From Myxococcales bacterium (GTDB taxonomy: Bacteria > Myxococcota_A > Polyangia > Polyangiales > Polyangiaceae): a stretch of DNA of 64,000 bases. A model generated the notes under the pieces. That model did no database searches. It was given only the letters and a program-made list of their open reading frames with translations, and had not been told where the DNA came from. Below are positions 1-64,000 of this stretch, piece after piece; within the stretch, counting starts at the first letter, position 1; each line of letters starts with the position of its first letter. The position numbers and the translations under genes were made by a program. The stretch lies in assembly GCA_947473045.1 (NCBI GenBank), contig CANJCO010000010.1, positions 1 to 64,000 on the forward strand, read 5' to 3'.

Positions 1-134
1 AAGAACGGCCTGCTAGCCTTTCATCTCGGGGAGGTATGCACCTCCCCGCCCCGAAAAACGCGGTTTTTCGGGGTCCCCACCCCACGCAATTGGCTTCGCC
101 AATTACTATCAGGGTGTTTTTCAACACCCTGTTA
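1..134 (+). repeat. dispersed multi-hairpin repeat, copy 1
   Basis: This is one of three related copies (others at 9949-10098 and, inverted, 59044-59172). Reading left to right it has a stem with arms GGGGAGGT/ACCTCCCC, a stem with 11-bp arms around GCG (52-76), a stem AATTGGC/GCCAATT, and a final stem CAGGGTGTT/AACACCCTG ending six bases from the stop of the next gene. The left terminal hairpin is cut by the window edge. No coding sequence was recognised in it. It may act as a terminator or be a MITE-like element; both are inferences. Confidence 0.85.
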
Positions 135-139
135 GCCGC

Positions 140-1324
140 TCACGCAGCGATCGCGCGGTCGCGACCTTCGCGTTTGGCGCGGTAGAGGGCGGCATCGGCG
201 CGCTCAATGGCCGGCGCGAGCGCGGCCTCACCGTCTGCCACGACGGCGGCCCCGATGCTCATCGTGATGCCGCCACCATCGAGCACCGACAGCGGCGCGC
301 TGCGCAAGCGATCGAGGATGCGCTCGGCCACGCCGATGGCCGCCGCGAGGTCGCACTGCGGAAGCAGCAGCGCGAACTCTTCGCCGCCCCAGCGCGCGAG
401 CACATCGTGCCCCCGAAGCTCGGCGCCGCAGAGCTTGGCCACTTCGCGCAGCACGATGTCACCGGTAGCGTGACCGAAGCGATCGTTGACGGTCTTGAAG
501 TGATCGATATCGAGCAGGAGCACGGCGATCGGCCACTCGTAGCGGCGCGCCCGCGCGACCTCGATCGCACCGGAGGCGTCGAGGCGGCGGCGGTTGGCGA
601 GCCCCGTGAGGGAGTCGGTCGAGGCGTCGACCATCAGCTGCTCGTTGCGGAGCTCGAGGGTCGCGCGTCCCCGCCGCTCGATCTCAAGGATGACGGCGAC
701 GGCGGACAGGAGCGTCGAGGTCAGAAACGTGACAAGGGCGAACCCCGCGATTGGCGAGTCCATCGGGTCGACCGCCCCAGGAAGCGCGAGCGATCCCGCC
801 GAGCGCACAAACTGGTTGAGCAGCGTCAGCGCGCCGCCTCCCATCGCGTAGCGAACGCCCAGCGAGCGCGGCGTCGGCGTCTCGCCCGAGAGCCGCTGGA
901 GCCAGCAAAACGCGCTGCAACCAAGCGGAACGCCGCTCGCCGCGGGGCGCGCTTTGGCGAGTACGAGCTGGCCCGCGGAGTGATCGAGCCACCACAACAC
1001 GGCGAGCACGGCGACGCCGCCGAACGCCGTCCAGCGCTCCCACCGCGGCGGAGGCGACAGCCCGAACACGGCGTAACCGCAGGCGTAGAGGGTGCGCACG
1101 CCGGCGACAAGCAACGCGTTCGCGACGACGACCGACACGAGGCCGGGCAAGGTATCGCGACGCGCGAGCAGCACGATGGCGGCGACGACGAGCGCGATGC
1201 CGAGCAATCCGCGACGCGCTGGCGCAGCGAAGCCGCGCGACATCCACGCGTGGAGCGACATCAGCAGCAGCACGCTCTGTTGCAGCGCACCGAACAACAG
1301 AAGTGATTGGAGCGGAGTCGTCAT
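140..1324 (-). CDS. membrane-anchored diguanylate cyclase (GGDEF)
   Basis: The product (394 aa from the ATG at 1324) should make cyclic di-GMP from two GTP at the inner membrane. The N-terminal ~225 residues hold about six to seven hydrophobic segments with no recognisable sensor domain. The C-terminal ~165 residues are a complete GGDEF domain with active-site GGEEF. An RxxD motif (RGHD) sits five residues before it, the usual spacing of the inhibitory I-site, so product inhibition is likely. A GTG 33 bases upstream is an alternative start; neither has a clear Shine-Dalgarno sequence. The 3' end abuts the hairpin repeat. The input signal is unknown. Confidence 0.9.
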   Translation of the reverse strand: MTTPLQSLLLFGALQQSVLLLMSLHAWMSRGFAAPARRGLLGIALVVAAIVLLARRDTLPGLVSVVVANALLVAGVRTLYACGYAVFGLSPPPRWERWTAFGGVAVLAVLWWLDHSAGQLVLAKARPAASGVPLGCSAFCWLQRLSGETPTPRSLGVRYAMGGGALTLLNQFVRSAGSLALPGAVDPMDSPIAGFALVTFLTSTLLSAVAVILEIERRGRATLELRNEQLMVDASTDSLTGLANRRRLDASGAIEVARARRYEWPIAVLLLDIDHFKTVNDRFGHATGDIVLREVAKLCGAELRGHDVLARWGGEEFALLLPQCDLAAAIGVAERILDRLRSAPLSVLDGGGITMSIGAAVVADGEAALAPAIERADAALYRAKREGRDRAIAA

Positions 1325-1508
1325 CGCAGATGCGCAAGCGGCGCGGCGACAGTCCACAGTACGCGCGCAATTCCGCCGTGTCGATCAGCCCGGCGCCCCG
1401 CGGGTCCGGCGACGCACAAACGGTGGCTCCGCTGCGCTGCGCGCTGCACGCGGAGCGATCCGGGCGCGCTTCGGGCGAACCGGACGTGCCCACGCAACGA
1501 TCAGTGCG

Positions 1509-2981
1509 CTAGGCGGGTGGCTCGACGTCGCCCATCGGAAACATTCCGAGCGCCTCGAGCTTCAAGTCGATTCGCTCGAACGTCAGCGCCCGCTCGATTG
1601 ATTCGGCGACGACGGGCTCCCACGGGTGGGCCTCGACAAGCGACAGCTCGAGCGACACGAAGGCGGCCTGATCGACCGCGATCGCGGTCGTCTGCGGGGT
1701 CACGAACACCACCTGACCGGCCGGCGATCCGAGGGCGCGAAACAGCACCTCCGGCGCGACTGCAGGGGTGAAGTCGTAGCCCGCGGGCACGAACAGGTTG
1801 GCATGCACCTCCGCAAAGAACATCCCGAGCGGGATGGCCTCGATGCCGCCGGGGCACCGCAAAAACGCGCCGCGCGGAGTGATCGCGACGGTGGTGCGAG
1901 CGATGATGTCGCGGGGCAGCGCGTAGGCGAGCCGGCGGAGCAGCGGCAGCTCGCTCGGCTGCAGCCACGTGGCGGAGACGTTCTTCCACGGAGCTGGCGA
2001 AGGGGCGACGCGCAGGGGCACACGCACCGCGTCGGCCGCGGAGGTCGAGACTGCCACCTGCTCGCTGCTGTCGCCGCGCAGCTCGACCCGCGCGAAGGCC
2101 CTCAGGTCGCCGAACTCCGGCAGACGCGGGATCGTCCACGGCTCGTCGCCGCGCCCGCGCAGCAGCACGAGCCCCGCGGGGTCGAACACGTTGCAGCCGC
2201 GCAAGTGCACCGGATGGCGGTAGCCAATCTCGACGGCAACGCCGGGCCCCACCGGCAGGAACGTCGTGAGACCGGGAGTCGACTGCATGAGCGCGCGCAT
2301 TCGCGGCGGCAGCGCCGGCACGCGAACAACGGTGCGGCGCACCAAGCCGTCATCGAACGAGCTGTCGGGAGGCCACTCTGCGACGGCGACCTCGCCCTCG
2401 ACGCGCGAGCGAACGAGATAGTGCACGAGCGCAGCCCCAAGCCCCTGCTCGGCGACGATGATGCGCAAGCCGGAATCGCCCGAAGTGGCCGGGTCGACAT
2501 GGGGCATGAGGCGCAGCAGCAGCGCGCGCAGCTCGATCGCCCGCTCGACCTCGTAAACCTGCGTGAATTTGTCGTGATAGAGCGCAAGCGCCGCGTCGGT
2601 GGCGAGAAGCTGCGCGGCGTCGTAGCCGAAAGGAGCGGCCGCATCGCGGTACTGCACGAAGTGGCGGCTGCTGCCCGTGAACGCGAAGCCGCCCACGAGG
2701 CGCGCGGTCTCCGCCATGCGATCCATGCGGTCGCTCGACTCGGCGGCAAATTGCACGGTGAGCTCCCGGGCGCCGAGCTTGCTCCGGACCGAATGAATTT
2801 CGAGGCTGGGGGTAAGGTCCTCGAGGGAGCGTTCACGCGTGTAGACGCCGAGCAGCGCCACCAGGCGATCGATCGAAGGCAGCAAAATGAGCCCGCGCTG
2901 GCCGAGCGCCACCCCCTTGGAGTCGAGACCGAGCCCCGGCACGCGGAGCCGCGTTTGGTGGAGCGCGATGCGTTCGAGCAT
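1509..2981 (-). CDS. hypothetical protein, 490 aa, no recognised family
   Basis: A long open frame with protein-like composition, but I recognise no family. It has no signal peptide and no clear membrane segment, so it is probably soluble. It starts at ATG 2981 and stops with TAG at 1509. The sequence alternates hydrophobic strands with charged stretches; the middle (~200-300) contains Pro- and Arg-rich segments. The long plus-strand frame opposite (1626-2996) is Arg/His/Gln-rich and is judged a shadow. A 124-bp gap separates it from rsmE, so it is not coupled to that cluster. Confidence 0.75.
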   Translation of the reverse strand: MLERIALHQTRLRVPGLGLDSKGVALGQRGLILLPSIDRLVALLGVYTRERSLEDLTPSLEIHSVRSKLGARELTVQFAAESSDRMDRMAETARLVGGFAFTGSSRHFVQYRDAAAPFGYDAAQLLATDAALALYHDKFTQVYEVERAIELRALLLRLMPHVDPATSGDSGLRIIVAEQGLGAALVHYLVRSRVEGEVAVAEWPPDSSFDDGLVRRTVVRVPALPPRMRALMQSTPGLTTFLPVGPGVAVEIGYRHPVHLRGCNVFDPAGLVLLRGRGDEPWTIPRLPEFGDLRAFARVELRGDSSEQVAVSTSAADAVRVPLRVAPSPAPWKNVSATWLQPSELPLLRRLAYALPRDIIARTTVAITPRGAFLRCPGGIEAIPLGMFFAEVHANLFVPAGYDFTPAVAPEVLFRALGSPAGQVVFVTPQTTAIAVDQAAFVSLELSLVEAHPWEPVVAESIERALTFERIDLKLEALGMFPMGDVEPPA

Positions 2982-3105
2982 GACGGCCGAGCATAACCGA
3001 GCAGGGCCCCTGAGCCCTCACGGTAACGCGGGCGCCGCTGTTTTCGCCTCGAAAGCGGCGACGCGGCCAGCGACACAGGGAGACAGATTCGGCCAGGAGC
3101 AACGC

Positions 3106-3834
3106 TCAGCTTCCGATGCGCACCGCTCCGAGCACTGCAGCGCACACGGTTTCGGTGCGGAGAATGAGCGCGCCGAGGCTGACGACTTCGAAGCCGCAGG
3201 CGACCGCTGCGGCCACTTCCGCCGGCGTGAGTCCGCCTTCGGGACCGACCGCGAACGCGAGGCTGTCTCCGCGTGCGAGCGCTGCATGCAGCCGCGGGCC
3301 GCACGGCTCGGTCGCGCCCTCATACAGGCAGAAGCGCGACGACTCCTGCGCGGCAGCAAGCGCGGCGGTCCAGGGCGCGACGCTTTCGATGACGGGCGCG
3401 TCGCCCCGACCGCACTGCCTCGCCGCCTCGCGGGCGATCTTCTCCCATCGCGCGGCGCGTGCTTTTGCGCGGGTCGCGTCGAGCTTGACCACGGCGCGCG
3501 ACGACTCCGCGAACGCAATGGCGCTCGCTCCCAGCTCGGTGGCGTCCTGGACGATCGACTCGGCCTTGTCGCCCTTGGGCAGCGCATGGATCCACCGCAC
3601 CGCGCGCGAGGCGACGACGGAGGCGGCCGAGAGCGCTCCAATGGTGAGCTCGACGCTCCGCTCGCGCAGCGATGTCACCCGCGCCTCCGCTTCGATGCGG
3701 GCCGCGGGATCGAACACGACGAGCAGGTCGCCTTCCGCGAGGCGGTGCACCCGCGCGACGTAGCGGGCCTCCTCGGTCGACAACACGCGAACGCCCGGCC
3801 GCACGCCTGTGAGCGGCAGGCGGAGGAGCTTCAC
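3106..3834 (-). CDS. rsmE: 16S rRNA (uracil(1498)-N3)-methyltransferase RsmE
   Basis: The family methylates N3 of U1498 in 16S rRNA using SAM. The 242-aa product has the usual family length, an N-terminal PUA-like part (~1-70) and a C-terminal SPOUT knot containing GPEGGLTPAE and the LG..ILRTET segment that forms the SAM pocket. The start is set at GTG 3834, which overlaps the prmA stop as GTGA, so translation is probably coupled to prmA. The open frame continues upstream, but that part is only the repetitive prmA tail read in another frame. RsmE beside PrmA is a common bacterial pairing. Confidence 0.93.
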   Translation of the reverse strand: MKLLRLPLTGVRPGVRVLSTEEARYVARVHRLAEGDLLVVFDPAARIEAEARVTSLRERSVELTIGALSAASVVASRAVRWIHALPKGDKAESIVQDATELGASAIAFAESSRAVVKLDATRAKARAARWEKIAREAARQCGRGDAPVIESVAPWTAALAAAQESSRFCLYEGATEPCGPRLHAALARGDSLAFAVGPEGGLTPAEVAAAVACGFEVVSLGALILRTETVCAAVLGAVRIGS

Positions 3835-5249
3835 CGCTTCTTCGCGGGAGCGGGCTTTTGCTTCGCAGGAGCGGGCTTGCGCTTCGCGGGAGCGGGCTTG
3901 CGCTTCGCGGGAGCGGGCTTGCGCTTCGCAGGAGCGGGCTTGCGCTTCGCGGGAGCGGGCTTGCGCTTCGCGGGAGCGGGCTTGCGCTTCGCTGGAGCGG
4001 GCTTGCGCTTCGCAGGAGCGGGCTTTTGCTTCGCAGGAGCAGACTTGCGCTTCGGTGGCGCAGGCTTCCGCTTCGCAGGAGCAGACTTGGACGGCGCAGA
4101 GCCGGGCTTTGCTCCCGGAGAGCCGACGTCTGATCTCCCGGGCTTCGGATTGGGTCTCCCGGGCTTCGCATCGGGTCTCCCGGGGTTCCCGTCTGGTCTC
4201 CTGGGGTTCGCGTTCGGTCTCCCGGGCTTCGCATCGGGTCTCCCGGGGTTCCCGTCTGCTCTCGCCGGGTTCGCGTTCGGTCTCCCGGGGTTCGCGTTTG
4301 GTGTCGCAGAGCCGACGTTTGGTCTCCCAGAGCCGAGCTTGCGTGGCGGAACCGACGACGGCGCCGGGCGCTCGCTGGTGTCCGGCGGAACATTCTCGAA
4401 GGCCAGACCGACCCACTCCTTCTTCGCTAGGGCGTGAGCGAGCTTGGCGTGCGGCAAAAAGGCCGCTTTCACGTCCTCCATGCGCGTCTCGAGAATACCC
4501 GAGAGCACGAGCAGGCCGCCTGGCATAACGTGCTTGAGCAGCTCCTTGCGCATGGCGATGAGCACGTCGGCCTCGATGTTGGCCACGACGATCGGAAACG
4601 ACTCGGTGAGCTTCTTGAGAGGGGCGGCGTCGAAGTGGCACTGCGACGCCAGATCGTTGCGCTGTGCGTTTTCACGCGCCACTTCGACGACGTCGGGATC
4701 GACGTCGACGCCGCGGGCGCTTCCGGCGCCCAACTTGAGAGCGACGAGCGCGAGGATTCCGCTGCCCATGCCCACATCCAGCACAGCTTTTCCGGCCAGA
4801 TCCGCGCGCCTTCGGTAGAGAATTTGCGCCACGAGCGCGGTCGATTCATGCAGCCCGGTGCCGAACGCGCGACCCGGCTCGAGGACGAGGCACCGGTGAC
4901 CGGCGGGCGCCGAAAACTTCTCCCACGGAGGAGAAATCCAGAACTCGGGACAGAGCAAGAACGGCTTAAAGTAAGCCTTCCATGCGTCGCGCCAGGCGTC
5001 ACCGACGAGCTCCTGAATGCGAGCCTTTACGAGCTTGGGCATCGCCTGGCACGCGGCTGTGGCCAGAGCGTGCGTGGGATAGCTGGCAACGAGCGTGATC
5101 TTGCCGCCCTCACCCTTTTCGATCGTGAACTCGTCGCGCTCCTCGATGCCCTCGGCGCCGAGCGCGAACAGGCGGCCGGAGAAGTCGTCGACCTTTTCGG
5201 CCGTGACGTCGACGGCTACGAAATAGTAGACCGGCTCGCGTTTGCTCAT
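3831..5249 (-). CDS. prmA: ribosomal protein L11 methyltransferase PrmA with long repetitive C-terminal tail
   Basis: PrmA trimethylates ribosomal protein L11. Residues ~1-298 form the usual enzyme: an N-terminal L11-binding part, the segment EPGRAFGTGLHEST, SAM-binding VLDVGMGSGIL (~156-166), and a VVANIEADVL segment (~221-230) where the family has NI. The 472-aa product is far longer than the family norm of about 290-300, because residues ~299-472 are a low-complexity tail. The tail is first rich in Arg/Pro/Asn/Gly, then about twelve heptads of the KPAPAKR type. The start ATG at 5249 overlaps the upstream stop as ATGA. Members of this family normally lack such a tail. Confidence 0.92.
   Translation of the reverse strand: MSKREPVYYFVAVDVTAEKVDDFSGRLFALGAEGIEERDEFTIEKGEGGKITLVASYPTHALATAACQAMPKLVKARIQELVGDAWRDAWKAYFKPFLLCPEFWISPPWEKFSAPAGHRCLVLEPGRAFGTGLHESTALVAQILYRRRADLAGKAVLDVGMGSGILALVALKLGAGSARGVDVDPDVVEVARENAQRNDLASQCHFDAAPLKKLTESFPIVVANIEADVLIAMRKELLKHVMPGGLLVLSGILETRMEDVKAAFLPHAKLAHALAKKEWVGLAFENVPPDTSERPAPSSVPPRKLGSGRPNVGSATPNANPGRPNANPARADGNPGRPDAKPGRPNANPRRPDGNPGRPDAKPGRPNPKPGRSDVGSPGAKPGSAPSKSAPAKRKPAPPKRKSAPAKQKPAPAKRKPAPAKRKPAPAKRKPAPAKRKPAPAKRKPAPAKRKPAPAKRKPAPAKQKPAPAKKR
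3834..4355 (-). repeat. tandem coding repeats in the prmA tail
   Basis: About 520 bp of low-complexity coding DNA. From 4085 down to 3834 the DNA is a 21-bp tandem unit encoding Lys-Pro-Ala-Pro-Ala-Lys-Arg and close variants, about twelve units. From about 4336 to 4095 there is a second array of Gly-Arg-Pro-Asn/Asp-Ala/Gly-Asn/Lys-Pro type. Both stay in frame with prmA and stop exactly at the rsmE start. Several other frames are open across it because of the repeat, which explains long spurious frames on both strands. Confidence 0.9.
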
Positions 5250-6133
5250 TCGCCGACGCTCACGCTGACAGTCGACTTGTTGGTTCCCTTGAACGCCCCC
5301 GCGGCAGCGAGAATGCCAACGACTGCGCCGCCGGCGACGATCGCTCCGCCGCCGATGGCGAGGGGCAGCACCCACGCGCGCTTGGGCTCCGGAACCGCGA
5401 TGCGCAGCGGCGCAGCGGCGTCGCCCCGCGAGGCGATGGGCAGGCCTCCCTTGTCGAATCCCTGAAAATAATATTCGACGATCGGCGGCGTCACGCTCGC
5501 CTTTGGGATGGATGCCTTCGCCTGGCCCTGATCGAGCACCGCCGCGATGTCCTCGAACTTGCCCTTCGAGCCCGCGCGGTAAAAGAGCTTCACGTCGTAG
5601 ACGCGGCCCTGCGGGTCTTCGAGTTTAATGCTGAGCGGCACGTCGGTGTTGCGTTCGACTTGCGACGGCGAAACGTGCGCCATCTCGACGGGGGCGGCCT
5701 GCGGAGCGGACTCGCTGACGAGGCCGGGGCGGCCTTCCTGCTCCCACTTCTGTTTGACTGTGGCGAAGAAGTCGCGGAATCGGGGGGACTCGCTCGCGGG
5801 CAGCGCGTAGGCGGGGCTTTGCGCCAGCAAGCCGCGCACTGCGCTCTCGGCCTCTTCTTTGCGGTTGAGCGTAATGTAGTTGAGCGCGAGCAGGCGGTAG
5901 ACCTCGAGGCGCTGGTCTTTGGTGTTGTTCGGACGAACGAGCGCTGCGCTGAGCGTCTGAATCGACTCCTCGTACTGTTGGTCCTCAAAGAGACTTCTGC
6001 CGCGACCGATCAGGTCCTGACGAGGCGCCGCGGGCTTGCCCTGCGCGAAGGCGGGCACAGCCGTGGTGAGGGCGACCGAGTGGACGGCAGCCACGAGGGC
6101 CAAAGGCAGACCGAACCGAGCAAAGCGACGCAT
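5246..6133 (-). CDS. exported TPR-like protein with C-terminal membrane anchor
   Basis: A 295-aa hypothetical envelope protein. The first ~31 residues are a Sec signal peptide ending AFAQG. Residues ~42-115 look like two helical TPR-like repeats (GRSLFEDQQYEESIQTL pattern). Residues ~145-240 are a beta-rich segment about ligand or protein contacts of unknown kind. A single hydrophobic helix (~258-282) lies near the C-terminus. It starts the cluster and its stop overlaps the prmA start. The divergent gene at 6192 implies a promoter region between 6134 and 6191. The role is unknown; similar architecture recurs at 39955-40950. Confidence 0.8.
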   Translation of the reverse strand: MRRFARFGLPLALVAAVHSVALTTAVPAFAQGKPAAPRQDLIGRGRSLFEDQQYEESIQTLSAALVRPNNTKDQRLEVYRLLALNYITLNRKEEAESAVRGLLAQSPAYALPASESPRFRDFFATVKQKWEQEGRPGLVSESAPQAAPVEMAHVSPSQVERNTDVPLSIKLEDPQGRVYDVKLFYRAGSKGKFEDIAAVLDQGQAKASIPKASVTPPIVEYYFQGFDKGGLPIASRGDAAAPLRIAVPEPKRAWVLPLAIGGGAIVAGGAVVGILAAAGAFKGTNKSTVSVSVGE

Positions 6134-6191
6134 GAGGCGGAAGCGTAAACCACCCTTTCATCAGAAGCGAGAGGGTGGTCAGTTGGCTGGC

Positions 6192-7208
6192 GTGAAGCGC
6201 GCGTTGGTGAGCCTCGTCGACTATTCGGCCCGCCTCGCTTTCTTCGCCGTGGCGCCGCTGCTCATCGTGCGGCTCGCGGCTATTTTTCCGGTGACCGGCG
6301 CCCTGCTCACGATCGGCGCCGCGCTGGTGGTGTTCTTGTTTGCCGAGGCGTTTCGAGGGCTCGCAGCGCGCTTTCCCATCGCACGCACGCTGCTGCGCGG
6401 GCAGCTCGCGTTCGAGGCCTATTACCGGGCGCATCCGCCGAGGCCGTTTGTATTCTACGCCGCCTCGCCGCTGCTGCTTCCGTACTGGCTGTGGGTGCGC
6501 GAGGCCCGGCGCGAGCTGTGGCTCTACAAGGGGTACACGGTGTTCGGCGTGGCCTGCCTCGCTGGAGTGGCGACTTCCCAGTACTTCTCCGCCTGGCGCC
6601 CCGATCTCGGTGTTGGCGACTTCGCGTGGGTGCTGGCCCTGCAGCTCGTGGTCGAGACCCTGCTGGTCTTCGCGCTCGTCATGCCGATTACGACGACCAT
6701 CGTCCACTTCCACGGGCTGCGGGCCCGCAAGCGGCTGGGCGCGCTGCTGCTGGTCGCCGTCGCGTCGAGCGCGGCGGCCGTCTACCAAATCGAGTCGCGG
6801 CGCGATCCAGTCGTGAGCTACTCCACCCGCGAGCGGGTTCGCCTGCGCACGAAGGCAGGCGGCAAGGCGGCCCGCAGCGCGCAGCACGCCGCGCTGGCGG
6901 CAGCGTGGGAGGTGCTGTCGCACGACACAGACGACGTCGACCGCGACGGCAAGGTGATGGGCGAAGCCCTTGACGCCGCGCACCGCGCGCTGCGTGCATA
7001 CTACAAGGAAGACGAAGCGTTCGCGTTCGATCTTTGGCAGGGACACGTCGGCAAATCACCGGTGCTCGTGGTGTATTTCGAGGCGCGACGCGGCCGGGCC
7101 CCGATCTTCCTCGCGGAGGGCCGCGGCCGCAAAGAGATCAGTGATCCGCGCGCCCTGCCCAAAGGCGCGCTCGCCGCGATGAAGCACGCCGCCGACGGTA
7201 TCTACTGA
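6192..7208 (+). CDS. polytopic membrane protein of unknown function
   Basis: A 338-aa protein with about five to six hydrophobic helices in the first ~200 residues, then a hydrophilic C-terminal region (~210-338), probably outside the cytoplasm. That region contains an Asp-rich DTDDVDRDGK stretch resembling a calcium-binding loop, but a full EF-hand is not clear. I chose GTG 6192 because the in-frame sequence upstream is Arg/Lys-rich and overlaps the divergent gene. The start is not certain, since the best purine-rich stretch lies 14-20 bases upstream. No family was recognised. Confidence 0.72.
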   Translation: MKRALVSLVDYSARLAFFAVAPLLIVRLAAIFPVTGALLTIGAALVVFLFAEAFRGLAARFPIARTLLRGQLAFEAYYRAHPPRPFVFYAASPLLLPYWLWVREARRELWLYKGYTVFGVACLAGVATSQYFSAWRPDLGVGDFAWVLALQLVVETLLVFALVMPITTTIVHFHGLRARKRLGALLLVAVASSAAAVYQIESRRDPVVSYSTRERVRLRTKAGGKAARSAQHAALAAAWEVLSHDTDDVDRDGKVMGEALDAAHRALRAYYKEDEAFAFDLWQGHVGKSPVLVVYFEARRGRAPIFLAEGRGRKEISDPRALPKGALAAMKHAADGIY

Positions 7209-7211
7209 CCG

Positions 7212-7904
7212 CTACGCCGCACCGCTCTTGCGGGCGCCGCCGTAATAGACCCGCCGCGCCGCCTGCGAAACGAGGAGCTCCTGCCGGCGCGCGACCAAAC
7301 GCGGAATACGCTGCCCGTGCTGCAGCACCAGCGCGGTGAGGCGCCCTCCGTAGACGCAGCCTGTGTCGAGACCCGTGGCCCACGGGTGCAGCTGCAGTCC
7401 GGGCAAGGCATTGTGACCAAAGACGATGTGCGGAGGGCCGGCGTAAGTCTCGCCCCAGAGGCGCTCACCAACCGAGCGAATGGTCATCAGCGTGTGCGGT
7501 TGCTGATGCGCGAGCGAAGCTCCGGGCGCGACCCCCGCGTGCACGACGGCGAGACCGTGCTCGGGCAGCTCGACGTAAAGCGGCGAGGTGGCAAACAGCG
7601 TCCAGTCGACGGGGCGCAGGGCGTTTGCGACCTCCTGATGAATGCGGCCCAGCGCGACGCGCGGGTCGGCGTACCAGTCGAGCAGCCGCTGCTCGTGGTT
7701 GCCGCGAACGATGACGGCGCCCGTGCGTCTGGCGAGGTCGAGCACGCCGAGCGAATCGGGTCCGCGCGCGATGAGATCGCCGACGAGCACAAGGCGATCG
7801 CCGCTGCCGAAGGAGACGCGATCGAGCAGCGCCTCGAGCTCGAACGCGCAGCCATGGATGTCGCCGACAATGACGGTGCGCCCGTGTGTGCTCGGTGAGT
7901 CCAT
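7212..7904 (-). CDS. ApaH/PrpE-like metallophosphoesterase
   Basis: A calcineurin-like phosphoesterase of 230 aa. The dinuclear metal site motifs are in order: GDIHG (~14-18), GDLIARGP (~42-49) and GNHEQ (~69-73), with later metal-binding His residues in VVHAG and GH segments. This pattern fits the ApaH (diadenosine tetraphosphatase) and PPP-like phosphatase group, so the substrate may be a dinucleoside polyphosphate or a phosphoprotein; the sequence alone does not decide. Its stop is four bases from the convergent stop of the preceding plus-strand gene. No signal peptide, so cytoplasmic. Confidence 0.88.
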   Translation of the reverse strand: MDSPSTHGRTVIVGDIHGCAFELEALLDRVSFGSGDRLVLVGDLIARGPDSLGVLDLARRTGAVIVRGNHEQRLLDWYADPRVALGRIHQEVANALRPVDWTLFATSPLYVELPEHGLAVVHAGVAPGASLAHQQPHTLMTIRSVGERLWGETYAGPPHIVFGHNALPGLQLHPWATGLDTGCVYGGRLTALVLQHGQRIPRLVARRQELLVSQAARRVYYGGARKSGAA

Positions 7905-8250
7905 GCTGGCGCCCTCAAGCGTGAACGCTACCGCACCGGCCCCGCGCGGTCACGCACCGACTCAGGTTCGCCCGAAGCCGCCCGCTTACGCGGGGCGACG
8001 CGGGGAACAGCGCCTCGCGGATGGAGTCGCACGGCGTGCCGGGGGGGGAACCACGCGAGCGAGGCCTGCCGTGCGCTGCTGCGACAACGAGACCGGTTCG
8101 AGGCCCGCGCCGTGCTCGAGGTTAAGGGCAAAGGCTCGATGAGCACCTCCTTTCTTGATGGACGCGCCCGAGGCCGCAGGCGCGGCGGCCATGGTTTTTG
8201 TTTTTCAAGCCTGCAGGGTCGCGCCTTGCGGCGGCCCGCCAGAAGCCATC
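7905..8250. other. intergenic region, no gene supported
   Basis: This 346-bp stretch lies between two minus-strand genes. Open frames exist, but they are Arg/Pro/Ser-rich and look like GC-driven shadows. The one distinctive sequence is at 8141-8156, where the minus strand reads AAGAAAGGAGGTGCTC, a very strong Shine-Dalgarno match, yet no well-spaced start codon follows it. No tRNA or clear terminator was found. Confidence 0.6.
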
Positions 8251-8784
8251 TCAGGTTTGGACGTCTTGCGGCGCGCGGAGATCGCCGGCGCCCAGGGCGC
8301 GTTGCATGAGCACCACATCCAGCCAGCGTTCGAATTTCCAGCCGCAGGACTTCAACAGGCCCGTGTGGCCAAAGCCGCAAGCGGCATGAACGCGAATGGA
8401 CGCGTGGTTGCTCGAGTCGCCAATCACCGCGATGAGGTTGCGTACCCCGACGCGCTCCGCCTGGAGGATCAGCTCTGCCAGCAACTGACGGCCCAGGCCG
8501 CGCCCGGCGTGTGCGGGCGCCAGGTAGAGCGAGTCTTCGGCTGAAAAGCGGTAAGCAGGCCGCGGCTTAAACCAGTTGCAGTACGCAAAGCCGGCGACCT
8601 CCCCCGCCGCCTCCAGTACGAGGTGCGGCAGGCCACGCCCGAGCACCTCGGCGCGGCGCGCCTGCATATCGGTCAGCGAGGGCGGATCGATCTCGAAAGT
8701 GCCCGTGCCGTGCAGCACGTGGTGCCCGTAAATGCCGGTGACGGCGGCCATGTCGGCGTCGGTGCTGGGGCGGATCAAGTGCAT
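8251..8784 (-). CDS. GNAT acetyltransferase, phosphinothricin acetyltransferase (Pat/Bar)-like
   Basis: A 177-aa GNAT enzyme that should transfer acetyl from acetyl-CoA to an amino group. It starts with IRPSTDADMAAVTGIYGHHV, then carries the EIDPPS segment, the acetyl-CoA loop APAHAGRGLGRQLL (~91-104), and the typical VIGDSSNHASIRVHAACGF ending. This order is characteristic of the phosphinothricin/methionine sulfone acetyltransferase group. The true substrate cannot be told from sequence; methionine sulfoximine or related amino acids are the usual ones. It stands alone. Confidence 0.88.
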   Translation of the reverse strand: MHLIRPSTDADMAAVTGIYGHHVLHGTGTFEIDPPSLTDMQARRAEVLGRGLPHLVLEAAGEVAGFAYCNWFKPRPAYRFSAEDSLYLAPAHAGRGLGRQLLAELILQAERVGVRNLIAVIGDSSNHASIRVHAACGFGHTGLLKSCGWKFERWLDVVLMQRALGAGDLRAPQDVQT

Positions 8785-8980
8785 GGTTTGGCAAAAGCTA
8801 TCACCGAGGGCTGCTCTGCGTGTCAGCGCCCGGGGGGCGCCGCTCCGTGTCTCGCTTTCCGAATTTCATGGTTGAAGTTCTCGTCGGTCACCGGCCGAAT
8901 GCGTCATGGCAGAGCCGCCCATTTTCGGTGTAGGCTGGGAGCGATGAATCTCCGGCCCGAATCCCGAGCGCGAGGCACCC

Positions 8981-9466
8981 ATGAGCAGTGATCGCGAGGC
9001 CATCGGGCGCATCGTGCGGGCGCACCTCATGCCGCTGCGCTTCGCGGGTCTCACTGTCGCGATCGGGGGGGCCGGATTCGCCCTCGCGATCGGCTCGGAC
9101 GAGCGCTCACGCGCCATGCACGGCAACTCCGTCAACGCAGCATCCGTGGTGGTCTTTGCCGTCGCGTGCGCAGCCAGCGCGCTTGGCCTGTTTCTTTATG
9201 CCCGCGGGCGACGAACCGCCAGCCACGCGCTCTTCCGGCTGCTCACACAGGGCGCGTCCTCCATACGCACGCTGCGCGTGATTGGGCTGACAAACCGGCC
9301 ATTTTCGTGGGTGTTCGTTGGCCTCGCAGGCGGCAAGGAGCGACAGCTCACCGTCCCCGGAGACGCGCGCTCGGCGCTCGCGCTGTTTCTGCGAATCGCC
9401 CCGCAGGCCCAGGTCGTCGCGACGCCGGATCGACGCCCATCCGGGCCTTCGGCGTACGACCGATGA
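8981..9466 (+). CDS. small two-TM membrane protein, first of a coupled pair
   Basis: A 161-aa protein with two hydrophobic segments (~20-37 and ~52-73) in its N-terminal half, then a soluble C-terminal domain (~75-150) of alternating strands. No family was recognised. Its stop overlaps the start of the next gene (ATGA at 9463-9466). The neighbour has the same layout and matching features (a TM pair, an L/I-RV-N/L strand after the second TM, an ending around APQA/CPQA), so the two may be diverged paralogues and could pair in the membrane. Confidence 0.75.
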   Translation: MSSDREAIGRIVRAHLMPLRFAGLTVAIGGAGFALAIGSDERSRAMHGNSVNAASVVVFAVACAASALGLFLYARGRRTASHALFRLLTQGASSIRTLRVIGLTNRPFSWVFVGLAGGKERQLTVPGDARSALALFLRIAPQAQVVATPDRRPSGPSAYDR

Positions 9467-9951
9467 ACGCAGCGCTCGACGACCGCGACGTGGCGCTTCT
9501 CGAGAAGTTCGTCGACGAGCAGCGGGCGCCGTCTCGGCGGGTGGCTTACGTGCTGTTCGCGGGCCTGCCCATCGGCCTGGCCGTCGCGCTGCTTGAGTGG
9601 AACGACGCGCGCGGAAGCTCCTACGTCCCCGACACGGTATGGATTTTTGCGCTCGCCGGCGCTGCGCTCGGGGTGGCCGGATACCTTTACTGGCGCAAAA
9701 ACCGCCGCGGAGCGAGCGACGCGATGTCGATGGCGCTGCTCGACGACCGCGCGAGTGTGACCCAAATCGACGTGCTTCGCGTGGTAAACAGCGACTGGGA
9801 TCGCGTCGTGATTCACTGCGCCCGGGCGAAGGAGCCGATCCGGGTGATCGTGCACCAGCGCGACCGCGACGCGGTGGTCGCACTGCTGATGCGGGCATGC
9901 CCGCAGGCCCGGCGCGAGCGCCCGACCGAAGCGGTCGACATGCGGCGCTAA
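9463..9951 (+). CDS. small two-TM membrane protein, second of a coupled pair
   Basis: A 162-aa protein that starts inside the stop of the preceding gene (ATGA). It has two hydrophobic segments (~28-42 and ~55-74) followed by a soluble domain with a repeating pattern of charged strands. It resembles its upstream neighbour in layout; the ending CPQARRERPT parallels APQAQVVATPD there. The frame is open further upstream, but that part overlaps the first gene and is not credible as coding. The TAA stop is the first codon of the hairpin repeat. Function unknown. Confidence 0.75.
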   Translation: MNAALDDRDVALLEKFVDEQRAPSRRVAYVLFAGLPIGLAVALLEWNDARGSSYVPDTVWIFALAGAALGVAGYLYWRKNRRGASDAMSMALLDDRASVTQIDVLRVVNSDWDRVVIHCARAKEPIRVIVHQRDRDAVVALLMRACPQARRERPTEAVDMRR

Positions 9952-10098
9952 CAGTCCGTTGAAGCAGCGGCCTGTTAGCCTTTCATCTCGGGGAGGTATG
10001 CACCTCCCCGCCCGGAAAAACGCGGTTTCTCGGGTTCCCCACCCCACGCAATTGGCTTCGCCAATTCCTGGCAGGGTGTTCTGCGACCGCCCTGCTAA
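9949..10098 (+). repeat. dispersed multi-hairpin repeat, copy 2 (most complete)
   Basis: A 150-bp element filling the whole space between two convergent genes. Its left end TAACAG supplies the TAA stop of the plus-strand gene and its right end CTGCTA supplies the TAG stop of glgC. It contains five hairpins in series: a terminal palindrome, GGGGAGGT/ACCTCCCC, a damaged version of the A/T-rich stem, AATTGGC/GCCAATT, and GCAGGG..CCCTGC. The last stem keeps pairing with a G-T wobble although its sequence differs from copy 1. Confidence 0.88.
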
Positions 10099-11354
10099 TC
10101 GAGCTTTGCGCGCTTCGGGATGACGACGATGCCGTTGTCGCTCACGAAAAAGCGCCGGCGGTCGGCTTCGAGGTTGTAGCCAATCTCTGCGCCCGACGGG
10201 ATCTCTACGTCTTTGTCGACGATGCAGCGCCGGATCTTGGCGTGGCGCCCGATCTTCACGCGCTCGAAGAGCACGCAGTCCTCGACCTCGCTGAAGCTGT
10301 TGATGCGGCAGCCGACCGACAGCACGCTCTTGTGAATGCGACCACCCGAGATGATGCAGCCATGGCTGACGAGCGAGTCGGTCGCGATTCCGACGCGCGC
10401 CTGCGCCTCTTCGCGGAAGACGAACTTCGCCGGCGGGTCGTGGGTAATTCCGGTGCGGAGCGGCCAGCGCTGGTTGTAGAGGTTAAAGAGCGGATGGATC
10501 ATGATCAGATCCATCTGCGCTTCGAAATAAGCCTCGATTGTGCCGACGTCGCGCCAGTATCCGCGGCCGCGCGCCTCTTCTCCAGGCACCATGTTCGTAT
10601 TGAAGTCATAGGCGAATACGCCGCGGCCTTCGCGCACGAGCTGGGGGAGAATGTTGTGACCAAAATCGTGTTTTGAGTCTTCGATTTTGGCGTCGGCTTC
10701 GAGCGCGTCCGAGAGCGTCTTGGCCTGAAAGACGTAGTTGCCCATCGACGCCAGACACATGTCAGGGTTGCCCGGCATGCTCGGCGGATCGGCCACCTTC
10801 TCGTGAAACCCGATAATGCGGCCCTCGGCGTCGATCTCGATGATGCCGAAGTCGCTGGCCTCTCTCTTAGGCACCGGAATCACCGCGACCGTGGCCTCCG
10901 CGTCCTTTCGAACGTGGAAGTCGATCATCTGCCGAACGTCCATCTTGTAGATGTGATCGCCACCAAAAATGGCCACGATTTCAGGTTGCTCATCGGAGAT
11001 GACGTGCTGGCACTGAAAGACCGCGTCGGCCGAGCCCTTGAACCACGATTTTCCGGTTCGCTGCTGGGCGGGAATCGCCTCGATGAACTGATCGAGCATC
11101 GGCGACAACCGCCAGACGCGGGCGATGTGCTCTTCGAGCGAGGCGCTTTTGTATTGCGTGAGCACTTTGATGCGCGTCAAGCCGGAGTTGACGAAGTTCG
11201 ACAGCACCATGTCGATGATTCGGTAGCGGCCCCCGAACGGCACTGCAGGCTTCGCGCGATCGAGGGTGAGCGGGTAAAGACGCTTTCCCTCGCCGCCGGC
11301 CAGCACCATCACGAGGACTTGCGCGGGGTCGAAGTTTTGGGGCGCGTGAGGCAT
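10095..11354 (-). CDS. glgC: glucose-1-phosphate adenylyltransferase
   Basis: GlgC makes ADP-glucose from glucose-1-phosphate and ATP, the committed step of bacterial glycogen synthesis. The 419-aa product has family length, the nucleotide-binding GGEGKRLYPLT (~18-28), AKPAVPFGG (~34-42), the substrate segment FGGDHIYKMD, and a C-terminal left-handed beta-helix of hexapeptide type. I start at ATG 11354, which begins MPHAPQNFDPAQ; the 14 residues before it are unlike the family. No other glycogen genes are in the window. The enzyme is usually allosterically controlled by glycolytic metabolites. Confidence 0.96.
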   Translation of the reverse strand: MPHAPQNFDPAQVLVMVLAGGEGKRLYPLTLDRAKPAVPFGGRYRIIDMVLSNFVNSGLTRIKVLTQYKSASLEEHIARVWRLSPMLDQFIEAIPAQQRTGKSWFKGSADAVFQCQHVISDEQPEIVAIFGGDHIYKMDVRQMIDFHVRKDAEATVAVIPVPKREASDFGIIEIDAEGRIIGFHEKVADPPSMPGNPDMCLASMGNYVFQAKTLSDALEADAKIEDSKHDFGHNILPQLVREGRGVFAYDFNTNMVPGEEARGRGYWRDVGTIEAYFEAQMDLIMIHPLFNLYNQRWPLRTGITHDPPAKFVFREEAQARVGIATDSLVSHGCIISGGRIHKSVLSVGCRINSFSEVEDCVLFERVKIGRHAKIRRCIVDKDVEIPSGAEIGYNLEADRRRFFVSDNGIVVIPKRAKLD

Positions 11355-11405
11355 CGTCAAAGATGGTACGACACTTGGGCCGCGCGCCGCTAACATCCTA
11401 CAGCG

Positions 11406-12227
11406 ATGGCCCGCGTGATTTCACTCCAGCGTCGCGAACTCCGCGACGACCTGCCCGCGCCCGAGCCCGCCGACGCGGCCGAAGTGATGGCCGCGGCCGC
11501 GCTCCGCGCGCGCACCGGCATTTTTGGCGTGATGGCGACGGTCATCGCCCGGGACGGCTCCGCGCCGTCGACCCCCGGGCAAAAGCTCTACGTGGGCAGC
11601 GACAGCGCCTGCCTCGGCACAGTGGGCGGCGGCGCAGTCGAACGGGAAGCGCTGGGCGCGTGCCTCGACCTGCTCGGGCAGGCCGCGCCCATGCATTCGA
11701 CGCGCACGTTCCGACTCGGCGCCGAGCTGGGAATGTGCTGCGGCGGATCAGCGACCGTGCTTTTCGAGCCGATCACCGCGCGCCGCCCGTGCCTCATCAT
11801 CGGCGCAGGGCACGTATCGCGGGCGACGGCTCCGCTGCTCGCGAAGGTCGGCTTCGCCGTCACGGTCGTCGACGATCGGCAAGCGTGGGGCGGCCCCTCC
11901 GATGAGAGCGTGACGCGCATCAGCGGCGAGTTCGACGACGTGGTCATGCCCCGCCAGACAGTCGTGATCGTGATGACCCACGACCACGCCCTCGATCAGC
12001 GCGCGATCGAATGGGCGCTCGGCAAGGGCTTCGCCTACGTCGGCGGCATCGGCAGCCGCGCGAAGGCCCGGCGCACCCGCGACAGACTCGAGCACAAGGG
12101 CTTCCCGGCAGAAGACATTGCGCGTGTGCGGATGCCCATTGGCGTGGCGGTAGGTGCCCGTTTGCCCGACGAAATCGCAGTCGCGATCGCCGCGGAGCTG
12201 GTGGCGTGGCGAAGGCAGGGCGAGTAG
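11406..12227 (+). CDS. XdhC/CoxI family protein (molybdenum cofactor handling)
   Basis: Members of this family bind and sulfurate or deliver molybdenum cofactor to xanthine dehydrogenase/CO dehydrogenase-type enzymes. The 273-aa product has the N-terminal XdhC-CoxI part (GSAPSTPGQKLYV, GTVGGGAVE, LGMCCGGSATVLFEP) and a C-terminal Rossmann part (LIIGAGHVSRA, ~131-141; VTVVDDR; YVGGIGSRAKA). No molybdenum hydroxylase subunits lie nearby, so this copy is an orphan in the window. The start at ATG 11406 is 51 bp from the divergent glgC start. Confidence 0.92.
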   Translation: MARVISLQRRELRDDLPAPEPADAAEVMAAAALRARTGIFGVMATVIARDGSAPSTPGQKLYVGSDSACLGTVGGGAVEREALGACLDLLGQAAPMHSTRTFRLGAELGMCCGGSATVLFEPITARRPCLIIGAGHVSRATAPLLAKVGFAVTVVDDRQAWGGPSDESVTRISGEFDDVVMPRQTVVIVMTHDHALDQRAIEWALGKGFAYVGGIGSRAKARRTRDRLEHKGFPAEDIARVRMPIGVAVGARLPDEIAVAIAAELVAWRRQGE

Positions 12228-12270
12228 CGAATCGCGACAGCCGGCGGGTTTCGCTTTAGCCTCCGCGTCC

Positions 12271-15200
12271 ATGCGAAGACTCACCGCGCGGCGCCCCGTT
12301 TGGACATCGACCTTGCTGGCCGCGATCCTGCCGATGCTCGCGGGCGCGTCATGCTCGCCGTCGGTCAAGCCCGGCGCACGCGTCGCGCCGATCGCCACGC
12401 AAGCGCCTGCGCCGACGCAGGCACCGCCGGCGACCTCAGCGACCTGGCGCCTCGACCCGCTGCAGGCGTGGACGCGGCTCGCGCAAGTTCAAGTAGGCGC
12501 GGGCACGCTCGAAGTCGGCGGGGGCGGAGAGCGTTGGCTGAGCGGCCCGAGCGGTCGCATCGGCGCGCAAACCGTGCTCCCTGCTGACCTCGCAGGCGTG
12601 CTGGCCCGCGGGTCGGGCTACGACTTCGTAACGGCCTCGGGTGACGTGTATACGGCCAGCGATCCTCTGGGCGTCGCGAGCAAGTCCGCAGACGCTCGGG
12701 GGGACGCGCGCGCCGTGTCGACCGGCGCCCGGGCGATCGTGGCGATCGACGACAACGGCGACCTTCTACGCTCGGTCGACGGCGGGCGCAGCTACGCGAA
12801 GATCGCCCTGCCCGGCCCTGCCGGCGGGAGCGTGCGCGCCGTGGCGCTGGCCGGACCTGTGGGTGCTGCGATCGGCCTGCCCCAACGCCTCTACGTGACG
12901 CGCGACGACGGCGCGACCTGGTCCGCGCAGCCGAGCCCCGACGCCGCGGGCCTCGACACCCTCGCGCGGGAGGGCGACCAGGTCGTCGTCAGCACGATGG
13001 ATGCAAAATACACGCTCGACGGCGCAGGCGGATCGCTCCGTTTGACGAAGCGCACCGCTGCGAACTCGCCCGCTGCGGCGCAGCGCGCGCAGGCCGACCG
13101 GCCCGTGGTGGCGCGCGCCATCGCGGGGCCGACCGTCGTCGAAGTGCGGGGCACGCCGTACGCTCCGAAGCGCGACTGGACGCTGTCCGTCAGCGCGATC
13201 GGCGCAGCCCCCACGACGCGCACGGTAGCCGAGCTCGCGGGCTGCGACGCCGTGTCGGTCGCCGTTCGCGGTGAGTCGATTGCGCTGGCGTGTGACGCGC
13301 GCGGAACACCCGAGTCCGGCGTGGATGCGACGGCGGCGTCGCGCGCGGCACACTGGGCGCACGAGCCGCCCCCACTGCCTCCGCAAGGCTCGTACGCGCC
13401 GGACCCGGACAGCGAACCCAGGCCGCCGCTCATCACAAAAGTCTGGACGAGCGACGACGGCGGGAAGTCGCTAAAAGAAGCCGCCACGTTCGTCGCGGGG
13501 GGCGCGTGGCAAGGCGACGACGACGGCATCGCGATCGGTCCGCGGGGCTGGATGATCATCACCCAGCGATGTTCGCGCGATCGCGAGCGGATGCCCTACT
13601 GCACGCCGGCGCACATCAGAAGCTCGGCTACTGCGGCGTTTTCTGAAATCTCTCCCAAGCTCGGTGTGTCGTTTCTTCGTTTCGCGAACGCGCCCAACGC
13701 AAGCGGAGTGTTCGCGCTTGGGACTGCTGGACGAAAGGTCTCGCTCTTTGAATTCCCCGCGGGCTCCGCCGAAGCGGAGCAACGCGTCGAGCTCGCACAC
13801 GACGGCTGCGATGCCGGCTCGTCGAGCCTCAGCGTCGACGCAGCGGGTGTCGCGAGAGGCTTCGTCCGGCCGCGCTACAGCTCGCGTCATAAGCCGCTCG
13901 CCTTTCTTGTCGACCCAGGCGCCAAGTCCGTCGTCACGACGCTCTCGCTTCCCCCGATTCCGCCGGGCCATGTCACCTTCGACGGCTCCCATGCGCTCGC
14001 GCTTTCGGCCGGTGCCAGTCCGGGCGGGCTCGAAGCAGAGGGCTCCCGGCGACAGCTGTTCGAGTCGAGCGACGGCGCGAAGACCTGGTCCGCAGTCGAC
14101 GCCCCTTCCGGACTGCGCGACCTCGGCGCATGCAGCGCATTCGGGTGCATCACGAGCCGCGGCCTGCGCGTAGGCTGGGGCGGCGCTTCGAACCCGACCT
14201 CGCCCCCCGCAAAGCCGGCCCTGGCTTATGCGAAGCCCTTGGCGTGCAAGGCGTCGGGCAAGTGGTCCGCGCTCGGCGGAGGGAGCCTGCCGTCGGCCGA
14301 CGACGTTGACATCGGCAGCGCGCGCTGGCTGCTGCCCACACGCGATCTTGCGGGGCGCGTGACCCTCCACGTCAACAAGCGCGCCGACGCGGTCGACAAG
14401 CTCTCGGCGGTTACGCTGACGGGGCCCGCGCCCGCCGCGCCAAAATTCGGCGCCGAGACGACCGTGCACGTGCAGCCGCGCGGCGTCGTCGTGCGCCGCT
14501 ACGCCTACTCGCGCGCGCGCAAGGAAAACGCCGAAGGGCGCTACAATCCTGTCGACGCGCAGCTCGTGTGGTGGCGGCCCGACACCGGCAAGGTGACGCG
14601 CGCCGCAGTGCCGAAAATTCCAGCCTTTCGCGTGCAGCGCGATCCGCGCGGAGGCTACGCGCCGCGCGAGGTGTATCCCGCCGCGCCCGAGGTGCTCACG
14701 CTCGACGCGAGCGGCCTGTCGTTCGCGCCGCCGGAATTCGGCCAGGCGACGAGGCCCCTGTACCGCTTTGGCGACGACGGCAAGAACCTGAAGCTCGGAA
14801 CCAATACCTTTGAGGGCGAGCAGGCGGTGGCGACGAGCGTCGACGGCGAGTCCGCGGTCGTCGTCGACGAGGGCTACGCCATCGCGCTGCACTGGATTGG
14901 AAGCGCTCCCGAGAGCAAAGTGTGGGCCCTACGCGCCCGGAACGACGACGCGCAGGACGAACACACGATGATTGACTTCGGCGGTCCCCCCGCGAGCGCG
15001 ATCACTGCGCGATTTCTCGGCGTACCGCGCGCATGGGCGGTGCCGCTCCGTCCCGGCGACGACCCGCCGGAGTGGACCGCGCTGCCGACGCAGAAGTCGC
15101 TCGGAAGCATGTCGAGGCCCTGCGACGCAGCCGCGCTCGCCGACGGGGCGTCGTATCGTTTCATTGCGCCTTACACGTTCGGTACGCGGCATCCGGTCAC

Positions 15201-15543
15201 GGTCGACGCCGACGGAACCAGCCTCGTGCTCGCGACCGACCGCGCAGCCGTGCGCGGCAGCACCGCGGCCGCCGAAGCCAGCGCCTGCGTGAGCGCGATG
15301 GAGGCGAGCAGCGTCGATGACGAGAGCGACACGCGCTACGAGGCCCTCATTTTTCCGGGCGATCTGCAGCACGCGGTCCTCTTCAGGACCGACGTGGCGA
15401 GCCAGTGGCCCCAAGCGGTTTCGATGCGCCCTATGGAGTGCAGCTATGCAGAGGCGGCGCTGCCGGACGTGCTCCGCGACGTCGCCGGGTTCAATGCGGC
15501 CGCGCCGAACCGAGCGCTCTCCCGCTTTCACTTCAACGACTAG
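12271..15543 (+). CDS. large lipoprotein with Asp-box (sialidase-like propeller) repeats
   Basis: A 1090-aa surface or periplasmic protein. It starts MRRLTARRP, with a signal peptide ending MLAGASC that looks like a lipobox (Cys ~29), then a Pro/Ala/Thr-rich linker. Several segments match the Asp-box pattern S-x-D-x-G-x-T/S-W: VDGGRSY (~170), RDDGATW (~210), SDDGGKS (~395) and SSDGAKTW (~595). Such boxes occur in beta-propellers of sialidases and Vps10-like proteins. No sialidase catalytic set was recognised, so a structural or binding role is likely. I reject the in-frame extension upstream because it overlaps the XdhC gene. Confidence 0.8.
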   Translation: MRRLTARRPVWTSTLLAAILPMLAGASCSPSVKPGARVAPIATQAPAPTQAPPATSATWRLDPLQAWTRLAQVQVGAGTLEVGGGGERWLSGPSGRIGAQTVLPADLAGVLARGSGYDFVTASGDVYTASDPLGVASKSADARGDARAVSTGARAIVAIDDNGDLLRSVDGGRSYAKIALPGPAGGSVRAVALAGPVGAAIGLPQRLYVTRDDGATWSAQPSPDAAGLDTLAREGDQVVVSTMDAKYTLDGAGGSLRLTKRTAANSPAAAQRAQADRPVVARAIAGPTVVEVRGTPYAPKRDWTLSVSAIGAAPTTRTVAELAGCDAVSVAVRGESIALACDARGTPESGVDATAASRAAHWAHEPPPLPPQGSYAPDPDSEPRPPLITKVWTSDDGGKSLKEAATFVAGGAWQGDDDGIAIGPRGWMIITQRCSRDRERMPYCTPAHIRSSATAAFSEISPKLGVSFLRFANAPNASGVFALGTAGRKVSLFEFPAGSAEAEQRVELAHDGCDAGSSSLSVDAAGVARGFVRPRYSSRHKPLAFLVDPGAKSVVTTLSLPPIPPGHVTFDGSHALALSAGASPGGLEAEGSRRQLFESSDGAKTWSAVDAPSGLRDLGACSAFGCITSRGLRVGWGGASNPTSPPAKPALAYAKPLACKASGKWSALGGGSLPSADDVDIGSARWLLPTRDLAGRVTLHVNKRADAVDKLSAVTLTGPAPAAPKFGAETTVHVQPRGVVVRRYAYSRARKENAEGRYNPVDAQLVWWRPDTGKVTRAAVPKIPAFRVQRDPRGGYAPREVYPAAPEVLTLDASGLSFAPPEFGQATRPLYRFGDDGKNLKLGTNTFEGEQAVATSVDGESAVVVDEGYAIALHWIGSAPESKVWALRARNDDAQDEHTMIDFGGPPASAITARFLGVPRAWAVPLRPGDDPPEWTALPTQKSLGSMSRPCDAAALADGASYRFIAPYTFGTRHPVTVDADGTSLVLATDRAAVRGSTAAAEASACVSAMEASSVDDESDTRYEALIFPGDLQHAVLFRTDVASQWPQAVSMRPMECSYAEAALPDVLRDVAGFNAAAPNRALSRFHFND

Positions 15544-15588
15544 GCACGTGCCCATGACGGGCCTGAACCAAGCGCACGTGCCAGCGAC

Positions 15589-16092
15589 TCACTCCGCGGG
15601 CGCGTCCGCGGGCCCCGCGTCCGGTACTTCAGCGTCGAGCACTGCAGCGTCACCCGCCGCCGCATCGGCCGCTGCGGCGTCGCTCGGCACCGCGCATTTT
15701 CCGAGGTGCAGCAGCGGCTCGGTGGTGTAGTCGTCACACTCGCACACGACGATGTTCTTGCCCGAGCACGCGCAGCCGGTCATCGGCACGCACGCAGCGT
15801 CGTACGGATCACGCAAAATGCACGCGCCCGTGGCTGCGCAGCCGGCTTCGCGCGGGTAGCCGCAGCGATACGCCGCAGGGCAGTCACGGTCGGCTCCGCA
15901 CGCGCGATTGGCGGCGTCGCCCCCCGCGTCGGGACGCGTGCCGTTATTGCCGGTGTTGCCCGGATCGTCGGGGTCGTCGAAGTTCTTGTCGCTCGTGGGC
16001 CCGGGAAAGGTGCCGCTGCCTGTGCACGCAAGGGCGAGAGAGGTCGCCATTCCGAGATAGGTGCACAGCGCAAATAAGTGGGTCGACTTCAC
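15589..16092 (-). CDS. small Cys-rich putative lipoprotein
   Basis: A 167-aa exported protein. From GTG 16092 the product begins with a short basic start and a hydrophobic stretch ending SLALAC, a near-lipobox. A Gly/Asn/Asp-rich linker follows, then a Cys-rich module (~60-120: ACGADRDCP, GCAATGAC, GCACSGKNIVVCEC) with about ten Cys in ~65 residues, probably disulfide-bonded. The C-terminus is an Ala/Asp-rich tail. This style is common among Myxococcota lipoproteins. An upstream GTG at 16128 is a possible alternative start. Function unknown. Confidence 0.7.
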   Translation of the reverse strand: MKSTHLFALCTYLGMATSLALACTGSGTFPGPTSDKNFDDPDDPGNTGNNGTRPDAGGDAANRACGADRDCPAAYRCGYPREAGCAATGACILRDPYDAACVPMTGCACSGKNIVVCECDDYTTEPLLHLGKCAVPSDAAAADAAAGDAAVLDAEVPDAGPADAPAE

Positions 16093-16152
16093 CCCTTGAT
16101 TATGCGCCGGGGCACCGGGGTTGCGCACGCTTTTATGCGTGACGGGTGATCC

Positions 16153-16668
16153 TCACGCCGTCATTGCGCGCTCAATGTCGAACACGTGCTCGTCGACGAT
16201 CCCCGCGTCGCGCAGCGCGCGGGCGAGCTGCCGCGCATAATCGGCGTTCGGGCCGCTCGGACCCTCCGCCGCCAAAATTTGCGCTGCGATCGCGGAGACC
16301 GAAGCCGGGCCGAGCCACTCCGGATTGTCGATGGATGCAAAATACACAAGCCCGTCCACTGCAGCGCCGCCGTCGACTTCGAGCGACACGGCGCGCCGCT
16401 CGTAGCCGCCCTTCTCGCGATGGTCGAGGTGCGCCAGCACAGCCTCCGCTTCGGCCGGCGCGATGCGATACGCGACCCCCCAGCACCGCGAGCCCGGTCG
16501 TTCGACAAGCGTGACCACCCGTCCCGGCGCCCCCGGCACGCCCCGGTGATCGGTCGACCCCTGCCAAAAGCGGCGCTCGAAGCCCGCGAGCCACGCGCCC
16601 GCCCGCTCCTCGAACGGAAACGAGGGCCTGAAAATGAGCGAGCCGTAGCCGAACACCCACACAGCCAC
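16153..16668 (-). CDS. ChaC-like gamma-glutamylcyclotransferase
   Basis: The family degrades glutathione to 5-oxoproline and Cys-Gly in the cytoplasm. The 171-aa product opens with VFGYGSLIFRPSF, where YGSL forms the substrate loop. It then has the FWQGSTDHRG segment typical of ChaC, and DHREKGGYERR, whose Glu is the expected catalytic residue. Length and motif order fit ChaC proteins well. It starts at ATG 16668 and is divergent from the P5C dehydrogenase gene with 53 bp between starts. Confidence 0.92.
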   Translation of the reverse strand: MAVWVFGYGSLIFRPSFPFEERAGAWLAGFERRFWQGSTDHRGVPGAPGRVVTLVERPGSRCWGVAYRIAPAEAEAVLAHLDHREKGGYERRAVSLEVDGGAAVDGLVYFASIDNPEWLGPASVSAIAAQILAAEGPSGPNADYARQLARALRDAGIVDEHVFDIERAMTA

Positions 16669-16721
16669 GACCTATAGCGCGAGGCGCGAAAAACTGCAGC
16701 GCCACTGCTAGCATCGCGGGC

Positions 16722-18350
16722 ATGCTCGATACGCCGATCGCCGTGCCCTGCCCCGTCAACGAAGCTGTGCTGTCTTACGCGCCTGGTTCGCCCGAGCGCG
16801 CCGCGCTCAAGTCGGCGCTCGCTGCGATGTCGGGCGATCAGCCGGATGTGCCTCATGTCATCGGCGGAAAAGAGTCGCGCGACGGCGCGAGCTTCGACGT
16901 GCTCGCTCCGCACAACCACGCGCACGTCATCGCGAAGGCGCACCACGGGGGCGCTGAAGCGGCGAAGCGCGCGATCGACGCTGCGCTCGCCGCGGCACCG
17001 GCCTGGGCAAACACTTCGTTCGACGAGCGCGCCCGGATCTTTACGCGCGCTGCCGAGCTGCTGGCAGGACCGTGGAGGCAGGTGCTCAACGCGGCGACCA
17101 TGCTCGGGCAGAGCAAGACCGCCTATCAGGCCGAGATCGACGCCTCGTGCGAGTTTATCGACTTTCTGCGCTTCAATGTTCACTTCGCGTCGCGCCTCGC
17201 CGAGCAGCCGATTTCGACCCCAGGCATTTCCAACGCGCTCGAGCTTCGCGGGCTCGAGGGGTTCGTGCTCGCGCTGACGCCCTTCAACTTCACCGCGATC
17301 GCCGGCAACCTGCCTGCTTCGCCGGCCCTGATGGGCAACGTCGTAGTGTGGAAGCCGGCCGAAGATCAGAGCCTCGCGGCGTTTCACACGATGCGCCTCT
17401 TCGAGGCGGCGGGCCTGCCGCCGGGCGTCATCAACGTCGTCTACGGCGACGGCGCGCCGGTCGCCGACGCGTGTCTGGCGAGCCGCGAGCTCGCGGGTAT
17501 TCATTTCACCGGCTCGACGCGCGTGTTTCAGCACCTGTGGCGTCAGGTGGGCGAGCGCGTCGCGAGCTACCGGAGCTACCCCCGCATCGTCGGCGAGACT
17601 GGCGGCAAAGACTTCGTGTTCGCGCACCCGTCGGCCGAGATCGAGGCGCTCGCAGTCGGCCTCGTGCGCGGCGCCTACGAGTTTCAAGGGCAAAAGTGCT
17701 CTGCGGCATCACGTGCCTATGTGCCGCGCTCGATGTGGCCGAAGCTCAAGGCGCTCCTGCTCGCGCACATCGCCGAGATCAAGGTGGGCGACGTGTCCGA
17801 CTTCTCCAACTTCATGGGCGCGGTCATCAACGAGCGCGCCTACGCGCGACTGTCCGGCTGGCGCGACCGCTTGAAAAATGATGCATCCTGCACGGTGTTG
17901 GCGGACGCCGGCTGGTCGCGCGAAGTCGGCTGGTTCTGCGGCCCCACGCTCGTCGAAGTAACGGACCCCGAGCACGCGCTCATGCAGGAAGAGCTCTTCG
18001 GGCCGGTGCTCGCCGTCTATGTCTACGACGACGCGCGCATCGACGAGACGCTCGCGCTGATCAACCGCACCAGCCCTTACGCGCTGACCGGCGCGATCTT
18101 CTCGCAGGACCGCGCAGCCGTCGCCCACGCAGCGCGCGTGCTGCGTCAGGCCGCGGGAAACTTGTACATCAACGACAAGCCGACCGGCGCGGTGGTCGGT
18201 CAGCAGCCGTTCGGCGGCGCGCGCGCCTCGGGCACCAACGACAAGGCGGGCAGCGCCTACAACTTGCTGCGGTGGGCCTCTCCGCGGACGGTGAAGGAGA
18301 CGTTCGTGCCGGCAACGAGCGTGGGCTACCCGTTCATGCGAGCGCCCTGA
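16722..18350 (+). CDS. L-glutamate gamma-semialdehyde (1-pyrroline-5-carboxylate) dehydrogenase
   Basis: The enzyme oxidises glutamate semialdehyde from proline breakdown to glutamate with NAD+. The 542-aa product matches the single-function P5C dehydrogenase type. The conserved pieces are ALTPFNFTAIAGNLP, the NAD-binding FTGSTRVFQHLW segment, GETGGKDFVFAHPSA with the general-base region, and FQGQKCSAASRAYVP (~321-335), where Cys is the catalytic nucleophile. The C-terminal QQPFGGARASGTNDKAG is also typical. No proline dehydrogenase was found in the window. Start ATG 16722. Confidence 0.95.
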   Translation: MLDTPIAVPCPVNEAVLSYAPGSPERAALKSALAAMSGDQPDVPHVIGGKESRDGASFDVLAPHNHAHVIAKAHHGGAEAAKRAIDAALAAAPAWANTSFDERARIFTRAAELLAGPWRQVLNAATMLGQSKTAYQAEIDASCEFIDFLRFNVHFASRLAEQPISTPGISNALELRGLEGFVLALTPFNFTAIAGNLPASPALMGNVVVWKPAEDQSLAAFHTMRLFEAAGLPPGVINVVYGDGAPVADACLASRELAGIHFTGSTRVFQHLWRQVGERVASYRSYPRIVGETGGKDFVFAHPSAEIEALAVGLVRGAYEFQGQKCSAASRAYVPRSMWPKLKALLLAHIAEIKVGDVSDFSNFMGAVINERAYARLSGWRDRLKNDASCTVLADAGWSREVGWFCGPTLVEVTDPEHALMQEELFGPVLAVYVYDDARIDETLALINRTSPYALTGAIFSQDRAAVAHAARVLRQAAGNLYINDKPTGAVVGQQPFGGARASGTNDKAGSAYNLLRWASPRTVKETFVPATSVGYPFMRAP

Positions 18351-18395
18351 TCCCCCCGCGCACGACCCGATGAGCCGCGCGACGGGAGGGCTCGT

Positions 18396-20294
18396 TTAGT
18401 AACCTCCGCCTCCACCTTGCGGCGGGCCGCCGTAGGGTGGCTGGCCGCCGGCGTACGGCGCCTGCCCGCCATATCCGCCGCCGCCGTACGGAGGCGCACC
18501 GCCCGCGACTACGGGCCTCGGCGGAGGTTGGGCGCTCTTGCGCTTGCCGCCGCCCCCACCGCCGCTACCGCCGCGCGTGAGCACGACGATCAGCGCGCCA
18601 ATCACGAGCACGCCGCCGCCGATCCCCGCGAACAGCAACCACGCGAGCGGCTTCTTCTCTGCCTTGAGCGTGAGCACATTTTTGACGTCGTGCCCGCTCG
18701 CGCGCTTGGCGCCGTTGTCGTAGACAATCACGTGCGCGACCGTGTTCTCGCCCGTTCCCTCGAGCCATTTGTCTTCGTCGGGCGCCTGAAACGTGACGAA
18801 CGTATCGCTCGCTTCGGTCGCGCTCCCGCGCATGTTCTGGCTGATGAGCGACTGCATCGCGTTGCGAACGCTGAGCGGATCGGGATCGCTCATCTTCGGA
18901 TCGGGCTGCGTGCCTGCCGGAATAAAATAAGCCTCCGCGCGCGTCTTTTCGCCAGCCCAGCAAAAGTTGCCGAACACCTTGAAAAGGCCGCCCGGGTGCA
19001 CAGGGTTGACGTCGGTCTCGGCTTTCGTCTTCGCGTAGTCGATGTCGAGCGGCCACTGGGAAGGGTCTACGCCGATCGGCACTTCCTTGAAGGTCGAGTC
19101 GCCGACGATCTGCGGATTCACGCGCTGAAAGTTGAGCGCGAACGACTGCTCGGGCGACAGGTTCAAGCACGCGAGGCGCCACTTCACGATGTACATCGCG
19201 TCGAAGCGCTTCTTCACTGCGCGGACGATTTTCTGACCGCGCACCGCGCCCTGCCCGGCGCGTACGGCGTCGTAGAATCCGCCGATTTTCGTGTTGGCGA
19301 GCGCCTGCATGAACTGCGCGTCGTTGGTGCGGTAAATGTCGTTCGTCAGGCTCGATGCGTTCGGGAACCAGACGCTCACGACCGGCAGCGGCGTTTTGGG
19401 AGCCGAGGTGTTGTCCTCGGGGAAGCGCCCCTTGTTCATGTACTGCGCGAACACCTCGGCCGTCGGCGACGCGCTCGCGGGATCTCCGCGACCGGCACCG
19501 TTCGACAACATGACGAGCGACTGGTGCAGCGGAATCGACGCAAGCGACGGACCGCCGGCGTTACCGAGGTTGCCGAAGCCGTCCGCCACGAGGCCCTTGA
19601 CGATCGAAAACAGCGCGCGGTCGCGGCCACGGGCCGGCTGAACCTGGCGGACGGCGTCGAGCGCCGCGACGAGGTCGTTGCGCTTCTTGTACGTCACCCA
19701 GTGCGAGTCACCGACGTACTGGTGCTCGTTGGTGTCGAAGATGATGATCTCCATGAGATCGTTGGGCTGCATCGCCTCGATGAACGAATGCGCCACGGCC
19801 CGGGCGTCTTCGTATCGGCCGCCCATGCCGCTCGAAGCGTCGAGCGCGACGAGCCACGCGGTGCCTACGTTCGGCTCCTTCTGTGAGTCGCCCCAGCGCA
19901 TCGCGTTGCCCTCGGGCATCGCCGGCACGTCGGACCCGTTGACCTTCACGGTAAAGATCGCGTTTCCGAGCGGAAAGCCTTTGTTGGCATCGCCCGGCTG
20001 CGGCTTACCCAGAGGACTCCACAGAACGCCGTCTTTTTCCATTTGATCGCTGCCGCAATCAAGGGCGTCGTTCGGCGGAAGATTGGCGCACTGCGCGAGG
20101 GCGGCCGACGGCGAATTGAACTGCACGAGCTCGACCACGGTGGTGAGCAGAGGCTGGCCGCCGTTGATGCCTGCCCGCGGATCGATGCGGAGAATGTGCG
20201 CTTCTGGCACCGCAAGCGCTGAGCCGCTGAGCGCGACGCACGCCGCACCGACCGCAAAGGCGGGGATGAAGCGGATGAACATGTTTCGGGTCAT
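18396..20294 (-). CDS. VWA-domain membrane protein with Gly/Tyr/Pro-rich tail
   Basis: A 632-aa exported protein. Residues 1-28 are a signal peptide (ends SALAVP). Residues ~145-390 resemble a von Willebrand A domain; the metal-site motif reads DASSGMGG instead of the usual DxSxSM, so metal binding may be weak or altered. A single helix (~553-577) is followed by a cytoplasmic tail rich in Gly, Tyr and Pro (GGGGYGGQ, GGPPQGGGGGY). It lies 17 bp downstream of the FHA gene on the same strand, so the two are probably one operon. Function unknown; assembly or surface sensing is a guess. Confidence 0.8.
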   Translation of the reverse strand: MTRNMFIRFIPAFAVGAACVALSGSALAVPEAHILRIDPRAGINGGQPLLTTVVELVQFNSPSAALAQCANLPPNDALDCGSDQMEKDGVLWSPLGKPQPGDANKGFPLGNAIFTVKVNGSDVPAMPEGNAMRWGDSQKEPNVGTAWLVALDASSGMGGRYEDARAVAHSFIEAMQPNDLMEIIIFDTNEHQYVGDSHWVTYKKRNDLVAALDAVRQVQPARGRDRALFSIVKGLVADGFGNLGNAGGPSLASIPLHQSLVMLSNGAGRGDPASASPTAEVFAQYMNKGRFPEDNTSAPKTPLPVVSVWFPNASSLTNDIYRTNDAQFMQALANTKIGGFYDAVRAGQGAVRGQKIVRAVKKRFDAMYIVKWRLACLNLSPEQSFALNFQRVNPQIVGDSTFKEVPIGVDPSQWPLDIDYAKTKAETDVNPVHPGGLFKVFGNFCWAGEKTRAEAYFIPAGTQPDPKMSDPDPLSVRNAMQSLISQNMRGSATEASDTFVTFQAPDEDKWLEGTGENTVAHVIVYDNGAKRASGHDVKNVLTLKAEKKPLAWLLFAGIGGGVLVIGALIVVLTRGGSGGGGGGKRKSAQPPPRPVVAGGAPPYGGGGYGGQAPYAGGQPPYGGPPQGGGGGY

Positions 20295-20311
20295 CGAGAC
20301 CGCCCGCGCGC

Positions 20312-21424
20312 TCAGAGGCGCCCGACGATCTTCACGAGCGTCGTGAAGCCGCCGAAGCGCAGCTTGTCGCCGTCGGCGAGGGCCCGTCGCCCGCCCTGTC
20401 CGATCGGGTCTTCGTTGACGTAAGTGCCGTTGGTCGAGCCGGTGTCTTCGACGACGACCGTGCCCGCGACGCTGTCGATGTGCAGCGCTGCGTGACGCGA
20501 GGAGATCGTCGCATCCGCGAGCGAAATGTCGACATCGACCCCGGAATTCGCCCGCCCGACGCTCACGCGACCGCCCTTGAGCGCCCAGAACTCACCGTTG
20601 GACGTCGTTTGATACGACACCAGAAATCCGCGCACAGCCGTCGCGCTCGGCTGCTGAACGCCCGGAGCCGCAGGCTCGGTCGGCCCTGCGCCAAACGCGG
20701 CGGGAGCCGGCGCGGGAGCAGGCGCGGGAGCGGGAGCCGGCGCCGCGTACGCGTTTTGCGGAGGCGCCGCATACGCGGGCGCAGGAGCAGCGCCGCCGTA
20801 CGCGTTGGGAGGCGATGCTCCGTACATGTCGTTGTTGATCTGCATCGCCTGCATGGCGATCGGATGGCCGTGCGCGCAGTAGCTCGCGCCAGGCGCAATT
20901 TCATGTCCATTTTGGCAGGTCGCGGCCGCGGGAGCACCGTAGCCCTGCTGCGCCGCGGGAACACCGTAGCCCTGCTGCGCCGCGGGAACACCGTAGCCCT
21001 GCTGCGCCGCGGGAACACCGTAGCCCTGCTGCGCCGCGGGAGCACCGTAGCCCTGCTGCGGCGCCGGAGCACCGTAGCCCTGCTGCGGCGCCGGAGCACC
21101 GTAGCCCTGCTGCGGCGCGGGAGCCCCGTAGCCCTGCTGCGGCGCGGGAGCACCGTAACCCTGCTGCGGCGCGGGAGCCCCGTAACCATCCTGCGGCGCA
21201 CCGAAACCCTGTTGCGGAGGGCTTCCGAAACCCTGCGGCTGCGACCCAAACCCCTGTTGCTGCGGCGCGCCGAAACCCTGCGGCGGGGCACCAAACCCCT
21301 GCGGCGCGGGAGCGGCCGGCGGAGGCGCTTGCGGCGCTTGCGGCTGGCTCAGCAGAAATCCGCACGAGTTGCAGAACTTGTCGGTCGCCTTTGCGGGCGT
21401 TCCGCACTGCGGGCATGCGCTCAT
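20312..21424 (-). CDS. FHA-domain protein with N-terminal zinc ribbon and GYG repeats
   Basis: A 370-aa cytoplasmic protein. Residues 1-22 form a zinc ribbon (CPQC...CNSC). Residues ~30-82 are Pro/Gln/Gly/Phe-rich; ~83-163 are nine 9-residue repeats of the APAPQQGYG type. A second Cys/His cluster follows (~167-190: CQNGHEI...CAHGHPI), then an Ala/Pro linker and a C-terminal FHA domain (~265-365) with GRANSG, SSRHAAL and [11 protein letters not shown], the phosphothreonine-binding set. It should recognise a phosphorylated partner, perhaps a substrate of a Ser/Thr kinase. I start at ATG 21424; upstream in-frame sequence is not protein-like. Confidence 0.9.
20936..21178 (-). repeat. 27-bp tandem coding repeat (nine units)
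   Basis: Nine consecutive 27-bp units encode five copies of APAPQQGYG, one APAAQQGYG and three VPAAQQGYG. Units of each type are nearly identical at the DNA level, which points to recent local duplication. The array is in frame inside the FHA gene. Confidence 0.93.
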
Positions 21425-21520
21425 GACTCTTGTTGCCTTCCGCGCGCGTTTGTCTAAGTGCGCGCACCCTGGATCATATCCAACCGCAGGCGATCGCCGC
21501 AACGCCCAAGCGTCGAGAGT

Positions 21521-22795
21521 TCAGCCGTAGGCCACGAGCGCCGCGCGCACGACCTCCCGAACCGGCACGCCGTGGGCGGCGGCGGCGCGAACGCAGTCGT
21601 CGAACTCGGGCTTGACCTGGGCAGGACCGAACGGTCCCTCTGCAACTTTGACTGCGATAATCCCGTACTTCGTCGACACCTCCACCATCCGGCGGGGCCG
21701 TTCGACGCGCGCGACCTCGTAGCGGCGCACGCCCAGGCTCGTGGTGTCGCGCAACATCGCCGACGCGACGCCGTCGGCCGCCGACTGCGGCGCGATGGCC
21801 GAGAGCGTGACGGCCGGGCGGCCTTTTTTCATGGTGATCGGCGTCGCCCACGCGTCGAGCGCACCCGCGGCAAACAGCGACTCCAGCGCAACCGCCACCA
21901 GCTCGCCCGTCGCGTCGTCGAGGTTGGCCTCGAGCACGACGTGCGATCGCTCGGCCTGCGGGCTCGGATCGCCGAGGACCGCGCGCAGCAGATTCGGCCT
22001 GTCGGCGAGGTTCGCCGTGCCCGCCCCCCAACCGACCGCGAGCGGCGTCATCGTGGGCCAGCGCTGGCTCGACTCGGCCGAGCCCGCAACGATCGCGGCG
22101 CCCGTCGGGGTCACAAGCTCGAACTCGATCCCCGCATCGTACGTCTCGAAGCCGCGCAAGCACTCGACCACCGCGGGTGGCGGCAGCGGCAGCACCCCGT
22201 GGCGCGCCTTGACGAAGCCCCGGCCCATCGGCAGCGGCGACACCACCACGCGCGCGCCGAGGTGCTCGAGCGCGGCAGCGGCACCGACGACGTCGACGAT
22301 CGCGTCAACCGCGCCCACCTCGTGAAAGTGCACGTCGTCGATCGGCATGCGGTGAACTTTGCACTCGGACTCGGCGAGGCGTCGGAAGATGCGCTGCGCG
22401 CGCTCGCGAATCGCAGGGTCGAGGTTCGCCGCGGCCAGCATGTCGCGAATCGAGGCGTAGGTGCGCTCGGGTTGCGGCTCGCTGACGTGAACGTCGAAGT
22501 GCGTCGCGACCACGCCGCTCTTGATGCGCGACGAAAAATGCAGGTGAAAGCCGCGCAGCGGCAGCGCGAAGACGGCCATCTCGACGGCCCGCGTGGGCAC
22601 GCCGAGATCGACGAGCGCGGCGATGGTCATGTCCCCCGCGAGCCCGCTCGGCGCGTCGAGAAACAGCAGCTTTCCGGAGCCTGCGCCCGCCGGCAGGTCC
22701 GGGCGCACGAGGTTCAGCGGTTGCGCCGAATCGCTGTGGGTGTGCGCGTGACTGTCGCCCTGCGCTGGGAGGTGATCGTGGCCTTCGTGCGCCAT
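21521..22795 (-). CDS. larC: nickel-pincer cofactor synthesis protein LarC with His-rich N-terminus
   Basis: LarC inserts nickel into the pyridinium bis-thiocarboxylate precursor to form the nickel-pincer nucleotide cofactor of lactate racemase-type enzymes. The 424-aa product has the family sequence SGLAGDMTIAALVDLG (~50-65), DDVHFHEVGAVDAIVD (~150-165), VTPTGAAI and LEANLDDATGE. It is one continuous frame, unlike the lactobacillar gene, where the two parts are joined by frameshifting. The first ~25 residues contain seven His (GHDHL, SHAHTH), a plausible metal-binding extension. The gene follows the acyltransferase gene by 15 bp. No LarA or LarE was found in the window. Confidence 0.93.
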   Translation of the reverse strand: MAHEGHDHLPAQGDSHAHTHSDSAQPLNLVRPDLPAGAGSGKLLFLDAPSGLAGDMTIAALVDLGVPTRAVEMAVFALPLRGFHLHFSSRIKSGVVATHFDVHVSEPQPERTYASIRDMLAAANLDPAIRERAQRIFRRLAESECKVHRMPIDDVHFHEVGAVDAIVDVVGAAAALEHLGARVVVSPLPMGRGFVKARHGVLPLPPPAVVECLRGFETYDAGIEFELVTPTGAAIVAGSAESSQRWPTMTPLAVGWGAGTANLADRPNLLRAVLGDPSPQAERSHVVLEANLDDATGELVAVALESLFAAGALDAWATPITMKKGRPAVTLSAIAPQSAADGVASAMLRDTTSLGVRRYEVARVERPRRMVEVSTKYGIIAVKVAEGPFGPAQVKPEFDDCVRAAAAHGVPVREVVRAALVAYG

Positions 22796-22810
22796 GGTGA
22801 TGGCGCGACG

Positions 22811-24094
22811 CTAGCGCGAGTTGGCGCGCGTTGCCTGCGTGATTCGCTCGGCGAGCGCGCGGCGTCGGTCGGCCACGGCGCGCGCCTCGTCTGCCCGCGT
22901 CGCGGTGAGCCAGCTCGCCCGCAGCAGCGCGCGGCGCGCGGTCAGGCGCTCGTCGAAACGCAGCGCCGCGAAGCCGGTCAGCGGCGCAAGCGCGAGCACC
23001 GCGAGGCCGACGCCCCAGCTGAGCCAGTAACCGATCACGGCAGCCTGCGCGCACCACCAAGCGGGCATCAGCACGAGTCCGATCAGCAATTTGTACGTGC
23101 CCACGACGTCGCGCTCGCCCTTCGCGAGTCGGATCGAAACGGGGCGAATGATGCGATACGGAAGCCATCCGAGCAGCGCGCCGATCGCCGCGAGCGGGAG
23201 CATCGCCAGCAGCGCGAGCCCCTTGGCGCCCGCGCGGATCGGATGGGCTGCGCCGCCGTCGAGCGCAAACGCATCGCGCAGGCCAAGCTCCGAGAGGGTG
23301 TGGGCAAACGCCCGCGCCTCGTCAGCCAACGCTTCGGCCTCCGTCGGATCGCGCGAAGCGAGCTGCCTCCAGTCGCGCGCAAGAGAGCGTGCGCGCGCGT
23401 CCCGGGCGCCCACGTCTGCGTCCCCGACGAGCCACGAGGCCACGGTCACGAAGCCGCTCCAGAGCTCGGCATCGTCGGCCTCGATCATGACCTCCTGCAG
23501 CGCCGCGGCCACGCGCGCGGTGAGGGCAACGACCGCCGCACGCTCGTCGAGGGCTGCCTGTGCGCGATAGGGCGCGAGGTCGATGGGCGGGCCGAGGGTC
23601 GCCGAAACGCGCGAGCGGAACGTCTCCTTCGACTCGTAGGCGATGCCAACCGCCACGATGCGCGCGCTGACGTCGCAGCCCAGCGCGATGCGCGCCGCAC
23701 CCGTCTTCAGGGGCGCGAGCCTCGGCTCGTCGTGGCTGATTCCCTCGGGAAAGAGCGCGAGCGCGCCGCCGCTGTCGACGCGGCCTCGCGCGAGCTGAAA
23801 CGTGCGCTCGTTCTGTGCGGTGTCGGCCTCTTTGGCCCGATACACCGGGATCGCGTCGAACGCGCGGAGCCATCCGCGCAGCACCGGAATCGAAAACAGG
23901 GTGCTCTTCGCCAGAAACGCGACGGGCCTCCCGAGCGCCAGCCGCACCACGAGCGGATCGAGGAGCCCGTTGGGATGATTGGCTACGAAAATCGTACCGA
24001 CGTCTGCAGGCGGCGTGGGGCCGCGAACTGCGATTTGCGGGTAAAATACACGTAGCAGTCCCAGAAAGACCGCGCGAACCGCTGCTCCGCTCAA
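22811..24094 (-). CDS. PlsC/GPAT-family acyltransferase
   Basis: A 427-aa membrane acyltransferase likely to esterify glycerol-3-phosphate or lysophosphatidate with a fatty acyl group. Residues ~34-50 read FVANHPNGLLDPLVVRL: the catalytic His and Asp are separated by five residues, as in fungal Gat/Gpt-type sn-1 acyltransferases, not four as in PlsC. FPEGISHDEP (~115) is the FPEG substrate motif. Two to three hydrophobic helices lie at ~300-375. The gene sits between larB and larC; its start overlaps the larB stop (ATGA at 24091-24094), so the three form a coupled operon. Confidence 0.88.
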   Translation of the reverse strand: MSGAAVRAVFLGLLRVFYPQIAVRGPTPPADVGTIFVANHPNGLLDPLVVRLALGRPVAFLAKSTLFSIPVLRGWLRAFDAIPVYRAKEADTAQNERTFQLARGRVDSGGALALFPEGISHDEPRLAPLKTGAARIALGCDVSARIVAVGIAYESKETFRSRVSATLGPPIDLAPYRAQAALDERAAVVALTARVAAALQEVMIEADDAELWSGFVTVASWLVGDADVGARDARARSLARDWRQLASRDPTEAEALADEARAFAHTLSELGLRDAFALDGGAAHPIRAGAKGLALLAMLPLAAIGALLGWLPYRIIRPVSIRLAKGERDVVGTYKLLIGLVLMPAWWCAQAAVIGYWLSWGVGLAVLALAPLTGFAALRFDERLTARRALLRASWLTATRADEARAVADRRRALAERITQATRANSR

Positions 24095-24873
24095 GCGCGC
24101 ACGGGCTGGCTGCCGACCCGGGCCTGCGCGCGCAGCACCCGCGCCGCCGCGAACGCCGCCCCGAACCCGTTGTCGATGTTGACGACGGTGATGCCCGACG
24201 CGCAGCTGGTCAGCATGCCGAGCAGCGCGGCCACGCCCTCGAACGCCGCGCCGTAGCCCACCGACGTCGGCACGGCGATCACAGGCGTGTCGACGAGCCC
24301 GCCGATGACGCTCGCGAGCGCGCCCTCCATGCCCGCCACCACGATGGCGAGCGATGCCCTGCGCAAGACGTCACCGCGGCTCAGGAGCCGATGGATGCCC
24401 GCGACGCCGACGTCGAAGAGCCGCTCGTGCGGAACGCCAAGCATGCGCATGGTCTCGGAGCACTCCATCACCACCGGGAGGTCGCTGGTGCCGGCGCACA
24501 CGAGGAGCGCCGGGGTGACGTCGAGCACGTCGATGGGCGTGACCTCGACGCTGAACGTCCGCCCGAGCAAATCATGGCGCCCCTCGGGGAACGCGGCATG
24601 GAGTTCCCGGACCGCCTCGGGCGCCACGCGCGTGATCAGCACGTTGTGGTGATGCCGGGTGAGCTCGCGGGCGATGCCGACGATCTGCTCGGGCGTCTTG
24701 CCCTGCCCCAGCACGACCTCGCTTACGCCCTGCCGAAGGGCGCGGTGATGATCGACCATCGCGTAGCCAAGATCAGAAAACGGCAGCTCCCGAAGCGCGT
24801 CGATCGACGCATCGACGGAGTCTTCGCCGCGGGCCACGCGCTCCAGCAGCTCCCGAAGGCGTCTTTCGTGCAT
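24091..24873 (-). CDS. larB: nickel-pincer cofactor synthesis protein LarB
   Basis: LarB carboxylates and hydrolyses nicotinic acid adenine dinucleotide to start nickel-pincer cofactor synthesis; its C-terminal half is related to PurE. The 260-aa product begins MHERRLRELLERV, then has DHHRALRQGVSEVVLGQGKT (family-typical), VCAGTSDLPV (~123-132) and NIDNGFGAA near the end. I chose ATG 24873; the in-frame sequence upstream is Ser/Ala/Arg-rich and overlaps the divergent gene. It is the first gene of the larB-acyltransferase-larC run. Confidence 0.94.
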   Translation of the reverse strand: MHERRLRELLERVARGEDSVDASIDALRELPFSDLGYAMVDHHRALRQGVSEVVLGQGKTPEQIVGIARELTRHHHNVLITRVAPEAVRELHAAFPEGRHDLLGRTFSVEVTPIDVLDVTPALLVCAGTSDLPVVMECSETMRMLGVPHERLFDVGVAGIHRLLSRGDVLRRASLAIVVAGMEGALASVIGGLVDTPVIAVPTSVGYGAAFEGVAALLGMLTSCASGITVVNIDNGFGAAFAAARVLRAQARVGSQPVRA

Positions 24874-24919
24874 GTCGCGCACATAGCACGGGCTGCCAGT
24901 TTGGTAGGCTCCGCGCGGC

Positions 24920-25501
24920 GTGGTAATCGCCGCTTTCGTGCCCCTCGCGCTGTCGCTGCTGCTGGCTCTGCCGATCGGAGTCGCGCTCGCGTGGGCTGCA
25001 AAGGCCGAGCTGGCGCGCCACGACGGACACGTCACGGCCACGCGCGCGTTCGCGGTCACGGCGGCGTTTTCAGGCCTCGTCTACGCGCCGCAAGTAGCTT
25101 ATTTTTGCGCGTTCCATGGCGACTGGAGCTACGCCTACGCGATCGCGTGGAGCCGGATCCCGTCGGCGGTCGACCTGCTGCTCGTCGTCGCGTCCGCGGC
25201 GCTCATCGTCGGGGCGTTCACCGTCGCGGCCCCGTTCGCGGCCCAGCGGCGCACCGCGATCGTCGCCGCGCTGCTGGTCGCTCCGCTCTCGACCGCGGCG
25301 GGCCTCTCGATTGTGCTCGCACGCCGGCTCGCCACGAGCGCCACCTACGCACAGTTTCATGGCGGCTTCGGCGCGCACGGGATTTCCGATACGGCGCTCG
25401 GCCGCGCGGTGCTCGTCGCGAATGTCGTCGTAGCCGGCGGGCTGGCCTGGTCGATTCGGCTCGTGCGTCTCGGCCGTCCGCCGAGGCCTGCCAGGCGCTG
25501 A
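24920..25501 (+). CDS. five-TM membrane protein of unknown function
   Basis: A 193-aa hydrophobic protein with about five predicted helices (~1-28, 42-66, 81-107, 113-134, 160-183) and short loops. No family was recognised. It starts with GTG 24920, 46 bp from the divergent larB start. An association with the lar operon is possible only through shared control of that short region; nickel transport is not supported by any motif. Confidence 0.65.
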   Translation: MVIAAFVPLALSLLLALPIGVALAWAAKAELARHDGHVTATRAFAVTAAFSGLVYAPQVAYFCAFHGDWSYAYAIAWSRIPSAVDLLLVVASAALIVGAFTVAAPFAAQRRTAIVAALLVAPLSTAAGLSIVLARRLATSATYAQFHGGFGAHGISDTALGRAVLVANVVVAGGLAWSIRLVRLGRPPRPARR

Positions 25502-25525
25502 AGCCGCAACTCGACGCTGCGAGCG

Positions 25526-26128
25526 GTGCGCAGTATCGTCTTTCGGGTGTGGGCCCGCGGAGGAGCGATTCGACCTGTTGCTGCGTTTGCGCGCCTCGAC
25601 AAACAGGCGCTCGACCGGATCGAGGCTCGCCTCGCCGATGACGGTGACGACGACCCGCTCGACGCGGCGTTCGAGCGCTTCGAGCAGACGCAGCCGGCGC
25701 TCGCCGAACACATCACGCAGGTGCTGTCGCGGCCGATCGACGAGACCGCGCTGGGCCTCGGCTACTTCCTTTCGATCGCGATCTGGCTGGCGTTCGAATC
25801 CCAGTTCGGCGCGCGCCTTCGCACCGTCGAGCTCGAAGAAATGCGCGCGACGGATGCGTCGCTCGATCTCGAAGAGTCGCTGCGCGCCGAAAACGCCGAA
25901 GATCCGGCCACGGTCGATGACGTCATCGCGCAGGAACAACCCGACGCCGCCAACTTCATTCACGAACATGTCGAGGCCGCGCTCGACGCCGATCCGGGTC
26001 CACCTGCGGACGTGGGCGACGTGGACACGGTCTACCGCGCCGCGCTCGTGGTGCTGCTGTCGCTGTCGCACGCAGTCGAGGCCGATGAACGCGTTCCCGT
26101 CGCCGCGAGCCGCGAGATCCTCGCCTGA
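25526..26128 (+). CDS. hypothetical acidic protein
   Basis: A 200-aa protein with a strongly acidic middle and C-terminus (many Asp/Glu after ~residue 20). A hydrophobic stretch GLGYFLSIAIWLAF (~77-90) could be buried rather than membrane-spanning. No family was recognised. It starts at GTG 25526, 24 bp after the previous stop, so the two may be co-transcribed. Codon and amino-acid pattern are protein-like, and the frames on the other strand are Arg-rich shadows. Confidence 0.65.
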   Translation: MRSIVFRVWARGGAIRPVAAFARLDKQALDRIEARLADDGDDDPLDAAFERFEQTQPALAEHITQVLSRPIDETALGLGYFLSIAIWLAFESQFGARLRTVELEEMRATDASLDLEESLRAENAEDPATVDDVIAQEQPDAANFIHEHVEAALDADPGPPADVGDVDTVYRAALVVLLSLSHAVEADERVPVAASREILA

Positions 26129-26209
26129 CGCACAAAAAGCTGCGGGCCGCGCGCCCCAACCGTGGTGGAGCGGCAGCCCGACAGGACTCCCGAATTCGGA
26201 ATCCGAATT

Positions 26210-26542
26210 TCAGCCGGCGTAGCTGAAGAGCTTCTGCAGCTTCATGGCGAGGGTCGGGTTTCCGCCGACCTTGAGCTTGCCCGCGAAGAACAGCTGCATG
26301 CCGTTCGCCTGGGGGTTTTCCATGAGCTTCTGAAAGTCTTCGGCCGAGATCGTGATCGTGCAGTCGGCGGGCTCGCTGCCGGCGACGCAGGACGGACCGG
26401 TCGCCGAAACGTCGATGAACCACTCACCCTCGCCGGTGATGTTCATCTGGTATTTCGCGCCAATGGTCTTCGCGTCCTCGGTGTTCGCGGCAAGCCCGGC
26501 GGGCAGGGTGTCGCTAAAGAGCTTTTTGATGTCGACGGCCAT
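26210..26542 (-). CDS. SCP2-like sterol/lipid-binding domain protein
   Basis: A 110-aa single-domain protein of the SCP-2 sterol-transfer fold. It starts MAVDIKKLFSDTLPAGL, then shows the strands YQMNITGEGEWFIDV, CTITISAEDFQKLM (~69-82) and FFAGKLKVGGNPTLAMKLQKLF at the end, the pattern of SCP2 proteins. It probably binds a lipid or acyl chain in the cytoplasm. I chose ATG 26542 over an upstream in-frame start that adds a Cys/Arg-rich non-homologous segment. Confidence 0.88.
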   Translation of the reverse strand: MAVDIKKLFSDTLPAGLAANTEDAKTIGAKYQMNITGEGEWFIDVSATGPSCVAGSEPADCTITISAEDFQKLMENPQANGMQLFFAGKLKVGGNPTLAMKLQKLFSYAG

Positions 26543-26692
26543 CGCTGTATGCCTCCGCGACCAGCCGCAGGACACTGGGCTGGACCGCTCTGGGGTGTGG
26601 GAACTCGCGAAAATCGCGATTCGGTGGGCGCTGCCAGTAGCACCGCACTTCGCCGGGAGTCAAGCCGCTGGCGGGGCTGCGCGCCGCGCCGA

Positions 26693-27667
26693 TTACTCGA
26701 ACGCGACGCAGTTTCGGCCTTGCGATTTCGCCTTGTAGAGCCGCTCGTCGGCGAGGAGCAGCAGCATGTCGCCGGTCGCGTGCTGGCCGCACTCTTCGAT
26801 CGAAGCAAGGCCTGCGCTCACCGTGACGCGCGCAGAATCGCCGAGGTGGGGGACCGGCAGCGCCTGAATCCCCGCGCGAATGCGCTCGCCCAAAATAAGC
26901 AGGTGCGACTGCGGCAGGCTGCGCGTGAGGAGCACGAACTCCTCGCCGCCGTAGCGCGCAAGCACGTCTTCGGCGCGTATCAGCTTTCCGACGCAGTCGC
27001 TCACCTGCCGCAAGACGACATCGCCCGCCTGATGGCCGTGGGCGTCGTTGATCATCTTGAAGTGGTCGATGTCGAAGAGCACGAGGCCGACGTTCGACTT
27101 GTGGCGGTGCGCGAACGCGACCTCCGAGATGAGTCGCTCGTTGAAGTAGCGGCGGTTGTAGAGGCCCGACAGCGCGTCACGCGTCGAGGCTTCGTAGAGC
27201 TGGCGCGCGAGCCGCTCTTCGGTCTCATCGACGATCGCGAAGCGAAAGACGACGGCGGCACCAAGGTGCAGGCGATCGCCGGGAAACAACTCGCACTGCG
27301 CGACCCGCACGCCGTTGACCCACGTGCCGTTGCGCGACCCGGCGTCAATTACCCGGTAGATCGAGCCCTCGCGAACGATTCGCGCGTGATCGCGGCTGAG
27401 CCCTGCATCTTCGAGGCGTATCTGAGAGGTCACGCTTCGACCGAGCGTGGCCGCAGCGCCGTCGATAGAAAACACCTGACCCGCGTTGAGTCCGGTGAGC
27501 AGCGTGAGCGTCGCGCGCTCGTGGCGCAGCGCAGGCGCAGCGGCGATGATCTGCTCGAGCGTGGAAGGCGTGGTGACCGACACATCGTCGCTCGGCGGCG
27601 GCGGGAACGTCGACAGCGCGCCGCGCACGATTTCAAACGGCTGTTCAGGCGTGAGATTGCGGTTCAT
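26693..27667 (-). CDS. FHA-GGDEF diguanylate cyclase
   Basis: A soluble 324-aa protein that should make cyclic di-GMP under control of a phosphothreonine signal. The N-terminal FHA domain (~52-145) has LGRSVTS, LSRDHARI and DAGSRNGTWVNG. The GGDEF domain (~160-322) has active-site GGEEF and an I-site RxxD (RAED) five residues upstream. The same architecture is known in the Bdellovibrio cyclase DgcB. Its ATG overlaps the stop of the GH1 lipoprotein gene (ATGA at 27664-27667), so the two are translationally coupled. Upstream in-frame sequence belongs to the antisense of that gene. Confidence 0.93.
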   Translation of the reverse strand: MNRNLTPEQPFEIVRGALSTFPPPPSDDVSVTTPSTLEQIIAAAPALRHERATLTLLTGLNAGQVFSIDGAAATLGRSVTSQIRLEDAGLSRDHARIVREGSIYRVIDAGSRNGTWVNGVRVAQCELFPGDRLHLGAAVVFRFAIVDETEERLARQLYEASTRDALSGLYNRRYFNERLISEVAFAHRHKSNVGLVLFDIDHFKMINDAHGHQAGDVVLRQVSDCVGKLIRAEDVLARYGGEEFVLLTRSLPQSHLLILGERIRAGIQALPVPHLGDSARVTVSAGLASIEECGQHATGDMLLLLADERLYKAKSQGRNCVAFE

Positions 27668-29190
27668 GGCGCGCACAGGGTTGGCGCGCCGTAAGCGGGC
27701 AGCGCGTCGATGTCGGACTTCTTCACGGCGTTGGCCGCGATGATTTGGCCGTAGGTCTGCGCGCTGGCGCGGGGCGTACGCGCGCCGGTCGCGGGATCGT
27801 AGGACACGAGTCCGAACCGCGGGCAGAACCCGCTCGCCCACTCGAAGTTGTCGATCAGCGCCCAGTGAAAATACCCGCGCACATCGACCCCGCGCGCCCG
27901 GGCCCAGCCCAGCTGATACAAGTGCTCGGCGATGAAGCGCGCGCGCATCACGTCTTTGCTGTCGGCGACGCCGTTTTCGGTGATCACGACGGGCAGCGCG
28001 TAGGGCTTGAGCTCATCGAGCACGATGCCCAGGCCTTCGGGATAGATGTCCCACCCGAAGTCGCTGCGTGGTCGACCCGTGGCGAGGCCGTCCTGGTAGA
28101 CTGCAGCGTTGACGACGGGCACCTTCACGCCGCGCGAAGCGCTGATGAGCGTGTCGGAGTAGTAGTTGGCGCCGATGTAGTCGGCTCGGCCCTTGAGCGA
28201 CGGATCCGCCGCCTTGTCGTTCGGCCCGTCGAGCTTGCCGTTGAAATCGTCGTCCCAGTCGCCGCGGATCACCGCGTTCAAGAACCAGTCGTTCCACAGG
28301 TAGCGCACGCGATCGGCGGCCGCCTGATCGTCGGCGTTGCCCTCTTCGTAGGCGTGAAACGTACGCAGGTGCGCCGCGTAGCTGACCAGCGCCGCTTTGC
28401 CGTCGCCGTCCGCGTCCTGCGTGTCGGCGGCGTGAATCGCGTCGAAGCAGCGGGCATGGGCCCGAGCTTCGTTCCTGGCCACGAGCAGCGCGCGATCCAT
28501 CGACAGCAGGAGCCCGGGAGGAAACGACCCCTGCACGTAACCGCCGAGCATGAGGTTCAGCGGCTCGTTGATGGTGACCCACCAGTCAGTCATCGCGCCG
28601 AACCGCGTCGCCATGCGCGAGCAGTACTGCGTAAAGAGCGTGGTGGTCTCGGGACGTTCCCAGCCTTGCGGCTGCGTCGGGGCGCTCACGTCGCTCAGGT
28701 AGTCGGGCAGCGCAAAGTGCTGCAGCGTCACCATCGGCGTAATGCCGGCGAGCTTCAATTTTTGCAGCAGCGAGGCGTAGGCCGCCAGGGCCGCGGCGTC
28801 GGGCTGGTCGGCATCGAACGCCGCTCGCGTGGGATACACGCGGTTCCACTCGATCGAAAAACGGTACGCGGTCTGGCCGGTGGCCTTGAGCGCCGCGATG
28901 TCATCGTCGATGTGCGCCAGCGCGTCGGGGCCGCCTACGTCGGGCTTGTCGGCATTTTTGATCTTGCCGGGGAGCTGCGCCCAGTGGCCCCAGTCGCTCG
29001 TCGCGTTGCCCTTCTCGACTTGAAAGCCCGCCGTGGCCGAGCCCCACAGCATGCCCGTGGGGAAGTCGACCTGAGCGGGGGCCGGCGGACCGGCATCGAT
29101 CGCGGGCGGCGTGGACGCGGTCGAGCACGCGGCCGAGCACGCCGCGAAAGCGACTCCGAAAGCGACTCCAACGGCGAAACGACGGCGCAT
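27664..29190 (-). CDS. GH1 family glycosidase (beta-glucosidase-like), lipoprotein
   Basis: A 508-aa glycoside hydrolase family 1 enzyme that hydrolyses beta-linked glucosides or related sugars. A signal peptide precedes a lipobox-like AACS (~Cys 18-22), so it is probably anchored in the envelope. The GH1 fold starts FPTGMLWGSATAGFQVE (~43). The acid/base is Glu in TINEPL (E209), and the nucleophile is Glu in VITENG (~410). I chose ATG 29190 (MRRRFAVG). Another ATG lies 21 bases upstream. Export of a GH1 enzyme as a lipoprotein is not usual. Confidence 0.92.
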   Translation of the reverse strand: MRRRFAVGVAFGVAFAACSAACSTASTPPAIDAGPPAPAQVDFPTGMLWGSATAGFQVEKGNATSDWGHWAQLPGKIKNADKPDVGGPDALAHIDDDIAALKATGQTAYRFSIEWNRVYPTRAAFDADQPDAAALAAYASLLQKLKLAGITPMVTLQHFALPDYLSDVSAPTQPQGWERPETTTLFTQYCSRMATRFGAMTDWWVTINEPLNLMLGGYVQGSFPPGLLLSMDRALLVARNEARAHARCFDAIHAADTQDADGDGKAALVSYAAHLRTFHAYEEGNADDQAAADRVRYLWNDWFLNAVIRGDWDDDFNGKLDGPNDKAADPSLKGRADYIGANYYSDTLISASRGVKVPVVNAAVYQDGLATGRPRSDFGWDIYPEGLGIVLDELKPYALPVVITENGVADSKDVMRARFIAEHLYQLGWARARGVDVRGYFHWALIDNFEWASGFCPRFGLVSYDPATGARTPRASAQTYGQIIAANAVKKSDIDALPAYGAPTLCAP

Positions 29191-29216
29191 CGGCTCCCAT
29201 GGTAACAGCAATTGCC

Positions 29217-30059
29217 ATGGGAATACTTGAAGGAAAAGTTGCGGTCATCACAGGTGCTGGCGGCGGCATCGGCCGGGAGCACGCCCTGGCCTTCGCGCGA
29301 GAGGGAGCGAAGGTCGTCGTCAACGATCTGGGCGGGGCGCGCGACGGCTCCGGCGAGGACATTTCCGCGGCAGAAAAGGTCGTCGCCGAGATCCGCGCGG
29401 GCGGCGGGCAGGCCGTGGCGAGCCATCACTCGGTCGCGATCGCCGCGGGGGCCGAGGGGATCGTAAAGACCGCGATCGAGGCCTTCGGACGCGTCGACGT
29501 CCTCGTCAACAACGCCGGGATCCTCCGCGACAAGACCTTCCTGAAAATGGATGAGTCGATGTGGGACTCCGTGATCGCGGTGCACCTGAAGGGAACTTTT
29601 CTGACCAGCCAGGCCGTCGCGCGTCAGCTCGTCGCGCAGGGCGAAGGCGGGCGCATCGTCAACACCACGAGCGTCAGCGGCATGCTCGGCAACTTCGGGC
29701 AGGCCAACTACGCAGCCGCGAAAGCGGGGATCTACGGCCTCACGCGCACCATGAGCATCGAGCTGCAGAAGCAACGCATCACAGTGAACGCGCTCGCGCC
29801 GATCGCGAAGACCCGCATGACCGAAGACTTGCCCCTCTTTCAGGGCACGGAGACCCTGACCGCCGCGCACATAGCCCCCGCCGCGCTGTTTCTGGCGAGC
29901 GACCTGTGCGGCGACAAGACCGGCTACGTGCTGGCGGTCGCGGGTGCGCGCATGTACGCATTCAAGGTCGTCGAGACGAGCGGCAGGTTCAAAGAAAGCG
30001 ACGACGGCGTGTGGACGGCGCAGGAGATCGCCGGCGCGTGGGACGGCATCGTGAAGTGA
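29217..30059 (+). CDS. short-chain dehydrogenase/reductase, hydroxyacyl-CoA dehydrogenase-like
   Basis: A 280-aa NAD(P)-dependent SDR. It has the cofactor motif TGAGGGIG (~12-19), VVVNDLGG (~39-46), NNAG (~93-96), the catalytic Ser in NTTSVSGM and YAAAK (Tyr/Lys). The NDLGGARDG sequence is typical of the multifunctional-enzyme type 2 (3-hydroxyacyl-CoA dehydrogenase) group, so a role in fatty-acid degradation or polyester metabolism is plausible but not proven. I chose ATG 29217 (MGILEGKVAVITG); an in-frame start 18 bases upstream also exists. Its 5' end is divergent from the GH1 gene with only 26 bp between starts. Confidence 0.9.
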   Translation: MGILEGKVAVITGAGGGIGREHALAFAREGAKVVVNDLGGARDGSGEDISAAEKVVAEIRAGGGQAVASHHSVAIAAGAEGIVKTAIEAFGRVDVLVNNAGILRDKTFLKMDESMWDSVIAVHLKGTFLTSQAVARQLVAQGEGGRIVNTTSVSGMLGNFGQANYAAAKAGIYGLTRTMSIELQKQRITVNALAPIAKTRMTEDLPLFQGTETLTAAHIAPAALFLASDLCGDKTGYVLAVAGARMYAFKVVETSGRFKESDDGVWTAQEIAGAWDGIVK

Positions 30060-30088
30060 CCCGCGTTCTGGTGTAGCTTCAGAGATCG

Positions 30089-30727
30089 ATGATTCGCGAT
30101 CTCCTCTCTGCCGCCGCCGGTTACGTTCGCAAAAACCCCGACGAAGTGGTGCGCTCGGCGCTCAACGCAGGCCGCCTGCGCTTCGGCGTGCCGATCGCGG
30201 CGCTGTCGTGGTTTGCCGGTCAGGTCAAAGGAAAGAAGGCCCCGAAAGACATCGAAGTCGGGGCGGTTCCGCCTGCGCTGCGACTCGGCGCGACGGTCGA
30301 CGCGATGGGCACCATCTTGCGCGCGCACGCTTCAATCAAGGTCGACTCAGTCGAGCTCACCGAAGACTCGATTCGCGTCGGCGTACGCCTGAGCGACATC
30401 AAGCTGAAGGTGCTCGATGACAGCGAGACGCCGGTGGCCACGCTCGTGAAGAGCGGCGCGCTCGATTTGTCGAAGCCGGGCAACCTGGTGAAGTTCATTC
30501 CCAAGAGGCCCGCGGCCATCGTCGAGGCGCACGACGATCGCATCGTGATCGATCTGATGAAGATCCCGCAAATCGGCAACAACCCGCGCGTGCGTCGGGC
30601 GCTCAGCATCATCACGCCGCTCGTGGGCATTCGCGCGATCGAGACCGACGGCGATCACCTCTACGTCGCGCTGAGGGCGACGCCCGCCGGACTCGGTCAG
30701 GCCATCGCCGCGCTGCGCGACGCGTAG
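30089..30727 (+). CDS. hypothetical protein, 212 aa
   Basis: No family recognised. The N-terminal helix has KNPDEVVRSALNAGRLRFGVPIAAL, followed by a long beta-rich region (~60-190) whose strands such as IRVGVRLSDIKLKVLD suggest a lipid-binding barrel or clamp-like fold. A hydrophobic segment at ~33-43 is short. It starts at ATG 30089, 29 bp after the SDR stop, so the pair may be one transcription unit. A lipid-binding role is a guess from the strand pattern only. Confidence 0.7.
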   Translation: MIRDLLSAAAGYVRKNPDEVVRSALNAGRLRFGVPIAALSWFAGQVKGKKAPKDIEVGAVPPALRLGATVDAMGTILRAHASIKVDSVELTEDSIRVGVRLSDIKLKVLDDSETPVATLVKSGALDLSKPGNLVKFIPKRPAAIVEAHDDRIVIDLMKIPQIGNNPRVRRALSIITPLVGIRAIETDGDHLYVALRATPAGLGQAIAALRDA

Positions 30728-30734
30728 GCGCCCC

Positions 30735-32006
30735 TCAGCCCGCGTCGAAGTCGGCCGCGAGCGCGCGGGCCTCGACCATGTTGTCTTCGATGGAGCAGTA
30801 CGTCCAGCCGCCGTAGCGGCCGATGGGGTAGACGCCGTGCGCGCGGAGCACGCGCGACAGGCGAGCGTGCTCGTCGATCGACTTGCGTGTAATGTGCACG
30901 TACGCGGGATCCATCACGATGGTGTGCGAGGCGACGAGGCTGTGATCGGTGATCACGCCTTCGGCGCGCAGGTCGGCCAGCACGCGCGCCTTCGCCGCCT
31001 CGACGTCGACCTCCGCGCCCGCGGGGTAGCCCAACTCGACGTAGAGACTCAGGCGATCGTCGTCCATGATGTTGTCGTAGAAGCCGACTCGGTAAAACGA
31101 GCGCGCCGGGTCTGGGTAGTAGGCCCAGTGCACGTCTTTCGGGCCCTTTTTGTCGAAGCCCAGGTTGAACACGAGCACCTTGTTCCACGAAAACGCGGAA
31201 GCGTCGTAGGCGAGGCCGCAGAGCGACGCGAGCTTGTCGAACGGCGCGGACGACACGAGCCTGTCGAACTTGATTTCGCGGCGCGTGGTCGCGGCGACCC
31301 GGCGCTTGAGATCGATCGACACGAGCGCCTCTCCGAGCGCGATGCGCTCCGGGCGAACCTCGCTCGCGAGCGCGTTGACGTACTCAATCGCCCCGCCGCG
31401 CGGATAGGTGAACGTCGCGTTGTAGGTGGCGTTGTCGGGCGTCCGCATGTTCCTGATGATGTCGGTCAGGTCGGCGTGCGGGAAGAAGCGGCCCATCGCG
31501 TCTTTGTCGAGTCGCGACAGCTCGGTCGCGTACAGCTTCTCGTTGTACGGAATCAAGAAGCGCTCCGCGATGCCGCGGCCGAAGCGCGCGTAGAGCATCT
31601 CCTTGAAGTTCGACTCGGTCGCCTGTCCGCCGCCTGCCCCGGGGGTGCGCGCGAAGTAGAGGTCGACGAGACACTCGATGAAATCTTCTTTGGGGAGCTG
31701 GTGAATGTTCTTTTGAAACGGAAAGTCGATCCACGCGCCCTTGAACGAAATGAAGCTCTTTTTGGCGACCGTGCGAATGTCCTGACCGGGCATACGCGCG
31801 CGCAGCCACGCCTCGATGTCGGGGTGCTTGAAGTGAAAGAAATGGCCTGAGTAATCCCAGACGAAGCCGCTCTCTTTGACCGTCTTGCAGTAGCCGCCGA
31901 TGGCGTCGTCGCGATCGATGACCAGGTAGTCATCTTCCTTGCCGAAGGCGACGGTGGCGAGGCCGCTGATTCCTGCTCCCACGACGAGGAGGCGAACGGA
32001 TTCCAT
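30735..32006 (-). CDS. FAD-dependent UDP-galactopyranose mutase/amine-oxidase-like protein
   Basis: A 423-aa flavoprotein. The N-terminal FAD-binding motif is [16 protein letters not shown] (~6-21) with [11 protein letters not shown]. The GHFFHF (~54-59) and [12 protein letters not shown] segments resemble UDP-galactopyranose mutase and the related protoporphyrinogen-oxidase-like enzymes of polysaccharide clusters. The C-terminal [18 protein letters not shown] is the second FAD contact. A sugar-nucleotide substrate is likely but no other polysaccharide genes adjoin it. I start at ATG 32006 (MESVRLL); an in-frame start nine bases upstream is equally open. Confidence 0.85.
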
Positions 32007-32060
32007 GAGGCGCACGATGGCAAGAAACGGCGCGCGCCGCTACCGCCTCGTGGCGAGGCG

Positions 32061-34628
32061 TCAGCGCTTGGCCACTTCGCTGCGGGTCTTGCCGGTGTCG
32101 AGCGCGGGGAGCGGCACGCCAAGTCGGGCGTGCATCCGGCGCGCGTCGGCCGAGTCGGGGTACAGCTCGAGCACCTCTTCGAGCACAGCGCGGGCGTCGG
32201 CGCGGTGACCGCTGGCGTCGAGCACCTGAGCCAGAAACAGCCTCGGCTCGGGGGAGGTATCGTGCAGCGCCCAGGTGTCGGCCGCCCGACGGGCCTCACG
32301 GAACTGTCCTGATCGGAACGCCGCCGCGGCCCACGCGCGCTGGGCGCGGGCATCGGACGGACGCGCTTTGGCCTCGGTGCGCGCGTGGTCGAGCCGCGGC
32401 GACTTCGCGTCCGCTGCTTCCTGCGCGAGTTGGGGCGGCGCGAGATCGGGCTCGCTGGTCGTGGCGGGCGGCTGCGCGATCGGCGCTGTCGCCTGCGCGG
32501 CGACTTCCGTTGCGGCGACCGGTGCGGGCGGCGCGATACTGACCGGCGAGTCAGCAGCGACGGCGTCCGGGCCGCGCGAGAGGCTCGCACGCGTGATGAG
32601 CGCCACCGTGCAGGCAGCGGCTGCGATCGCGATCCCGCGAGCGGCGAGCGACGAGCGCTTCTTTTTCACGGCCGGCGGCGGCGCGATCGGAGCGCGCATC
32701 GCCGCCTCGAGGGCCGCGCGCATCGCGAACGCAGAGGCGTAGCGGTCTTCGGGCTTCTTCTCGAGCGCCTTGAGCACCACGGCTTCCAGGGCCCTCGGAA
32801 TGCGCGCTTCGGGTGCGCGGATGCGCGGCGGCTCGGGGAGCTCGCGCAGCTGCTTGCCGAGCACCACGACGCTCGAGCGCCCCTCGAAGGGCCGCTTGCG
32901 CGTGAGCAGCTCGTAGAGCACGCAGCCGAGGGCGTAGACATCACATCGCGCGTCGACGGACTCGCCTGCGACCTGCTCGGGCGCCATGTATTCGGGCGTG
33001 CCGAAGATCGCGAAGCCCTTCTGGCGCGTCTCGCTCGCGGCGGTGTCGCTCAGCGCCATCGCGACGCCGAAGTCGAGCAGCTTCACGACGCCAGTCTTGG
33101 TCAAAAACAAGTTGGCAGGCTTGAGATCGCGGTGCACGAGCCCGGCAGCGTGCGCGGCCTCGAGGGCGTGCGCAGCCTGCGTGGCGAGCCCCACGGCCTG
33201 CACGCACGACAGCGCGCGATCGGTCAGCACCGCGTCGAGCGTCTTGCCGTCGAGCAGCTCCATCGCGATAAAGACGCGCCCGTCTACTGCCTTGCCAAAA
33301 TCGAAGAGCTGCACAAGATTTTCGTGGCTCAGCGAGGCCACGAGCCGCGCCTCGCGGCGAAAGCGATCGATCGCGTCGGTAGCCGATCCGTGCTCCGGCG
33401 ACAGCACCTTGATCGCGACTTGCCGTCCGAGCTCGATGTGCTCCGCCTTCCACACGGTGCCGCTGGCGCCTTCGCCGATTTTCACGACGAGGCGGTACGG
33501 AGTGCCCGCGAGCAGGCCACCCTCTTCGTTCATGTGCTGCGCGACCTTGTCGGACAGCGCGGAGCTGGGCGTCTCTTCGGGCTTGCGCAGGGCGCGCGCG
33601 TCCTTCAGCAGCTTGGCGAACTCGGCGCGTGAGCGACCGGGCTCGCGCGGCCACAGGGTGAGCATCAGCGCCGCGACGCGGGCGCGAACCCCTCGCGCTC
33701 CGTCCGCCTGCGGAGGCGACGACGCGAGCACGCGGGCGAGATCGGACGCCGCAGTCGCCGCGCTCGCGTAGCGGTCTTCGGGATCGTTGGCCGTGAGGCG
33801 CGCGAGCAGCTCGTCGAGCAGCGGCGGCGCCCCGATTTCAGCCGCGATCGGCGGCAGAACGAGCGCGTCGTTCGCCGCGTCTTCGAGGTGCTTCTGCGGA
33901 TCTCCGGTGAGAAATCGGCGCGCGGCGCACAGCTCCCAGATCATGATTCCGACCGCGTAGATGTCGATGCGCGCATCGCCGACCTGCTGACGCGCGACCT
34001 CTGGAGCCACGTAGCCGGGCTTCGCGAACACGACGCCCGCGACCGTGTGGCAGCGGCGGTTGTGGCCGCGCGCGGTGCCGAAGTCGATGAGCTTCACCTC
34101 GCCGGCGTAGCCGACCATGACGTTCTGCGGCGACAGATCGCGGTGCACGATGCCGAGCGGCGTTCCGTCACTCGCCGAACGATCGTGCACGTGCGCCAGG
34201 GCTGCGCTCATCTCGATTCCCATCGCCACGGCCTCGGCCCAGCCCACGCGCGCGCCGAGCTGAATCGCGCGCTGACGAACGTCGGCCAGCGATCGGCCCT
34301 CGACGTATTCGACTACAGTGTACGGCTCGCCGTTTTCCTGGGTGCTGGCCTCGAGCACCTGCGCCACACCGGGATGATTGAGCTGCGACTGAACCCGCGC
34401 CTCATCGAGGAAGCGCGCGAGGAAGCTCCCATCGTGAATGTGATCGCGGCGGATGGTCTTGACCACGCACGGGCGCTCCGCGCCTTCAATGCCGGTCGTC
34501 GCGGCGAGATACACGTCGCCCATGCCGCCGCGCGCGATCATTTTCAGGAGCATCAACCGCCCGAACGTGCACGGGACCGTGAGGCCGTCGACGGTGCCGA
34601 ATCCCGTGGTCTGGGCTGCTTGTGCCAT
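32061..34628 (-). CDS. Ser/Thr protein kinase with two kinase domains, TM helix and TPR-like tail
   Basis: An 855-aa protein with two complete Hanks-type kinases in tandem. Kinase 1 (~20-300) has ARGGMGDVYLA, Lys in VVKTI (~K57), HRDLSPQN (D164) and IDFGTA (~181-186). Kinase 2 (~377-650) has IGEGASGTVWKA, VAIKVL (K407), HRDLKPAN (D501) and LDFGVA (~518-523). A hydrophobic helix lies near 685-705, then an Ala/Pro linker and TPR-like helices (~770-840), probably outside the cytoplasm. Both catalytic sites look intact. I start at ATG 34628; the upstream in-frame extension is Cys/Arg-rich and not conserved-looking. The divergent neighbour is malic enzyme. Confidence 0.92.
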   Translation of the reverse strand: MAQAAQTTGFGTVDGLTVPCTFGRLMLLKMIARGGMGDVYLAATTGIEGAERPCVVKTIRRDHIHDGSFLARFLDEARVQSQLNHPGVAQVLEASTQENGEPYTVVEYVEGRSLADVRQRAIQLGARVGWAEAVAMGIEMSAALAHVHDRSASDGTPLGIVHRDLSPQNVMVGYAGEVKLIDFGTARGHNRRCHTVAGVVFAKPGYVAPEVARQQVGDARIDIYAVGIMIWELCAARRFLTGDPQKHLEDAANDALVLPPIAAEIGAPPLLDELLARLTANDPEDRYASAATAASDLARVLASSPPQADGARGVRARVAALMLTLWPREPGRSRAEFAKLLKDARALRKPEETPSSALSDKVAQHMNEEGGLLAGTPYRLVVKIGEGASGTVWKAEHIELGRQVAIKVLSPEHGSATDAIDRFRREARLVASLSHENLVQLFDFGKAVDGRVFIAMELLDGKTLDAVLTDRALSCVQAVGLATQAAHALEAAHAAGLVHRDLKPANLFLTKTGVVKLLDFGVAMALSDTAASETRQKGFAIFGTPEYMAPEQVAGESVDARCDVYALGCVLYELLTRKRPFEGRSSVVVLGKQLRELPEPPRIRAPEARIPRALEAVVLKALEKKPEDRYASAFAMRAALEAAMRAPIAPPPAVKKKRSSLAARGIAIAAAACTVALITRASLSRGPDAVAADSPVSIAPPAPVAATEVAAQATAPIAQPPATTSEPDLAPPQLAQEAADAKSPRLDHARTEAKARPSDARAQRAWAAAAFRSGQFREARRAADTWALHDTSPEPRLFLAQVLDASGHRADARAVLEEVLELYPDSADARRMHARLGVPLPALDTGKTRSEVAKR

Positions 34629-34758
34629 GCCGCGCAACCTATGGATCGCGGGCCGTCGCGGCCAAGTTTGTTGCCCTGCGCCATGACGCACAACGCACAG
34701 CAGCATCGCGCAGCAGCCTTCCGCCGGACGTCGCGCTGTGCCAACCTCGCTCGGCCCC

Positions 34759-36534
34759 ATGCCCAAGCTATCCCGCTACTTCGAGACCCGCCGCGACGCG
34801 AGCGGCGCGCACACCCTCATCGTCAACCTCGACGGATCGCCGCTTCTGCGCCTCGCGATGACCAACAAGGGCACTGCCTTCACAGCCGAAGAGCGGCGGG
34901 CGCTGCACCTCGACGGACTGCTGCCGCCGCACATCTCGACGATGGGTCAGCAGCTCGCCCGGGTGTACGCAGGCTTTCTTCGTGAGCCCTCGCCGCTTGC
35001 AAAGTACCAGTACCTGCGCGCGATCCAGGAGCGCAACGAGGTGCTGTTTTACGCGCTGCTCGAAGGGCACCTCGCGGAGATGCTGCCCATCGTTTACACG
35101 CCGACCGTGGGCGACGCGGTCCGCCAATTTTCAAACCTCTACCAGAGCGCGCGCGGCCTGTCGTTTTCGCCGCACAACATCGATCACGCTCACGAAGTGG
35201 CAGGAAATTGCCTATTCGACGACGTGCGCATGATCGTCGCGACCGACAGCTCCGCGATCCTGGGCATCGGCGATCAAGGCTACGGCGGCGTGGCGATCTC
35301 GATCGGCAAGCTCGCGCTCTACACTACCGGCGGCGGCGTCAGCCCGTTTCGTTCGCTGCCCGTCGGCCTGGACGTAGGCACCGACCGCGCCGATCTGATC
35401 GATGAGCCCAACTACCTCGGCGTGCGGCAGAAGCGGCTGCGCGGAGAGGCCTACCTCGACTTCATGGACCGCTTCGTCGAGGCGATTCACCAGCGCTATC
35501 CCAAGGCCATCGTGCAGTGGGAAGACCTGTCGAAGGACGCCGCGTTCACGGTGCACGAGCGCTACCGCACGCGGCTGCCTTCGTTCAACGACGACATTCA
35601 GGGCACAGGGGCCGTCACCCTCGCGGGCGTGCTGGGCGCGTGCAAGCTGAGGGGCGAGGCGCTCCGCGAGCAGCGCATCGTCGTGTACGGCGCTGGCGCG
35701 GGCGGCGCGGGCGTGGCGTGGGAAATGGTGCGCGGCCTGATGCGCGACGGCCTGACGCAGGCCGAGGCGATGCAGCGGGTGTTCGTGCTCGACTCCAAGG
35801 GCCTGCTCATGTCCGCGCGCGCGATGGAGGACTACAAGCGCCCCTTCGCGAAGACCGACGATGACGTCGCCGGTTGGGACGGGTCACCCGCCGACTTGCT
35901 CGACGTGCTGCGCTGCACGAAGGCGACGGTGCTGCTCGGCCTTTCGGGCCAGCCCGGCACGTTCACCGAGCCGATCATCAAGCAGATGGCCGCCAATACT
36001 GACCGGCCAGTCATCTTCGCGCTGTCGAACCCGACGAGCTCGTGCGAGGCGCTCCCGAGCGACGTGCTGCGCTGGACGCAGGGCCGCGCCCTCGTGGCCA
36101 CGGGCAGCCCGTTCGACACGGTCGCGATCGCCGGAAAGACGTACGAAGTCGGCCAGGGCAACAACGCGTTTATCTTCCCGGGCCTTGGCTTCGGCGCGAT
36201 TCTCGCCGAGGCCAGCGAGATCACCGACGCGATGGTCACCAGCGCCGCCTACGCGCTCGCGGCCTACACTGAGGAGAAGCACCTCGCGGCGGGCCGCATC
36301 TACCCGCCAGTCGAAGAGCTGCGCATCGTCTCGGCGCGCGTGGCCGCGCACGTCATCGCGCAGGCGATCGACGACGGCGTCGCGCGTTCGGCCAAGGTCA
36401 GCGCGCTGCGCGGCGACCTGCCCGCGCTCATCGCGCACGTCGAGCACAAGCAGTGGAAGGCGAAGTACCTCCCGTTCGCGCTGGGGCGCGGCGTAGCGCT
36501 CTCAACGCACCCGCCGGACGAGTCGAACGGGTAA
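34759..36534 (+). CDS. NAD-dependent malic enzyme
   Basis: Converts malate to pyruvate and CO2 with NAD(P)+. The 591-aa product is the long form typical of NAD-malic enzymes. It carries [12 protein letters not shown] (~113-124), [12 protein letters not shown]-type metal/NAD segment, [18 protein letters not shown] (~273-290; metal-binding Asp pair), and the second Rossmann motif [26 protein letters not shown] is also characteristic. I chose ATG 34759 ([10 protein letters not shown]) over an in-frame GTG 21 bases upstream. Single gene; its stop is close to the convergent HEAT-like lipoprotein gene. Confidence 0.95.
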
Positions 36535-36541
36535 GGGTCGC

Positions 36542-37834
36542 TCAGCGCCGCGCGGCCAGGAGCATGGTGCAGGCCGCCCGCGAGCGAACGCGCACGTCCG
36601 CGTCAGACAGCAGGCGCGCCGCACGCTCCGCGCGTCCGAGCGCAGCGAGCGAATCGGCCGCGCCGAGGCGCACGCTCGCGTCGTCGCTTCCGAGATCGGC
36701 CTCGAGCCACGCCTGCACGCTGAGCTGACCCGCGCCCGCGAGCGCCGCGCGCGCCCGCCTCGCGAACGCGATCGCGTCGCCGGGCTGCGCGAGAGCCTCG
36801 AGCTCGAGGATGGCCGCCGCGCGCGAGGCTGGCACTTCGAGCAGCCGCGCCAACGCCGAGATGCGCACGTCAGTGTCGGACTCCTGCTTCGACGCACGCA
36901 GCACGGCCTCGAACAAGTCGGCCACGTCGAGCGGGGCCACTGCGATCGCCAGCGACCGATGCCGGCGCGAGGCCGCGTCGATTGTGCGCGAGAGCAGCCC
37001 GATCGCGAGGCTGCGCGCGTCACCGGCAGCGCCGCGACGAAGCAGCGCCGCGGCCGCGGTGAGGTCCCCCGGACCATGGCCCGAAGCCACCAGCGCCCGA
37101 AGCGCTTCAGCGCCGCCGCGGCGCTCGATCGAAGGCGACGCGTAAGCGCTCGCGAGGTCTTCGCGCAGGGCCTCGTCGGCGGAGACCCACAGATCGCGCA
37201 AAGCGTTGGCCAGGCTGTCGTCCGCGGCGCCAATGCGTGCGATGGCGCGCACCGCCGCGCTGCGCGCGACCAGCTCGGGATCGAGCCTCGCGGCCGACAG
37301 CAGGGCCGGGAGGTCTCGCGCGTCGCCAGCGTCGCCCGAGGCCCGCATCGCCGCCCTTCGAACGATGGCTGACCCGTCGGTCAGCAACGTTCGGCGCAGG
37401 TCGCCATCGGCGCTTCGAACGAGCGCGCGCGCGCCGACCGACCGCCACGCGGCCAGCGCGTCGGCCGCGGATTCGCGCGCGGCAGCCCCCGAGAGCGACC
37501 CTGCCTCGTAGAGCGCCATCGCCGCCGCAGCGCCCGCGTCATCGTGGACCTTCATGCGCGCCGCGAGCGCGCCGGAGAGCTCGTACGCGCAAGGGCGCGC
37601 GTCGGTGATCCGCTCGGCGGCCTCGTCGCCTTTCGCGTCGGACAGCTCGTGCTCGAGCGTGGCTCGCGCGAGGCGCGCGGCTTCGTCGCCGGTGAGCCTG
37701 CCCTTCTGGTGGAGCGGAGCCACATAGGCGGCCACCGCCGTGCGATCGCCGGAGCGCGCCGCCCGCACCCCGGAAGACGCGCCGCAGCCTGCAATCAAGA
37801 GCGCCGCGACTGCTCCGCCGATGACGTTACGCAT
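36542..37834 (-). CDS. HEAT-like repeat lipoprotein
   Basis: A 430-aa lipoprotein: signal peptide with lipobox LLIAGC (Cys 17). The rest is Ala/Arg/Leu-rich alpha-helical with a period of about 30-40 residues (DGSAIVRRAAMRASGDAG, DPELVARSAAVRAIARIG, SDTDVRISALARLLEV, DDASVRLGAADSLAALG, DADVRVRSRAACTML). This pattern fits HEAT/armadillo-like helical repeats, which mediate protein contacts. Function unknown. Stop TGA is eight bp from the malic enzyme stop on the opposite strand. Confidence 0.85.
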   Translation of the reverse strand: MRNVIGGAVAALLIAGCGASSGVRAARSGDRTAVAAYVAPLHQKGRLTGDEAARLARATLEHELSDAKGDEAAERITDARPCAYELSGALAARMKVHDDAGAAAAMALYEAGSLSGAAARESAADALAAWRSVGARALVRSADGDLRRTLLTDGSAIVRRAAMRASGDAGDARDLPALLSAARLDPELVARSAAVRAIARIGAADDSLANALRDLWVSADEALREDLASAYASPSIERRGGAEALRALVASGHGPGDLTAAAALLRRGAAGDARSLAIGLLSRTIDAASRRHRSLAIAVAPLDVADLFEAVLRASKQESDTDVRISALARLLEVPASRAAAILELEALAQPGDAIAFARRARAALAGAGQLSVQAWLEADLGSDDASVRLGAADSLAALGRAERAARLLSDADVRVRSRAACTMLLAARR

Positions 37835-37890
37835 GCCCCTCTGGTAGCGGGTTTTTGCCGCCCGTGCTACCGCGCTCGGGCCGCGTCGCC

Positions 37891-38823
37891 ATGCTGAAGC
37901 TCCACCTCGTCATCAATCGAAGGGCCCGGCATCTGCGCGAGGGCTGCCGGTCGCACGCCGCGCTGATCGCGGCCGCGAGCGGGTTCACCGTGCACGAGAC
38001 GCGCACCCTCGAAGCGCTCGACGACGCCGCCGCGCGGATCGCCGGCGCCGGCGCGGACGCGGTCGTGCTGGCCGGCGGCGACGGCACGACGATGGCCGGG
38101 CTCACGGCGCTGACCAAGGCGTTTGCCGGGAGCCCTCCGGCGATCGCGATCGCCCCTTTCGGCACAGTCAACACCGTCGCGCGAAACTGGGATTTTCGCG
38201 GCGCTCGCGAGCCGTACGCAGCGCGCCTGCTGGCGGCCGCCCGAGCCGGAAGCGCCAGCCGCGTGATGCGCCCTACACTGCGCATCGAAGACGATCGCGG
38301 GGGCGAGCGGTCGGGCTTCATCTTCGGAGCGGGGCTCGTCGCGCGCTTCTTCGAGGCCTACTACGACGCGCCGACGCAAGGCACCGCGGCGGCCGCGCGG
38401 CTCGTCTCGCGCATCTTCGCCGGATCGCTGACCGGCGGGTCACTCTCAGCGCGGGTGCTTGCCCCCGCGCGCTGCAAGCTCACGGTCGACGGCGCGACGC
38501 AGCCCGCCAGCGCCTACAGCCTCGTCGTCGCGAGCGTGCTGCCGAACCTCGGACTGGGCATGCGCGTCACCTACCGGGGCGGCGAGCGCGCGGGCGCCAT
38601 GCACCTCGTCGCCAGCGCCCTCGGGCCGGCCGCCCTGGGCCCGCAGCTGCCGCTGGTGCTGCTCGGACGCCGCCTGCTCGGCGACCACCACGTCGACGCG
38701 CTCGCCGCGCAGTTCGCCCTGCGATTCGATCGCGACGACGCCTACGTGCTCGACGGCGAGCTGCTCGCAGCCCGCGAAGTGCGGGTGACCGCCGGCCCGG
38801 ACGTCGCAGTGCTTCGGGCGTGA
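37891..38823 (+). CDS. diacylglycerol kinase-family (YegS-like) lipid kinase
   Basis: A 310-aa member of the DAGK catalytic family that phosphorylates a lipid hydroxyl with ATP. It opens LHLVINRRA, has the nucleotide-binding GGDGTT (~62-67) and the family segment IAPFGTVNTVARN (~86-98; usually GTxNDxAR). The C-terminal beta-domain ends with LDGELLAAREVRVT, also typical. Lipid substrate unknown. I start at ATG 37891 (MLKLHLV); the upstream in-frame stretch from 37855 looks non-coding. Single gene. Confidence 0.92.
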   Translation: MLKLHLVINRRARHLREGCRSHAALIAAASGFTVHETRTLEALDDAAARIAGAGADAVVLAGGDGTTMAGLTALTKAFAGSPPAIAIAPFGTVNTVARNWDFRGAREPYAARLLAAARAGSASRVMRPTLRIEDDRGGERSGFIFGAGLVARFFEAYYDAPTQGTAAAARLVSRIFAGSLTGGSLSARVLAPARCKLTVDGATQPASAYSLVVASVLPNLGLGMRVTYRGGERAGAMHLVASALGPAALGPQLPLVLLGRRLLGDHHVDALAAQFALRFDRDDAYVLDGELLAAREVRVTAGPDVAVLRA

Positions 38824-38851
38824 GGCGCGCCGGGGGCCGACCCCACACCGA

Positions 38852-39958
38852 TCAGCGCTGGATCATGACGTAGAAATGGCTCAGCTGCTCGGAAGCAAGG
38901 GACGCCGACGTAAGGTCGATCCTGTCGTCCATATTCAGAAATCCCGCCGCCGCGAATTGAGGCACTAAACGCGCGATGACGCATTCATCGAACTTGCCGT
39001 CGCCGCGCCCGTAATACGCCACGAGCTCGCTCGCAAACTCTCGGCTTCCGTACACCAGAAAGTCACCAAATGCATCGTGGTTGAGGTCAACTACTTGCAG
39101 TCTGGAAATGTTCACGAATGCTGTCGTCTCGATTTTTGTCAAGTTGATCGAAAGCCCGTCCAAGGCAAATCTGCCGATCTCCAAGGTCGATGCGGGTGCG
39201 ACGATCGCGAGCAATTCGCTGCGGCCGTCACCCTCGACGTCAAAGCGCTTCGCGTCTTGAAAACGAGGCTTCTGCAGGCATACCGCATCCGCAAATGCGT
39301 ACTCACCTTTGACCGTGGCCGTATTGATGCGCAGAGCAGTGCACGACTTCGAATCGAGCGCGACGAGCAGGTCCGGACGACCGTTGCCGTCAGCGTCGAC
39401 CAACGCCACATCCTGCGGCCGATCTCCCTGAGTAATCCCCATAGGAGCACCGAGTTTTCGGCCGCCGAGGTTGCGAAGTACGAAGACATCCGCGGGGCAG
39501 CAGTTCAAATCGCCGTTTGATGCCACGACGAGATCGGGGAGCCCGTCACCATCAACGTCGCCGAAAGCGGGACCTTGTGCCGATCCGAACCGCTTCGAGG
39601 GATAATCGAGAATCGTCTCGAACGTGCCGTTTCCGCGCCCGTAGAACACCGACAGGTTCTGCGTTAGTTGATTTGCATATACGATATCTTGAAATCCATC
39701 GACGTCGAGATCTGCGATGACGCCGCCGAAAGCCTCGTATTCGCTCGACCTGCCCGGAAGTTCAGTCGGCTGCCAGACGTCGGTACCGACCAAGGGTACG
39801 GCGCACATGTCGCCCGCTTCGCTCTGAGCGTCTGCGCCGGCTTCCGTTTGCGGGAGAGACGAAAGCTCGTCGAACGACGACAGACCCGATATCGCAGCAC
39901 AGCCGAGAGCAGCTGCGGCGATCGGTGCGAAGAGTCCAACAAGTGACGCCCTCGTCAT
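38852..39958 (-). CDS. FG-GAP/VCBS-repeat lipoprotein
   Basis: A 368-aa exported protein. The N-terminus is a signal peptide ending ALGC (lipoprotein-like), then an Asp/Glu/Ala linker. At least five repeats carry the VCBS-type calcium loop: DLDVDGFQDIV, DVDGDGLPDLV, DADGNGRPDLL, DVEGDGRSELL and DLNHDAFGDFL. Such blades form a beta-propeller as in integrin alpha chains and bind Ca2+. Its start overlaps the upstream stop (ATGA at 39955-39958), making it the last gene of the kinase-TPR-propeller operon. Third-position base choice looks less GC-biased than in the neighbours. Confidence 0.88.
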   Translation of the reverse strand: MTRASLVGLFAPIAAAALGCAAISGLSSFDELSSLPQTEAGADAQSEAGDMCAVPLVGTDVWQPTELPGRSSEYEAFGGVIADLDVDGFQDIVYANQLTQNLSVFYGRGNGTFETILDYPSKRFGSAQGPAFGDVDGDGLPDLVVASNGDLNCCPADVFVLRNLGGRKLGAPMGITQGDRPQDVALVDADGNGRPDLLVALDSKSCTALRINTATVKGEYAFADAVCLQKPRFQDAKRFDVEGDGRSELLAIVAPASTLEIGRFALDGLSINLTKIETTAFVNISRLQVVDLNHDAFGDFLVYGSREFASELVAYYGRGDGKFDECVIARLVPQFAAAGFLNMDDRIDLTSASLASEQLSHFYVMIQR

Positions 39959-40950
39959 TCGAATGCCCCCGATACACCGGCGGAACCAAGTCCGAAATAT
40001 GGAGTCGTGCGCGCCTGCGGAGGGTCCGAAGATCGGGTTAGCAGTAAAGAAATAGAGCCGACGACAATTCCCGCCCCGCCCAGGGCGAATGCGATATTCG
40101 ATATCGTCGCGGCAGTATTGGCCGATGCGAGTGCGTCGTGTTGATCGACCGGACAGTGACCGTTGGCACAGGTCGAACGAAACGATGCCGTTTGGCTAAG
40201 CACATATGCGCCTGCCGCCGCCCCCGCTGCGAGGCCGACTCCGCCGACGGTGAATCCCGTCCAGGCCAGCGCTCGCGACGGCGCGCGCGGCGCCTCGGCA
40301 GCGGCGGGCGGCGCGGGCACTTTCGCGACAGTCGCGATCGGGGCGACCGCGATCGGATCGACTTTGAAGGTCTCCTCGCGGCGCTCGGACACAGCGAGCT
40401 GAAACGCCCGACTCTGATCGGGATAACCAAGCGCTCTAAACGTGAGCGAGTGCTCGCCCGGATCGACGGCGCGAGGCGCGTCGAGCGCGCTGTTGTTTAA
40501 TGCTTCGCCGTCGAGTGTGAGGGTGAACTCGGCATTTCGGGGCAGGCCGTCTACCCGCACCGAGACCGTTGGAATTCTGTCGTCGAGCTGGCTCGCCATG
40601 TCAGCGCACGCAACGCGACCTGACGTGTGCTCCGCCGGTTCACCTTCGCGCGCGGGCATCTTGACGACGGCAAACGCGACCTCCCGCGCCTCGACGAGCC
40701 TGCCCAGTTTCAGAAGCGCCTGAGCGAGCTCATTTCCGGTATTGGGCGTCGGCACCAGCGCGAAGGCGGCGCGAAAGCCCTTCTCGGCGCCCGTCCAGTC
40801 GCCGCGGTCACGCGCGCTGAGCCCGTCGCGCATGGCGCTCTTCGCGCTCACCACGTCCGAGGCGCTTGGCGCGGCGCGCGCATTGCGCTCGTTGGTAAAT
40901 TCGATTCCCGCCAACAAGGCGAGGACGCAGACGGTGAATGACGCGCGCAT
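39955..40950 (-). CDS. exported TPR-like/PEGA-like protein with C-terminal TM helices
   Basis: A 331-aa protein. Residues ~1-28 are a signal peptide. A TPR-like helical part (~40-105) is followed by a beta-rich PEGA-like segment (~125-205) and an Ala/Pro linker. Two hydrophobic helices lie near the C-terminus (~235-260 and ~283-310). It is the middle gene of the operon; it starts at ATG 40950, two bases after the kinase stop, and overlaps the FG-GAP gene. I take ATG over an in-frame TTG six bases upstream. Layout parallels the protein at 5246-6133. Confidence 0.8.
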   Translation of the reverse strand: MRASFTVCVLALLAGIEFTNERNARAAPSASDVVSAKSAMRDGLSARDRGDWTGAEKGFRAAFALVPTPNTGNELAQALLKLGRLVEAREVAFAVVKMPAREGEPAEHTSGRVACADMASQLDDRIPTVSVRVDGLPRNAEFTLTLDGEALNNSALDAPRAVDPGEHSLTFRALGYPDQSRAFQLAVSERREETFKVDPIAVAPIATVAKVPAPPAAAEAPRAPSRALAWTGFTVGGVGLAAGAAAGAYVLSQTASFRSTCANGHCPVDQHDALASANTAATISNIAFALGGAGIVVGSISLLLTRSSDPPQARTTPYFGLGSAGVSGAFE

Positions 40951-40952
40951 CT

Positions 40953-42341
40953 TCAAAGTACAGTATCTTTCGGCAATACGAGTTTCGCAGTGGCGGCCGG
41001 CGGCGCCGCAGGCTGATGCGACGCCGGCGTTGACGGCGCGGTGAGCACCTTCGCGCCCGACGGACGTGGCGGCGCGGGCAAGCGGCCGGCGTCGAGTCCC
41101 ACAGCCAGCGCCGTTACAGGGCGACCAGCGGGATCGGCGACGCGCGGCGCCGGGTCGTCCGGCAGAGCGGAAAGACTCGGCGGGGCAACAGGCAGCGCAG
41201 CGACGGGCTGCACAGCCGACGGAGGCGCCGGGCTGGCGGTCGAAGTCGCGGAAGCGCGCGTCGCGATCCAGACCGCCATTGCCACAACCGTGACGAGGAG
41301 CAGTCCGATGACTGCCAACATGGGCGTGCGGCGCGGAGCGCGGGTTTGGCCGGGCGCCGCCACCGAGCGCGTTGGAACCGAAACGGAGCCCTCGTTGTGC
41401 GCCGCTGAGTGCTCTGTCGCTGCTTGTGCGAAGCTCTCGCTCACCGAGCGCGGCGGCGATATATCACCGAGTAATGCGAGTGGTGCGAGACCTCCGCTCG
41501 CACGGGTGAGGTCGTCTGCGAAGGCCCGGATGGTCGCGTAGCGCGCGGCGATGTCGGGGGCGAACGCCTTGGCGAACACAGCGTCCACTTCCGCTGGCAC
41601 CGCGCTGCGATTACCCAATACCGGCTCGAACTTAGCCGCGCAAATTGCGACCGATATGGCGCCTAGCGTCTCGCCTTCAAAGGGTTTTACCCCCGTCAGC
41701 ATTTCGTAGGCTACGACCGCAAGCGACCAGATGTCGGCCCGGTGGTCGAGGTCCTTGTGGCCCACCACCTGTTCAGGACTCATATAGTAGACTGTGCCAA
41801 CCATGGCGCCGGTTCGGGTTGAGCTCGCTGCCGATTTATCGACAACTTTGGCGATACCGAAATCGAGCACCTTGACGAAGGCCTCGCCGTTTCCGTCGTC
41901 GCACAAAAACAGATTGTCGGGCTTGATGTCACGGTGCACGACCCTGGCGTCGTGCGCGCGAGAGAGAGCCTTGGCGGCCTGTGAGATGACAAGGGCCACC
42001 TGGCGCGGCGCGACGACGTTCTCGCGCGCGAGGTGCTCGGCGAGCGAACAGCCCTCGAGCCGCTCCATGGCGATGTACGCCAGGCCGCCTGCGGTCACGC
42101 CGTGGTCAATCATCTGCACCACATGCGGGCTCTTCACCTGCGAGGCGGCTGCGGCTTCGCGGGTGAAGCGCGAGATGGCGTCAGCGTTGTGCGTCATCTC
42201 CTCGACAAGGAACTTCACCACGACCTTCGTACGAAGCCCGAGGTGATCGGCCAGCCACACTGCTCCCATTCCCCCACGCGCGAATGGCCGCTCGAGGCGC
42301 AGAGAGGGCGTGAGAAGCATGCCCGGAACCGGAACCACCAA
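40953..42341 (-). CDS. membrane Ser/Thr protein kinase
   Basis: A 462-aa Hanks-type kinase. Kinase domain ~14-290: ARGGMGAVWLA, VVVKFL (Lys), HRDIKPDN (~136-143), LDFGIAK (~158-164) and GTVYYMSPEQ. A TM helix at ~350-375 (MLAVIGLLLVTVVAMAVWI) is followed by a Pro/Ala-rich extracytoplasmic tail with no recognised sensor domain. The strong GAGGGGGG stretch just before 42341 points to the TTG at 42341 or GTG at 42338 as start; ATG 42320 is the alternative. It leads the three-gene operon with the TPR and FG-GAP genes. Confidence 0.9.
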   Translation of the reverse strand: MVVPVPGMLLTPSLRLERPFARGGMGAVWLADHLGLRTKVVVKFLVEEMTHNADAISRFTREAAAASQVKSPHVVQMIDHGVTAGGLAYIAMERLEGCSLAEHLARENVVAPRQVALVISQAAKALSRAHDARVVHRDIKPDNLFLCDDGNGEAFVKVLDFGIAKVVDKSAASSTRTGAMVGTVYYMSPEQVVGHKDLDHRADIWSLAVVAYEMLTGVKPFEGETLGAISVAICAAKFEPVLGNRSAVPAEVDAVFAKAFAPDIAARYATIRAFADDLTRASGGLAPLALLGDISPPRSVSESFAQAATEHSAAHNEGSVSVPTRSVAAPGQTRAPRRTPMLAVIGLLLVTVVAMAVWIATRASATSTASPAPPSAVQPVAALPVAPPSLSALPDDPAPRVADPAGRPVTALAVGLDAGRLPAPPRPSGAKVLTAPSTPASHQPAAPPAATAKLVLPKDTVL

Positions 42342-42492
42342 GACGCCCCCCTCATTCTGTGATTGTTGCGCGGGTCGCTCACAATCAGGAGTCGGCGCAG
42401 TCCGCGCACGCTACCGCCTGCTCTCCCGATCTGGCAACACCATACACGTCCTCTCATGGGATACCGAGCCATCGCCGAATGCCCTCGGCCGA

Positions 42493-42509
42493 TGTGCAAC
42501 TCCTGCACA
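42493..42509. other. short inverted repeat after the ABC exporter gene
   Basis: TGTGCA and TGCACA arms (6 bp each) flank a 5-base loop two bases beyond the exporter stop codon. There is no run of T on the transcribed strand, so a classical terminator is not supported. It could be a processing or binding site. Confidence 0.3.
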
Positions 42510-42511
42510 AC

Positions 42512-44200
42512 TCAGCCCAAAACCACCACCCTGTCGGCTATTTCGGAGGGTTCGCTGCGGTGGGTGATGAGGAGCACCGAGCGCCTGCCTCGAAGCCGCG
42601 CGATCGCCGACAGCACCATGCGTTGGGAATCGGGGTCGAGGCCGCTCGTGGGTTCGTCGAGAAGCAGCACCGGCTGGCGGGTGGCGAGGGCTCTGGCGAG
42701 GCTGATCCACTGCCGCTCGCCGCCTGACAGGGCGCGCTCGGTGACCAAGCGGGAGGTCCCCAGGTCGTGTTCGAGCCGGGAGGCTCCGATCGCCGCGAGC
42801 GCGTCGGCCGGGATTGCGTCCGGGTCGCCGAGCGCGACATTTTGCGCGAGGGTGGCTCGGAGCAGCGGCGCGTCCTGGGGAACCCACGCGAACGGTCGGG
42901 TCCGGGGGCCCGCGGGCGCTCCGGCGATCGAATTACCTGCATAATGCACGCTGCCGCCGACCTCGGCTTCAAGGCCGAGGAGGGTGCGAAGCAGCGTGGT
43001 CTTCCCGACGCCGGTTGGGCCCCGAACGACCACGATTTCGCCCGGCGCGAGCGTCAACGTCACGGGCGCGAGCGAGCCGTGCGCGAGGGTGAGTGCGTCG
43101 ACGACGAGCGGCCCGACCGGCCAGGCGACGGCGCGCGGAGCGACATCGCTTTCGGTTGCGGGCTCGCGCAGCCAGGGCCTCAGGCGCGAAAAGCTCGCGT
43201 CGGCGCGGGCGAACGCCAGCCGCGCGTCGCCAAGCTCGCGCAGGGGGCGATAGGCCATGAAGAACGCGACGGCGAACGGCACAATCGAGGCGTCGGGGGT
43301 GGCGATGACGCCCGCTCTCACAAGACCGAGCACGAGCACCAGCGCCAGACCCGCCAGCCACTCGCTCGCGCCGCTGACGCCGGCGCCCCAAAGTTCGAGC
43401 CGCGACGCGCGCTGCGTAAACGCGGCGTTCAGCTGCTGAATCTGCGCGCGCACCACGCCGCCCGCTCCGTAGGTCGCCCACAGGTCAGCGTGACGAACCG
43501 CGTCATCGGCGGCCTCGAGGAGCGCATCGGCCTGGCGCGCCGACAGCGCGTGCGCGCGCTTGAGGGCGCGTCGCGCACGGCCGAGCCCCCAGCCGAATAC
43601 CGACAGCGCCAAAACGGCATACAGCGAGAGATTGGGCGCAAGCCATGCGAGGAGCGCGAGGAGCGGCGCGAGCTGAGCAGCCGCGCGCACCGATCCGAGC
43701 AGGCCGGCGGTGAGGCCGAGCTCGACTTCGCGCACGTCGGAGGTGAGCGCGGCGAGCGCGCGTGTGGAAGTGGACGCCTCGGAGGCCGCATCGCTGGGCA
43801 ATCTGTCCGGGCCATGATCGAAATGTCGCGCCTGCCCCCTCGAAACCGCGCCCAGCCAGCCGTCGAGCACCCGCAGGCGAAGCCCGCCGCCCAAGTCGCC
43901 GGCGACCTTCGCCTGGGCGTGCGCAGCCCATGCGCCGCCGCAGACTTTTGCGCTGATCGCAGCCAATCCAAGCAGCGAAAGCCAGAACGCGGAGGCCGCG
44001 CCCGCTGCGCCGGAGCTAAGCGCGCCGCTCAAAAGGGAGCGCGCACAGGCGGCCGCTGCGAGGGCGATCGCGGCGTGGCCGAGACCGTGCATAAGCCATC
44101 CCAGCAGCAGAGGCGCCGCCACCGAGGGGCGCCGCAACACCGTCTTCGTCGCTCGCGCGTAAAAGACAAAGAGACCCGAATCGCGCGCAGCTCCGTGCAT
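42512..44200 (-). CDS. ABC exporter, fused permease-ATPase
   Basis: A 562-aa half-transporter: about six hydrophobic helices in residues ~25-320, then an ATPase domain. The ATPase has Walker A GPTGVGKTT (~397-405), signature LSGGERQ, Walker B VLLLDEPT and the switch His in ITHR. The layout is that of CydCD/MsbA-type exporters, which act as dimers. The substrate cannot be told, and no partner half-transporter is adjacent. It is followed by a 170-bp gap and a small inverted repeat (42493-42509). Confidence 0.9.
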   Translation of the reverse strand: MHGAARDSGLFVFYARATKTVLRRPSVAAPLLLGWLMHGLGHAAIALAAAACARSLLSGALSSGAAGAASAFWLSLLGLAAISAKVCGGAWAAHAQAKVAGDLGGGLRLRVLDGWLGAVSRGQARHFDHGPDRLPSDAASEASTSTRALAALTSDVREVELGLTAGLLGSVRAAAQLAPLLALLAWLAPNLSLYAVLALSVFGWGLGRARRALKRAHALSARQADALLEAADDAVRHADLWATYGAGGVVRAQIQQLNAAFTQRASRLELWGAGVSGASEWLAGLALVLVLGLVRAGVIATPDASIVPFAVAFFMAYRPLRELGDARLAFARADASFSRLRPWLREPATESDVAPRAVAWPVGPLVVDALTLAHGSLAPVTLTLAPGEIVVVRGPTGVGKTTLLRTLLGLEAEVGGSVHYAGNSIAGAPAGPRTRPFAWVPQDAPLLRATLAQNVALGDPDAIPADALAAIGASRLEHDLGTSRLVTERALSGGERQWISLARALATRQPVLLLDEPTSGLDPDSQRMVLSAIARLRGRRSVLLITHRSEPSEIADRVVVLG

Positions 44201-44530
44201 GAAAGCCGAATCGACCTTACCTAATCATGGAGCCATTCGGGGAGTTCCATCGGCCAGCGCCCACGTTACTGCGGAATAGAATTTGCACTTTGCAGGCGTT
44301 TGGTCGACTCCGCAGGCGACGCCCGCGGCCATCGCTCTTCACGAAAGAGGCGCGATTCGCGGCGCAATCGGCTCACTGCCAGCCACGTTGAAGTAGCGCG
44401 CCCCGTTCGATTGTCAAATTCAAACGTTTTGGCCCCGTCAGACATCCAACCAAACCAGCGTCTGACTTTGGAAATAAAGCGACTCCCTTCGCCGTTGTAC
44501 ACGTCACGCCCCCACAGAGAGGTAGCAGCG
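44201..44530 (+). promoter_or_regulatory. 330-bp leader of the sigma factor gene
   Basis: This gap between the divergent exporter and sigma factor genes is less GC-rich than its surroundings from about 44390. It holds an inverted repeat GTCAGAC/GTCTGAC (44437-44443 and 44460-44466) with a 16-base spacer, a possible operator or leader stem, and a good Shine-Dalgarno AGAGAGG ending about eight bases before ATG 44531. No convincing -35/-10 pair was identified. Confidence 0.4.
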
Positions 44531-46126
44531 ATGAGCAAGAGCACATCCCACAGCGCGGCAGTTTCACTCGCCCACAGCAGCGTTGCCCGACGAAGCCCGG
44601 CCGCCGCGCGCCGCGGGACGGGGCCTACGCTCGTTCCCTCTGCGCGACGCAAGCACGCAGACGCCTCCCAAATTGCCTCCAAAGTGGCGCCGAACGCGCC
44701 TGCCAGCGGCGTCGTGCCGGAGCTGGCCGACGACGATCGCGCGCCTGCTTCCGACGGCGGCTTCGGCGCTGACGCGGACGCGCTCGACTTCGAGGCGGCC
44801 GCGGCCGACGCCATCCCGGCCGAGCTCGAGCCGCCCCCCGCGAGCACCTCACCGCGCGCCGAGCCTACGCGGCGTGAAGTCGAGGAAGGCGGCGGGGACT
44901 CCTCACTCGCTCGCTATTTCCGCGAGATGTCAGTGCATGCCGTGATGGGACAGCAAGAAGAGCTGTCGACTGCGGTCGAGGTCGAAGACGCCGAGATCGC
45001 CCATTGGGTCGCGCTCGTGTCACATCTGCCGGCTGCCGAGTTCATTCTTGAGTCGATCGAGCGCGATCTGCCCACAGGCGAAGAGGCCATCGAGGTTCCG
45101 CAGATTGCCGAGCTGCGGCGTCAGCTAAAAGGCCTGAAGAAGGGGGCCGAGAAGATCAGCGCCGCCCAGCAGAAGCGCTGGACGCTCACGAGTCAGCAGC
45201 TGGGCCGGGCGATTCGCCTCGCCGACAGCGATCGCCTCTGGATTCTGCACGCCGAGCAGACGGCCCGGGGTCTCATCGAGACGCGCGACTCGGAGCTCGC
45301 GGCCGCCAACGTCGAGGTCAACGCCGACCTCCCGGCTGGGCCGGTGTCGTCTCCCGCGAAGCTTCCGGCCACCCCCGCCTATCGCAAATACCTCACGGGC
45401 ATTTCGTCGGCGGCTGCGTATTCCCGAATTGCGAAAAACAAGTTCGTAAAGGCCAACCTCAGGCTCGTGGTGTCGATCGCCCGCCGCTACAACCGCGGAC
45501 GTCTGCCGCTCATCGATCTCATCCAGGAGGGCAATATCGGTCTCATGAAGGCGGTCGAGCGCTTCGACCACGCGCGCGGCTACCGGTTTTCCACCTATGC
45601 CTCGTGGTGGATCCGCCACGCGATCAGCCGAGCCCTGGCCGACAAGGGACGCGCCGTGCGCATCCCGGTGCACATGCTCGACACGCACAACCGCGTCGCG
45701 CGGGCCACGCAGTCGCTCATCGCCCGCACCGGACACGAGCCGTCTCTCGTCGAGCTCGAGGCCGAGACCGGCATTCCGCAGGAGAAGCTCGACAAAGTGC
45801 GCGGCACCTGGGCCGAGACCCCGTTTTCGCTCGATCGCCCTGTGGGCGACGAAGATGGCCGCAAGTTCATCGACTTTCTCGAAGATGACACCGCGCTGTC
45901 GCCGCACGAGACGCTCGAGCAGCAAAATTGGGGCAGCGAGGTGCGCCGGCTGCTCGGGACGCTCAGTCCGATCGAGTCGCGCATCATTCGCTGGCGCTTC
46001 GGGCTCGACGACGAGGACGAGCTCACGCTCAAGGAGATCGGCGACAAATACAACCTCTCGCGCGAGCGCATTCGGCAGCTTCAGGAGCAGGCGCTGCTCA
46101 AGATTCGCCGGCACATGCGCGACTGA
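44531..46126 (+). CDS. sigma-70 family RNA polymerase sigma factor (group 1/2)
   Basis: A 531-aa sigma factor. Residues ~1-125 are an Ala/Pro/Arg-rich extension of low complexity. Region 1.2 starts [22 protein letters not shown] (~122). Region 2 contains [12 protein letters not shown] (~308-319) and [22 protein letters not shown], the -10 recognition segment. Region 4 near the end has [33 protein letters not shown], the -35 helix-turn-helix. The [20 protein letters not shown] form resembles group 2 more than the housekeeping factor, but this is not decisive. I chose ATG 44531, which has a good ribosome-binding site, over a frame open 231 bases further upstream. Confidence 0.93.
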
Positions 46127-46173
46127 GCGGTCGAGCTTGCTGCGCGCGGCGCGATCGCCGATCGTCCCGCGCC

Positions 46174-46785
46174 ATGAAGCTCTACTTCACGCCGACCTCT
46201 CCGTTCGTTCGAAAAGTCATGGTCTGCGCGCACGAGCGCGGACTCGCCGAGCAAGTCGAGACCGTGCTGCTGAGGCCGTCGCCCATGAAGGCCGACGCCG
46301 CGCTCTCGCGCGAAAACCCGCTCTCCAAGATCCCGGTGCTGGTCACGGGCGACGGCGAGTCCATTTATGACTCGTCAGTCATTTGTGAATACCTCGACAG
46401 CATCGGAGACGCCGCCCCACTGACGCCGGCGCGCGGTCCGGCTCGGTTTCGTACCCTGAGACTCCAAGCGCTCGCCGACGGAATCCTCGAGGCGGGAGTG
46501 TTCATGTTCTACGAGCGCACCCTCCGACCGAAGGAGCTGCAGTGGGAGGCCGGGATCGACGGACAGGCTGAAAAAGCGCGCCAGGGGCTCGACGCGCTGG
46601 AGCGTGAGGCGCCGGGGTTTTCCGAGGTCGACCTTGGTCAGGTTTGCGTCGCGGTGACGCTCGGATGGCTCGAGTTCCGGGCGCCGCTGGGCGACTTGCG
46701 GCAAGGCCGCCCGAACCTGTTCGCCTGGTACGATGCTTTCTGTCAGCGCCCATCGATGCAGGCCACCGCACCAAAACTGACCTGA
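46174..46785 (+). CDS. glutathione S-transferase family protein
   Basis: A 203-aa GST. The N-terminal thioredoxin-like domain reads MKLYFTPTSPFVRKVMVCAHE with an active Ser/Pro region, then NPLSKIPVLV (cis-Pro) and DSSVICEYLD (~66-75), the glutathione-binding Ser. The C-terminal helical domain follows. The beta-class-like sequence does not identify the substrate. It starts at ATG 46174, 47 bp after the sigma factor stop on the same strand; upstream in-frame sequence overlaps that gene and is rejected. Confidence 0.92.
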   Translation: MKLYFTPTSPFVRKVMVCAHERGLAEQVETVLLRPSPMKADAALSRENPLSKIPVLVTGDGESIYDSSVICEYLDSIGDAAPLTPARGPARFRTLRLQALADGILEAGVFMFYERTLRPKELQWEAGIDGQAEKARQGLDALEREAPGFSEVDLGQVCVAVTLGWLEFRAPLGDLRQGRPNLFAWYDAFCQRPSMQATAPKLT

Positions 46786-46788
46786 CGG

Positions 46789-48000
46789 TCACGGGCCGAG
46801 CATCGCGATGCGCTGCAGCGCGGCCGGGTGCGCGGGGCTCCTCGCAAGCGCCACCTGATACAGCGCCCGCGCGTCAGCCAGCGCGCCCATCAGACCCAGC
46901 AGATCGCCGCCGAGCACGAGCAGGTCGGCGTTGTCCGAATGCCGCGCGATCGCAGGCTCGATGACGCGCAGTCCTGCTGCGGCCTCTCCCGACGCGAACA
47001 GCAACCGGGCCAGCGCCTCGCGGCAAGCGTCCTGAAGCGGATCGAGCGCGACGGCCCGCTCCAGCGCGCCACGGGCTCCCGCGAGATCGCCCGCCCTGAG
47101 CAAGGCGAGGCCGAGGTCCGCGTGCGGCGCGGCGTGGTCTGGGTCGTCGGCAGCCAGCCCGCGCAGCAGCGCGATCGCTCGCGGCCAGTCGTCGGCGGCC
47201 ATCGCGACATCGGCCGGCTCGCGAAGGTGACCATACAGCGCGAGCCGCGCGCGCGGGCTCTGGCGAATGGCGTCGCGGTAGCGGTCGCGCAGGCGGGCCT
47301 CCTGCTCGGGAAACGCTGACGATCCGCGACCGGACAGGGAGCTTCCGTCGACGTCGCGGTGGAACGCGCAGGTCACGACGGGCACGTGCCGAAACGCGCA
47401 GGAGCGCGAGAGACGTATCCACAGGTCCCAGTCCTCGAGAACGGGAATGGTCTCATCGAACATCCCAACTTCTTCGAGGCAGGCGCGCTCGTGCAAGATA
47501 CACAGCGTTGGGATGTAGTTGGTGAGCAGCAGCTGTTCGGCGTCGTGATCCCGCGAATAGGGCACGTCGCGTGAGACCTCCGCCCAGCCGGGCCCCTCTT
47601 TGCGCTGACTGATGCGAACGGCGTCGCTGTAAGCGAGGCGCGCGCCCCCCTCGCCGAGCGCGGCAACCAGCGTAGTCAGGTGCTCGGGGAAGAACACGTC
47701 ATCGTCGTCGAGATAGGCGACGAAGCGGCCTCGGGCGAGGCGCAGTCCAGCGTTTCGTGCCGCCGCGACGCGGCCGTTGTGCCCCGTACGCACGTAGGTC
47801 ACGCGAGGGTCCGCGGTGAGCGCGGCGACCTGTGACTCCAGCGGACCGCCTCCGTCGTTGACGACGATGACTTCGAGGTCAGCCATGGTCTGGGTCAGCA
47901 CGCTTTGCACTGCACGCTGGAGCGATTCGGGGCGTTCGAACGTGGGGATGATGACGGAGACGAGCGGCGCCGCGCGCTCGGGCAGGTCGGTCGTGCGCAT
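46789..48000 (-). CDS. family 2 glycosyltransferase with TPR-like C-terminus
   Basis: A 403-aa protein. The GT2 domain (~10-240) starts VSVIIPTFERPESLQRAVQSVL, has VVNDGGG and the metal-binding YLDDDDVFF (~95-103), and the acceptor-region segment EDWDLWIRLS. The C-terminal ~150 residues are Ala/Leu-rich paired helices (AAPHADLGLALLRAGDLAGA, ADLLVLGGDLLGLMGAL) matching TPR-like repeats. It probably transfers sugar onto an envelope glycan; the TPR part may bind a partner. Its stop is three bases from the GST stop, convergent. Confidence 0.9.
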   Translation of the reverse strand: MRTTDLPERAAPLVSVIIPTFERPESLQRAVQSVLTQTMADLEVIVVNDGGGPLESQVAALTADPRVTYVRTGHNGRVAAARNAGLRLARGRFVAYLDDDDVFFPEHLTTLVAALGEGGARLAYSDAVRISQRKEGPGWAEVSRDVPYSRDHDAEQLLLTNYIPTLCILHERACLEEVGMFDETIPVLEDWDLWIRLSRSCAFRHVPVVTCAFHRDVDGSSLSGRGSSAFPEQEARLRDRYRDAIRQSPRARLALYGHLREPADVAMAADDWPRAIALLRGLAADDPDHAAPHADLGLALLRAGDLAGARGALERAVALDPLQDACREALARLLFASGEAAAGLRVIEPAIARHSDNADLLVLGGDLLGLMGALADARALYQVALARSPAHPAALQRIAMLGP

Positions 48001-48027
48001 GCCGGTCAGCTAATCATGGCGGCACGC

Positions 48028-49824
48028 TCACCGACAGTCCAGCGTCGGACACGCTCCGGAGAACGACACGGTAAAGCGCTCGCCAGGCGTGGCGTTGGCC
48101 GAGTGCGCGAGCGGCGTGGCACGAATGACCTCCGCGAGGCACGCGTCGAAGGCCGCGTGGCCCGGCGCTGCCGCCGGTGCGATGGCGTCGTAGCGACCTT
48201 CCGGCGAGAGCGCGACCGTCAGCACTTGCAGCTGGTGCTCGGGGCCCTCGTGGGCGAAGCGCGAGAAGCACGCGTCGATGTCGGCCTGATGCGTGCCGAT
48301 GCTCGTTCGAAATTTCGTCCAGTCACAGCTCGGACAGTCGCTGAAGTTCATTCCGCTGACGCGTCCCGCGGAGCCCGAGTAGCGCCTCTCATCCTGCGAC
48401 GGCGCGACCGCGGCGACCGTCGACGCCGCAGACGCTGGCGGGATCACCGCGGCGGCAACGTCGGCCGACGGCGCCGCGGGAGGCGCGGTCCGGGCGGGGG
48501 CATCCGTTACGCGCCGGCCGGCGTCGTTCGACCGCGTGTGCACCGAGATGCCGTCGTTGCTTACGTCGAGCACGAGCTCCGCGCCGCCATCGACGTGCTG
48601 CGCGCCGGCCTGCTCCTGCGCCATTTCCGCGAGGTGCGTCGCGGCGTTCGATCGCGCTGCCATCACGAACGCCGCCGCGCAAATCGCCGTCACGGCGACG
48701 ACGCCCACGACCATGGCCACGACCATCGTCGCGCAACCGCTCCCACTGCGCGACGTCGCCTGCGCCTTGGGAGCTACCCCGTGCGACGGGGGAGGAGGCA
48801 TCGCGGCGTCGCGCGGGGTGCTTACGACGACGACCGGCGTGATCGGTTGGGGACTCCCAAACAGCGTCGCTGCGTTCGCGTCGATGGGCGCCGCCCCCGG
48901 CCAGGCAGGCCCCACCTGCGGCGCTGCAGCGCGAGACACCCACGGAGCGAGCGCCGCGCGCATCTCGGTCGCCGACGCGAACCGATGCGACGGCTCCTTC
49001 GACATCGCCCGCAGAACGACCGCCGACAGATCGTGCGGTACGTCGGACCGCGTTGCGCTCACCGAGGGCGTCGGCGTCGTCGCGATCGCCACGATCACTG
49101 CGGGCACGGTCGGCCCGCGAAACGGCAATTCGCCAGTCAGCGCGTGGTACATCAGCGCGCCGACCGCGTAGATATCCGCACGCAAATCGACCGAGACTCC
49201 GCGCGTCTGCTCGGGAGACATGTAAGCCGGAGTGCCGACCATCGCGCCGCTGGCCGTCAGCTGCGCCGCGTCGGGCGCCGAGCCCTTCGCGATGCCGAAA
49301 TCGAGCACCTTTGCGACATCGTCGACGCCCGACATCGACGTCAGAAATACGTTATCGGGCTTGACGTCACGGTGAATCATCCCGGCCGCGTGGGCCGCTC
49401 CCAGCGCGTCGAGCACCTGGGCTGCGATGAGCGCGACGCGCGCAGGCGGCAGCGCGCCGGATCGCTCGATGAGCGTCCCCAGCGACTCACCTGACAGGTA
49501 TTCCATCACCAGAAAAGGCGGCTCGCCGGCGGTCCATTGGAAGTCCGTAACCGTCACGATATTGGGATGTCCCAACTTCGCCGCCGACAGCGCTTCCCGC
49601 CGGAAGCGCTCAATGTGAGCCGGATCCGACGCGAGTCGCGGGTCGAGCAGCTTCACGGCCACGCGACGTCTCAGATCTTCCTGGGTGGCCTCATAGACCG
49701 ACCCCATACCGCCGCGGCCGATGAGCCGAACGAGTCGGTACCGACCCCCGAGCAGCGCTCCCTGCTGCGGCTCGTCCGCGTCGGGTGCCACGATCATCGG
49801 CGCGCCCCGAGGCTCATCGGTCAC
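48028..49824 (-). CDS. membrane Ser/Thr kinase with AgmX/TonB-like C-terminal domain
   Basis: A 598-aa kinase. Kinase domain ~27-290: IGRGGMGSVYEA, VAVKLL, HRDVKPDN (~150-157), LDFGIAK (~171-177) and GTPAYMSPEQ. A TM helix follows at ~365-390. The extracytoplasmic part has a linker and a C-terminal module (~500-598) with CPSCDWTKFR, ADIDACFSRF and LTVALSPEGRYDAI, ending SFSGACPTLDCR. That module resembles the AgmX/TonB-type C-terminal fold. Its start overlaps the dacB stop (ATGA at 49821-49824), so it is coupled to a cell-wall enzyme gene. Confidence 0.9.
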   Translation of the reverse strand: MTDEPRGAPMIVAPDADEPQQGALLGGRYRLVRLIGRGGMGSVYEATQEDLRRRVAVKLLDPRLASDPAHIERFRREALSAAKLGHPNIVTVTDFQWTAGEPPFLVMEYLSGESLGTLIERSGALPPARVALIAAQVLDALGAAHAAGMIHRDVKPDNVFLTSMSGVDDVAKVLDFGIAKGSAPDAAQLTASGAMVGTPAYMSPEQTRGVSVDLRADIYAVGALMYHALTGELPFRGPTVPAVIVAIATTPTPSVSATRSDVPHDLSAVVLRAMSKEPSHRFASATEMRAALAPWVSRAAAPQVGPAWPGAAPIDANAATLFGSPQPITPVVVVSTPRDAAMPPPPSHGVAPKAQATSRSGSGCATMVVAMVVGVVAVTAICAAAFVMAARSNAATHLAEMAQEQAGAQHVDGGAELVLDVSNDGISVHTRSNDAGRRVTDAPARTAPPAAPSADVAAAVIPPASAASTVAAVAPSQDERRYSGSAGRVSGMNFSDCPSCDWTKFRTSIGTHQADIDACFSRFAHEGPEHQLQVLTVALSPEGRYDAIAPAAAPGHAAFDACLAEVIRATPLAHSANATPGERFTVSFSGACPTLDCR

Positions 49825-51287
49825 TCACCGTACGCGCTCTTGATGATGCGCGAGGCCAGCTTATCGGCAGCGGTGCGGGCGAGCGACGCGCGACCGGCGA
49901 CCTTGTTGATGAGGATCGAAAACGCGAGCGTAGGCTTGCCGGGCGGACCGGCGACGTAGCCCGAGAGCGCGATCACGTCATCGAGCGTGCCAGTCTTCGC
50001 GCGCAGCGATCGCCTGCCCTTGTCGCTACGAAATCGCTTGTGGAGCGTCCCGTCGACGCCGCCGATGGCCAGCTGCGCGACAAACTCGGGAGCCACCGCG
50101 GGGGTGCGGTAGGCCCAGCGCAGCAGCTGGGCGGTGCTCGTGGCCGTGACCCGGTTGGCGTCGTAGAGGCCCGATCCGTTCTTGATCACGACGCCAGCAT
50201 CATTCGCGCCGATTTGCGTCAAAAACTTCTGCACGAGGTCGGCCGAGTCCGCGCTCTTCGCCGGCTTGCCCTTCGCCTCGCCCGATATCGACTTGAACAC
50301 CATTTCAGCGTAGAAATTGTCGCTCTGCTTGCCTAGCGAATACAGGAGCGACGACAGCGGCGCCGAGCTGTGCCGCACGAGGACGGCCCCCTTCGCCGCC
50401 CCGAGCTTCACGTCGCCCGACACCTTGATACCGACCTTGTCGAGCTGCGCTTTGAGCACATATCCCGGCAGCAGCGACGGGTCTTCCACGCGGCGGGTGT
50501 AGCGCACCACACGGGCGTCCGAGCCGACCGAGCCCGAGACTTTTGCGGCCATGCGCTTGCCGCTCGCCGACAAACCAAGCACCACAGTGTCAGCACCGAC
50601 ATCGCCGGTCGCCACGGTTCCCTCCACATCGACGAAACCGGGAGGGTCAAACCACATGTGGGCAGTCTCACCCGTCGCGGCCGGACGAATCGTGAGCGTC
50701 AAGGTGTTTTCGTTGACCGCGACGGCGCTCACCGGCGCACGAAAAGAAGACCACTCCTCGGGCTTCTGCTCGAAGGCAGGCGGCGTCGACTGATCATCAT
50801 AGAACTTCTGCTCGACCAAGATGTCGCCGTCGACGCGACGCAGGCCCTGCTCGCGCAGGTCCTGAGCGAGCGCCATCAAATCGTCCGAAGATAGCGACGG
50901 GTCGCCGTAACCGCGCAGCGTCAGCGCGCTCGCCGCACCCGCCCGAATGCTGCCGCTGACCGACGTCTCGTACCGGTGATCGGCGTGAAGAATGGAAAGC
51001 GCCGCGGCCGCAGTGTAGAGCTTGGCGTTCGACGCGGGGTTTAGCGGTTCATGTTCATGATGCGACGCAAGCACGCGACCCGAGGCGATATCGACGATCG
51101 CGACGCCGACGGCAGCGTCTTTCAGGGAGGCCACGAGGCTGCTGACCGCGCTCTGCAAATCGGCGTCGTGAACCTCGGCGGCGGGTGCAGCGGCGGCGGG
51201 CGCTTGCGGCGCTGCGTCCCGTGCGATCGACAGCGACCCGATCCCGAGGGCGAACGCGGCGGCACGCATGAGCGGAGAGGGACGCAT
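49821..51287 (-). CDS. dacB: D-alanyl-D-alanine carboxypeptidase/endopeptidase (PBP4 family)
   Basis: A periplasmic class C penicillin-binding protein that trims peptidoglycan stem peptides and cleaves cross-links. The 488-aa product has a signal peptide, then SNAKLYTAAA (SxxK, nucleophilic Ser, ~85), SDNFYAEM (SxN, ~320) and RAKTGTLDDV (KTG, ~430). The large insert between SxxK and SxN is typical of PBP4. The gene is translationally coupled to the downstream kinase gene. It starts at ATG 51287, a few bases from the divergent peptide-binding lipoprotein frame. Confidence 0.94.
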   Translation of the reverse strand: MRPSPLMRAAAFALGIGSLSIARDAAPQAPAAAAPAAEVHDADLQSAVSSLVASLKDAAVGVAIVDIASGRVLASHHEHEPLNPASNAKLYTAAAALSILHADHRYETSVSGSIRAGAASALTLRGYGDPSLSSDDLMALAQDLREQGLRRVDGDILVEQKFYDDQSTPPAFEQKPEEWSSFRAPVSAVAVNENTLTLTIRPAATGETAHMWFDPPGFVDVEGTVATGDVGADTVVLGLSASGKRMAAKVSGSVGSDARVVRYTRRVEDPSLLPGYVLKAQLDKVGIKVSGDVKLGAAKGAVLVRHSSAPLSSLLYSLGKQSDNFYAEMVFKSISGEAKGKPAKSADSADLVQKFLTQIGANDAGVVIKNGSGLYDANRVTATSTAQLLRWAYRTPAVAPEFVAQLAIGGVDGTLHKRFRSDKGRRSLRAKTGTLDDVIALSGYVAGPPGKPTLAFSILINKVAGRASLARTAADKLASRIIKSAYGE

Positions 51288-51296
51288 CGCCGATCA

Positions 51297-52793
51297 ATTA
51301 CCACGACACGCGCCGGCGCCGCCAAGACGCTGATCGCGTGCGCGGCCCTTTCGCTGGCGGCGTGCAAAGGCCACAGTCGCGACGGCGACACAGCCCTCGA
51401 AGTGGTGGTCTCGTCCGACGCCGAAACCCTCGACCCGCGCTTCGTCACCGACGCGACCGGCCTGCGCATCTCGCGGCTCGTGCACGCCGGGTTGATGCGG
51501 CTTGATCCCGACACCGGGGCGCCCGTGCCCTACCTCGCGCGCGGCGTAACGACCTCGCCCGATGGACTCACCGTCACCTTCCAGCTGCGCGAGGACGTCT
51601 ATTTTCACTCCGGCGCGCCCTTGACCGCGCGCGACGTCGTCGCGACGATTCACGCGCTTCGCGATCCCCGTCTTGCGTCCCGTCACGCGCGGGTTCTTGG
51701 CGCGATCGCAGGCGCCCTCGACACCGATCCGCACACGGTCGTCGTGACCCTCTCCCGCCCGCATGCCACCACGCTGACCGACCTCGAAGTCCCGGTGCTC
51801 CGCGCCGATCAAGTGTATGATGCACCTGATCTGGGAGGTACCCTCGATGGGCTCGGTCCCTATCGCGTCGTCACGCGCGCGCGCGGCAGCGTCGAGCTCG
51901 CGCCCGCCGATCGCGGAGCCTTGCCGCGACCGGCGCACGCCGTTCGGGTGCGCTCGCTGCGCGACGAGAACGCCAGGGCGCTGCGACTGCTCACGGGCAG
52001 CAGCGACGTGGCCATCAACGCGCTGTCCCCCGCGCTGCTCCCGTCGCTCGAAGCGCAGGGGCTGCGGGTGGCCTCGCGACCGGGCCTCAGCGTGAACTAC
52101 GTCGTGATGCGCCTCGATCGCGGCCCCTTCGCGAGCCTCGCCGCGAGGCAGGCGCTCGACGCGTCGATCGATCGCGAATCCATCGTGAAGCACCTGCTTT
52201 CAGGGCGCGCGCAGATCGCCCGCGGCCTGCTGTCACCTTCGCACTGGGCAGCGGCCGGCGGCGAGCCCCCCGCCGCGTTCGACCTCGCGAGGGCGAGGGC
52301 GCTGCTCGGAGGCGCACACCTGCGCGCGACGCTGCTGTGCGGCACCGACAGGCTCCGCGTCGACGTGGCCCGCTCGATCGCGCAGGACGCGGCGGGCGCC
52401 GGGCTCGATCTCGAAATCGTCCCGCTCGAACTCGGGGCGCTGCTCGCGCGCCTGGCCGCGGGCGACTTCGACGCCGCGACGCTTCAGCTTCCGGAGCTCG
52501 TGGAGCCGAATACGCTGCGGGTTTTCTTGCATAGTACATCGATTCCGCCCCAGGGCTCCAACCGTGGCCGCGTTCGCGATCAGGCGCTCGACGAGCTGCT
52601 CGACGACGGCGAGGCCACCGGCGACCGGAGTCGTCGCGCGGCGATTTACGCGAAGCTCGAGGCGCGCATTCGCCAGCAGGCGTTTGTGCTTCCGCTCTGG
52701 CACGAAGACCAGATCGCCGTGACGGGGCCGCGGGCTGCAGGCTTTCAAACGAGCGCGGAAGGTCGCTGGTTGGGCCTCGCAGCCCTGCCTTGA
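51297..52793 (+). CDS. ABC transporter substrate-binding lipoprotein, peptide (DppA/OppA) type
   Basis: An SBP family 5 protein that should bind oligopeptides or similar solutes. Family parts: SSDAETLDPRFVTDATG, SPDGLTVTFQLREDVYFHSG (~80-100), LGPYRVV, QALDASIDRESIVKHLLSG and FVLPLWHEDQIAVTGP at the end. A short signal peptide ends LSLAAC, a good lipobox. No ATG, GTG or TTG lies between the dacB start region and the signal peptide. The coordinate given uses ATT at 51297, about 15 bases after GGAGAGGG, so the start is tentative; the nearest upstream in-frame GTG is inside antisense dacB. No permease or ATPase genes are adjacent. Confidence 0.85.
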   Translation: MTTTRAGAAKTLIACAALSLAACKGHSRDGDTALEVVVSSDAETLDPRFVTDATGLRISRLVHAGLMRLDPDTGAPVPYLARGVTTSPDGLTVTFQLREDVYFHSGAPLTARDVVATIHALRDPRLASRHARVLGAIAGALDTDPHTVVVTLSRPHATTLTDLEVPVLRADQVYDAPDLGGTLDGLGPYRVVTRARGSVELAPADRGALPRPAHAVRVRSLRDENARALRLLTGSSDVAINALSPALLPSLEAQGLRVASRPGLSVNYVVMRLDRGPFASLAARQALDASIDRESIVKHLLSGRAQIARGLLSPSHWAAAGGEPPAAFDLARARALLGGAHLRATLLCGTDRLRVDVARSIAQDAAGAGLDLEIVPLELGALLARLAAGDFDAATLQLPELVEPNTLRVFLHSTSIPPQGSNRGRVRDQALDELLDDGEATGDRSRRAAIYAKLEARIRQQAFVLPLWHEDQIAVTGPRAAGFQTSAEGRWLGLAALP

Positions 52794-52812
52794 GTGCGAT
52801 AGGAGTCGGCGC

Positions 52813-53571
52813 GTGAAGATCATCACGTGGAACATCAACGGTGCGCGGGCGCGAGAGGCGCAAATCCTCTCGCTGATCGAGCAGCAGTCGCCGGACGTGC
52901 TGTGTTTGCAGGAGGTCAAGGCCTCGCGCGAGCAGCTGCCCACCAGCCTGTACGGCCTCGGCGCCCTGCCCGACTACCACGCCTGCTGGCACGGCAACCC
53001 GGGATACTCCGGAGTCGCGCTCCTGATGAAGAAGTCCCGCTTTGACGCGCCGGTCTTCACGCACCCTGCGTTCGACATGGAAACGCGCATCGTCACCGCG
53101 GCGAGCGGCACGACCACATTCGCGAGCGTGTATGCGCCCAACGGCGGCAAGGACTACGTCGCCAAAATCGCCTTCTTCAAGGCGATGGTCTCCTACGTCG
53201 CCGAGCTCGCCGCGCAGGGCCAGCGCCTCGTGCTTTCGGGCGACATCAACATCGCGCTCACCGAGCGCGACGTTCACCCCAGTCAGCGCAAACCCGACGT
53301 GATCGGCCAGCGCGAAGAGGAGCGGGTGCTGTTTCGGGAGCTGCTCGAAGGCGGCAGGCTCGTCGACCTCGGAAGGCAGCTCGCGCCCGAAGACGACCGG
53401 CTATTTTCGTGGTGGCCCTACTGGCGCGCGGCCAAGGCGCGCAACCTGGGGTGGCGCATCGACTACGTGCTGGCGAGCGAGGCGATCGCCGGCGGGGCAA
53501 AATCGGGCTCGATTCTGCGTGAGTTCGGCGCCAGCGACCACGCGCCGGTCGTGGTGGACCTTGATTTTTAG
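52813..53571 (+). CDS. xthA: exodeoxyribonuclease III
   Basis: ExoIII acts as AP endonuclease and 3'-5' exonuclease in base-excision repair. The 252-aa product contains ITWNINGARA (~4-13), LQEVKA (~36-41; metal-binding Glu), YAPNGG, GDINIALTERDVHP (~143-156) and GASDHAPVVVDL at the end (catalytic Asp-His). Start is GTG 52813, preceded by GATAGGAG. It follows the peptide-binding lipoprotein by 19 bp and precedes the YfhO-like gene by three bp, so it is inside a transcription unit. Confidence 0.96.
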   Translation: MKIITWNINGARAREAQILSLIEQQSPDVLCLQEVKASREQLPTSLYGLGALPDYHACWHGNPGYSGVALLMKKSRFDAPVFTHPAFDMETRIVTAASGTTTFASVYAPNGGKDYVAKIAFFKAMVSYVAELAAQGQRLVLSGDINIALTERDVHPSQRKPDVIGQREEERVLFRELLEGGRLVDLGRQLAPEDDRLFSWWPYWRAAKARNLGWRIDYVLASEAIAGGAKSGSILREFGASDHAPVVVDLDF

Positions 53572-53574
53572 GGC

Positions 53575-55965
53575 ATGACGACCGAGCCCGCCGCCGCCAC
53601 CTCGGCTTCGCACGCGCTGGCCCGCTGGCCCGCGGCGCGAGCCCTGGCCGCCCTCGCGCTGCTCGTGGTGCTCATGTTCGGGGACGTGCTCGCGAGCTCG
53701 GGCGCGCAGGTGCTCGGGGCGCCCTCGACCGACATGGCCCTGCAGTTCGTGTCATGGCGCGAGTTCGGCTTCGGGCAACTTCGCCACGGCAACCTCGCCC
53801 TGTGGAACCCTCACATTTACGGCGGAGCGCCCTACTTTGGCGGCGCGCAGGCGGCGCTGCTGTACCCTCCCAACTGGGTACTTCTCTTTCTGCCCACAGT
53901 GCGCGGGATCAACCTCTCGATCGCCATCAACGTGTGGCTCCTCGGCGCGTTTACTTATGCGTGGGCGGGTTACCGCGGGCTCGCGCCGCTCGCGAGCCTG
54001 GTCGCCGCCGCCTTGCTCATGCTGTGCGGCCCTCATTTCATGCACGTCTACGCCGGGCACCCGGTTCACATGGCGTCGATGGCGTGGGCGCCGCTGCTGC
54101 TTCTGGCCGTCGACGGCGTGCGCGCGCAGCTGCCGCACGGGCCAGCGGCTAAAGTGTGGGGTTTTTGCCTGCTCGGCGCCGTTGCCGAGGCGATGCAGCT
54201 CCTGGCGGGCCATCCGCAATATGCCTTTTACTCTGCGATCGCAGCCGCCCTCTACCTTGCGGCGTACGTCGACCGGCGGGCGATCGTGCGCACCGTGCTG
54301 CAGCCGGCGGGCGCGCTCGCGGTCATCCTGATTTTCGGGGCGGCGCTGGCGAGCCTGCAGCTGCTCGTGTCGATCGAGGCCACGAGCGAGACCGTGCGCA
54401 GCGTGCGCCTTCCGTTCGAGTTCGCCTCGATGTTCGGCTTTCCTCCCGAGAACCTCGCGACGCTGCTGAGCCCCTATGTGTTCGGTGACATGTCGACCGT
54501 CCCTTATTGGGGCAGGTGCTACCTGTGGGAGATGTCACTCTATTTTGGAGTGGCGGCGCTCGCGCTCGCTACCTACGCAGTGGCCTACGGGCGCGGCGCT
54601 TCGCTGGGAGGTCGGCGCGACACCTCCCGGCTGCTACTGGTGGCGCTGGTCACGTTCGTGATCGCGCTCGGCGTGCACACGCCGCTCTTTCGCGGCCTCT
54701 ACACCTGGGCGCCGGGCTTCGACAAGTTTCGCAGCATCTCGAAATTCACGTTTCAGTCGTCGCTCTTCCTCGTCATGCTCGCGGCCACCGGCCTCGACGC
54801 GGTCATCCGTAAACGGGAGATCCCGCGCCGATTCGTGCTGGGCACGGCGGGAGCGAGCGCTGCGGTACTCGCGCTTTGCGTCGCCCTGCGCCTTCGTTCG
54901 ATCTCGGGGTGGGGCGAGTGGTTTCGCGCCATCGCGCACACGGGCGAATCGTATCTGCCAACCGCGGCGGCGAGCGACCCCGCATTTGCGCAGGCCGCGC
55001 GCAGCCACGCAGCCAGCTCCCTGCTGCTTCCGGCGTTCATGCTGGCCCTGACGGCGGCTGCCCTGCACTTTTCTGCCAGGTGGCGCCACGCCACGACGGC
55101 GCTCGCGCTGGTCGCAGTCGCCGAGACTTACGGCGTCGCGATGCACGCGCGCGCCACCTTCGATGCCGCGACGATCGCCGCGCCGGAGGTCACCGAGTTT
55201 CTGCGGGCCCACCCCGGAGACGCGCGCGTGCTCAACGTCCTTCAGCCGAACAGCGGCCTGTCGACGGGCGCCAGCGATCTGTGGGGGTTCGACCCTGGCG
55301 TCGTGCGCCGCTACGCCGAGTTCATCACGTGGACGCAAGGCGCGTCGCCGGACAAGGCTACCCAGTATGTTACCTTTCGGTCCCTCGATCCGCTCTACGC
55401 GATGCTTCGCCTGCGCTACGCGATGCTCCCTGACGCGCGCGGCGTGAAGGTTGTGGAGGCCGCGCTACCTCCCATGAAGCACGTGCAGCTCATCGCCACG
55501 GTTCAAGTCGCCGCTGGGCGCGACGCGGTGTTTTCGGCCCTTCGCGCGCCGGGCTTCGACCCCCGCACAACCGTCGTGCTCGAGTCCGCGCCGTCGGTCG
55601 CGCCCGACAGCTCCGCGACTCCGGGCAGCGCGCGCGTGATCGCCTCATCGACCGACTGGCTGGAGATCGAAGCCGACGCTCCCGCCGCGTGCGTGCTCCT
55701 GATCACCGATACCTTCACGCCGTCCTGGCGCGCGATCGCGCAGAGCGACAGCGCCCAGCAGCGCTACGAAATCATGCCGGCGAACTACATTTTGCGGGGC
55801 ATCCCGCTGTCAGCGGGGCACCACCACTTGCGGGTCGAGTACGCTCCGCGCTCGTTTCGCGCGGGCCTGTGGACGTCGGCCGCGGCGTGGCTGCTGCTCG
55901 TCGCATCAAGCGTTGTCGTGGCAGCGCGACTCCGCCGGCGCGAAGGGCGTGATGTCCGCTCGTAG
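53575..55965 (+). CDS. YfhO-like polytopic membrane protein (GT-C superfamily)
   Basis: A 796-aa membrane protein with about twelve hydrophobic helices over residues ~20-510 and another near 770, plus an extracytoplasmic C-terminal region (~520-760). The first external loop has NLALWNPHIYGGAPYFGG (~75-92) with the aspartate-bearing region before it (STDMALQF), a layout known in YfhO and other GT-C lipid-linked sugar transferases. It likely moves a sugar from a polyprenyl donor to an envelope target. Starts at ATG 53575; its stop overlaps the start of the TrmY-like gene by 14 bp. Confidence 0.86.
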   Translation: MTTEPAAATSASHALARWPAARALAALALLVVLMFGDVLASSGAQVLGAPSTDMALQFVSWREFGFGQLRHGNLALWNPHIYGGAPYFGGAQAALLYPPNWVLLFLPTVRGINLSIAINVWLLGAFTYAWAGYRGLAPLASLVAAALLMLCGPHFMHVYAGHPVHMASMAWAPLLLLAVDGVRAQLPHGPAAKVWGFCLLGAVAEAMQLLAGHPQYAFYSAIAAALYLAAYVDRRAIVRTVLQPAGALAVILIFGAALASLQLLVSIEATSETVRSVRLPFEFASMFGFPPENLATLLSPYVFGDMSTVPYWGRCYLWEMSLYFGVAALALATYAVAYGRGASLGGRRDTSRLLLVALVTFVIALGVHTPLFRGLYTWAPGFDKFRSISKFTFQSSLFLVMLAATGLDAVIRKREIPRRFVLGTAGASAAVLALCVALRLRSISGWGEWFRAIAHTGESYLPTAAASDPAFAQAARSHAASSLLLPAFMLALTAAALHFSARWRHATTALALVAVAETYGVAMHARATFDAATIAAPEVTEFLRAHPGDARVLNVLQPNSGLSTGASDLWGFDPGVVRRYAEFITWTQGASPDKATQYVTFRSLDPLYAMLRLRYAMLPDARGVKVVEAALPPMKHVQLIATVQVAAGRDAVFSALRAPGFDPRTTVVLESAPSVAPDSSATPGSARVIASSTDWLEIEADAPAACVLLITDTFTPSWRAIAQSDSAQQRYEIMPANYILRGIPLSAGHHHLRVEYAPRSFRAGLWTSAAAWLLLVASSVVVAARLRRREGRDVRS

Positions 55966-56551
55966 CTTCGTCATCGTGGGGCAGACGGCGCTCGCGTCTG
56001 ATGCCTTTCTGCTGAACGACTTTCCGGGCACGAGCGGACGCCTCGACGTGCTCGCGCGCTGCGTTCGCGCCGCGCTGCTCGTGTCGCACGGGGTGCGGCG
56101 CGACGCTGCAGTGTACCTGGTTCTGTTGGGAGGTCCCAGAGCGCCGCGCACCGTGCGAATCGCGGGCGCGGACGTGAAGTTCCTAAGGCCCGACGAGCGA
56201 AGCATCGCGACGCTGCTGCAGAAGGTTCTCACTGGTGATCACGGAGCGGCGGGCGACGGCTTCGTGCCGGTGAAGCCCGGCATCGCCGTCGCAGCGGGCG
56301 GGCTCGACGCAGTGCTGGCCGACCTCACGACGGAGTCGCTGTATGTGCTCGACGAGACCGGCAGCGACGCGCGCGGGCACCTTCGCAGCGCGGGTGGTGC
56401 ATTTTTTCTTGGGGACCACGTCGGCTTCAATCCCGACGCGCGGGCCCAGCTGCTGTCGCTCGGCGCGCGCACGGTCTCGGTCGGTCCGGTGAGCCTGCAC
56501 ACCGACGACGTCGTGTCGGTGGTGTCGAACGAGCTCGATCGAATCGCGTAG
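55952..56551 (+). CDS. TrmY-like tRNA pseudouridine-54 N1-methyltransferase (COG1901)
   Basis: A 199-aa SPOUT-class protein. It has the TrmY pattern: SARSFVIVGQTALASDAF (~2-19), NDFPGTSGRLDVLARCVRAA (~22-41), SHGVRRD, LYVLDETG (~130-137), FLGDHVGFNPDARAQLL (~152-168) and a C-terminal VSNELDRIA. TrmY methylates N1 of pseudouridine 54 in archaeal tRNA with SAM. The family is mainly archaeal with scattered bacterial members, so the bacterial substrate is uncertain. I chose ATG 55952, preceded by GAAGGG, over a longer frame inside the yfhO-like gene. It overlaps that gene by 14 bp. Confidence 0.9.
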   Translation: MSARSFVIVGQTALASDAFLLNDFPGTSGRLDVLARCVRAALLVSHGVRRDAAVYLVLLGGPRAPRTVRIAGADVKFLRPDERSIATLLQKVLTGDHGAAGDGFVPVKPGIAVAAGGLDAVLADLTTESLYVLDETGSDARGHLRSAGGAFFLGDHVGFNPDARAQLLSLGARTVSVGPVSLHTDDVVSVVSNELDRIA

Positions 56552-56638
56552 CGCGGCGGGCAGCGCCTGCCGTTGCCGAGCGAGCGCACATGAGCGTATC
56601 GTGGGAGGTTCTGGCCACTTTCCGCAGCGCGAGGTCTC

Positions 56639-57487
56639 ATGCCCGTCTTCGTCGTCTGTGAGCTCGGCGCACCGCCACAGCGCGTGAAGATCGACTCACC
56701 GCCCGTTCGCGTCGGTCGCGATCCTGAAAATGACATCGTCATTCGGGAAGACGGCGTGTCCCGCGATCATGCGCTTTTCGTCATGGCCGACAGAGGCACG
56801 TGGATCGTCAGCTGCGTCTCCGACACCAACCCCATCGTCGTTGACGGCGTGCTGACCAGTCGCGGGGCCACCGTGCGCGAGGGCTCCCAGGTGCTGGTGG
56901 GCAGCAAGTACATGATCATCTTTTCGAACACCGACGCAGCTGCGGCCGAGTACCTCGGTTCTGCTGCGGGCTACACGCAGGCCAGCTGTCTGCAGTGCCA
57001 ATGGACCGGCATCGTCGGAACCTACAGCGTCGAGCCAACGTGCCCGCGCTGCGGAGGATCCGACTTTTCGGGCCTCAACCACTTCGACAGCGGGCACCAC
57101 GCCGTGGCCGAGATCGAGGACCTCGGCGACACTTCGACGATCGTCGCGTCTGCGAGCGAGCTCGCGGCTGATTTCAGCCGGCTGCTCAAGGCCAAGCGGA
57201 GCGCGCTGGAGCGTGTCGACGGTCACAAGGAGGCAGGGGCCCGGCTGACGCTGAAAGAGACGGAGCCGCTCGTGCTGGCGAAGTCATCGCCCGGCGCGGC
57301 CGCGCTTCACGGCATGCTCATCGTCGGCAGCGCCAGCATTTCGTGGAGCAGCAGCCAATTCGTGATTCGCAGCGCCCTGACCCACCCGGCGCTCAAATTG
57401 AACGGCAAGGCGATCGAAGGCGCGCCGCTCAAGGATGGCGACCTCATCGAGATCGGCACCAACAGCTTCCGGTTCGTCGTCGGCTGA
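56639..57487 (+). CDS. FHA-domain protein with central zinc ribbon
   Basis: A 282-aa protein, probably cytoplasmic. The N-terminal FHA domain (~5-100) has VGRDPEND, VSRDHALF and the SDTNPIVVDG loop, a variant of the usual N-G segment. A zinc ribbon follows (~120-144: CLQCQWTG...CPRCGGSD). The C-terminal ~75 residues (LVLAKSSPGAAALHG to NSFRFVVG) have a strand pattern and a LKDGDLIEIG segment like a second, degenerate FHA domain. It follows the TrmY-like gene by 87 bp, so it may or may not share its transcript. Partner unknown. Confidence 0.86.
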   Translation: MPVFVVCELGAPPQRVKIDSPPVRVGRDPENDIVIREDGVSRDHALFVMADRGTWIVSCVSDTNPIVVDGVLTSRGATVREGSQVLVGSKYMIIFSNTDAAAAEYLGSAAGYTQASCLQCQWTGIVGTYSVEPTCPRCGGSDFSGLNHFDSGHHAVAEIEDLGDTSTIVASASELAADFSRLLKAKRSALERVDGHKEAGARLTLKETEPLVLAKSSPGAAALHGMLIVGSASISWSSSQFVIRSALTHPALKLNGKAIEGAPLKDGDLIEIGTNSFRFVVG

Positions 57488-57502
57488 ACGTAGCGCAGGT
57501 CG

Positions 57503-58939
57503 TCAGCGCGCGACCCTGTTTTCGGGGAACGCCCACGACAGCGCAGCGCCGACCGCGGCCATCGCCGCGATCGTGTGAAAAATGGGAGACATCCCAACAC
57601 GCAGCGTTTGGGCGTATGCGGCCAGGGCGGCGCTGCCGAGTCCCCTACCGTGGTCGGGCCCAAGAATGGCCGCGAGCACTTCATCGGGAAGGCGTCCGGC
57701 GACCGCGTGCGCAACGATCGCGCCGAGGGCGCCCACGAGCACCGCGCCTCCTATGGTGCGGAAGAACATCGTGCTCGCCGTAGCCACACCGCGCTGCGCC
57801 GCCGACACGCTCTCCTGGACAGCGATCAGCAAGGCCGTGTTGGCGAGGCCCATTCCCGCGCCGAAGACGAACATCGTCGCGCGCAGGAAGTTGACGCCGG
57901 AGCCCAAAACGACCGCGCGATCGAGGGCGATTGAGGCGAGCGCCACGAGCAAAAACCCTCCGCGCACCAAGGGCCGGGTGCCCACCTTGAGCAGAAGTCG
58001 ACCGGAGAGCGCCGCCATCAGCGGCCACCCGATGAGCATCGGCGCGATGGTCGTGCCGCCGTCGGTCGGTGAGCCTCCCAAAATGGCCTGCACGTAGAGC
58101 GGGACATACAAGACAACCGAGGTCATCACTCCGCCGACGACTGCGCCGGCCGCGCTCGACACGGCAATGAGGCGCCTCCCGAGCAGATCGAGCGGAAGTA
58201 TCGGCGAGGGGTGACGGCGCTCGACCCACAAAAACGCCACGAGCGAGGCGAGTGACAGCGGCAGGGTCAGGCCCGGAGACGATCCACTCACCCCCGCGAG
58301 CAACGACAGAACGGCCGCAGTGAGGAGCAACGCGCCAAAGCCGTCGATCGCGCGCGACGGAGCTTCGGTGCGCTGCTCTTTGTAGCCCGCTGCCAGCAGC
58401 GCCGCGGCGAGCGCGCCGAAGGGTACGTTGATGAAGAACACCCAACGCCACGACAGCACGCGAACAATGAGACCTCCCAGGAGAGGCCCCGAAATGCCTG
58501 CGATCCCCCAAACGGCGCCGAACAGCCCCTGGATGCGCGCCCGCTCACCCGGCGTAAACAGATCTCCGATGATCGTGAGCGCGATCGGCTGAATCCCGCC
58601 GGCGCCTACGCCCTGCACGGCGCGCGCGACGATGAGCAGGTTCATGGTGGGGGCCATCCCGCTCGCGACGGATCCGAGCAGAAACAGCGCGATACCGACT
58701 AGCATCGTCGGCTTGCGCCCGAGTGTGTCGGCGAGCTTGCCGTAGAGCGGAATGGTGACCGTGGTGGCGAGCATGTAAACGGCGCCAACCCAGCCGTAGC
58801 GCTCGATGCCGCGGAGCTCCGACACCACGGTCGGCATGGCGGTGCCGATTACGGTGGCCTCCATGGCCGCCATGAACATGGCGAGCAGGACCGCGCCAAC
58901 GACAACGCGACGACCGGCGATGGGGGAAGTATCGGTCAT
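57503..58939 (-). CDS. MFS multidrug exporter, DHA2 (EmrB/QacA) type
   Basis: A 478-aa inner-membrane proton-coupled exporter with about 14 hydrophobic helices. DHA2 hallmarks are MEATVIGTAMPTVV (~25-38, helix 1), GKLADTLGRKPTM (~69-81, motif A) and GIAGISGPLLGGLI (~144-157, motif C). Substrate unknown. I chose ATG 58939 (MTDTSPIAGRR); the in-frame sequence upstream runs through the intergenic hairpin region and is not family-like. It converges with the FHA gene (15 bp between stops). Confidence 0.92.
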   Translation of the reverse strand: MTDTSPIAGRRVVVGAVLLAMFMAAMEATVIGTAMPTVVSELRGIERYGWVGAVYMLATTVTIPLYGKLADTLGRKPTMLVGIALFLLGSVASGMAPTMNLLIVARAVQGVGAGGIQPIALTIIGDLFTPGERARIQGLFGAVWGIAGISGPLLGGLIVRVLSWRWVFFINVPFGALAAALLAAGYKEQRTEAPSRAIDGFGALLLTAAVLSLLAGVSGSSPGLTLPLSLASLVAFLWVERRHPSPILPLDLLGRRLIAVSSAAGAVVGGVMTSVVLYVPLYVQAILGGSPTDGGTTIAPMLIGWPLMAALSGRLLLKVGTRPLVRGGFLLVALASIALDRAVVLGSGVNFLRATMFVFGAGMGLANTALLIAVQESVSAAQRGVATASTMFFRTIGGAVLVGALGAIVAHAVAGRLPDEVLAAILGPDHGRGLGSAALAAYAQTLRVGMSPIFHTIAAMAAVGAALSWAFPENRVAR

Positions 58940-59043
58940 GGATTCCGGCTTCGATGCTCCGGCGCCAACGGGGTGTCGACTCGGGCGATCGCGCGCGATT
59001 GTAGTCGACTTGCCGGGTGGCCAGCAGGGCGGCCGAAAAACAT

Positions 59044-59172
59044 CCTGACAGTAATTGGCGAAGCCAGTTGCGTGGGGTGGGGACCGGCGAAAAATCGCGT
59101 TTTTCGGGGCGAGGAGGTGCATACCTCCCCGAGATGAAAGGCTGGCAGGCCGCTGCTTCAACGGCCTGCTAG
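59044..59172 (-). repeat. dispersed multi-hairpin repeat, copy 3 (inverted, truncated)
   Basis: This copy lies in the opposite orientation to the other two. Read on the minus strand it starts with the terminal palindrome GCAGGCCG..CGGCCTGC, continues with GGGGAGGT/ACCTCC, the A/T-rich stem and the AACTGGC/GCCAATT stem, and ends at CTGTCAGG. The final hairpin of copies 1 and 2 is missing. It sits in the gap between divergent genes, ending 11 bases before ATG 59184, so it could influence expression of the chlorite-dismutase-family gene. Confidence 0.85.
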
Positions 59173-59183
59173 GCTGGCGCCGC

Positions 59184-59942
59184 ATGACGACCCATCAACA
59201 CGCAGCAGCGCCTGCCTCCGGCCTGCCAGGGCTTCCCGACATCGACACGAACGAATACGGCGGAAAGCGTGACGGCGTCCGACAGTCGACCGATCGGCGC
59301 CTGTTCATGCAGCTGGTCGTCTGCGACGCGCCCGATCCGGCGGCCGCCCAACAAGAGCTGGTGCGCGGCCTGCGGGGCGCTGGCCTTCAAGGCGTCGTCT
59401 ACGCCGATGCCGCGAGCCCGAGGGGCGTCGGCCTGCTCACGTGGGGCGAAGATCCAGCGCGATTCGTGCGCGACGTGCGCCCGCTGTTCAGCCGCGGCGC
59501 CCTGCGCGACGCGCAAATGCGCGACGACTTTTCGATGATGGGCCGCACTTACGCGATCGGGCACGAGCCGAACCTGGAGCACTGGCTGCTGGAGCGCAGC
59601 GTGGAGCGCGTGCTCGACGCCGAGTGCCCGTGGCACGTCTGGTACCCGCTCCGGCGCACAGGGGCGTTCGCGAAGCTGGCAGGCGACGAGGTCGGCGGCC
59701 TCATGCGCGAGCACGCCGCAATCGGGCACGCGTACGGGCAAAAAGGCCTCGCGCACGACGTACGCCTCGCGTGCCACGGCCTCGACGCCAAAGACAACGA
59801 GTTCGTCATCGGGCTCATCGGCAAAGAGCTCTTCCCGCTCTCGCACCTCGTTCAGGCCATGCGCAAGACCCGGCAGACCAGCGAGTTCATCTCGCAGATG
59901 GGTCCGTTTTTCGTGGGCTACGCCGTCGAACGTGTGGGCTGA
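59184..59942 (+). CDS. chlorite dismutase/HemQ-family protein
   Basis: A 252-aa member of the chlorite dismutase-like ferredoxin-fold family, which includes chlorite dismutase, dye peroxidases and the coproheme decarboxylase HemQ. The signs are the N-terminal FMQLVVCDAP, HVWYPLRRTGAFAKL (~152-166), MREHAAIGHAYGQKGL (~175-190; candidate heme-ligand His) and the C-terminal LVQAMRKTRQTSEFISQMGPFF. Heme decarboxylation and peroxide or chlorite chemistry are both possible; the sequence does not decide. I chose ATG 59184 because upstream in-frame residues come from the hairpin repeat. Confidence 0.85.
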   Translation: MTTHQHAAAPASGLPGLPDIDTNEYGGKRDGVRQSTDRRLFMQLVVCDAPDPAAAQQELVRGLRGAGLQGVVYADAASPRGVGLLTWGEDPARFVRDVRPLFSRGALRDAQMRDDFSMMGRTYAIGHEPNLEHWLLERSVERVLDAECPWHVWYPLRRTGAFAKLAGDEVGGLMREHAAIGHAYGQKGLAHDVRLACHGLDAKDNEFVIGLIGKELFPLSHLVQAMRKTRQTSEFISQMGPFFVGYAVERVG

Positions 59943-59959
59943 ACGCGCGGGGCCGCAGC

Positions 59960-61131
59960 TCAGCGGCTGAGCCAGCTGTCGTGATAGTCGGCGCGCTCGA
60001 TGCCGAGCGCCTGCGCGGTCGGCAGCAGCGGCTCGAACGTGTCGCACATCACCGCGAGCTCGTCGGTCGACTTGCTCCCGATGCTCGCCTCGTAGGCGCC
60101 CGGATGGGGGCCGTGGGCAATACCTGCAGGATGCAACGAAATCGCACCGGGTCCGACGCCGCGCCGACTGGTGAAGTTGCCGCGCAAGTAGAGGATCACC
60201 TCGTCGCAGTCGACGCTCGAATGCGGATACGGGCACGGGATCGCGTGCGGGTGGTAGTCGGTCACCCGGGGCACGAACGAGCAGATGAGAAACCCGCGCC
60301 CCTCGAACGTGCTGTGAATCGTGGGCGGCAAGTGTATCAAGCCCGTTTTTGGCTGGTATTTCTCAATATTAAACGCCCACGGGTACACGAAGCCATCCCA
60401 GCCAACCACGTCCATCGGAGCCGTCTCGAGCAGGTAACGCGTAAAGCGCCCTCCCCGCTTGACCAGCAGCTCGCGCGGGCCGTCGAGCGGCTGATCGGGC
60501 GAGGCGATCGGGCCCGTAGGGTGCACGAAATCGCGATGCGTGTAGGGCGCATCCATTCGCAGCTGACCGACCGGATTGCGAAACTCAGCGGGGATGAAGA
60601 CGCTGGGCGCCTCGAAGATCATCACCCGAAGCTCGGGCGAGGTCAGGTGCCAGCGGTGAATCATGCCGTGCGGAACGTGCACGTAGTCTCCCGCTGCGAC
60701 GTCGAGCCAGCCGCACGGCGACTCAAGACGGGCGGAGCCTTCGTGAATGAAAAACAGCTCGTCGCCGTCGCCGTTGGAGAAATACGCGTCATCGCTGGTG
60801 GTGACGCGCGCGAGCAGTATGGTCACGTCGCGGTTGAAGAGCACCGGGGTGCGCGCGTCGATGAGCTGTCCCGCCGCCGGAAGCGCATCCGAGAGGTAGA
60901 GCCGGCGCTTGAGCGGAAACGCGCCGTCGGGAGCCGCGACAGGCGGGTGAAAACCGCGCGTGGTGCCCCCCACCTCGAGGTGCGGCGTCACCGGATTGCG
61001 ATGATAGAAGTAAGTAAACGGGCCCGAAAACCCGCCGCGCGTGAACATCTCTTCATGAAAGAGGTGGCCGCGCGCGTCGCGAAAAACGGTGTGGGGCTTC
61101 GGGGGAACGATCCCCGCGCTCTGACGGTCAA

Positions 61132-61135
<4 letters not shown>
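59960..61135 (-). CDS. hmgA: homogentisate 1,2-dioxygenase
   Basis: Opens the aromatic ring of homogentisate to maleylacetoacetate with Fe(II) and O2, in tyrosine breakdown. The 391-aa product has the family features: FHEEMFTRGGFSGPFTYFYH near the N-terminus, a cupin part with VHVPHGMIHRWHL, then HSTFEGRGFLICSFVPR, FTSRRGVGPGAISLHPAGIAHGPHPG and DYHDSW. It starts at ATG 61135, which overlaps the hppD stop (61132-61135), so the genes are coupled. The next enzymes (maleylacetoacetate isomerase, fumarylacetoacetase) are not in the window. Confidence 0.95.

Positions 61136-64000
<2,865 letters not shown>

Follow-up and report, generated by a model that had tools for sequence, protein, structure and literature searches.

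The window, i.e., the whole stretch of 64,000 nucleotides analyzed here, encodes an FHA protein and, 17 bp further on the same (minus) strand, a membrane protein with a VWA domain (Table 1). This layout supports the single operon to which the initial annotation had assigned the two genes. The upstream neighbor (21521–22795, minus strand) codes for LarC (Ni_insertion), whose family we take to be DUF111; the LarC1 and LarC2 models match one continuous ORF, the two parts being fused. Another FHA protein of the window (26693–27841, minus strand) has, by eye, an FHA domain followed by a GGDEF-like domain.

Table 1. Features of the FHA/VWA gene pair, in window coordinates
Feature	Position	Strand	Description and basis
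FHA gene	20312..21424	-	370 aa; zinc ribbon, Gly/Tyr/Pro/Gln repeat tract, second Cys/His motif, FHA domain; Pfam, ORF list, sequence
Zinc ribbon, N-terminal, FHA protein aa 4-23	21356..21415	-	Pfam Zn_Ribbon_1, E 6.8e-7
27-bp tandem array encoding nine [AV]PA[AP]QQGYG units	20922..21199	-	TRF, 10.3 copies, 94% matches; units counted
Second Cys/His motif (CQNGH..YCAHGH), FHA protein aa 170-192	20849..20917	-	Zinc-finger-like by eye
FHA domain, FHA protein aa 287-358	20351..20566	-	PF00498, E 5.3e-16
VWA membrane protein, short form only	18396..20294	-	632 aa; ORF list
VWA fold, aa 135-371	19182..19892	-	Metal site degenerate (DxSxG, SNG); AlphaFold, structure comparison, alignment A1
Single transmembrane helix, aa about 550-573	18576..18647	-	Sequence, by eye
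Gly/Tyr/Pro tail, aa 574-632	18399..18575	-	Linker remnant; tails of relatives, survey
Gap of 45 bp between VWA stop and convergent aldehyde dehydrogenase (16722-18350)	18351..18395	.	ORF list; enzyme name by eye

The FHA protein contains exactly nine [AV]PA[AP]QQGYG units by sequence count, as previously annotated, and five GFG units share the tract with them. The second Cys/His motif, which had gone unnoticed, follows the repeats and precedes the FHA domain; motifs of the CxxGH type are found in 30 of the 83 tracts surveyed. Membership in the FHA family follows from the profile match, and GR, SSRH, and NGT can be seen by eye, the hallmarks of the domain being Gly-Arg, Ser..His, and Asn-Gly. 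The genome has 42 FHA matches and 114 kinase-domain matches. Among eight other FHA loci taken from these 42 as a control, for some of which the ORF picker is possibly in the wrong frame, the Gly/Pro/Ala/Gln/Tyr fraction over 60 aa is 0.75 in one and 0.38–0.63 in the rest.

Pfam finds nothing over its cut-off in the VWA protein of the window (VWA_3, E 0.14), and no PDB sequence matches the VWA profile A1 at E ≤ 1. An AlphaFold model of moderate quality (mean pLDDT 67.9) matches VWA folds over residues 135–371 with Z of about 13–15, and Foldseek matches it to the ArnAB structure 8s05, at the level of the fold only. On this model the fold is clear and the naming of the protein as VWA holds. The canonical MIDAS (DxSxS, TDG) is absent: the window protein has DASSGM and LSNGAG, and the site is degenerate in the relatives of A1 too. 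By eye, the protein has a signal peptide and a single membrane helix, which predict that the VWA domain is outside and the tail inside. The final 61 residues (25 G, 11 P, 5 Y) include GGYGGQ, which confirms the Gly/Tyr-rich tail of the initial annotation, its helix and inside location being assigned by eye.

Matches to the VWA protein occur in 103 of the 108 genomes of the family, which named records (Polyangium fumosum and others) assign to the Polyangiaceae, and in 107 of the 183 genomes of the order; the four additional genomes all belong to one other family. In the stretches fetched around 100 of these matches, most relatives have the gene order of a Zn-ribbon/FHA gene, the VWA gene, a PP2C phosphatase gene, and an ABC exporter with three FHA domains. 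In the second family VWA-FHA, PP2C, and the exporter are kept in three of the four loci, and the fourth is incomplete. The VWA/FHA/PP2C/exporter module occurs in most of the Polyangiaceae; our literature search found no description of it. In five loci of genera g45 and g34 (L092, L119, L121, L128, and L129), the VWA proteins lack an FHA domain and no module gene was detected in the fetched stretch. A genus-mate of the window genome (G048) has the start of an FHA gene on contig C401:8816-9160, with 73% identity over query positions 1–125 and no VWA match; a contig break within the repeats is likely.

In the relatives' VWA protein the Gly/Tyr tract joins the membrane helix to a cytoplasmic C-terminal FHA domain (Pfam E 4.7e-12 in L041), which in much of the window's clade is preceded by a CxxC..CxxC zinc-ribbon-like motif, identified by eye. 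Because the protein of relatives runs on through the Gly-rich stretch to the FHA domain, the tail of the window protein is the stump of a linker. The window pair is a reduced copy of the Polyangiaceae module, with a VWA protein that stops inside its Gly/Tyr linker. The missing C-terminal FHA had been overlooked in the initial annotation; we found none in any frame downstream of the window VWA gene, nor does that gene contain a recoding site (no in-frame X_XXY_YYZ). The window genome (99.98% complete) lacks a PP2C orthologue, the best match having 39% identity. The exporter orthologue, 76% identical, is on another contig (G000:C7:111219-114215) and not beside the pair. A PADLOC search for defence systems gave no match, no plasmid copies of the pair were found, and an Rfam search of four loci gave no match.

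The two low-complexity tracts had been proposed to be matched self-associating partners that condense the FHA and VWA proteins. Both are indeed of low complexity, aromatic- and Gly-bearing, and this is the rule among relatives, where only two of the 77 VWA linkers of at least 30 aa lack any aromatic. There is also a precedent in Mycobacterium tuberculosis, where condensation of the FHA-linker-FHA segment of the exporter Rv1747 is reported to depend on a kinase (Heinkel 2019, cited in PMC9312465). However, across 83 loci neither the Tyr fractions (rho 0.11, p 0.33) nor the Gly fractions (rho 0.05, p 0.64) of the two tracts co-vary, Tyr is the leading aromatic in 28 of 79 FHA tracts and another residue in the remaining 51 (Phe 47, Trp 4), and the VWA tail is a linker stump. 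The matching of the tracts was rejected on this lack of co-variation, and such partnership now seems improbable. Flexible tethers with an aromatic-Gly pattern would explain the tracts without special matching, although these may still condense. The broader proposal of a phosphorylation-controlled assembly at the membrane gains plausibility from the ancestral neighborhood of PP2C and an FHA-ABC exporter, because part of Rv1747 condenses under kinase control (PMC9312465); the tail itself, however, is what is left of a linker that normally bears an FHA domain.

The junction between linker and C-terminal FHA is found in several states. After corrections for L100 and L107, whose FHA is cut by a contig end, the 101 loci divide into 67 that are continuous, 14 with the FHA domain in another frame, 12 without FHA, and eight cut by contig ends and excluded from the comparison of states. 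The loci without FHA include the window and its tree neighbor L040 (support 90). Among the shifted loci, eight require a +1 move (L045, L046, L050, L052, L059, L061, L104, and L107) and six a −1 move (L048, L053, L099, L100, L132, and L133). In the tree, 12 of the 14 fall inside a 35-row clade (SH-aLRT 100) that includes the window; L132 and L133 were left out of it, their cores being too short. In L096, an otherwise intact VWA gene contains one in-frame TAG.

Every shifted genome is a fragmented, multi-contig assembly and the linkers are GC-rich and repetitive, as would suit errors of sequencing or assembly, or gene decay. Yet errors should fall anywhere, and we found no frame break in 54,635 VWA-core, 54,639 ABC, 11,298 PP2C, and 8,396 FHA aligned amino acids (30-bit threshold, about 129,000 aligned residues of four proteins; this control misses L096), which argues that the breaks are not random errors. 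The other module genes at the shifted loci show no comparable breaks either, and the same slippery words recur across different genera. Furthermore, the frame downstream of the shift is under purifying selection: its dN/dS is 0.17, 0.06, and 0.41 in the FHA frame vs 4.2, 3.1, and 0.86 in the VWA frame, and 0.20 vs 0.45 in a fourth pair that is short and has saturated dS. Together with the nucleotide constraint in the unbroken genes of genus g36 (see following), this makes error or decay a highly improbable account of the breaks.

The FHA part could instead be a gene of its own, whose translation starts internally or is coupled to the VWA stop. A GTG overlaps the VWA stop (GTGA) in L048 and L132, where coupling is possible, and a TTG with AAGGAGG is a plausible internal start in the +1 loci L050 and L052, L107 having weak candidates. 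But in 11 of the 14 shifted loci, among them every −1 case, the FHA frame has no start codon with an SD-like sequence within 120 nt. A separate gene would also leave unexplained the CCCTTTA heptamers and their conservation in continuous genes, and we regard it as quite improbable.

All six −1 loci have an in-frame X_XXY_YYZ heptamer no more than two positions ahead of the stop; four have C_CCT_TTA, one has C_CCA_AAA, and one has C_CCT_TTC. L099 and L100 are from the same genus, and the six are thus not fully independent. Such heptamers occupy 12 of 42,096 background codon positions, none of these being CCCTTTA, and were found at 0 of 86 and 0 of 195 control ORF ends. The SD is unremarkable in three of the six loci, and the mean z of their downstream hairpins is only −0.84. 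L132 (genome G052) shifts at C_CCA_AAA_GCG_TGA and has a linker like that of other subclades (PEFMYG motif); its shift is possibly of independent origin. Recoding by −1 at C_CCU_UUA or a similar site, with two isoforms made, is strongly indicated for the window's clade.

The strongest evidence for the putative frameshifting is provided by the genes of g36, which are continuous. Before the zinc ribbon, 11 of the 12 genomes have C_CCT_TTA in frame and the 12th has C_CCT_TTT, in a genus where TTA is rare (10 of 1,244 Leu codons). Across the alignment neither GGAGG nor CCCTTT varies, and in 11 of 12 the gene's strongest anti-SD pairing is located 3–4 nt upstream of the heptamer (counted from the end of the scanned segment), L102 having one stronger place. 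Downstream lies a predicted 14-bp stem (mean hairpin z −2.61). No pair has changed on both sides; hence the case for the stem consists of energy and conservation. The nine most constrained of 462 windows of synonymous sites are on this element. Elsewhere, the constraint peaks outside the linker in g43 (Polyangium), g47, and g40, and at the linker motif EFMYG in g16 (n=3). The pattern GGAGGN{2,9}CCCTTTAG is present in 11 of the 12 g36 genomes, at one site each and always in the VWA gene, and has ten scattered hits across the remaining 96. A covariance model of the element searched against 40 sources recovers the 12 training loci and nothing else under E 0.01; since only the training loci match, the −1 loci of other genera lack the g36 hairpin. 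The predicted −1 product in g36 ends in a tail of 3–87 aa of no evident use.

The g36 element might be a pause site, or a regulatory site based on the rare codon TTA, without frameshifting: the reading frame is continuous, and the strong SD, the TTA codon, and the hairpin could each slow ribosomes. However, the heptamer is conserved throughout, CCT and the C before it included, and in related genera that share it the FHA domain is reached only through the −1 frame. Pausing on its own is thus a rather unlikely function for the element.

The eight +1 loci, from five genera, have their sites at one common protein position (AFPLTG), and in all eight the move is possible at TTT followed by C or T (UUU slipping to UUC or UUU). 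GGAGG[TC]GGG is found 16–21 nt upstream of every site. Because L050 and L052 read it in another frame, it is the nucleotides and not the amino acids of this sequence that are kept. It is present too in the continuous L041–L043 and L047 and in the −1 locus L133. In g42 (n=3), the most constrained synonymous windows include the +1-type SD, and a +1 slip would meet a stop two codons on (TTC CAT TGA), giving a short form. No structure was found downstream of the +1 sites (mean z −0.09), and the pattern is nonspecific, matching in 100 of 108 genomes, unlike the g36 pattern. Hence, +1 recoding at UUU_C possibly occurs in the window's clade, its signals being weaker than those for −1.

In conclusion, the window holds a reduced copy of the module, and its clade relatives probably recode the linker/FHA junction to make two isoforms; we give this combined reading a probability of about three in four. 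Programmed frameshifting that sets how much of the protein carries FHA and how much lacks it is, as far as sequences can tell, the best explanation of the shifted loci. We lean slightly toward a fuller version, in which the direction of programmed frameshifting (−1 or +1) differs among the genera of one family, the two frames exchange roles from genus to genus, and the slip so sets the share of the membrane sensor that carries a cytoplasmic phosphothreonine reader, the window lineage having fixed the short isoform.

Mechanistically, ribosomes would yield either VWA-TM with a disordered tail or VWA-TM with a cytoplasmic FHA. The extracytoplasmic VWA domain may sense or bind an envelope partner, while the cytoplasmic FHA domains would dock on phosphothreonines, the phosphate being added by a Ser/Thr kinase, of which there are many, and taken off by PP2C. 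Docking could gate or cluster the exporter, for which Rv1747 is a precedent (PMC9312465). Frameshifting would then fix the number of docking-competent VWA subunits, with the Pro/Gly/aromatic tracts acting as flexible tethers. The window genome would make solely the non-docking VWA isoform, beside a free FHA protein.

If this is true, the stoichiometry of a membrane signaling complex is fixed at the level of translation, and the family displays the evolution of recoding stepwise (fused, shifted −1, shifted +1, frame-swapped, lost) within one bacterial family. To our knowledge, programmed frameshifting is known in few cellular bacterial genes. The available parts of the literature cited here include no phosphosignaling receptor among frameshift genes, our literature search turned up no myxobacterial FHA or VWA gene with frameshifting, and the main text of the GeneTack paper names neither FHA nor von Willebrand nor Sorangium.

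In the −1 frameshift of dnaX, an SD, a slippery heptamer, and a downstream hairpin lead to short and long products of one gene. Unlike in dnaX, the heptamer here is C_CCU_UUA, the SD spacing is shorter, and the gene is one of signaling; also unlike dnaX, the slip would yield the short form in g36 and the long form in g9, g30, and g44. In prfB the SD is closely spaced, whereas in the +1 sites described here it is 16–21 nt away. The likeness to dnaX (PMC3711429) would lie in the SD, heptamer, and predicted hairpin of g36 and in the short and long products of one gene, the SD and stem being uneven in the six −1 loci. In the magnesium chelatase and DUF111 families, cellular bacterial genes are fused or frameshifted depending on the species (PMC3711429 and PMC5009743), and the VWA gene similarly has fused and apparently frameshifted states in different species. 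It differs from these families in its proteins and slip sites, and in having −1 and possibly +1 shifts within one family.

As for the proteins, ArnA has a zinc finger, and ArnB is not known to have a membrane helix or an FHA domain. The VWA domain described here, by contrast, is predicted to be extracytoplasmic and is linked to a membrane helix, with an FHA domain added in relatives. The pairing of an FHA with a vWA protein is shared with ArnA/ArnB of Sulfolobus acidocaldarius, where binding is through phosphorylation, ArnA binding the phosphorylated C-terminus of ArnB (PMC6509490). The Rv1747/PknF/PstP system differs in that the consulted sections of PMC9312465 report no VWA partner, such as is found here, and in that the exporter of the module has three FHA domains. 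It is nevertheless similar in combining an FHA-bearing ABC exporter with disordered linkers, Rv1747 being, in the same sections, under the control of a Ser/Thr kinase and a phosphatase.

Follow-up and report, generated by a model that had tools for sequence, protein, structure and literature searches.

The window (the whole 64,000-nucleotide stretch of DNA analysed here) carries on its forward strand an ATG-initiated open reading frame for a TrmY-type protein of 199 amino acids, preceded by a large membrane-protein gene and followed by a gene for an FHA-domain protein (Table 1). Assignment of this protein to the TrmY family (COG1901, PF04013) is secure, with profile, fold, tree and residues all in agreement. 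The Pfam model PF04013 matches residues 4-197 with an E-value of 1.2e-50 and 172.5 bits against a cut-off of 25.5, and the protein scores 191.8 bits against the NCBIfam TrmY equivalog NF002560, for which the curated cut-off is 183. A phmmer search of the PDB returned AF_1056 (2.6e-32), MJ1640 (5.5e-28) and VC_A1059 (4.2e-16), which are the solved COG1901 proteins, and no others. The first-pass annotation had recognised a TrmY/COG1901 SPOUT enzyme from three motifs, FPGTSGRLDVLAR, SHGVRRD and, at residues 191-197, VSNELDR; all three are present and the identification is upheld by both profiles, the fold and the tree. It had also named loss of the SAM-knot residues as evidence against this identity, and these residues are retained. 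The positions kept in both the Myxococcota and the archaeal TrmY proteins are G29, R30, D32, S45, H46, R49, P80, D81, E82, R83, G154, D155, H156, G178, S181 and D196.

Table 1. Features of the TrmY locus in window coordinates
Feature	Position	Strand	Basis or remark
TrmY-type SPOUT methyltransferase gene, 199 aa	55952..56551	+	profiles, phmmer, tree, AlphaFold model
N-terminal motif FPGTSGRLDVLAR, residues 24-36	56021..56059	+	G29, R30, D32, R36 common to Myxococcota and archaeal TrmY
SHGVRRD motif, residues 45-51	56084..56104	+	alignment
R79-PDER, residues 79-83	56186..56200	+	PDER as in archaeal TrmY; R79 Myxococcota-specific
GDH, residues 154-156, SPOUT knot motif	56411..56419	+	common to archaeal TrmY
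GPVSLH, residues 178-183, knot loop region	56483..56500	+	common to archaeal TrmY
D186-V187, start of C-terminal helix	56507..56512	+	clade-specific; archaea have H(Q)-C
Large membrane-protein ORF, 796 aa	53575..55965	+	overlaps TrmY start by 14 nt
FHA-domain protein	56639..57487	+	87 bp downstream of TrmY; PF00498 6.9e-14

The overlap of the TrmY start with the upstream membrane-protein frame and the presence of an FHA protein alongside, both pointed out in the first-pass annotation, are real. Its YfhO-like label for the membrane protein did not hold, as no Pfam or NCBIfam model matched at E<=1e-3, and the setting itself, which it had offered as meaningful context, is common to no other TrmY locus compared. 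For this comparison, flanks of approximately 8 kb from the window locus and from 30 bacterial loci were set all-against-all. Flanks share no neighbour beyond close pairs, and a conserved operon with the membrane and FHA genes was therefore rejected. Within the window itself, no RNA-modification gene lies beside TrmY.

To model the fold of the monomer, we used AlphaFold with 46 relatives of the window protein, which gave a mean pLDDT of 91. The model has the knotted SPOUT fold of the TrmY type and was most similar to the solved COG1901 structures, with Z-scores of 28.9 (2qmm), 27.9 (3aia) and 23.8 (VCA1059, 2QWV). Nep1 was the next fold match (Z 15.5; 12-20% identity), and 2'-O- and m3U-SPOUT enzymes all scored below 12. 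The first-pass annotation had proposed a comparison with the archaeal TrmY crystal structures, and it is to these that the model lies closest, far above Nep1.

A maximum-likelihood tree of 78 rows, all of them from COG1901, placed the 29 Myxococcota TrmY sequences in a single clade (100/99) that is embedded in the archaeal part of the tree, close to Methanotrichaceae. The nearest archaeal proteins are 43-47% identical, and identity within the Myxococcota clade falls to about 50%. VCA1059 sits on a branch of more than 3.5 substitutions per site, outside the Myxococcota clade and not as its sister; the tree gave no specific grouping of the two, although a branch of this length can be placed only with uncertainty. 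The tree is most simply explained by a single ancient transfer from a methanogen-like archaeon and later transfer or loss inside the class, which agrees with the old archaeal transfer originally proposed. The exact donor is uncertain, as the deep forks of the tree are open.

TrmY was found in 42 of 318 Polyangia genomes (26 of the 179 good ones) and in 6 of 284 drawn from the phylum Myxococcota. The named loci belong to Myxococcota MAGs (Labilithrix, Polyangiaceae, Sandaracinaceae and Sorangium). Several TrmY-bearing genomes consist of a single contig of 10-13.6 Mb, one of them 10,327,335 bp in length. In the window's own genome (class Polyangia, 5.15 Mb, 99.98% complete) the gene is single-copy, with GC and GC3 like those of its neighbours. 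Based on this base composition and on the complete chromosomes of its relatives, archaeal contamination is excluded. The TrmY-positive genome closest to the window is G251, a Myxococcales MAG of the same family as the host. No TrmY was found in G477, the sole genome of the same genus searched (89% complete), and this, together with the distribution across the class, indicates that the modification is dispensable. Viral contigs and phages contained no TrmY relatives, and among plasmid records only three Vibrio/Photobacterium replicons (1.7-2.1 Mb) did so, at 25-27% identity. A mobile-element origin was rejected, with the phage and viral sets empty and the plasmid relatives only of the remote Vibrio type.

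The Myxococcota proteins retain most of the residues that archaeal TrmY conserves, but two positions set them apart. Position 79 is arginine in 29/29 Myxococcota TrmY proteins and asparagine or serine in 45 of 46 archaeal sequences; position 186 is aspartate in 29/29, where archaea have a near-invariant histidine. In addition, the archaeal C187 is replaced by alanine or valine. Two loci labelled as bacterial that fall outside the Myxococcota clade (L046 and L082) retain N79, Q186 and C187, and both genomes encode Pus10. The switched residues thus track the absence of Pus10, as a correlation. The switches at 79 and 186 may bear on substrate. A change of function, which the first-pass annotation had raised as a possibility, is suggested by two such clade-wide switches.

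The substrate of archaeal TrmY is Psi54 made by Pus10 (PMC9508554, PMC7912444, PMC7694415). All that the archaeal enzyme requires is a T arm in which Psi54 is followed by a pyrimidine at position 55 (PMC9508554, PMC7694415), and it accepts the isolated T arm (PMC9508554). Pus10 could not be found in the Myxococcota genomes: none of 36 TrmY-positive genomes exceeded the cut-off of the Pus10_C model, and the full-length Pus10 model matched none of 13 (6 TrmY-positive and 7 relatives). The same full-length model, as a positive control, matched 15/15 genomes with archaeal-type TrmY. Weak Pus10_C matches in G173 (18 bits) and G482 (15.8 bits) lie under the cut-off of 27 and were judged to be chance. 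TrmFO, which makes m5U54, was present in 36/36 TrmY-positive genomes (three of them giving no more than fragmentary matches below the cut-off), and U54 of the host tRNAs is therefore probably m5U54. The absence of Pus10 and the presence of TrmFO favour action on another RNA site over Psi54. With Pus10 lacking and U54 open to TrmFO, the database name 'tRNA (pseudouridine(54)-N(1))-methyltransferase' is doubtful for this protein.

It is nevertheless conceivable that the enzyme does what it does in archaea, making m1Psi54 in some tRNAs on a Psi54 supplied by an RluA- or TruB-type synthase of altered specificity, with m5U54 coexisting in different tRNAs. The NF002560 score above the equivalog cut-off fits this proposal, as do the tRNA genes of the window's genome, in which a tRNA model gave U54 in 41/41 and U55 in 40 (C55 in 1), so that the T-arm needs of archaeal TrmY would be satisfied; U65 occurs in about half (approximately 20). 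Synthases are also available, at 7-11 PF00849 members per TrmY-positive genome searched. We nonetheless consider m1Psi54 unlikely, as TrmFO would occupy U54, Pus10 is absent, near-invariant archaeal residues have given way to R79 and D186, and no extra synthase marks the TrmY-positive genomes. TruB was found in 35/36 of them, with more than one copy in G233 and G405 alone (split matches in G474 and G486 were set aside), and PF00849 synthases were found in 20/20 TrmY-positive genomes tested, in numbers similar to the 5-9 of TrmY-negative genomes, a comparison that genome size confounds. An extra pseudouridine synthase particular to TrmY-positive genomes was accordingly rejected. The first-pass annotation had posed a choice between a Psi54 synthase in the host and a different RNA target; the expected synthase did not materialise as Pus10, with U54 open to TrmFO throughout, and the second alternative is favoured, a non-Pus10 Psi54 synthase being the less likely option.

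Other TrmY loci offer some insight into where the pseudouridine may come from. Four loci of one subclade (L024, L025, L029 and L032) have TrmY between a PF13679 methyltransferase gene and a gene for a TruC-type synthase, in that order, and the junctions inspected are ATGA and GTGA start/stop overlaps; this link escaped the flank clustering and was later shown by profile searches. The TruC link represents one inherited event in one subclade. In a different lineage (L019, genome 73% complete) the frame of an RluF/RsuA-type synthase (TIGR00093, 126 bits; cut-off 109) extends over the start of TrmY, and this RluF-type link would point to 23S rRNA instead. Both synthases fall short of the NCBIfam equivalog cut-offs (188.7 against 328 for TruC; 123 against 318 for RluF). 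Further genes for RNA modification or translation, TtcA (L033) and PrmC (L037, overlapping), lie directly upstream of TrmY elsewhere. The pseudouridine-synthase family PF00849 is the commonest Pfam family among 75 immediate TrmY neighbours, with 4 occurrences (5 with L029) from two independent events, for which a rough, post hoc Poisson estimate assuming random gene order gives 0.0006-0.013 depending on what is counted.

The window's genome also has a TruC-type gene, far from TrmY. Matches above 200 bits to TruC-type enzymes were found in 26/36 TrmY-positive and 11/18 TrmY-negative genomes, with a few more intermediate or fragmentary, and four TrmY-positive genomes more than 90% complete (G251, G436, G439 and G269) have no strong match. 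Strict TrmY-TruC co-occurrence was therefore rejected and TruC is no universal partner; the TruC-type enzyme is a candidate partner of TrmY, not a required one.

The chief rival to the tRNA T arm is a site in rRNA. Here TrmY would methylate a pseudouridine from an RsuA/RluF-family synthase, for example in the 23S 2604 region, to give an rRNA m1Psi like that made by Nep1 in archaea and eukaryotes. The L019 overlap would fit such a move, as would the position of Nep1, itself an rRNA m1Psi enzyme, as the next nearest fold, and the PF00849 synthases common to all TrmY-positive genomes tested. However, the RluF-type link occurs in a single incomplete genome, and the more persistent one, seen in four genomes, involves a tRNA synthase of the TruC type. 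We therefore regard an rRNA target as improbable, to much the same degree as m1Psi54.

Taken together, we favour a TrmY of archaeal origin that makes m1Psi at a bacterial pseudouridine other than 54, most likely in tRNA, and would place the probability of this reading at roughly 0.55. The fuller version, in which Polyangia make m1Psi outside position 54, in tRNA or else in rRNA, through an archaeal TrmY that has exchanged Pus10 for a bacterial pseudouridine synthase, for example of the TruC type, seems to us an even bet. In this scheme, the ancestor of a Polyangia group would have acquired TrmY from an archaeon. A presumably dimeric enzyme would bind SAM in its knot and methylate N1 of a pseudouridine to give m1Psi, a chemistry that is most likely retained, since the fold and the common TrmY residues are kept. 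The pseudouridine would be supplied by an ordinary bacterial synthase instead of Pus10, as expected for a host that lacks Pus10 and has TrmFO to turn U54 into m5U. The likeliest place may be the T arm of tRNA, at Psi65 (TruC-type) or Psi55 (TruB), the T arm being where the archaeal relatives bind. The overlap of TrmY with pseudouridine-synthase genes in two lineages argues for this proposal, and the clade-wide switches at positions 79 and 186 are consistent with a changed substrate. Counting against it are the single origin of the TruC link and its failure to extend to every TrmY-positive genome, the RluF-type link to 23S rRNA, the window's own neighbours, none of which modifies RNA, and the sparse occurrence of TrmY in the class.

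The two substitutions at 79 and 186, which lie near the PDER and knot motifs, could instead reflect changed chemistry, in which the methyl group would go to a different base or position, such as N3 of U or Psi or a nucleotide other than Psi, and no pseudouridine synthase would be needed. RsmE and RlmH in the wider fold make m3U and m3Psi (PMC9508554). All other common TrmY residues are kept, however, and the synthase-gene overlaps suggest a pseudouridine substrate, so that this proposal appears less likely still than either m1Psi54 or an rRNA site. That TrmY is left over from horizontal transfer and is dispensable or non-functional, as its patchy occurrence in the class might suggest, is very improbable, given intact frames with no internal stops, dN/dS values of 0.17-0.27 in seven pairs that indicate sustained purifying selection, and retention of one clade over a large divergence.

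The description of the gene as archaeal-type in a bacterium holds, although it is not wholly new: bacterial COG1901 members, those of Vibrio, were already pointed out in 2007 (PMC1829167), and bacterial members were listed in 2016 as a 'bacterial unknown methylase' (PMC5041015). One review confines TrmY to archaea (PMC5372735), a 2020 review assigns m1Psi to Archaea and Eukarya only (PMC7694415), and the text of a 2025 map of Vibrio cholerae tRNA modifications mentions neither VCA1059 nor m1Psi (PMC12588516). Our limited literature search found no report of the Myxococcota clade, which forms a second bacterial COG1901 group, much more archaeal-like, and makes the question testable through two candidate partner synthases and two diagnostic residues. 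If the proposed m1Psi reading with an m1Psi outside position 54 is correct, a tRNA-modifying enzyme would have retained its chemistry and exchanged its upstream partner after inter-domain transfer, and m1Psi would be a modification not assigned to bacterial RNA in the 2020 review (PMC7694415).

Among known systems, TruC (tRNA Psi65 synthase) and RluF (23S Psi2604 synthase) are of a different enzyme class from TrmY and are not adjacent to it in the window's genome, but such genes overlap TrmY in relatives and may supply its pseudouridine. Nep1/Emg1, the rRNA pseudouridine N1-methyltransferase, shares the SPOUT fold and the type of reaction expected for the window protein, but belongs to a separate family (Z about 15, 12-20% identity). 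The Vibrio-type COG1901 protein VCA1059 (PDB 2QWV) has the same family and fold (Z 23.8), a bacterial host and no known function; it differs in its identity of approximately 25-27%, its very long branch and its lack of the PDER arginine and other motifs. Closest of all is archaeal TrmY (MJ1640, AF_1056), the tRNA Psi54 N1-methyltransferase, with homology over the full length, Z-scores of 28-29 and the GRLD, SHxxRRD, PDER, GDH and GPxSLH motifs in common. The window enzyme differs from it in its Myxococcota host, which has TrmFO and no Pus10, and in carrying R79 and D186 in place of the archaeal N/S and H.

Two bacterial-labelled MAGs, L046 and L082, each carry a full-length Pus10, the archaeal Psi54 synthase (451 and 466 bits, above the cut-off), alongside an archaeal-type TrmY, which in L082 runs on for about 70 further residues at its C terminus. 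Either these hosts are archaea under a wrong label, or they are bacteria holding the complete Pus10-TrmY pair.

Genome G455 has two TrmY copies, the second of which overlaps an RluF-type synthase. The two could be paralogues with different partners, or possibly a binning artefact (the genome is 73% complete). Two other TrmY-bearing genomes, of one genus, contain a divergent second TruB paralogue, and a weakly DarG-like macro-domain protein follows TrmY at locus L016. In the window's own genome, the T loop of tRNA-Arg(CCT) reads TCCGATT, with C55 in place of the near-universal U55. The two dioxygenase-like ORFs at 59960-62295 of the window overlap by 4 nt.

Coordinates of the loci and genes described
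Feature	Location	Strand	Remark
L046	G557 C47:6968-8152		Centralia_MAG_189, labelled 'Proteobacteria'
L082	G556 C91:43469-44650		Candidatus Bipolaricaulota, LacPavin
TrmY	G455 C273:6126-6689		first copy
TrmY	G455 C295:4695-5279		second copy, L019
Second TruB	G233 C58:119634-120023
Second TruB	G405 C49:687-1067
Macro-domain protein	L016 8630-9109		immediately 3' of TrmY
Homogentisate dioxygenase-like ORF	window 59960-61135	minus	by eye from translation
4-Hydroxyphenylpyruvate dioxygenase-like ORF	window 61132-62295	minus	by eye from translation
PF13679 methyltransferase	L024 7315-7995		immediately 5' of TrmY
PF13679 methyltransferase	L025 7309-7995		immediately 5' of TrmY
PF13679 methyltransferase	L032 7333-7995		immediately 5' of TrmY
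PF13679 methyltransferase	L029		immediately 5' of TrmY

The PF13679 methyltransferase gene upstream of TrmY, which in L032 overlaps the TrmY start, is possibly another RNA methyltransferase. At all four loci its product carries a HACGALTD...PCCH signature, which resembles that of Trm13/METTL25.
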